33,705 nucleotides of DNA from Bacillota bacterium (GCA_009781235.1 WQYM01000007.1:1-33705), one strand, 5' to 3'; counted from the stretch's first letter, positions 1 to 33,705 are shown. Translations and numbers: made by a program. Notes: a model not told the origin generated them from the letters alone.

Positions 1-384
<384 letters not shown>

Positions 385-507
385 TCATGATACCACAGCC
401 TGTAAAATATTGCAAGCGAATGAGGGGGTGATTAGATACGGAATATTTAAATATGGAATAAGCGTAGCTTATCCTTTAAACGGTCGGAATCAAAGCGTAT
501 CGATTCC

Positions 508-583
508 CCGTAGGGCGGGGGCTTGCTCCCGCCGTCTCGATGCCGTTATACGGTTTCGGCGGGGGCAAGCCCCCGCCCTACGG
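508..583. repeat. class B inverted repeat (gtagggcggggg palindrome)
   Basis: ccgtagggcgggggcttgctcccgccg (508-534) versus cggcgggggcaagcccccgccctacgg (557-583), 26/27 complementary. Confidence 0.95.
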
Positions 584-695
584 TTGCAAAGTTCGGAAAA
601 TGAAACCGATTTCGTTTAACCTGACAACACTGCGTTACCGCCATACCCGTCCCCGGGCAGTGCCGTAACCATTTAGGGCGAGGCGCGCCTCGCCC

Positions 696-1391
696 CTACT
701 TGAATTTCGCGCCTAGACGCGCCTTTAGCATCGCCCTAAAATCATCCGCCGTGCCCGGGGCGCTAAAGCCGGACTTTTCCACAATGAACGCGGCGCTTGT
801 TGCCAAGAACAAGAAAAAGTATTCCTTCTTTTCGACGGCTTTAACGACCCTCGCCCACGCGTACGTATTCGTTTTGCCGTGCGAGACGTCGGATGTCTCG
901 CAAACCGTAATAAAGTCTGCAAACGTAAAATGCTGCACCGTATTATACAGCACCTGAAACGATTTGGAACCGGTTTTTTGAACCAGCAAAAAGGTGAAGA
1001 TAAACGCCACGGGCGGAACCAATATCCCGACGATAATCAAAACGATACCCACAAACATCGCGTCCGGTATGCCGAGCAAAACGAACACGCCGACGCCTGC
1101 AAGAATCGCCATCATGGCGCCGTACAACACGTACAGGGCCTTGTTGGATAAAATGACCTGCCGGGAAAGCGCCTCCACGGCCTTTTGATCGATCCGGCTC
1201 GTCGCCTCGACGGGCGGCCCGTCGTACCCGGCCGGTAAAGCGGCGCTTGCCCCGGCGGACGATACATCAGCCGCTTCCGTTTCCGGGGCGGCATCGCCGC
1301 CCGGGATATCGCCCTGCGCGGTGTCGTCCTGCGGGGGTTCGGCGATTGCGACGCCTTCGTCTTGAAGTGTTTCTTTGAGTTCTTCGCTCAT
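696..1391 (-). CDS. YcxB-like membrane protein with acidic Ala/Pro-rich N-terminus and two TM segments
   Basis: ORF 231 aa; two hydrophobic segments; C-terminal ...KVKAVEKKEYFFLFLATSAAFIVEKSGFS..GTADDFRAMLKARLG resembles YcxB C-terminal domain. Confidence 0.7.
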   Translation of the reverse strand: MSEELKETLQDEGVAIAEPPQDDTAQGDIPGGDAAPETEAADVSSAGASAALPAGYDGPPVEATSRIDQKAVEALSRQVILSNKALYVLYGAMMAILAGVGVFVLLGIPDAMFVGIVLIIVGILVPPVAFIFTFLLVQKTGSKSFQVLYNTVQHFTFADFITVCETSDVSHGKTNTYAWARVVKAVEKKEYFFLFLATSAAFIVEKSGFSAPGTADDFRAMLKARLGAKFK

Positions 1392-1522
1392 GTGTAAGCT
1401 CCTGTTTTTTCTAATAACTTTTGTCGCGCACCTTCGGCGCGCAAATCTTTTTTCGCCCTATCCCCGAGCTGCGCGTTCGCTTGCTCGGGGTTACCCACGT
1501 TTAGCGCCTTCGGCGCATGAGG

Positions 1523-1656
1523 GGATGTTATTTTAAATGCTCCGGGTTCAGCCCTTCCAGCTCTTTTGCCATAAACCGGCCGTCCTTGCGGATGTTATTT
1601 TAAATGCTCCGGGTTCAGCCCTTGCAGTTCCTTAATCACAAACCGGCCGTCCTTGC
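1523..1656 (-). repeat. two direct tandem copies (1523-1589 and 1590-1656) of the 3' end of the aminopeptidase gene
   Basis: Both copies begin ggatgttattttaaatgctccgggttcagccctt and end aaccggccgtccttgc; middle diverged. Confidence 0.95.
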
Positions 1657-2710
1657 GGATGAGTTTGCCGTCAAACCATATCTCTCCGCCGCCGTACTCA
1701 GGCGTCTGAATTAAAACCAAATCCCAGTGAATCGCGGACTTATTGCCGTTGTCGGCGTCGTCGTAGCACGCGCCCGGCGTAAAATGAATCGACCCCGCAA
1801 TCTTCTCGTCGAACAGGATATCGCCCATCGGCGCCGTGATGTAGGGGTTGACGCCGATTGCGAACTCTCCAACATACCGCGCTCCCTCATCGGTATCGAA
1901 CACGGCCTTTAGTTTTTCGGTGTGGTTTGCGCTTTCCTCCACAATCTTTCCGTCCTTAAACTCAAGGCGCACATCCTCAAACTTGACGCCCCGGTGAATC
2001 GACGGCGCGTTGTAGGTTATAACGCCGTTCACGCTGTCTTTAACCGGCGCGGAATACACCTCGCCGTCCGGAATGTTGCAATGCCCGCTGCATTTTTTTG
2101 AACCGATTCCTTGGATGGAAAACGACAGGTCGGTGTTTTTTGCGATTATGCGCACCTTGTCGGTTTTATCCATCAAAACCTTTAGCGCGTCCATCGCCTT
2201 ATCCATTTTGGAGTAATCGAGGTTGCAAACGTTAAAGTAAAACTCCTCGAACCTTTCGGTGCTCATGCCGGCCAGTTGGCTCATCGATTCGTTTGGGTAG
2301 CGCAGTATCACCCAGCGCGATTTTAATACCCGCTCGTTGTGGTGGACGGGCAACGAATAGAACTTGGCGTACAGTTCCAACTTGCCGGCGCTAACGTCGC
2401 TCGTCTCGTACGAATTTTTGCCGCCGCGAATACCGATGTAGCAGTCCATCTCGCTCATGCGGGCGACCGAGTAGCGCGCCCAATCCTTAACGTGCGCCTC
2501 GGTCAATCCGTTCAAAAGTGCGCATTGAACCTTCGCGTCGAACAGCTCGACAAACGGGCACGCGCCGACACCGTAAAGCTCCTTAACGAGTTCGGTGATC
2601 AGCGGCGTATCGATTTCATGCGCCTCGATTAAAACCCTGTCGCCTTTCCTTGCGGCAATCGAATAATTTACGAGGTTTTTGGCTAAGACGGTGATGCGAG
2701 GGTCGGTCAT
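1595..2710 (-). CDS. aminopeptidase, M29 family
   Basis: MTDPRITVLAKNLVNYSIAARKGDRVLIEAHE..., ...GEFAIGVNPYITAPMGDILFDEKIAGSIHFTPGACYDDADNGNKSAIHWDLVLI typical M29. Start chosen at MTDPRI. Confidence 0.9.
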   Translation of the reverse strand: MTDPRITVLAKNLVNYSIAARKGDRVLIEAHEIDTPLITELVKELYGVGACPFVELFDAKVQCALLNGLTEAHVKDWARYSVARMSEMDCYIGIRGGKNSYETSDVSAGKLELYAKFYSLPVHHNERVLKSRWVILRYPNESMSQLAGMSTERFEEFYFNVCNLDYSKMDKAMDALKVLMDKTDKVRIIAKNTDLSFSIQGIGSKKCSGHCNIPDGEVYSAPVKDSVNGVITYNAPSIHRGVKFEDVRLEFKDGKIVEESANHTEKLKAVFDTDEGARYVGEFAIGVNPYITAPMGDILFDEKIAGSIHFTPGACYDDADNGNKSAIHWDLVLIQTPEYGGGEIWFDGKLIRKDGRFVIKELQGLNPEHLK

Positions 2711-2763
2711 GATTAATAGTATAATCATTTTTTAAAAAATGTCAACGGGATTTTGACGTAAAA

Positions 2764-2908
2764 AGTAATAAGTGATGAGTGATAAGTGATAAGTGATAAG
2801 TTTCAGATAAACATTGATTTGAATAATTATCATTGATTCTAAAACAAAAATTAAATAAAATCCATAACTTATCAATAACTTATCACTTATCGCTCATCAC
2901 TTATCACT
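2764..2908. repeat. class A tandem-word inverted repeat (word agtgata)
   Basis: Left agtaataagtgatgagtgataagtgataagtgataagt; right acttatcaataacttatcacttatcgctcatcacttatcact. Confidence 0.9.
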
Positions 2909-2916
2909 AAAAAAGC

Positions 2917-2945
2917 TTGCCATCCGTAAAAAAAAGTAGTATAGT
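2917..2945 (+). promoter_or_regulatory. sigma70-type promoter for fba
   Basis: TTGCCA (2917-2922), 17-nt spacer, TATAGT (2940-2945), upstream of aggag RBS and ATG 2983. Confidence 0.7.
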
Positions 2946-2970
2946 GTACGAGTACAAAATTTTTTCATAG

Positions 2971-3912
<942 letters not shown>

Positions 3913-3916
3913 ACCT

Positions 3917-3964
3917 AAAATTAAAATTTCCCCGTGAAAGTTTTCGCGGGGAAATTTTAATTTT
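3917..3964 (+). terminator. intrinsic terminator of fba
   Basis: Perfect 18-bp stem aaaattaaaatttccccg/cggggaaattttaatttt with 12-nt loop directly after the stop codon. Confidence 0.9.
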
Positions 3965-4425
3965 AGTGATCAGTGGCCAGTGGCCAGTGGTCAGTTTTTG
4001 AGGATAAGAACAATTTCCGAAAAAATTGTACGGTTACGGCTCTGTCGGGGACGGCGGGTCGCAGAGGACTGCGACCCCTACGGGAAATCGGTTCACCTCG
4101 GTTGCGACTTTGCCGGGGATGGAGCCTCGGATAAAAAATAGTTGGAATTCACGTCGAAAAGGTTGAAAGTCAGCATAAAGCTAGGACGGCCCGGGGACGG
4201 GTTTACGGCGACACGAGCGCGCAGCGCGAAGTGCCCGGAGGGCGCGCCCCACAGGCGCGTCGACGTCCCCGTCCCCCCGACACCTCCCCCCGGCAGTGCA
4301 GGTTGTCAACAACTACGTCCCCGTGACACGTGACACGTGACAACATGCAAAAAAAATCCGTAACTCCGGACAAAAGAGTTCTCCCGATTGTTATAGTATA
4401 AATACCGCAAACCGAGGTGCTAAAA

Positions 4426-5013
4426 ATGGAATTAAAACCCGTCGCCCATACTCAAAAGCCGAAGTATCCGCATAAGTATGAAATTGACGTTAATAAGGTG
4501 TTGCTAGAAAACCGCCCGAAGGCTTGGTTTGCAAAGCCGATTGTAGGTCTGGCGCTTTCGGCCGTCATGGCGGCGGGGTTGGCCGGATGGGATTGTAGCG
4601 GAGACAGCGGCATAACCGGAGGAATAGATGAGTGGGTCCCCGTCTATGTTTCCGACGCCGACGCCCTAACCATCATCGCAGACGAATTGTCTAAATCCGG
4701 GTTTGGATTTGTGTCGGGCGCCGGTGAAAGTGACGCCGAAGATAACGATTTCGACTTTGACGGATATTTTTTAAACGGCGAAAACAAAATTGACGTCGAA
4801 TATGTCTCGCAAGAAGATTGCGAGGCGCAAAAGTATCCGGTCTTAACTTATCAGAATTATTGTTACCCGCAAAACACCGCAACGCAATTAAAAGAGCTTT
4901 ATCCGGACGCCGCCGTTTTTTACGACCCGGTGACGGAATGGCAAGAGGGCTCCGAAGAACACATCCGCAACCAGGTGCTCGACTTTATCGAATGGCTGCT
5001 GGGTATGGAGTAA
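4426..5013 (+). CDS. lipoprotein-like paralog 1 (no canonical lipobox)
   Basis: MELKPVAHTQKPKYPHKYEIDVNKVLLENRPKAWFAKPIVGLALSAVMAAGLAGWDC; shares DALTIIADELSKSGF and QVLDFIEWLL with the next two genes. Confidence 0.8.
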   Translation: MELKPVAHTQKPKYPHKYEIDVNKVLLENRPKAWFAKPIVGLALSAVMAAGLAGWDCSGDSGITGGIDEWVPVYVSDADALTIIADELSKSGFGFVSGAGESDAEDNDFDFDGYFLNGENKIDVEYVSQEDCEAQKYPVLTYQNYCYPQNTATQLKELYPDAAVFYDPVTEWQEGSEEHIRNQVLDFIEWLLGME

Positions 5014-5105
5014 AATATTTTTTCTTTCCGGTGAAAATTTTTTGATATTTTTACGTCTATATTGTTAGAGCCTTTTAAAAGCCACAAAACACGAGGTATC
5101 CGCAC

Positions 5106-5855
5106 ATGGGACTAAAGCCCGTCGCATTTTCTAAAATGCCGAAATATCCGGCGCAACACGAAGTCGAACTCGACAAAACGCTGCTCGAAAACCGCCCGAA
5201 GGCTTGGCTGGCTAAACCAATTGTCGGGTTGGCGCTTTCGGCTATCATGGCGGCGGGGCTTGTCGGTTGCATTCCGGCAAGCGAGCGCGCGGGAAGAACC
5301 GGGAACGGCGACGGCGCAACGAAGACCGAGCAAAGCACCGACAACGATAACAATAATGGCAATACCGATGGGACCGGAAACAATAACGGAAGCAACGGGA
5401 ATACCGGCAACAACGACAACTGGGAAGACTGGGGGGTCACCGGCGGCATACCGATGCTCTCTTACGTCCATCTTGCCGACCGCGATGCCCTAACGATTAT
5501 CGCGGATGAATTAAGTAAGTCCGGATTTAGTTTTGTGCAAAATCTCGCCGAACAAAGCGACAAAAATTCCAGCTTTGCTTTTGACGGCTATTTCTTAAAC
5601 GGTGAAAACAAAATCGACCTTGAATACGTGTCCAAGGAAGATGCCGAAAATCAAAAATATCCGGGGCTAGCATATCAGGGCGAGGGCTATTTCGAGTTTT
5701 ACGACGCACGTTCCGTCTCGATGGAGTTAAAAAAAGCCTACCCCGATGCCGCCGTGTTTTTTGACCCTGTGACGGATTGGCAACCAACTTCCGAAGAACT
5801 CCTCCGCGCCCAAGTGCTGGATTTTATCGAGTGGCTGATGAGCGTGGGAGAGTAA
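5106..5855 (+). CDS. lipoprotein-like paralog 2 with Asn/Gly-rich linker
   Basis: MGLKPVAFSKMPKYPAQHEVELDKTLLENRPKAWLAKPIVGLALSAIMAAGLVGC; NDNNNGNTDGTGNNNGSNGNTGNNDN linker; C-terminal QVLDFIEWLMSVGE. Confidence 0.85.
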   Translation: MGLKPVAFSKMPKYPAQHEVELDKTLLENRPKAWLAKPIVGLALSAIMAAGLVGCIPASERAGRTGNGDGATKTEQSTDNDNNNGNTDGTGNNNGSNGNTGNNDNWEDWGVTGGIPMLSYVHLADRDALTIIADELSKSGFSFVQNLAEQSDKNSSFAFDGYFLNGENKIDLEYVSKEDAENQKYPGLAYQGEGYFEFYDARSVSMELKKAYPDAAVFFDPVTDWQPTSEELLRAQVLDFIEWLMSVGE

Positions 5856-5886
5856 ACAAATTCGTACCGAATTCGGCATGTCGAAC

Positions 5887-5949
5887 GCGGGTCATTGCTC
5901 CCGCCGAAGCGAAATCCAACGTTACGGCGGGAGCAAGCCCCCGCCCTAC
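5887..5949. repeat. class B inverted repeat, degenerate left arm
   Basis: gcgggtcattgctcccgccg ... cggcgggagcaagcccccgccctac. Confidence 0.75.
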
Positions 5950-5980
5950 ATTGTAAACACAAAACACGAGGTGACTCATT

Positions 5981-6727
5981 ATGGAACTTAAACCCGTACC
6001 CTTTTCCAAAAAACCGAAATATCCGGCGCAACACGAAGTCGAACTGGATAAAACGCTCTTAGAGCACCGCCCGAGGGCTTGGTTTGCAAAGCCGATTGTC
6101 GGCCTCGCGCTCTCCGCCGTTATGGCGGCGGGGCTGATTGCTTGCGTTCCGGCAACCGGGCGCCCGGGAAAAACCGGCGACAGCGGCAACGGCGCAACAA
6201 AGACCGAGCAAGGAAACGGGAACGGGAGCGGAAACACTAACGGGAATACCGGCAACACCGATGCCAACACCGAAGACGATAACGGCTGGGACGTCGGGTT
6301 ACCTCAAGGCGATATGGCGCCTCCCCCCTACGTCCGCCTTTCCGACAAGGACGCACTCATCATTATCGCGGACGAATTGTCAAAGGCGGGCTTTCGCGTT
6401 ATAGAAGGGAGCCCTTTATCATCCGTCCGCATTGACGGAACCGTTGTGGTCGATGAGTCCGCCGGAAAAACGGTGCTGCTTGAATACGTTTCCGTGGACG
6501 ACTATATCGCGCAAAAATACCCATTTTCGGAGCTTACCTATCTACCGGAAGATTACTACGGCGACTATTATGAAACAGGCAAGCTTGCGAACGAGTTAAA
6601 GGACATCTACAAGGGCGCCGCCATATTTTACGACCCGATGCGCTTCGACGAGGCGTCCGCCGAAGAACAGCTCCGCGCCCAAGTCCTCGACTTTATCGAG
6701 TGGCTTTTGGCGGTGGGGAGCGAATAA
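5981..6727 (+). CDS. lipoprotein-like paralog 3
   Basis: MELKPVPFSKKPKYPAQHEVELDKTLLEHRPRAWFAKPIVGLALSAVMAAGLIAC; DALIIIADELSKAGF; QVLDFIEWLLAVGSE. Confidence 0.85.
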   Translation: MELKPVPFSKKPKYPAQHEVELDKTLLEHRPRAWFAKPIVGLALSAVMAAGLIACVPATGRPGKTGDSGNGATKTEQGNGNGSGNTNGNTGNTDANTEDDNGWDVGLPQGDMAPPPYVRLSDKDALIIIADELSKAGFRVIEGSPLSSVRIDGTVVVDESAGKTVLLEYVSVDDYIAQKYPFSELTYLPEDYYGDYYETGKLANELKDIYKGAAIFYDPMRFDEASAEEQLRAQVLDFIEWLLAVGSE

Positions 6728-6788
6728 CGGAACAGATAAAAAACCGTAGGGGTCGCACTTCCCGAGCGACCCGCACCTTATTAACCGT

Positions 6789-6900
6789 GCTGTCACGGGG
6801 TCAGGCTTACTGACAGCAGACTGTTCTTTTGACATGTATTTCGGATCTCTCAAATTATCTGCGATACTGCCGCTGTCAGTAAGCCTGACCCCGTGACAGC
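6789..6900. repeat. class C perfect 29-bp inverted repeat, 54-nt interior
   Basis: gctgtcacggggtcaggcttactgacagc (6789-6817) and gctgtcagtaagcctgaccccgtgacagc (6872-6900), exact reverse complements. Confidence 0.97.
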
Positions 6901-6932
6901 AACCCTTCGCATTGCGACCAAAGGGAGCTCTC

Positions 6933-8045
6933 ATGCATTACACCTTACACCTTACCGCCGACTGTAATTTAAAATGTGATTACTGCTACGTTAAACGCGG
7001 AGAAGTCGGCATGAAAAAGGAGGTCGCGTTGTGCGTAATCGACAACGCGATTGCCGCGGGTCAAAAAAAGACGGGCGTCGCGTTTTTCGGCGGCGAGCCG
7101 CTGCTGCATAAGGATTTAATCCGCGATACCGTCGCATACGCCCGTAAGGCATCCGAGGGTACGGAATGCAAGTTTTTCTTTAAACTCACCACCAACGGGG
7201 TGCTGCTGGACGAGGAGTTTATACGGTTTTGTAAACGGGAAAACATCTTTACCGCCATCTCGCTTGACGGCCACGAGGCGGCGCACAACGCGCACCGGAA
7301 AGATTTGGGAGGCAAAGGGAGCTATGAACGCGTCGCCGCGCACGCAAAGCTTCTCTTAAAGCGTATGCCCAATTCCCCCGTCATGATGACGGTGAATCCC
7401 GACACCGTAAAATACTATGCCGAGTCCGTCGAACATCTGCACAATCTAGGTTTTTTCTATATCCTGTGCGGCATCAACTACGCCGCGAAATGGCGCGAGG
7501 CCGATTTAAAGGAGCTTGCCCGCCAATACAAAAAACTCGCCGAATTTTACTACGCGGCTATGATGGCGGAGAAAAAGCTGTACCTCTCCCCCTTTGAGAT
7601 GAAAATTTACAGCCACGTCCACAACCGCACCTACTGCGGGGAACGCTGCGAATTAAGCAAGAACCAAATCTCGGTAGGTCCAGACGGTTCTGTCTACCCC
7701 TGCATCGAATTTGTCGGCGACCCCGTATATAAAATCGGCGATATACATAGCGGCGTAGACCCGGCCGCGCAACAAAAATTGTTTTTAGAAAACCGCAAAG
7801 AAAAAACGGCGTGCGAGGCTTGCGCCATCCGCATCCGCTGCAACCATTACTGCGCGTGCCAAAACAAACGCGCCACCGGCTCCATCGACGAAGTCTCCCC
7901 CGTTTTGTGCCGCCATGAGCAAATCCTCTTGCCGATTGCCGACAAACTCGCGGAGCGCCTTTATAAAAAGCGCAGCGCGTTGTTTATCCAAAAACACTAC
8001 AACGATTATTACCCGATATTGGCGATGATGGAAGAAAAAGCTTAG
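6933..8045 (+). CDS. radical SAM protein with SPASM-like C-terminal Cys cluster
   Basis: LTADCNLKCDYCYVKRG (CxxxCxxC), FFGGEPLL, SLDG, C-terminal CGERC...GPDGSVYPC...CEACAIRIRCNHYCAC...LC; RBS gggag. Confidence 0.92.
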   Translation: MHYTLHLTADCNLKCDYCYVKRGEVGMKKEVALCVIDNAIAAGQKKTGVAFFGGEPLLHKDLIRDTVAYARKASEGTECKFFFKLTTNGVLLDEEFIRFCKRENIFTAISLDGHEAAHNAHRKDLGGKGSYERVAAHAKLLLKRMPNSPVMMTVNPDTVKYYAESVEHLHNLGFFYILCGINYAAKWREADLKELARQYKKLAEFYYAAMMAEKKLYLSPFEMKIYSHVHNRTYCGERCELSKNQISVGPDGSVYPCIEFVGDPVYKIGDIHSGVDPAAQQKLFLENRKEKTACEACAIRIRCNHYCACQNKRATGSIDEVSPVLCRHEQILLPIADKLAERLYKKRSALFIQKHYNDYYPILAMMEEKA

Positions 8046-8119
8046 CTTGGGGCGTCTGCTTTTCCCGTAGGGGTCGCAAGTCCACTGTGCGGCTCGCCGG
8101 TATAGACGTTGTTTGTAAG

Positions 8120-8149
8120 GTGCGGGTCGCACGGAAGTGCGACCCGCAC
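8120..8149. repeat. class B hairpin, 13-bp perfect stem with GGAA loop
   Basis: gtgcgggtcgcac-ggaa-gtgcgacccgcac; related to the gtaggggtcgca copy at about 8069. Confidence 0.85.
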
Positions 8150-8253
8150 GCAATAATTCAAAAAAAACGAAGCCTGTATCCCGAGACAAAAAACATCCGA
8201 ACTTCTTACTTTTTCCCTTTTACTTTTTACTTATAATGCGCTATACTGTCGGT

Positions 8254-9840
8254 ATGGCGCATTTAAAACGTTCCGCAGGGATACTCCTACCTATATTTTC
8301 TCTCCCCTCCCACCAAGGAATCGGGACTTTCGGAGAGGAGGCTTATAAGTTTGTCGACTTTTTGCGCGATGCCGGCCAAAGCTATTGGCAGGTTTTGCCG
8401 CTTACCCCGACAAGCTACGGGGACAGCCCGTATTCGGGTCCGTCGGCGTTTGCGGGCAACCCGTATTTTATTGATGTTGTGAATTGTGGATTGCAGATGA
8501 ATAGGGGTCAGAGGCCAGAGGTCATGGGTCAATTATTGGATGATGAATCACCCGTAGGGGCGGATGGCAATCCGCCCGCAGTCCATGCGTTTTCCTTGCA
8601 TTCGGGCGGATTACCATCCGCCCCTACGGAAAATATAGACTATGGCCTATTATATCGTGCCCGTCATACCGCCCTCAATGCAACGTTCGCGCATTTTTCC
8701 GGAGGGAAGGAGTTTGAAGCTTTCAAGGCGGAAAACGCGGAATGGCTGGTCGATTACTGCTTGTTCGCCGCGTTAAAGGATGAAAATCCCGAACGGGTTT
8801 GGCAGGCTTGGGACGAGCCGATTAAGCGCCGCGACCCGGCAATGCTTGCTTCCTTGCGAAAAGTTTTCGCGCGGGAAATCGAATACCATGCGTTTGTGCA
8901 GTTTGAGTTTCAGCGCCAATGGGACGCATTAAAAGCGTACGCAAACAATAACGGCGTCCGCATCATCGGCGACATCCCGATTTACGTTGCCGCAGACAGC
9001 GCGGACGTTTGGGCAAATCCCGAATTGTTTGAGCTCGATGCCAATTACATGCCGACGCGCGTCGCGGGCTGTCCCCCCGATGAATTTTGCGCGGACGGAC
9101 AGGTTTGGGGCAACCCGCTATATCAATGGGACGCGCACAAAAAAACGGGTTATAAATGGTGGATTTCGCGTATGGCGCGCAGTTTAAAATTGTTCGACGT
9201 CGTGCGCATCGACCATTTCCGCGGATTCGAAAGCTTTTTTGCCATCCCGGCCCACGCGAAAACTGCGAAAAACGGCGTTTGGGAAAAAGGACCGGGTAAA
9301 GCGTTTATTAAAGTCATCAACGAGTGGTTCAACTCTCCGCCCGTTATCGCAGAAAACCTCGGGTTTTTGACGCCCGCCGTCGAGGAGCTGCTAAAGTTTT
9401 CGGGCTTCCCCGGGATGCGTGTGCTGCAATTCGGGTTTTCAAAACCCGACGGCTCCTCCGAGCACCTGCCGCACAATTATGAGCGGCACCTTGTCGCCTA
9501 TACGGGCACGCACGACAACGACACCTCGCCGGGCTATTTTAAAGCCGCCCCGGCAGCGGAACGGCAAACGGCAAAAGCATATTTAGGGATAGCGGGCGGA
9601 AAGGATACGGGCATCGCCTTTGCGCGCGCCGTGCTAAACAGCGGGTCAGATTTGGCGATAATCCCCATGCAGGATTATTTGAATTTAGGTTCAAAAGCGC
9701 GTCTGAACATTCCCTCGACGCTGGGCGGGAATAATTGGCGCTGGAGAGTGAATGGAGACGACTTGTCGGATGAACTGGCTAAAAAAATACGCAAGGTGAC
9801 GGCGTTGGCCGGGAGAGCCCCGACGCACCGGTCAACGTAG
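8254..9840 (+). CDS. malQ: 4-alpha-glucanotransferase (amylomaltase), carrying an in-frame palindrome insertion
   Basis: MAHLKRSAGILLPIFSLPSHQGIGTFGEEAYKFVDFLRDAGQSYWQVLPLTPTSYGDSPYSGPSAFAGNPYFID...RIDHFRGFESFFAIPA...YTGTHDNDTSPGYF. Start could also be 8236. Confidence 0.95.
   Translation: MAHLKRSAGILLPIFSLPSHQGIGTFGEEAYKFVDFLRDAGQSYWQVLPLTPTSYGDSPYSGPSAFAGNPYFIDVVNCGLQMNRGQRPEVMGQLLDDESPVGADGNPPAVHAFSLHSGGLPSAPTENIDYGLLYRARHTALNATFAHFSGGKEFEAFKAENAEWLVDYCLFAALKDENPERVWQAWDEPIKRRDPAMLASLRKVFAREIEYHAFVQFEFQRQWDALKAYANNNGVRIIGDIPIYVAADSADVWANPELFELDANYMPTRVAGCPPDEFCADGQVWGNPLYQWDAHKKTGYKWWISRMARSLKLFDVVRIDHFRGFESFFAIPAHAKTAKNGVWEKGPGKAFIKVINEWFNSPPVIAENLGFLTPAVEELLKFSGFPGMRVLQFGFSKPDGSSEHLPHNYERHLVAYTGTHDNDTSPGYFKAAPAAERQTAKAYLGIAGGKDTGIAFARAVLNSGSDLAIIPMQDYLNLGSKARLNIPSTLGGNNWRWRVNGDDLSDELAKKIRKVTALAGRAPTHRST
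8552..8629. repeat. class B inverted repeat inside malQ
   Basis: ccgtaggggcggatggcaatccgcccg (8552-8578) versus cgggcggattaccatccgcccctacgg (8603-8629), 26/27 complementary. Confidence 0.95.
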
Positions 9841-9988
9841 GGCGGGGGCTTTCGGGACGGATGTCAAAAACACAACGACCAACGTAGGGCGGGGGTTCAA
9901 TGTTGTCAGGTTAGGCGCACGTTTATCGTAGGGCGGGGACTTGCCCCCGCCGAAAACGCAAATATTGACGGCACGGCGGGGGTTAGCT
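9836..9988. repeat. cluster of class B repeat copies downstream of and overlapping the malQ stop
   Basis: cgtagggcggggg occurs near 9836 and 9883; cgtagggcggggacttgcccccgccg at about 9927-9952; cggcgggggttagct at about 9974. Confidence 0.85.
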
Positions 9989-10018
9989 CCAATGTTGACT
10001 AATAACAAATCCTCTCAT

Positions 10019-10942
10019 CTAAAAGTCGTAAACGTTTACGCTTGTCACCGTCGCTTTGACGGGCAAGCCCGTCGCAATCGCAATCATCCGGTTCGTCTCG
10101 ACAAATTGCCAGCTTTCATCGGGCGCTAAATTTTTATGATTAAAAGGAATCGTCGAAAGCGCGGTTCCGTTTTCGTCAAATAAGGTGACGGAAATAAAAA
10201 TCGACTTCATCTCTTTTTTAAACGTGTTTTTTACGGTACCGGCGATGCTAAAATACCGGTAATTCCCTTGCGTGCGCGTAAGCGTCAGCACCGGTTCCTC
10301 CGTTATTACCAAATCCTTTGCCATGGGTTTATCCTGCGGAACCGTAATCTCACAGGCTGCCCTAACGGCTGAATTGACCGAGGATGTCGCGGTAATCGTC
10401 GCCGTGCCGGTTTTCTTTGCCGTTACCACGCCGCTTGCATCGACCGAAGCCACAAAGATATCCGAGGAAGACCACTTTACCTTCCGGTTATTATCGGTAT
10501 CCGGGCTTACGGTAACCGTCGCACTCAAAACCGCAATGTCGCCCACTTCCAACGTCACATCGGTGCGGTTCAGCGCGACGCTATCTACCGCCGCCTTGCC
10601 CGAGGACGAGCCCCCGAACGGGTTATCCGTATAGTCGCCTAAGTCGTCAAAAAGGGACGACATGCCGTTCATCACCCAAACAATCGGCAAAACGACCGAA
10701 AGCACGATCACCGCAAACGCGACGCACGAAACAATAATCGTCGCCTTTTTATGATTTTTAAAAAAATCGGAGATATGTAGGTTGAAAAAAGAAAATGAAT
10801 TCTGTTGCGGAGGAGGAGGCGCGGGAGAAGGGGGTGGCGGAGGAGGCGCCGTCACCTTTTCTTCGGGCAATACCCCGCCGCAAAATTCGCATGTCCTGGC
10901 GCCCTCTTTAATCGAGGCGCCGCAATTGGTACATTTAATCAT
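10019..10942 (-). CDS. zinc-ribbon membrane protein with Ig-like (Big_2) domain
   Basis: MIKCTNCGASIKEGARTCEFCGG; Pro-rich linker; TM segment; VDSVALNRTDVTLEVGDIAVLSATVTVSPDTDNNRKVKWSSSD...ASGVVTAKKTGTATITATS. Confidence 0.85.
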   Translation of the reverse strand: MIKCTNCGASIKEGARTCEFCGGVLPEEKVTAPPPPPPSPAPPPPQQNSFSFFNLHISDFFKNHKKATIIVSCVAFAVIVLSVVLPIVWVMNGMSSLFDDLGDYTDNPFGGSSSGKAAVDSVALNRTDVTLEVGDIAVLSATVTVSPDTDNNRKVKWSSSDIFVASVDASGVVTAKKTGTATITATSSVNSAVRAACEITVPQDKPMAKDLVITEEPVLTLTRTQGNYRYFSIAGTVKNTFKKEMKSIFISVTLFDENGTALSTIPFNHKNLAPDESWQFVETNRMIAIATGLPVKATVTSVNVYDF

Positions 10943-10959
10943 GAAAAACTCCTGTTTTT

Positions 10960-11070
10960 AGTGATAAGTGATGAGTGGTAAGAGATAAGTCCCGGACTGA
11001 TTATGTTGTGGGAATCATTTTTTGGTCTTCTAAAATTTCATCCATAACTTATCACTCATCACTTATCACT
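10960..11070. repeat. class A tandem-word inverted repeat (word agtgata)
   Basis: agtgataagtgatgagtggtaagagataagt ... acttatcactcatcacttatcact. Confidence 0.92.
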
Positions 11071-12231
11071 AACCAATATCTCCCACAGCTTATCCGCCAA
11101 AATATCCGGGCCGTCGCAGCGGCGCTCGGACGCGCAAGCCGCTACATAGGGTGCCATAAGCTCCGGGCTTTGCGCCCAACGCTCGGCCAATTGTACGGCT
11201 TTTTTTACGTTGGTGATTTTAATCGCGCTTTTTACAAAGTCGGTGTAGTGCGCGCCGATCCATTTTTCAATCGGCGTCGCGGTAAACGTGATGATGGCGG
11301 GCGCGCCAAAGTACGCGGGCTCAGCCAAATTCGACGCCCCTGCCTTGCCGATAAACAGGTCGCACGCGGCGGACAGGGTAAGCATTTTGTCGGTAAACCC
11401 GTAGGGCTTAAAGGTGATGTTGCCGGGCGGTGTGAGTTTTTGAAACTCCTCGTACAGCTTTTCGTTTTTGCCGCACACGGCGATAACGTTTAGCGGCAAT
11501 TTTGACTTTAGCAGTTGCCGGACGGTTTCGCCCAGTCGCCCCGCTCCGTACGCGCCGTCTGCCAACAAAATCGTGAATTTGTCCTCGGGAACGTCGATCT
11601 CGCGGCGGTAAAAAGCCCGGCTTTCGGTGTAGGAGGCGACGGCTTTGCGGATTAAAAACGGTACCTGTACTACGCTGGTATTTTTAAAGCCGCGCTTTTT
11701 TTCGGCGGCCACTTTGCCGGCGGCGGACGAGAGCGCGAATACGTCGGCGCGGCGGTCCCACTGCTGGCCAATAATAGGGTCTGGACAGTATACAACGATT
11801 TTGGAGTCGATGAGCCCCCGCTTTTTGGCGGCGCACGCATAATACAGCGTCGCAAAATGCGTGTTAAAGATAAGGTCGGCGTTTAATTCCTGCATAAGTG
11901 CCAGCGAGGGCTTAAAACCGCGCTTCCACCATGTTCCGTACAAAAACTTTAGGCTGATTTTTTGCCCCACAAGGCGCATCATCGAAAACTGGAACAGCCC
12001 GAAAATCTTGTATTTGTTGTGGTTTTTTACCTCTTTGATTAACGTGTCCTCGACATATTTTAAGTCGGGATCCTGTTTGTCCTGAAAAAATTTGGTGCGG
12101 ACAATCTCGCAACGGTCGCCGTACTTTTCCTCAAACGCGTCGCAAACGGCGGTCATAGGCATAATATGCCCAAGTCCCGCCTCCACAAAAGGAAACACCA
12201 CACGGTATTTTTTTGTTCGCTCTCCTTCCAC
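11059..12231 (-). CDS. GT28/MGDG synthase-like glycosyltransferase
   Basis: VVFPFVEAGLGHIMPMTAVCDAFEEKYG...ILLADGAYGAGRL...YGFTDKMLTLSAACDLFIGKAGASNLAEPAYFGAPAI. Confidence 0.8.
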   Translation of the reverse strand: MEGERTKKYRVVFPFVEAGLGHIMPMTAVCDAFEEKYGDRCEIVRTKFFQDKQDPDLKYVEDTLIKEVKNHNKYKIFGLFQFSMMRLVGQKISLKFLYGTWWKRGFKPSLALMQELNADLIFNTHFATLYYACAAKKRGLIDSKIVVYCPDPIIGQQWDRRADVFALSSAAGKVAAEKKRGFKNTSVVQVPFLIRKAVASYTESRAFYRREIDVPEDKFTILLADGAYGAGRLGETVRQLLKSKLPLNVIAVCGKNEKLYEEFQKLTPPGNITFKPYGFTDKMLTLSAACDLFIGKAGASNLAEPAYFGAPAIITFTATPIEKWIGAHYTDFVKSAIKITNVKKAVQLAERWAQSPELMAPYVAACASERRCDGPDILADKLWEILVSDK

Positions 12232-12288
12232 CCCTATATTGTACTACAGCCATTAAAAATTGTCAACCCCGCATGAATTAAAATTTGG

Positions 12289-13545
12289 TTAGAATTTTTG
12301 GTTCAAAAACGCCAAAAACCGTTCCCAATCATAAAGCTTAACCGCATGGCGCCCGCTCCGCAGGTGGTAGCCAACTTGTCGGGGGGACGGACTCATCGAC
12401 AAGCCGGTACTTGTTCTTGCATTATTTGCGGGCGACGCAGTTACATTTGCTTCCAACTTATCGATGAGTCCGTCCCCCCGACAAGTTTCATATAATGCAT
12501 AGGCCTCACCGCATAATTGCACCGACAATAATTCCGCGTCCGGATCCGCCCAGCGGTCTTTTGAAGCACTTGCGATATAGAGCGGGCGCGGGGCGATGAG
12601 TGATAAAAGCTGATGCTGGTCGACGGGCAAATCGTTTTCGCGCCCGGAAAATTCGGCGTAGCGCGGGCAAAACCAATACGGGAAGCGTTTTGTGATGTCG
12701 GCGATTCGCTCCCCCGCCTTGCCTCGCGCGAGGGCGGCGCCGGAACAGCCGGAATTGTTGGAAATTACCGCGCCGACCCGTGTGTCCTGCGCACCGCACC
12801 ACAATGCGGTTTTCCCGGCGCGCGAATGCCCGCACACCGCGATACGTGCGGGGTCAACGTCGCCGCGCGTCAACAGGTAATCGATGAAGCGGCTTACGCA
12901 GAAGGCCCATGCGCCGATCGCGCCCCATCGGGAATTAGGAGTGAGGAATGAGGAATGAGGAATTGCGGATTTATTTTTTTCAGATTGCTTGCCGCTCCCC
13001 ATTGACCGCCGGCTATTATCTATCCTACATTCCTCATTCCTCATTTCTAATTCCTCACTCTTCCCATCGTACAATCCAAGCAGCCCCCTCCTACCCGGCT
13101 TATCGGGACACGCCTCGTCTACGCGGGCACGGATTGCGATAAAGCCCGCGTTTGTAATGACATCCGGCGGGCAGTACTCATAAACGGCTTTCCGGCTCCT
13201 AAAAAAGCGGCTCGAAAACGGGTCAATCATGATGATGACGGGCAACTTAGAGGATAGAGAATAGAGGATAGGGGATAGGGGTTTAGGCCGGTAAATGTCG
13301 GAGCGGAAGGCACACGCTTTGCCGCCTAGCTTCATGGTCAAGGTTAAAACCGAATGTTCGATATCCGGATAGCGGCTTTTGCCCGGCGTTAATTCGTGCG
13401 AAACTTCGGGAAGCTGCGAGGGCGTCCGTCCGTAAACGTAATCGGAAAATAAGCCCAAGAGCTCCGGGCGGCGAAAATTTTCCCACTCCGAAACGGTTGC
13501 GGGCTTGTCGGGCAAAAATATAGGCGGCAAGTTATTTTCCGGCAT
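12289..13545 (-). CDS. acetyl-xylan-esterase-like / glucuronoyl esterase-like alpha/beta hydrolase carrying in-frame repeat insertions
   Basis: ARIAVCGHSRAGKTALWCGAQDTRVGAVISNNSGCSGAALARGKAGERI...LLSLIAPRPLYIASASKDRWADPDAE; start at MPENNLPP with gggag RBS. Confidence 0.85.
   Translation of the reverse strand: MPENNLPPIFLPDKPATVSEWENFRRPELLGLFSDYVYGRTPSQLPEVSHELTPGKSRYPDIEHSVLTLTMKLGGKACAFRSDIYRPKPLSPILYSLSSKLPVIIMIDPFSSRFFRSRKAVYEYCPPDVITNAGFIAIRARVDEACPDKPGRRGLLGLYDGKSEELEMRNEECRIDNSRRSMGSGKQSEKNKSAIPHSSFLTPNSRWGAIGAWAFCVSRFIDYLLTRGDVDPARIAVCGHSRAGKTALWCGAQDTRVGAVISNNSGCSGAALARGKAGERIADITKRFPYWFCPRYAEFSGRENDLPVDQHQLLSLIAPRPLYIASASKDRWADPDAELLSVQLCGEAYALYETCRGDGLIDKLEANVTASPANNARTSTGLSMSPSPRQVGYHLRSGRHAVKLYDWERFLAFLNQKF
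12374..12486. repeat. class C inverted repeat inside the esterase CDS
   Basis: acttgtcggggggacggactcatcgacaag (12374-12403) versus cttatcgatgagtccgtccccccgacaagt (12457-12486), 29/30 complementary. Confidence 0.96.
12931..13061. repeat. class A tandem-word inverted repeat (word gaggaat) inside the esterase CDS
   Basis: ggaattaggagtgaggaatgaggaatgaggaatt ... attcctcattcctcatttctaattcctcactc. Confidence 0.95.
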
Positions 13546-13610
13546 TGTCTTCTCCCAATGCGTGTCCCGTGACCCGGTCACCGTGCACGGGGTATTATTC
13601 GCTTTTGACA

Positions 13611-13964
13611 CTAAGCGCTCATCCAAAAAGGCCAAAAATAGGCGATGAGTACCACAAGCGTAGCGCCCGCGACAAAAATTGCCGCCATTTCTAAAGCTAC
13701 CGCAATGTACGCGCCTTTATTATCTCCCTCCGCAATCCGCCCGGCATAAACGGGAAGCACCCCGAACACCGCGATCATTTCGGTTACAAACATGCCGAGA
13801 AAAAGAAAAAAACACCAAGCATTATACACACCGAGGTAACCGACAAACCACGCTTGTACGGCGATGAAAAGCATGATGGCCGCGCCCGCCGCAATCGTAA
13901 AAAGCTCGGATACAAATACGACGTATTCTAATTTCGTTTTTTTAGTTGTATTTGTTTTTTTCAA
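13611..13964 (-). CDS. small hypothetical membrane protein
   Basis: 117 aa ORF with several hydrophobic segments, Lys/Thr-rich N-terminus. Confidence 0.65.
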   Translation of the reverse strand: MKKTNTTKKTKLEYVVFVSELFTIAAGAAIMLFIAVQAWFVGYLGVYNAWCFFLFLGMFVTEMIAVFGVLPVYAGRIAEGDNKGAYIAVALEMAAIFVAGATLVVLIAYFWPFWMSA

Positions 13965-14152
13965 GCGGAAGCCTCGCTCTGTCCAAAGTCAAAATGATTA
14001 AGCAAATCGTTGCTTAAACGGGTCGATGAGGGCATCGACCCCTACTGGATGGAGTTCTCTGTTAGGATGTGTCCGTTCCGGCGGGTCGCAAAGGACTGCG
14101 ACCCCTACGGGAATGAGCGTAACCACTAATTACTAACTCCCAAAAAATCCGA

Positions 14153-14193
14153 CATTCCTCACTCCTAATTCCTAATTCCTAATTCCTAATTCT
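14153..14193. repeat. single heptamer array (attccta), unpaired class A arm
   Basis: attcctcactcctaattcctaattcctaattcctaattct. Confidence 0.85.
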
Positions 14194-14200
14194 CTGTCCC

Positions 14201-15754
14201 CTACCCCGCTTTTTCAAAAATCCTCAAAAACAGCCGCGCCGTCGCCAAAGCGTCGTCTAAGGCGCGGTGGGCGTTGGTTAGTTCTATTTTAAGTTGCTCT
14301 GTTAAAAACCCGAGGTTATAGTGCGGCAGGCCGGGGAAAGTTTTGCGCGCAAGCGTCACCGTGTCGTGCTTTGGGTGGTCAAAGAAGATGCCGAGCGACT
14401 TGCCCTTGTCCGCGATAAAACCGAGGTCGAACGGGATGTTGTGCGCCACGAGCTCCGCACCGTCGACAAATTTATAAAAATCCGGCAGCACCTGCTCTAT
14501 TTTAGGCTTTCCCTCAACATCCGCGTCTTTGATGCCGTTAATTTTGGATGCGGCCTCGGGGATCGGGGTTTCGGGGTCGATGAGCGAAGAAAAAGTCTCC
14601 GTGATGCGCCCGTTGACGATTTTGACCGCGCCGATTTCGATGATGCAGTCATTTTGCGCGCTTAAGCCGGTCGTCTCTAAATCAAACACCACCAGCGTTT
14701 TGCCCAAAAGCGCGGCAGGGACGCCTATGCTTGCGGCTGCGCCGTCGAACAGCGAGCCTTGAGAAAAAACCTCATAGGGCTTAGGGAATACCGCTTGGTA
14801 ACGGGGGCTGACGCTTCTTATCAGGCGGTTTGGCACCAAATCATCGGGCAGCGTGCAATACGATATATCTTTTATCACCATCATGAGCTTCCCGGCGTTT
14901 TTTTTGTCCGGCTCTAAAGAGCCGCGCACCGCCACTTGCTTACCCTGCTTTAAAAGCCCGATTTTGTTTGCGGTGTACTTGTTAGGAAAATATATCCCCT
15001 CGATAGTTCCGGTAAAATCGGCCAAACTTAACTTATAAAAATTCTTTTCGCTTCCGTCTTTTGCGCGGTAAGCGAACTGCGAAAATTCCGTTAACGTGCC
15101 GCAAACGGTCAGTGATTCGCGCGGGTTTTTGGCGTCCTCTATGTACGCGGCACGCTCGTAAATCGGCGCGCCGATGAGAGCGTCCACGTTTTGAGGCACG
15201 ATAAACCTTCCGCCCGGTTTTTCCGGCGCTAAGGCGGGTCCTTCCGGGTCCGCCTCCGGTTCCGGCGCTCTCACACCCGCATCGCCTTTTTTGACAAACG
15301 AAAACGCTACGGGCTCACAATAACTGCGCCCCAAAAATTTTTGAACCTCCGCCGCCGTGCCCGCGCCCTCGCAATATTCAAAAATGACCGGGTCTACTGA
15401 TATGCGCGCAAACGCGCCGCCCGAATTTACCCCCGCCTCTATGGATTCCGCCGTTACGGTCGTCGCCAGCGGCGGGATTTTTTTAAAAAACTCTACCATC
15501 CGCGCGGTAAAATCTTCCGCGTCAAAATGGCTTTTTACGAGTTTTACCATTACATTTGCCGGACTGTTTAACACTTTTTGCGCGGCCGACGCAATCGCCC
15601 CGCGATCTTCCTCCGAAACGGAGGAATAAGATTCCGGGTACAATAAAACCAACTCGATTTGCCTTTTGCGCACCGAGATATTAACTTCCCTCAGCTTAAT
15701 ATAGCTGAATCGGTCATTAGTTTCGGAATTGAATTTCTCAAGAAAGGTTTTCAA
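14201..15754 (-). CDS. PolC-like N-terminal/OB-fold/DEDDh 3'-5' exonuclease protein without polymerase domain
   Basis: LTVCGTLTEFSQFAYRAKDGSEKNFYKLSLADFTGTIEGIYF (OB); LVVFDLETTGLSAQNDCIIEIGAVKI...LVAHNIPFDLGF...NAHRALDDALATARLF (DEDDh). Confidence 0.85.
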   Translation of the reverse strand: MKTFLEKFNSETNDRFSYIKLREVNISVRKRQIELVLLYPESYSSVSEEDRGAIASAAQKVLNSPANVMVKLVKSHFDAEDFTARMVEFFKKIPPLATTVTAESIEAGVNSGGAFARISVDPVIFEYCEGAGTAAEVQKFLGRSYCEPVAFSFVKKGDAGVRAPEPEADPEGPALAPEKPGGRFIVPQNVDALIGAPIYERAAYIEDAKNPRESLTVCGTLTEFSQFAYRAKDGSEKNFYKLSLADFTGTIEGIYFPNKYTANKIGLLKQGKQVAVRGSLEPDKKNAGKLMMVIKDISYCTLPDDLVPNRLIRSVSPRYQAVFPKPYEVFSQGSLFDGAAASIGVPAALLGKTLVVFDLETTGLSAQNDCIIEIGAVKIVNGRITETFSSLIDPETPIPEAASKINGIKDADVEGKPKIEQVLPDFYKFVDGAELVAHNIPFDLGFIADKGKSLGIFFDHPKHDTVTLARKTFPGLPHYNLGFLTEQLKIELTNAHRALDDALATARLFLRIFEKAG

Positions 15755-15817
15755 TCAATCGCCTTTACGGATTCAAACCCATTTCATCCGCATTTGTAAT
15801 TTGTAATTTGTAATTTA

Positions 15818-15856
15818 CTCGTGATGTAAAATTCCGACGGAATTTTACATCACGAG
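15818..15856. terminator. perfect 19-bp palindromic hairpin overlapping the ROK stop codon, possible terminator
   Basis: ctcgtgatgtaaaattccg-a-cggaattttacatcacgag; flanked by atttgta heptamers (15792-15816). Confidence 0.7.
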
Positions 15857-16777
15857 ACTTGCCGCGCCGATTACACCCGCGTCGTTGCCAAGCTGCGCCG
15901 TTAAAATCACGGTGCGCAAGGAATCCTTTCCCCCGTAGCGGCGTTCATCCACGTATTTTTGCAATTGGTCGGTTAAATATTCGCGCTCGCCCGAAACTCC
16001 ACCGCCCAAAATGACCGCCTGGCTCCGAAATACTGCGACGACGTTTAAAATCCCTTCGGCCAACGAGCGTATGTAAGCGTCCACCACCTTTAGCGCGGAG
16101 GCGTCGTTTTTGCGGGCGCACGCGAACGCCGTCCTACCGTCTACCTTGTTTAAATCCTTGCCGCAATGATCCCACATCATGCTGTTTTTATCGGTCTGCA
16201 TCGCAAACAGCGTCTCGCGAATTAAAGCCGTGGCGGAAGTGTAAACCTCCATGCACCCCTTGCGCCCGCACGAGCACTGCACGCCGTTTTCTTTGAGCAC
16301 CGTGTGGCCGATCTCTGTGCCCATGGATTTATAGCCCTCGAACAATTTACCGTTCACAACAAAGCCGCCCCCAAGCCCCGTGCCCAAGGTTAAAAGCGCC
16401 GTGTCTGAGAAGCTTTTGCCCGCGCCGAACTTAGTCTCCCCCAGCGCCGCGACGTTCGCGTCGTTGGAGATTTTGACGGGCTTTCCCGTCCTCTCGGAAA
16501 TGCCTTTTGCGAGCGCGACGTTCTTCCAATACAGATTGGGCGAGTACTCGACGATTCCCGCCTCCGAATCAATCGCGCCCGGGCAGCCGACGCCGATTGC
16601 CTCGTACTCGAACCCCTGCGTCAGCTCGATGACTCCGTCCGCGATGTCGCCGATGACGTGTATGGCGTCGCGGGTGCTTTTGGTCTTAAGACTCGCCTTT
16701 TTGACGATTTGGCCCTTTTCGTTGACGAGCGCGATTTTAACGTTCGTGCCGCCGACATCGATTCCTACATAGTTCAT
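15845..16777 (-). CDS. ROK family sugar kinase (glucokinase-like)
   Basis: MNYVGIDVGGTNVKIALVNEKGQIV...NDANVAALGE...LGTGLGGGFVVNGKLFEG...GHTVLKENGVQCSCGRKGCMEVYTS; start with gggag RBS. Confidence 0.93.
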   Translation of the reverse strand: MNYVGIDVGGTNVKIALVNEKGQIVKKASLKTKSTRDAIHVIGDIADGVIELTQGFEYEAIGVGCPGAIDSEAGIVEYSPNLYWKNVALAKGISERTGKPVKISNDANVAALGETKFGAGKSFSDTALLTLGTGLGGGFVVNGKLFEGYKSMGTEIGHTVLKENGVQCSCGRKGCMEVYTSATALIRETLFAMQTDKNSMMWDHCGKDLNKVDGRTAFACARKNDASALKVVDAYIRSLAEGILNVVAVFRSQAVILGGGVSGEREYLTDQLQKYVDERRYGGKDSLRTVILTAQLGNDAGVIGAASLVM

Positions 16778-16930
16778 GATAAAAACTCCCGTTTTTATTG
16801 GTGGAAATATCGCATTCATTATACGCGTACATACGCATTCTGTCAACTGCTTTCTGTTCAAAAACAAAATATGCTTGCATTTTGCGCGAGCGTACGTTTT
16901 TATGGACACATCTCATAAAGGGATTTTCTC

Positions 16931-16959
16931 TTGACAAGCAAGTAAATCCGTGCTATCCT
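16931..16959 (+). promoter_or_regulatory. sigma70-type promoter for the LRR gene
   Basis: TTGACA (16931-16936), 17-nt spacer, TATCCT (16954-16959), 45 nt before ATG 17004. Confidence 0.65.
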
Positions 16960-17003
16960 AAATTTATCATACAAACCACCGATCTCACGGAGGCGTCTTT
17001 TTT

Positions 17004-20405
<3,402 letters not shown>

Positions 20406-20481
20406 CGTTTTATACCGCCTGTTCCTTACTATGCCCTATTATAAATCGAACAAACCTATTTGTCAACAAGGAAATACAAAA

Positions 20482-20517
20482 AGGGCTGCCTCGCGTTTTT
20501 CTTCGTGAGACAGCCCT
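20482..20517 (-). terminator. intrinsic terminator at the end of the ribosomal operon
   Basis: Minus-strand agggctgtctcacg-aagaaaaa-cgcgaggcagccct followed by ttttgta. Confidence 0.85.
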
Positions 20518-20559
20518 CTTATCTTTCATTACTGCATTATTGCATTATCGCATTGTCGG

Positions 20560-21093
20560 TTACACCAACTCAATCAGCGCCTCTTCGGCCGCGTCGCCGC
20601 GCCGAAAGCCCATTTTAAGGACGCGGGTATAGCCACCGCCTTTGCCGACTTCTTGGATGCGGCGGGCGTACTTGGGGGCGTAATCGTTAAAAATCTTCTC
20701 TAACAGCGGATGGTAAATGTGCTCGGTCCGGCCACGGAACGCGGCTTTGGTTTCACCCTTAGCGCGCTGCTCCTGCTGGTCATAGACGACCGCCATAATC
20801 TTACGGCGTGCCGCCAGCTTTTTGGGCCCGTCGTTAACAATAGCAACCTTGATTTCCTTTTGCGTCCGCTTGCCCTTTTTGTCCGTCTCGGTCTTAATGC
20901 GCGTCTCGACCTTTTCCACCGTATCGGTGTACGAGTCAATCGCAAGCGTCAACAGCTTTTCGGCAATGCGCGATACTTCTTTTGCGCGCGCCGCTGTCGT
21001 TTGTATTTTTCCGTGCCACAAAAGCGCGGTTACCTGATTGCGTAACAGCGCGTCCCTTTGGTCTGTGGGCCTGCCTAGTTTTCGTTGTTCCAT
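20560..21093 (-). CDS. rplQ: 50S ribosomal protein L17 (long form)
   Basis: RKLGRPTDQRDALLRNQVTALLWHGKIQTTAARAKEVSRIAEKLLTLA...GGGYTRVLKMGFRRGDAAEEALIEL. Confidence 0.96.
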   Translation of the reverse strand: MEQRKLGRPTDQRDALLRNQVTALLWHGKIQTTAARAKEVSRIAEKLLTLAIDSYTDTVEKVETRIKTETDKKGKRTQKEIKVAIVNDGPKKLAARRKIMAVVYDQQEQRAKGETKAAFRGRTEHIYHPLLEKIFNDYAPKYARRIQEVGKGGGYTRVLKMGFRRGDAAEEALIELV

Positions 21094-21099
21094 AATGAT

Positions 21100-22053
21100 T
21101 TACTCCTCGGACCTTTTCATTGCCAGTCCGTAACTCAATAACTTATTCATAACCTCGTCGAGCGATTTTCTGCCTAAATTGCGTACTTTTAACATATCGT
21201 CCTCGGAACGGCGGGTCAAATCCTCTACCGTGTGGATTCCGGCGCGCTTTAAGCAGTTGTACGAGCGAACCGACAAATCCATATCCTCAATCGTCATCTC
21301 TAAAACCTTTTGCTGCTTATCTTCCTCGCGCGAGATTAGGATGTCCATACCGGAAATGGATTCGGAGAGCCCTACAAACATGCGGATGTGGTCCTCAATC
21401 GCCTTTGCCGCCAAGCTTATCGCGTCGCGGGCGGAGATGGAGCCGTCGGTGGCAACGTCAACCGTCAACTTGTCGTAATCGATGTTGTGGCCGACGCGGG
21501 TTGCCTCCACGCTGTAGCTCGCGGCCTTGACGGGGGTGAAAATCGAGTCGATGGCAATATAACCGATGGGCTGAGCATCATCCTTTTGAGCCTCGGCGAC
21601 TACGTATCCGCGCCCACGCCCCACGTAGAGTTCCGCCGAAAACCGGCCGCCCTCGTCCAACGTACAAATATACAGCTCGGGATTTAAAATCTCTACCTCG
21701 GGATCAATCTGAATATCGCCCGCCGTCACAACGCCCGACGACGAACGCTCGATCCTTAATATCTTTTTAATGCTTTTGTCGGGATAATTTGCCCGCAAAT
21801 TGAGGTTTTTGAGGTTAAGTATGATCTCGGCGACATCCTCTTTTACGCCCTTTACGGTCATAAATTCGTGGTTGACACTCTCGATGCGCACGCCGACCAC
21901 CGCCGACCCGGGCAACGCGGACAGCAAAACCCGCCTTAGCGCGTTTCCAAGCGTAATACCGTAGCCGCGCTCCAGCGGTTCGATGACAAATTTGCCCTCG
22001 CGCAAATCCGCGCTTTCCTCTACCGCAATCCGCGGTTTTTCTATTTCCATCAT
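21100..22053 (-). CDS. rpoA: RNA polymerase alpha subunit
   Basis: FVIEPLERGYGITLGNALRRVLLSALPGSAVVGVRIE...LKRAGIHTVEDLTRRSEDDMLKVRNLGRKSLDEV. Confidence 0.98.
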   Translation of the reverse strand: MMEIEKPRIAVEESADLREGKFVIEPLERGYGITLGNALRRVLLSALPGSAVVGVRIESVNHEFMTVKGVKEDVAEIILNLKNLNLRANYPDKSIKKILRIERSSSGVVTAGDIQIDPEVEILNPELYICTLDEGGRFSAELYVGRGRGYVVAEAQKDDAQPIGYIAIDSIFTPVKAASYSVEATRVGHNIDYDKLTVDVATDGSISARDAISLAAKAIEDHIRMFVGLSESISGMDILISREEDKQQKVLEMTIEDMDLSVRSYNCLKRAGIHTVEDLTRRSEDDMLKVRNLGRKSLDEVMNKLLSYGLAMKRSEE

Positions 22054-22112
22054 GGCTTTAAAATCTCCTTGGACGGACTTTATATGCCGACCTTTTGATA
22101 GTGGGTGTTCCG

Positions 22113-22232
22113 AGATAAAAGATAAAAGATAACAGATAACAAAAAATGGAAGGATTTAAAATAGGAAACCGTTCGTTACTCGCAATAAAAAATATCCGAT
22201 TTCTTTTATCTTTTATTTTTTATCTTTTATCT
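22113..22232. repeat. class A inverted repeat (word gataaaa), rpsD-rpoA spacer
   Basis: agataaaagataaaagataacagataac ... cttttatcttttattttttatcttttatct. Confidence 0.93.
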
Positions 22233-22278
22233 GTGTACCCCTTAACTTTTGCATTTGCCGCTTAACACTGCCCATCGC

Positions 22279-22911
22279 TTACTTCGAATAAAGCTCTACA
22301 ATCAACTGCTCTTTGATGTTCATATCGACGTCCGCGCGCTCGGGGGTTTGCAAAATCTTGCCCACAAACGATTCGGTGTCGAACTCCACCCATTTCGGCA
22401 TCACGATTTTTGCGCCCTTGAGCTCTTTAAACATTTCGTTGTCGCGTTTTGACTCTTTAACGGAAATGATGTCGCCGGGCTTTACGCAAAATGAGGGGAT
22501 ATTGACGGATTTACCGTTGACCGTAATGTGGCCGTGATTGACGATTTGACGGCTTTGCGCGCGCGAAGAGCCGATGCCCATGCGGTAGACGACGTTATCG
22601 AGCCGCTTTTCTAACAGAAAAAGCATCGTCTCGCCGGTAACACCCTTTGAGCGCGCGGCCTCGTCGTAATACGAACGGAACTGCTTTTCGAGTAACCCGT
22701 ACGTCTTTTTAACCTTTTGCTTTTCGCGCAGCTGAATGCTGTACTCGCTGGCCTTTTTGCGGCTGGGCGTAGGCCCGTGCTGCCCGGGAACTCCGGAGGT
22801 CGCGCGGCGCTCGACCGAGCACTTTTTAGAGGTGCAGCGCTCGCCCTTTAAAAACAATTTTTGTCCTTCGCGCCTGCACTGACGGCAGTCCGCGTCTGTA
22901 TATTTTGCCAT
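22279..22911 (-). CDS. rpsD: 30S ribosomal protein S4
   Basis: CRQCRREGQKLFLKGERC...YSIQLREKQKVKKTYGLLEKQFRSYY...LEKRLDNVVYRMG...HGHITVNGK. Confidence 0.98.
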   Translation of the reverse strand: MAKYTDADCRQCRREGQKLFLKGERCTSKKCSVERRATSGVPGQHGPTPSRKKASEYSIQLREKQKVKKTYGLLEKQFRSYYDEAARSKGVTGETMLFLLEKRLDNVVYRMGIGSSRAQSRQIVNHGHITVNGKSVNIPSFCVKPGDIISVKESKRDNEMFKELKGAKIVMPKWVEFDTESFVGKILQTPERADVDMNIKEQLIVELYSK

Positions 22912-22915
22912 TATG

Positions 22916-23314
22916 TTATACCCTCCTCCGTTTGGGCGGCCTACAGCCGTTGTGCGGAATCGGGGAAACGTCGGTAATCGACGTAACCTCTAAGCCCGCA
23001 ACCTCTAAGGCGCGGATCGCCGATTCTCTGCCGGCACCCGGGCCTTTTATGAACACCTCGACCGTGCGCAGCCCCATCGCTTTGGCGGTGACCGCGGCCT
23101 TTTCGCTGGCCTGCTGCGCCGCGAACGGTGTGGACTTGCGACTGCCGCGGAATTTTAACGCCCCCGCGCTGGACGCCGTTAAGGCGTTGCCTTTTTCGTC
23201 GGTGATTGTGACGATTGTATTGTTAAAGGACGCCTGAATATGCGCCTGCCCGCGCGAAATATTGTGCGTGATTTTCTTTTTAGATACCGCTTTTTTGTTA
23301 ACTTGTGCCGGCAT
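22916..23314 (-). CDS. rpsK: 30S ribosomal protein S11
   Basis: [49 protein letters not shown]...[18 protein letters not shown]. Confidence 0.98.
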
Positions 23315-23368
23315 TTTGTGTTGTACTCTCCTTTTTGTGTTCCTCTAATCAAAGACTGTCGGAAACTT

Positions 23369-23499
23369 AGATAAAAGATAATAGATAACAGATGACAGAT
23401 AACAGAAAATGGACGGCTTGTAAAAGATGTATCAAACGCGCATTGCCTAAAAAACGATAAGTCCGCACTCTTTTATCTTTTATCTGTTATCTTTTATCT
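23369..23499. repeat. class A inverted repeat (word gataaaa), rpsM-rpsK spacer
   Basis: agataaaagataatagataacagatgacagataac ... cttttatcttttatctgttatcttttatct. Confidence 0.93.
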
Positions 23500-23542
23500 C
23501 GTAAAGTCAAATCGCTAATAAAGTGCTACCAAGCGATAGAGC

Positions 23543-23920
23543 CTACTTCTTTTTCGCCTTGGCCCTGCCTACCGTGCGCTTGGGACCCTTGCGGGTGCGC
23601 GCGTTCTGCTTGGTGGACTGGCCGCGCACGGGTAACCCCTTGCGGTGGCGCACCCCGCGGTAGCAACCGATTTCCATCAGCCGCTTTATCGAGAGCGAAA
23701 CATCGCGGTGCAGGTCGCCCTCCGTCACGACGTTTTTTTCTATATAATTGCGAAGTTTTGACACCTCGTCCTCGGTTAAATCCTTTACGCGCGTGTCGGG
23801 GCTGATTCCGGTATCCGCCAGAATCTTGTCCGCCGTCGGGCGGCCGATTCCATAAATGTAGGTCAGCCCGATTTCTACCCGTTTTTCCTTCGGGAGGTCT
23901 ATTCCTGATATACGTGCCAT
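23543..23920 (-). CDS. rpsM: 30S ribosomal protein S13
   Basis: [34 protein letters not shown]...[29 protein letters not shown]; the longer ORF start reads through the hairpin arm. Confidence 0.98.
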
Positions 23921-23932
23921 GCTATCTCCTTC

Positions 23933-24088
23933 TAGTGCAGTAGTGCAATAGTGCAGTAGTGCAGTAGTGAATATTGATGAGTTTCTTGATGGAACAGTAA
24001 TCGACAATTTTGCAAATACAACAGCTTGTACAGATTGTTATCCGTCTTACTACTATTGCACTACTGCACTATCGCACTACCGCACTAA
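23933..24088. repeat. class A inverted repeat (word tagtgcag), rpmJ-rpsM spacer
   Basis: tagtgcagtagtgcaatagtgcagtagtgcagtagtga ... ttactactattgcactactgcactatcgcactaccgcacta. Confidence 0.94.
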
Positions 24089-24092
24089 TTTT

Positions 24093-24209
24093 CTAGCCTT
24101 GCCTCTGCTTGTGGCTGGCGTTTTTTGCGCAAATAACCATAATTTTACCGTGACGCTTGATAACCTTGCATTTATCGCACATCGGTTTAACGGATGTCCT
24201 GACTTTCAT
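24093..24209 (-). CDS. rpmJ: 50S ribosomal protein L36
   Basis: Manual translation [38 protein letters not shown]; too short for the ORF track. Confidence 0.96.
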
Positions 24210-24221
24210 AATGTCTCCTTC

Positions 24222-24339
24222 TAGTGCAGTAGTGCAATAGTGCAATAGTGCGGTAGTGAATATTGATGATTTTTCAATTTAAGCTCAATAACTTATTATC
24301 CTTCACTATTGCACTACTGCACTATTGCACTACTGCACT
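24222..24339. repeat. class A inverted repeat (word tagtgcaa), infA-rpmJ spacer; 37-nt arms with 3 mismatches
   Basis: 24223-24259 agtgcagtagtgcaatagtgcaatagtgcggtagtga versus 24303-24339 tcactattgcactactgcactattgcactactgcact. Confidence 0.96.
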
Positions 24340-24362
24340 TGTGAAAGCAAATCGTTCTCGGT

Positions 24363-24581
24363 TTACTTATTTCTGTATGTGATGCGCCCTTTGGTAATGT
24401 CGTAGGGCGACATTTCGATTTTCACACGGTCACCCTCTAAAATCCTAATGTAATGCATTCGGATTTTACCGGAAATCGTGCACATAACCATATGCCCGCT
24501 GGCAAGTTTTACCTTAAACGTCGTATTCCTGAGGCTTTCAACGACGACGCCCTCGGCTTCTATGTTGTCTTCTCTTGGCAT
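24363..24581 (-). CDS. infA: translation initiation factor IF-1
   Basis: [61 protein letters not shown]. Confidence 0.97.
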
Positions 24582-24598
24582 GAAACTCCTTTTGGGGG

Positions 24599-24694
24599 AA
24601 TGCAGTAATGCAGTAATTATTGTTGTGATTGGTTTGTTCTTTACATGCTATCATCCTTCATTACTTCATTACTGCATTATTGCATTACTGCATT
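24599..24694. repeat. class A inverted repeat (word aatgcagt), overlaps KOW protein 3' end
   Basis: aatgcagtaatgcagtaat ... attacttcattactgcattattgcattactgcatt. Confidence 0.93.
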
Positions 24695-24956
24695 TCAACA
24701 GATGTCTTTTGAGCTCGTTATCTTTTAGTGTTCCGTCGGCGATTTTCGCCAAAACGCCGCCCTCGACGGCTGCGTCGAACAAAATCTTTACGTGCTTTAC
24801 TCTTTTTTTCTTCGGGGCTTTTATGCTGCGGTACTCGCCGTCGGCAACCGCCACGAATTCGTGGTCAATCACCTTTACGATGACGTATGCGCGGCCTTTA
24901 TCGTGCCCGGCAAGGCTTACGGCGATACCGCCCAAGGTTGGGAGCTGAGGGTTCAT
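24669..24956 (-). CDS. KOW-domain (L14e-like) RNA-binding protein of the map-infA interval
   Basis: GGIAVSLAGHDKGRAYVIVKVIDHEFVAVADGEYRSIKAPKKKRVKHVKIL; position between map and infA. Confidence 0.85.
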   Translation of the reverse strand: MNPQLPTLGGIAVSLAGHDKGRAYVIVKVIDHEFVAVADGEYRSIKAPKKKRVKHVKILFDAAVEGGVLAKIADGTLKDNELKRHLLKCSNAIMQ

Positions 24957-24962
24957 GCACTC

Positions 24963-25063
24963 GATATCGGGGTTCGGGGTTCGGGGTTCGGAGTTCGAAA
25001 AATAGATTTATCCTTTTACGAATCCCGAATTCCGAACCCCAAACCCCGAAGGCCTCCGATATT
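24963..25063. repeat. class A inverted repeat (word ggggttc), map-KOW spacer
   Basis: gatatcggggttcggggttcggggttcggagttcg ... cgaatcccgaattccgaaccccaaaccccgaaggcctccgatat. Confidence 0.93.
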
Positions 25064-25069
25064 GATTCG

Positions 25070-25816
25070 TTATTCGGTTAAAACTTCGGGTCCGCCGTTG
25101 GTAATAAGCACCGTGTTCTCGTAATGCGCCGACAGCTTTCCGTCTTTTGTGCGTACGGTCCATTTATCTACGGGGTCCACCGTCACCTCGAAGCCGCCCG
25201 CGTTTACCATCGGCTCGATGGCGAGCACAAAGCCGGCTTGCAAGCACGGCCCTTGCCCGGGTGCGCCGTAGTTGGGGATTTGAGGGTCTTCGTGCAGGTT
25301 TTTTCCGATGCCGTGGCCGCAAAAGGCGCGTACGACCGAGTATCCGTTTGCTTCGGCGCGGGCTTGGATTGCCCGGGAGATGTCGCCGACCCGCCTGCCC
25401 GCACGCGCTTGCTTTAGACCTTCATAAAAGCATTCGCGTGTGACGGCCATCAGCTTTGCGGCTTCTTTTGAAACGTTGCCGACCGGGTAGGTGCGCGCCG
25501 CGTCTCCGTGATAGCCGTCCTTAACGGCGCCGAAGTCCAGTGACACGATGTCACCCTCACGCAACGCGTACGCGTCCGGAATCCCGTGAATCACGACGTC
25601 GTTTACCGAAATACAGGTGGCCGCCGGGTAGCCGAAGTAGTTTTTAAAGTTTGGGTACGCCCCGCGCGAGAGGATATAGTCTTCCGCAATTTTATTGAGC
25701 CCGCCCGTCGTAACGCCCGGTTTAATAAACGCTTCCACGTGCTTTAAGGTGTCTGCGACAATGCGGCTTGCGGCGCGCATTTTTGTAATCTCTTTGTCAG
25801 TTTTTATAGGTATCAT
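25070..25816 (-). CDS. map: methionine aminopeptidase type I
   Basis: IPIKTDKEITKMRAASRIVADTLKHVEAFIKPGVTT...VVIHGIPD...GDIVSLDFGA...FCGHGIGKNLHEDPQIPNYG. Confidence 0.97.
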   Translation of the reverse strand: MIPIKTDKEITKMRAASRIVADTLKHVEAFIKPGVTTGGLNKIAEDYILSRGAYPNFKNYFGYPAATCISVNDVVIHGIPDAYALREGDIVSLDFGAVKDGYHGDAARTYPVGNVSKEAAKLMAVTRECFYEGLKQARAGRRVGDISRAIQARAEANGYSVVRAFCGHGIGKNLHEDPQIPNYGAPGQGPCLQAGFVLAIEPMVNAGGFEVTVDPVDKWTVRTKDGKLSAHYENTVLITNGGPEVLTE

Positions 25817-25849
25817 TTCTCTTCGCCGGTTCAGCGCTTGTTTGAGACT

Positions 25850-25973
25850 AGATAAAAGATAACAGATAAAAGATAAAAGAAAATGGAAGATTTGGTTTTT
25901 TGTATAAAAGAATATTGCCGGTCAACATAAATAAGTCAATTTTCTTTTATCTTTTATCTGTTATCCTTTATCT
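25850..25973. repeat. class A inverted repeat (word gataaaa), adk-map spacer
   Basis: agataaaagataacagataaaagataaaag ... cttttatcttttatctgttatcctttatct. Confidence 0.94.
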
Positions 25974-25983
25974 CGTTCCATAC

Positions 25984-26616
25984 CTACATTTTGCTTTCCT
26001 CAAATGCCCGTAACACTCTAACCGCTTCCGGCGGGTTTTTTAAGCCGTCGACCGCTTTTAGGATACCTTTTGCCGCATAATAATTCACCAGCGGCGCGGT
26101 TTGGGCATCGTACACGGCAAGACGGGCCAGAAAAACTTCCTCGCGGTCGTCGTCGCGCTGGACGACGGAGCCGCCGCATTTACCGCACACGCTTCCGCCG
26201 TACGTTTCGACGTGATAGCTGGCGCCGCACGCCGCATTGGCGCAGACGCGCCGTCCGGAAATGCGCTTAGCGAGCAGATCTGCGTCCGCAACCACGTCGA
26301 TGACAACGTCGATATGCGTGATTTTATCTAATGCCTCGGCTTGCGGGAGCGTCCGGGGAAATCCGTCTAAAAGGTAGCCGTTTTTGCAATCCTCTTTTAT
26401 AAGCCGGCTTTGCACCAACTCGATGACAACCTCGTCGGGAACCAATTTGCCTTGATCCATGTACGCCTTTGCCTTTAGGCCGACGGACGTGCCTTCCTTG
26501 ATGTTTTGACGAAAGATATCGCCCGTTGATATGTGCGGAATCTGATATTCCGCCGCGATGAGTGCGGCTCTGGTGCCTTTTCCGGCGCCCGGAGCGCCTA
26601 ATAGAATGAGGTTCAT
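25984..26616 (-). CDS. adk: adenylate kinase (zinc-binding lid)
   Basis: MNLILLGAPGAGKGTRAALIAAEYQIPHISTGDIFR...GYLLDGFPRTLPQAEAL...CANAACGASYHV..CGKCGG. Confidence 0.97.
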   Translation of the reverse strand: MNLILLGAPGAGKGTRAALIAAEYQIPHISTGDIFRQNIKEGTSVGLKAKAYMDQGKLVPDEVVIELVQSRLIKEDCKNGYLLDGFPRTLPQAEALDKITHIDVVIDVVADADLLAKRISGRRVCANAACGASYHVETYGGSVCGKCGGSVVQRDDDREEVFLARLAVYDAQTAPLVNYYAAKGILKAVDGLKNPPEAVRVLRAFEESKM

Positions 26617-26651
26617 ATGATTTTGCGCTTACTCCTATCAATTCGCTAACC

Positions 26652-26761
26652 TAGTGCAGTAGTGCAATAGTGCAATAGTTATTGATGTTTCTTGATTATA
26701 CGTGAAACGGCTTTGTTTGCAAGCTCACTTTCATCCTTCACTACTGCACTACTGCACTACT
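26652..26761. repeat. class A inverted repeat (word tagtgcaa), secY-adk spacer, reaching into the secY stop
   Basis: tagtgcagtagtgcaatagtgcaatagt ... cactactgcactactgcactact. Confidence 0.93.
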
Positions 26762-28082
26762 TCAAAAAGCCTTTGTACTGTTTCATCATCAGTTGGCTCT
26801 GCAGTTGCTTTTCAAATTCGAGCGCAACGGAAACGACAATCAACATACCGGTCGCGCTGAACCCGTTCAAGAGAGGCGAACCCTGCCCGAACGCAATCGC
26901 GAATATCAGCGACGGCACAATGGCAATAAACGCGAGGAACAACGCGCCCCAGAACGTAATGCGCCGCGTCACCTTGGTCAGGTACTCTTGCGTGGGGCGT
27001 CCCGGCCTTATGCCGGGTATAAACCCTCCGTACTGCTGGATATTGCGCGCCACCTCGTCGGGTTTAAACTGAATCTGCGCGTAAAAGTAGCTAAAAAACA
27101 GGATGAGTAAGCCCACAACCACGCAGTATACCGGTGCGCCGACGCCCATCCATCGCTGCCACCATCCGTAAAACGCGGTCCCGGCAACGGTTGGAATCAT
27201 CGACATGATAAGCTGCGGGAACGAAATTAATGCGTTGGCAAAGATGATGGGCAACACGCCCGCGGCGTTGATTTTTATGGGGATAAAGGTGCTTTGGCCG
27301 CCGTACTGCTTTCGGCCTTTTACCTGCTTTGCGTATTGTATGGGGATGCGCCGCTCGGACGAGTCGATGAATACGATAAATGCGAATATGGCGATAACCA
27401 ACAAGAAGAATCCGACAATCTGCCAAACTACCTCGCTCGAGGTATCGGGGGTCGCGGCCGCAACCAGCGAGATAATCGCAAGGCCTGCCGAGGAAAGGAT
27501 ACCGACGAAAATTAAGAGCGAGATGCCGTTTCCGATGCCCATTTCCGTGATGCGTTCGCCGATCCACATCGTCAGCATCGCGCCGGCCACCATAACAAGC
27601 GCCACAAACATCGAGACCAGCCAGGTAAGGTTGCCGACGCCGAAAATCTCGTAAATGGCGCCGTTCATCGACCAGTTGACGACGATACCTATGGCCTGCG
27701 CAATGGCCAAAACCAGGGTTAAAATGCGCGTAGTGATATTGATCTTTCGCTTGCCCTCGTCGCCCTGCTTAGACCACTGTTCTAGTTTTGGAATCGCGAC
27801 GGTTAAAAGCTGGATGATAATGGAGGAGTTGATGTAGGGGGATATTCCGATGGCGAACAACGCGCCGTTGGCCAGCGCGCCGCCCGAAAGCGAGCTAAGC
27901 AGCATGAGCATGGTGTTTTGGTCTTGGTCGCCGGTGCCGTGCGCAATATCGTAAACGTCCAAGCTGATACCGGGGATCGGTATGTAACAGCCGATCCGGT
28001 AGATAAACAATAATCCGATGGTGATTAAAATCTTCTTTCGGATATCCTTATTTTTAAATGCGTTTACTATGGTTTGGAGCAT
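26757..28082 (-). CDS. secY: preprotein translocase subunit SecY
   Basis: IRKKILITIGLLFIYRIGCYIPIPGI...GGFIPGIRPGRPTQEYLTKVTRRITFWGALFLAFIAIVP. Confidence 0.98.
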   Translation of the reverse strand: MLQTIVNAFKNKDIRKKILITIGLLFIYRIGCYIPIPGISLDVYDIAHGTGDQDQNTMLMLLSSLSGGALANGALFAIGISPYINSSIIIQLLTVAIPKLEQWSKQGDEGKRKINITTRILTLVLAIAQAIGIVVNWSMNGAIYEIFGVGNLTWLVSMFVALVMVAGAMLTMWIGERITEMGIGNGISLLIFVGILSSAGLAIISLVAAATPDTSSEVVWQIVGFFLLVIAIFAFIVFIDSSERRIPIQYAKQVKGRKQYGGQSTFIPIKINAAGVLPIIFANALISFPQLIMSMIPTVAGTAFYGWWQRWMGVGAPVYCVVVGLLILFFSYFYAQIQFKPDEVARNIQQYGGFIPGIRPGRPTQEYLTKVTRRITFWGALFLAFIAIVPSLIFAIAFGQGSPLLNGFSATGMLIVVSVALEFEKQLQSQLMMKQYKGFLK

Positions 28083-28102
28083 TGATAACCTCCGGTTATT
28101 TG

Positions 28103-28216
28103 AAATATAAATTATAAATTATAAATTATAAATTGCGGATAAATTTTGAATATGGATTTTTGAACCGATTCGCAATAAACCTTAATTTATATTTTATATT
28201 TTATATTTTATATTTT
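28103..28216. repeat. class A inverted repeat (word aaattat), rplO-secY spacer
   Basis: aatataaattataaattataaattataaatt ... aatttatattttatattttatattttatattt. Confidence 0.92.
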
Positions 28217-28244
28217 TTCTCTAACTAACGTTGTGTAGTACGGA

Positions 28245-28700
28245 CTACGGTGCGTCTCCCAGCACTTCTACCGTGCAGCCGGCTTTTTCTAACTTTTCTT
28301 TGGCGGCACCCGAAAACTTGGCCGCGCGAACCGTCAACTTTTTAGCTATGTCGCCGCCCGCCAAAACCTTTACGCCGTACTGCTCTATTTTAGAGAGCAC
28401 GCCTTTTTCTAACAGCGTTTGGGCCGAAACGGTTTCACCGTCCTCAAACTTTTCTAAATCGGCAAGATTGACGATAGAATAAACTTTAGACCAATTGTTG
28501 GTAAAGCCGGTTTTGGGGATACGGCGTGCCAAGGGCTTTTGACCGCCCTCGAACCCAATCCTGACGCCTCCGCCGGAACGCGCCCATTGGCCTTTGTGGC
28601 CCTTACAGCAGGTTTTGCCGTGCCCCGAGCCGATTCCGCGCCCCAGCCTTTTTACGGTCTTTTTAGAATTGGGGGCAGGCTGTAATTCATGTGGTTTCAT
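28245..28700 (-). CDS. rplO: 50S ribosomal protein L15
   Basis: [66 protein letters not shown]. Confidence 0.98.
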
Positions 28701-28723
28701 ATATTGCTCCTTCGTCGCAATAT

Positions 28724-28893
28724 TAGTGCAGTAGTGCAGTAGTGCAATAGTGCAACAGTTATTGCTTTTCTAGTGCAGTAGTGCAATAGTGCAATAGTGC
28801 AAAAGTTGTTGATTAATTATTAACTACACGTTCTTGGGGGGACGATTCCCCATCCATCACTACTGCACTACTGCACTATTGCACTACTGCACT
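28724..28893. repeat. class A inverted repeat with duplicated left arm, rpmD-rplO spacer
   Basis: Left arms near 28724-28756 and 28771-28801 (tagtgcag/tagtgcaa arrays); right arm cactactgcactactgcactattgcactactgcact. Confidence 0.93.
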
Positions 28894-28924
28894 CGTGTGA
28901 ACTCGGCTCGTCCGGCATAAGCCT

Positions 28925-29137
28925 CTACCCGTCGACTTCCTCAACCGCTACCAGGTGTTTTACGACAAAAATCATGCCGCGTACCACCTGCGTATCGTTG
29001 TGCACCTTACTTTGGCGGATTTTTTTGAGCCCCAACGCTTCCACCGTGCGCTTTTGCTTTTCTAAAGCTCCGATGGTGCTTTTGACGAGGGTCACTTTTA
29101 TTTGTTTGGCTTGTTCCGATGCGTTTTTCGCTTTCAT
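28925..29137 (-). CDS. rpmD: 50S ribosomal protein L30
   Basis: KQIKVTLVKSTIGALEKQKRTVEALGLKKIRQSKVHNDTQVVRGMIFVVKHLVAVEEV; start MKAKNASEQ. Confidence 0.96.
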   Translation of the reverse strand: MKAKNASEQAKQIKVTLVKSTIGALEKQKRTVEALGLKKIRQSKVHNDTQVVRGMIFVVKHLVAVEEVDG

Positions 29138-29154
29138 AATCGATATTCCTTTTC

Positions 29155-29283
29155 TAGTGCAATAGTGCAATAGTGCAGTAGTGCAGTAGTTATTGATAAT
29201 TTTTCTATCACGTGACGTAGTTTGGTTGCCAATTGCCATTCATCCTTCACTACTGCACTATTGCACTACTGCACTACTGCGCT
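29155..29283. repeat. class A inverted repeat (word tagtgcaa), rpsE-rpmD spacer
   Basis: tagtgcaatagtgcaatagtgcagtagtgcagtagt ... cactactgcactattgcactactgcactactgcgct. Confidence 0.94.
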
Positions 29284-29309
29284 CATGAACGCACTGCCAC
29301 ACTTTTCAC

Positions 29310-29903
29310 TTAACCAAGTATTTCTTCTACCGTTTTGCCGCGCAGCGCCGCCACTTTTTCCGGCGAGCGCAAGTTATATAAGCCGTCAATCGCCGCTTTT
29401 ACCGTGTTGACGGCGTTGCGCGACCCGTAGCTTTTGGTCGTGATATTTTTAATGCCGGCAAGCTCTACGACCGCGCGGACGCTGCCGCCCGCGATAACGC
29501 CGGTACCTTCGGGCGCGGGGCGCAAATACACCTTGGAGGTGCCGAAAAGCCCGATGATGCCGTGCGGGATGGTGTGCTCCGCCAAAGGAATTTTTTCCAT
29601 GGCTTTACGCGCCGCCTGCTCGGCTTTGCGGATGGCCTCAGGAACCTCGGCGGCCTTGCCCATGCCGTATCCGACCGAGCCCACCCCGTCGCCTGCAACC
29701 ACCAAAGCGGAAAAACGCATATTGCGCCCGCCCTTAACGGTTTTTGAGACGCGGTTTACGGCGACTAACTTACTTTTAATGCCGTCGTCTTGCTTGAATT
29801 CGTCGCGCTCACGCCTTCCGCGCGGCGCACCGCCCCTGCCTCCGGCGCCGCCGGAGCCTCTGGGCTCCCTGGGCTCTCTTGCCGATTCTCTGTTCTCTTC
29901 CAT
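29310..29903 (-). CDS. rpsE: 30S ribosomal protein S5 with Arg/Gly-rich N-terminal extension
   Basis: [58 protein letters not shown]. Confidence 0.98.
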
Positions 29904-30265
29904 TAGAATTCTAAGCCTCCCTCTCTCGCGCCGTCCGCCAACGCCTTAACGCGGCCCGTATAAAGATATCCGCCGCGGTCAAAAACTACGCTTGCGACAT
30001 TCGCCTCTTTGGCGCGCGCGGCTAAACTGATTCCCACCGCCTTGGCGGCTTCCGTTTTACTAAGCCCTGCCACATCGACGCCCTTGGCGATACTCGAGCT
30101 AGACGCCAACGTCTTGCCCTCCGTATCGACAATCAACTGCGCGTAAATGTGCGTCGTGCTTTTATACACGCTAAGGCGAGGCCGTTCCGGCGTACCGAAT
30201 ACACCCGCCCGGACGCGCTTATGCCTTTTTTGGCGCGATAGGTTTTTATTTTCTTTGATAATCAT
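29903..30265 (-). CDS. rplR: 50S ribosomal protein L18
   Basis: [45 protein letters not shown]...[28 protein letters not shown]. Confidence 0.98.
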
Positions 30266-30281
30266 GAAAAACTCCTGTTTT

Positions 30282-30409
30282 TAATGATAAATGATAACTG
30301 ATAAATGATAAATTTCGGATTTTTTAACTTTAATGTCAAAGTTCTTCCTTTTGCTCCTACAAAACAATTCATCAATAATTTATCATTTATAATTTATAAT
30401 TTATCATTA
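30282..30409. repeat. class A inverted repeat (word gataaat), rplF-rplR spacer, includes the rplF stop
   Basis: aatgataaatgataactgataaatgataaatt ... aatttatcatttataatttataatttatcatt. Confidence 0.93.
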
Positions 30410-30952
30410 TTTCTTGCCTGAGGTCTTGCCCTCTTTCTTGACTACAACCTCGGTCGAATACCTTAGCCCGTAATTGTGGTACGGCTCGACGGGCTTTTTG
30501 CCGCGGATGGTCGCCGCGACCTGGCCGACTAATTCCTTAGATATCCCGGTAACCGTGACGGTATTTAAGTCCGGGCACGCAAGGGTAATCCCCTCGGGCG
30601 CGACGAACTCGACGGGGTGCGAAAAGCCGATGTTCATCACCAATTTGTTATTGGCAACCGACGCCTTGTAACCGACGCCTTTGATGAGAATCGTTTTGAC
30701 AAACGGGGTGACGACGCCCGCCACCATGTTGGCAACCAGCATCCGGTAAAGTCCGTGCATGGATTTTGCCTCTTTGGACTCGTTGCTCCGGTTCACCGAA
30801 ATAACGCCGGCCGATTGCTCGACGGTGACGGCCGGGCTTGCGATTAATTGCGTCAGAGTCCCTTTGGGACCCTTAACGGTGACCGTTTGTCCGTCTACAG
30901 TGACGGTGACGCCCGCCGGGACGGGTATTTGCTTTCTTCCGATACGCGACAT
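30407..30952 (-). CDS. rplF: 50S ribosomal protein L6
   Basis: MSRIGRKQIPVPAGVTVTVDGQTVTVKGPKGTLTQ...GKKPVEPYHNYGLRYSTEVVVKKEGKTSGKK. Confidence 0.98.
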   Translation of the reverse strand: MSRIGRKQIPVPAGVTVTVDGQTVTVKGPKGTLTQLIASPAVTVEQSAGVISVNRSNESKEAKSMHGLYRMLVANMVAGVVTPFVKTILIKGVGYKASVANNKLVMNIGFSHPVEFVAPEGITLACPDLNTVTVTGISKELVGQVAATIRGKKPVEPYHNYGLRYSTEVVVKKEGKTSGKK

Positions 30953-30965
30953 ATTGCTCCCCTCC

Positions 30966-31364
30966 TTACCAAACGTAGGCGAGCACTTCGCCGCCGACTC
31001 CCGCGGCCCGCGCGGTTTTGTCCGTCATAACGCCCTTGGACGTCGAAATTATCGCCGTACCGAGGCCGTTTAAAACCTTGGGCAGATCCGCAGCGCCGCA
31101 ATAAATCCGAAGCCCGGGCTTCGAGATGCGCTTTAGATTGGTCAACACTCTTTCGTTTTTATAGCCGTACTTAAGCGTAATCAAAATGCCCGGATGCCCG
31201 TCGGGCTTTACAAGCTCGACCGCACGCACATAGCCCTCCTCGGACAAAATGTCGGCGATGGCTTTTTTGATACGCGAATATGGAACGAACACGGTCTCGT
31301 GACGGGCGGTGAGCGCGTTACGGATCCTTGTTAATAAATCTGCGATAGGGTCTGTGGTTACCAT
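30966..31364 (-). CDS. rpsH: 30S ribosomal protein S8
   Basis: [44 protein letters not shown]...[33 protein letters not shown]. Confidence 0.98.
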
Positions 31365-31392
31365 AGGGTTGTCTCCTTGAATGGAATACGGA

Positions 31393-31486
31393 TAGTGATA
31401 AGTGATAAGTGATGAGTGATAAGTTGCGGTTGGTTACATCGTGAATAATCCAAAACTTATCACTTATAACTTATAACTTATCACTG
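31393..31486. repeat. class A inverted repeat (word agtgata), rpsN-rpsH spacer
   Basis: tagtgataagtgataagtgatgagtgataagtt ... aacttatcacttataacttataacttatcact. Confidence 0.94.
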
Positions 31487-31506
31487 AATTCAACTTCGTT
31501 GAATTC

Positions 31507-31692
31507 CTACCAGCTTGATTTTTTGACGCCGGGGATTTCGCCCTTGTAGGCGAGCTCTCTAAAACAAATCCTGCACACGCCGAACTTGCGAAGCACCGCG
31601 TGAGGACGCCCGCACAGAGTACAGCGCGTATAAAAGCGCGTAGAGTATTTTGCGGGCCTCTTTTGCTTGTTGACCATTGCTTTTTTAGCCAT
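31507..31692 (-). CDS. rpsN: 30S ribosomal protein S14 type Z (zinc-binding)
   Basis: [47 protein letters not shown]. Confidence 0.97.
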
Positions 31693-31746
31693 GATAGATG
31701 TGTACTCCTTTCAATACGTGTTGAATGGCGAGGGGTAGTGGGTTAC

Positions 31747-31874
31747 GAGATAAAAGATAACAGATATAAGATAAAAGAAATCGGATATATTAAGTTTGAG
31801 AACATACGTTTCTGACATTAACAGAAAAACAAGAACCGCTATTCTTTTATCTGTTATCTTTTATCTTTTTTCTC
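31747..31874. repeat. class A inverted repeat (word gataaaa), rplE-rpsN spacer
   Basis: agataaaagataacagatataagataaaag ... cttttatctgttatcttttatcttttttct. Confidence 0.93.
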
Positions 31875-31880
31875 GGAACG

Positions 31881-32546
31881 TCAGTTCCGGAATGGCATTC
31901 CGAGTTTTGTCAATAAAGCCTTAGCTTCGGCGTCGGTCTTGGCACTGGTTACGATACAAATATCGAAGCCGCGCACTTTTTCGACCGTCTCGTAAGAAAT
32001 TTCCGGAAAAATGATTTGCTCTTTTACGCCGGTCGCGTAATTGCCCCTGCCGTCAAAAGACTTAGCTGAGACGCCCCTAAAGTCCCGAACCCTCGGCAAC
32101 GCGACCGCCACGAGTTTATCGAAGAACTCGTACATGCGGGCGCCGCGCATCGTAACCTTAATGCCAATCGACTGATTTTCGCGCAGTTTAAAGTTTGCGA
32201 CGGACTTTTTGGCTTTTACGATGACCGAACGCTGACCCGCAATCGCGTCTAATTCCTTTTGCGCGAGCTGAACGGACTTTGCGTTGTCTTTGATGTCCCC
32301 GAGCCGCATATTCAATACGATTTTATGCAAAGCGGGAACCTCGTTGACGTTTGTATAGCCCTTTTCCTTCATGAGCGCGGGCACAATTTCCGTCACATAC
32401 CGCGCTTTTAATCTGCCGCGGACGCTGCCGTCGGTGATGAGTGTCGCCGGAATCGCTTCGGACTTACCGGAGGGCTTATCGGCTTTCGGCGTTTTTTTCT
32501 TATCGGTTGCGCCTTGTTGCGGAACCTGATCTTTTTTAGCTGCCAT
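31881..32546 (-). CDS. rplE: 50S ribosomal protein L5 with Lys-rich N-terminal extension
   Basis: [44 protein letters not shown]...[50 protein letters not shown]; start [11 protein letters not shown]. Confidence 0.97.
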
Positions 32547-32555
32547 GTTTACCTC

Positions 32556-32665
32556 AAGTGCAATAGTGCAGTAGTTACTGATAATTTTCTGTCGGGTACT
32601 GTGGCTTGATTGCCGATACATTCGTCCTTCACTACTGCACTACTGCACTATTGCACTGTTGCACT
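32556..32665. repeat. class A inverted repeat (word tagtgcag), rplX-rplE spacer
   Basis: agtgcaatagtgcagtagt ... cactactgcactactgcactattgcactgttgcact. Confidence 0.92.
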
Positions 32666-32692
32666 CGTGAAGGCACTGTTTCATTAGCACGT

Positions 32693-33199
32693 CTAAACCA
32701 CCGCTCCGTCGGCGTTGCGGCCCATCTTATCAAGCTTTTCGGGCTTGTCGTCGGGCTTGTCTGCTTTGGGGGTCTTATCTTTTTTGGCCTTCTTTTCTTC
32801 TTTTACGTCTTCTTTCTTCTTTTTCTTGTCTTTTTTGTCGGCTTTGACGGATTTAACGTCCAAAGATGCCCCGCATTTTTTGCAAGCGCGGAAACGCTTG
32901 ATTTTGCCTTTTGCGTCCGTTTTTTCGGAGTGGCCGACCCGCGTCATTTTACCGCATTCGGGACAAACCACCTGCACGTTCGAAGCGTCGATGCTGCCCG
33001 CGATTTTTTCGATTCCGCCGCGGCTTCCGCTGCCGCGCGACTTAGCCTTAACAGGCTTTAAGTGCTTGATGATAATATTTTTGCCCTCGACAATGACCCT
33101 CCCGTCCACGGGGTCTACGGCGGAAACCTTGCCGACGCTGCCCTTGTCCTTTCCGGTCAGGATTTTAACCTTGTCGCCTTTTTTTACGTGTATGCTCAT
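32693..33199 (-). CDS. rplX: 50S ribosomal protein L24 with Lys-rich C-terminal extension
   Basis: MSIHVKKGDKVKILTGKDKGSVGKVSAVDPVDGRVIVEGKNIIIKHLKP...; Lys/Asp tail follows the CPECGK..CKKCGASLD zinc-ribbon-like segment. Confidence 0.96.
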   Translation of the reverse strand: MSIHVKKGDKVKILTGKDKGSVGKVSAVDPVDGRVIVEGKNIIIKHLKPVKAKSRGSGSRGGIEKIAGSIDASNVQVVCPECGKMTRVGHSEKTDAKGKIKRFRACKKCGASLDVKSVKADKKDKKKKKEDVKEEKKAKKDKTPKADKPDDKPEKLDKMGRNADGAVV

Positions 33200-33201
33200 T
33201 G

Positions 33202-33570
33202 TTACATGACCTCCGGCGCGAGCGATATGATTTTCATATAGTCTTTTTCGCGCAGCTCTCTGGCAATCGGCCCAAAAATTCGGGTACCTTTGGGCTGCTT
33301 TTGATTGTCGATAATCACGGCTGCGTTATCGTCAAAGCGGATATGCGAGCCGTCGGGGCGCGAAATCCCTTTGTGCGTGCGCACGATGACGGCTTTGACG
33401 ACGTCGCCTTTTTTAACGACGCCGCCGACGTTGGCCGATTTTACGGATGCGATAATGACGTCGCCGATGTTGCCGACGCGCCGAAACGACCCGCCTAAAA
33501 CGCGGATGCACATAATTTCTTTGGCACCGCTGTTGTCGGCGACTTTTAGGTATGTTTGGGGCTGGATCAT
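33202..33570 (-). CDS. rplN: 50S ribosomal protein L14
   Basis: [65 protein letters not shown]. Confidence 0.98.
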
Positions 33571-33705
33571 AGGTTCTCCTTTCTCGAGAGGACACCCTAA
33601 CGGTTTCCTCTCGACGCGAACTTCGTTCGCTACTCTCCTTCCGCACTTCGCGTACGCTCCGTGGAGGACTCGCGCCTCAAAGCGGTTCTTCGGCGCGAGG
33701 ATTTG

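Follow-up and report, generated by a model that had tools for sequence, protein, structure and literature searches.

The window, a 33,705-nucleotide stretch of DNA forming part of contig C7 of a Bacillota genome (2.53 Mb, 247 contigs, 87% complete), carries three co-directional paralogous genes followed by a gene for a radical SAM/SPASM protein, with a class II aldolase gene and a 4-alpha-glucanotransferase gene as flanks. The features of the locus are as follows, with positions counted from the first nucleotide of the window.

4426..5013 (+): paralog 1, 195 aa; PxYP n-region, hydrophobic segment, Trp at the lipobox Cys position, near-zero linker, C-terminal domain
5106..5855 (+): paralog 2, 249 aa; PxYP n-region, lipobox LVGC (Cys55), Asn/Gly/Thr linker, C-terminal domain (residues 119-249)
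5106..5222 (+): first 39 residues of paralog 2 (extended n-region, PKYP...LLENRPKAW); the proposed leader for recognition by the maturase
5460..5852 (+): paralog 2, C-terminal domain; predicted to fold as alpha-beta-beta-beta-alpha-beta
5981..6727 (+): paralog 3, 248 aa; PxYP n-region, lipobox LIAC (Cys55), linker, C-terminal domain
6788..6901 (no strand): inverted-repeat element, perfect 30-nt repeats around 54 nt, inside the 205 bp that separate paralog 3 from the enzyme gene
6933..8045 (+): radical SAM/SPASM enzyme, 370 aa; nearest characterized family PapB, under its cutoff; C-terminal FIQKHYNDYYPIL tail

The three paralogs and the enzyme beside them

The initial annotation had described three tandem, lipoprotein-like paralogs with a common n-region and C-terminal domain, followed by a radical SAM protein with CxxxCxxC and a SPASM-like cluster. 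The tandem paralogs are confirmed: they are 52 to 63% identical to the first, and their relatedness is reflected in the DNA by three 228-nt and three 121-nt repeat copies. All share a charged n-region of ~37 residues with PKYP and LLE.RP.AW, a hydrophobic segment, a variable linker, and the C-terminal domain; the PKYP...LLENRPKAW segment of paralog 2 has its counterpart in paralogs 1 and 3, and in the host genome this type of n-region occurs only in the three enzyme-linked copies. The lipoprotein description fits paralogs 2 and 3 and fails for paralog 1, which reads AGLAGW-DC at the lipobox with a TGG codon (Trp; window 4588-4590) at the +1 position; because Trp stands where the sisters have Cys, paralog 1 is probably not lipidated there. 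Across the clade, the pattern finds a lipobox +1 Cys in 16 of 32 partners. The variable Asn/Gly/Thr linker noted earlier likewise exists in paralogs 2 and 3, and nearly all of it is absent from paralog 1. A Pfam/NCBIfam scan of the three paralogs gave no family above cutoff, an Rfam scan no match, and a PDB sequence search no relative. As the gap that holds the inverted-repeat unit is a few bp in relatives, this unit is probably a small inserted element. Near the locus, on the minus strand (10019-10942), the window also encodes a multi-domain membrane protein with zinc-ribbon, Big_2, and FxLYD domains.

For the enzyme, the ATG at 6933 (MHYTLHLT) is preferred as the start over the TTG at 6912 because nearly all homologs begin there. 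Both annotated cluster motifs are present: C11/C15/C18 form the CX3CX2C motif (PF04055, 67.4 bits against a cutoff of 29.5), and the seven-Cys SPASM set is complete (C239, C257, C294x2C297x5C303x3C307, C326; PF13186, 25.2 bits against 21.5). The SAM-cluster Cys and the Aux-II-type Cys are invariant in 26/26 clade enzymes. The Aux-I-type Cys (239, 257, 307, 309) have been lost together from three Bacillota enzymes (L025, L028, and L128), which keep the SAM cluster and the Aux-II-type set; the partners of these enzymes have another Gly-rich segment, similar to GG.G..PFYVVY.

The best NCBIfam model is that of the PapB ranthipeptide maturases (NF047865; PapA/freyrasin), which it matches nearly end to end and without an N-terminal extension, and the PapB gene, too, adjoins its precursor; the score of 235.6 bits is nevertheless below the cutoff of 340, and the enzyme in the window has a KHYN tail. 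The SCIFF maturase model (TIGR03974) scores 175.7 bits against 425, its alignment beginning at model position 99. By sequence profile the closest solved structure is the SCIFF maturase CteB (PDB 5wgg, E 4e-62), also a radical SAM enzyme with a SPASM domain, but with ~95 more N-terminal residues that are absent here and with a small six-Cys peptide as its substrate. QhpD/PeaB (TIGR03906) and the anaerobic sulfatase maturases (TIGR03942) are SPASM enzymes that, as proposed here, modify proteins rather than small peptides and whose products are exported, but the window enzyme is far under both cutoffs (143.7 against 453 and 124.8 against 349 bits, respectively), and its partner belongs neither to the quinohemoprotein gamma subunits nor to the sulfatases.

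Linkage of enzyme and partner within the family and across phyla

We scanned 74 genomes of the window's taxonomic family with an enzyme profile and a partner profile, and both matched the same 3 genomes, at the same loci and side by side; the chance that two genes would coincide in three genomes out of 74 is 1 in 64,824. The enzyme profile gave two further, weaker matches (G001:C11 and G012), both from a different clade. The sister genome G001 has one paralog, a few bp upstream of a 64%-identical enzyme, and in G014, which belongs to another genus, two paralogs directly precede a 39%-identical enzyme; both G014 paralogs were located by adjacency and not by homology, and nonetheless share that n-region and the C-terminal signature. 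Complete searches of ten further genomes placed the detected partners at radical SAM loci. The refuting condition set by the initial annotation, a paralog family usually lacking any radical SAM neighbor, was thus put to the test and did not hold.

A scan of named genomes and phylum-level samples recovered enzymes from Bacillota, Myxococcota, Planctomycetota, and Verrucomicrobiota, and the enzyme-partner pair with its PxYP tag before an export signal is found in at least four bacterial phyla. Enzymes scoring at least 410 bits made up 34 rows representing 31 distinct loci, 29 of which have, within ~550 bp, an exported partner whose leader carries (P)xYP; the other two (L183 and L188) stop at contig ends. 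A mechanical test that asked for a same-strand gene within 300 bp with (P)xYP and a hydrophobic segment found the partner in 22 of the 34 rows. Inspection of the misses showed that a partner exists but was overlooked by the pattern at L031, L054, L164, L165, L167, L181, L182, and L185, and that the partner of L131 is 551 bp from the enzyme. Among related enzymes scoring below 270 bits, the same test matched 1 of 75, or 0 of 74 once L125, a cut copy of a family locus and the sole raw match, was removed. On the raw counts the two sets differ with a Fisher p of 2e-13, a contrast drawn with a pattern that was learned from the family and whose misses were examined by eye more closely than the controls.

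No other conserved neighbor accompanies the pair at these loci, where the remaining flanking genes vary from one to the next, and no dedicated peptidase or transporter gene is linked to it. The arrangement resembles RiPP loci in having a precursor gene beside a modifying enzyme, conserved across genomes, and differs from them in that the window's clade has no short leader-core precursor. Enzyme and partner distances over 26 loci are correlated (r=0.81; 0/5000 permutations as high), a value to which joint inheritance contributes and which it can produce on its own. The single exception to the linkage is L265 (genome G1020), where the partner domain forms the end of a glycoside hydrolase fusion, has no leader, and occurs in a genome with no enzyme match; the fusion gene adjoins another carbohydrate-active gene. 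In a related enzyme clade (L113, L114, and L200-L202), the PxYP partner is absent from the flanks read, and at L113 and L114 there are small adjoining genes of 137 to 143 aa.

These observations bear directly on whether the radical SAM gene is unrelated to the paralogs and merely adjacent to them. The 205-bp gap in the window, with its inserted element, would fit such an accident, but the gap is a few bp in two relatives and the adjacency recurs at many loci across phyla; the probability of chance adjacency is practically negligible, as it is refuted by the co-occurrence in 3 of 74 genomes and by the cross-phylum linkage. Comparative evidence of this kind strongly supports a dedicated enzyme-partner pair. 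The role suggested for the radical SAM protein, as candidate maturase of the paralogs, gains support from the co-occurrence, from the adjacency across phyla, and from the lack of such adjacency at related enzymes, and we judge it likely that the locus is an enzyme-substrate pair in which the radical SAM/SPASM enzyme modifies the exported proteins.

The n-region and the two types of partner

In the window's group, which we call domain-type, partners consist of the n-region, a signal segment, a Gly-rich stretch, and the C-terminal domain with the signature LSExEA...D..d...IxFExVS..D...FYDP...LRxQVxDFIxWL. Within the first 40 residues of 32 such partners, [YIL]P is found in all 32, P.[YIL]P in 30, and PxYP in 27, against a PxYP background of 1.8% of 1283 other genes at the loci; this contrast is somewhat inflated for the short-partner set, which was gathered partly with the motif, and to a lesser degree for the domain-type set, some of whose members were located via adjacency or domain homology. 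The n-region is 37 to 47 residues long in 29 of the 32, those where the measure works. The suggestion that it could be a leader-like recognition segment gains support from this near-constant length of ~37 to 47 residues with PxYP across phyla. Such conservation is consistent with a leader that would be required for modification and later removed.

Extensions of the n-region, such as YSIRK or ESPR, also occur in other secreted proteins. The PxYP segment sits in the n-region of a signal peptide, as these comparable extensions do, and could itself be a secretion or targeting determinant, with the enzyme acting on something else nearby. We find this quite improbable, since the n-region goes with the enzyme rather than with secretion as such (the host genome has it in no protein besides the three linked paralogs, and the family in the same 3 of 74 genomes) and no other conserved neighbor is at hand as a possible substrate.

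The other group of partners comprises precursors that are short and often repetitive; their leaders are of the Sec-lipobox or Tat (RRxFL) type and also contain (P)xYP. These relatives belong to the same enzyme superclade and have the same design, with PxYP before a signal peptide, but their mature parts are short or repetitive, they have no C-terminal domain, and their enzymes lack the KHYN tail; in the window's clade partners are 195 to 249 aa with a predicted folded domain, and short precursors are found only in the sister clade. On the enzyme tree the domain-type label needs 4 changes against 25.9 in shuffles, so the domain-type enzymes appear strongly clustered, which does not imply a single clade. 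A KHYN-like tail is present in 25 of 28 enzymes with domain-type partners, 0 of 40 with short partners, and 2 of 69 of the rest; judged by this distribution, the tail marks enzymes predicted to serve the domain-type partner. Partners of the relatives gave nothing above cutoff in Pfam or NCBIfam, except for one extra domain in L028, whose partner (L028:6819-7988) has an additional C-terminal domain resembling the copper amine oxidase N-terminal domain (PF07833, E 5e-12).

Because the prediction for the whole of paralog 2 was of poor quality beyond the C-terminal domain, this domain was modeled alone (pLDDT 79.8, pTM 0.77), giving the order helix-strand-strand-strand-helix-strand. Most top Foldseek matches were PD-(D/E)XK nuclease-like, but none was significant (best E 0.099), and among the matches listed the probability and TM-score were both at most 0.44. 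Nor is the PD-(D/E)XK catalytic pattern present: the window has D...ExV, without the Lys, and the Glu is lost in several relatives. Having D...ExV rather than D...ExK, the domain is unlikely to be an active nuclease, and with no significant fold match we did not adopt a nuclease function for it.

In anaerobic sulfatases and quinohemoprotein amine dehydrogenase, an active residue is made by a radical SAM enzyme, and the domain could by analogy act as a secreted enzyme or binding protein and obtain its active residue in this way, rather than being a cross-linked peptide-like core. The partner does have a predicted folded domain of ~130 aa that is conserved across phyla, and the enzyme's scored matches include the QhpD and anaerobic sulfatase maturase models. 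We nevertheless hold this variant to be rather unlikely, since the same superclade also serves short, repetitive, probably unstructured precursors, and the domain has neither a conserved catalytic Cys or Ser nor a significant Foldseek homolog.

Possible modification chemistry and a proposed maturation route

The only Cys in paralogs 2 and 3 and in the G001 partner is that of the lipobox, so that a thioether is impossible in the remaining mature part of these proteins; Cys-thioether chemistry was accordingly rejected for paralogs 2 and 3. This bears on whether the locus is a PapB-type ranthipeptide system making Cys-Asp/Glu thioethers. PapB is the best NCBIfam model of the enzyme and some relatives have a conserved Cys in GRGxxGC, but the score is under the cutoff, the precursors here are exported proteins of 195 to 249 aa, and the Cys content of paralogs 2 and 3 and of the sister-genome partner leaves such a system very improbable. 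In many relatives the stretch ahead of the domain reads HGxGRGxxGC, for which the counterparts in the window are WGVTGGIP, SGITGGID, and LPQGDMAP. The stretch is degenerate in the G1020 domain, whose genome has no enzyme, and this one case points to its being enzyme-dependent. No single candidate modified residue is conserved over the whole clade. The motif G[GDE]xxP, chosen after viewing the sequences, is enriched in the short-precursor set (98 against 44 ± 6 in shuffles), a set that was picked mechanically and holds some domain-type rows; it is repeated in the short-precursor relatives and not enriched in the domain-type clade (15 against 14), and we therefore rejected a common GGxP/GDxAxP core for the window.

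Our computations show the genes and their motifs, their linkage and co-occurrence, the parallel divergence of the pair, and the set of Fe-S ligands; from them we infer recognition of the n-region, a modification and its site, and a surface location for the product. In the enzyme-substrate reading, the n-region (PxYP...LLxxxPxRW) ahead of the signal peptide would be recognized by the enzyme in the cytoplasm, and the enzyme would act on the mature part, probably on the Gly-rich segment just before the C-terminal domain or on the domain itself. The modified protein would then be exported by Sec, and signal peptidase (Lsp for paralogs 2 and 3) would cut off the n-region and signal peptide together, so that the export machinery doubles as leader removal. 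A signal peptidase serving as leader peptidase would explain why no peptidase or transporter gene is linked to the pair. Two observations count against this scheme: the substrates are far larger than is usual for peptide maturases, and the enzyme lacks the N-terminal RRE-like extension of SCIFF-type maturases, so that leader binding would use some other surface of the enzyme.

The broader proposal, of a widespread and undescribed class of radical SAM modification whose maturase leader is an extended Sec/Tat n-region, with signal peptidase doubling as leader peptidase and, in the window's branch, a folded surface-anchored domain as the substrate of a non-Cys chemistry, is one on which we are evenly divided. 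We found no description of this enzyme-partner system in the main text of the open-access papers or in the family libraries searched, and main-text passages of the SPASM mapping paper (PMC9062424) do not show it. If the proposal is true, it would describe a phylum-spanning radical SAM maturase family with identified partner proteins, and radical-based modification would be connected with surface proteins that poorly cultured Bacillota, Myxococcota, Planctomycetota, and Verrucomicrobiota export. The pairs would offer testable enzyme-substrate combinations with a chemistry that is probably new, because for two of the three proteins in the window a role of Cys in the mature part is excluded, and PxYP ahead of a signal peptide would be a simple genomic tag for finding further pairs. 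Among the short precursors, those of L168, L170, L190, and L193 are multi-repeat proteins with (P)xYP, G[GDE]xxP repeats, and export leaders of the Tat or other types, and form a possible separate precursor class.
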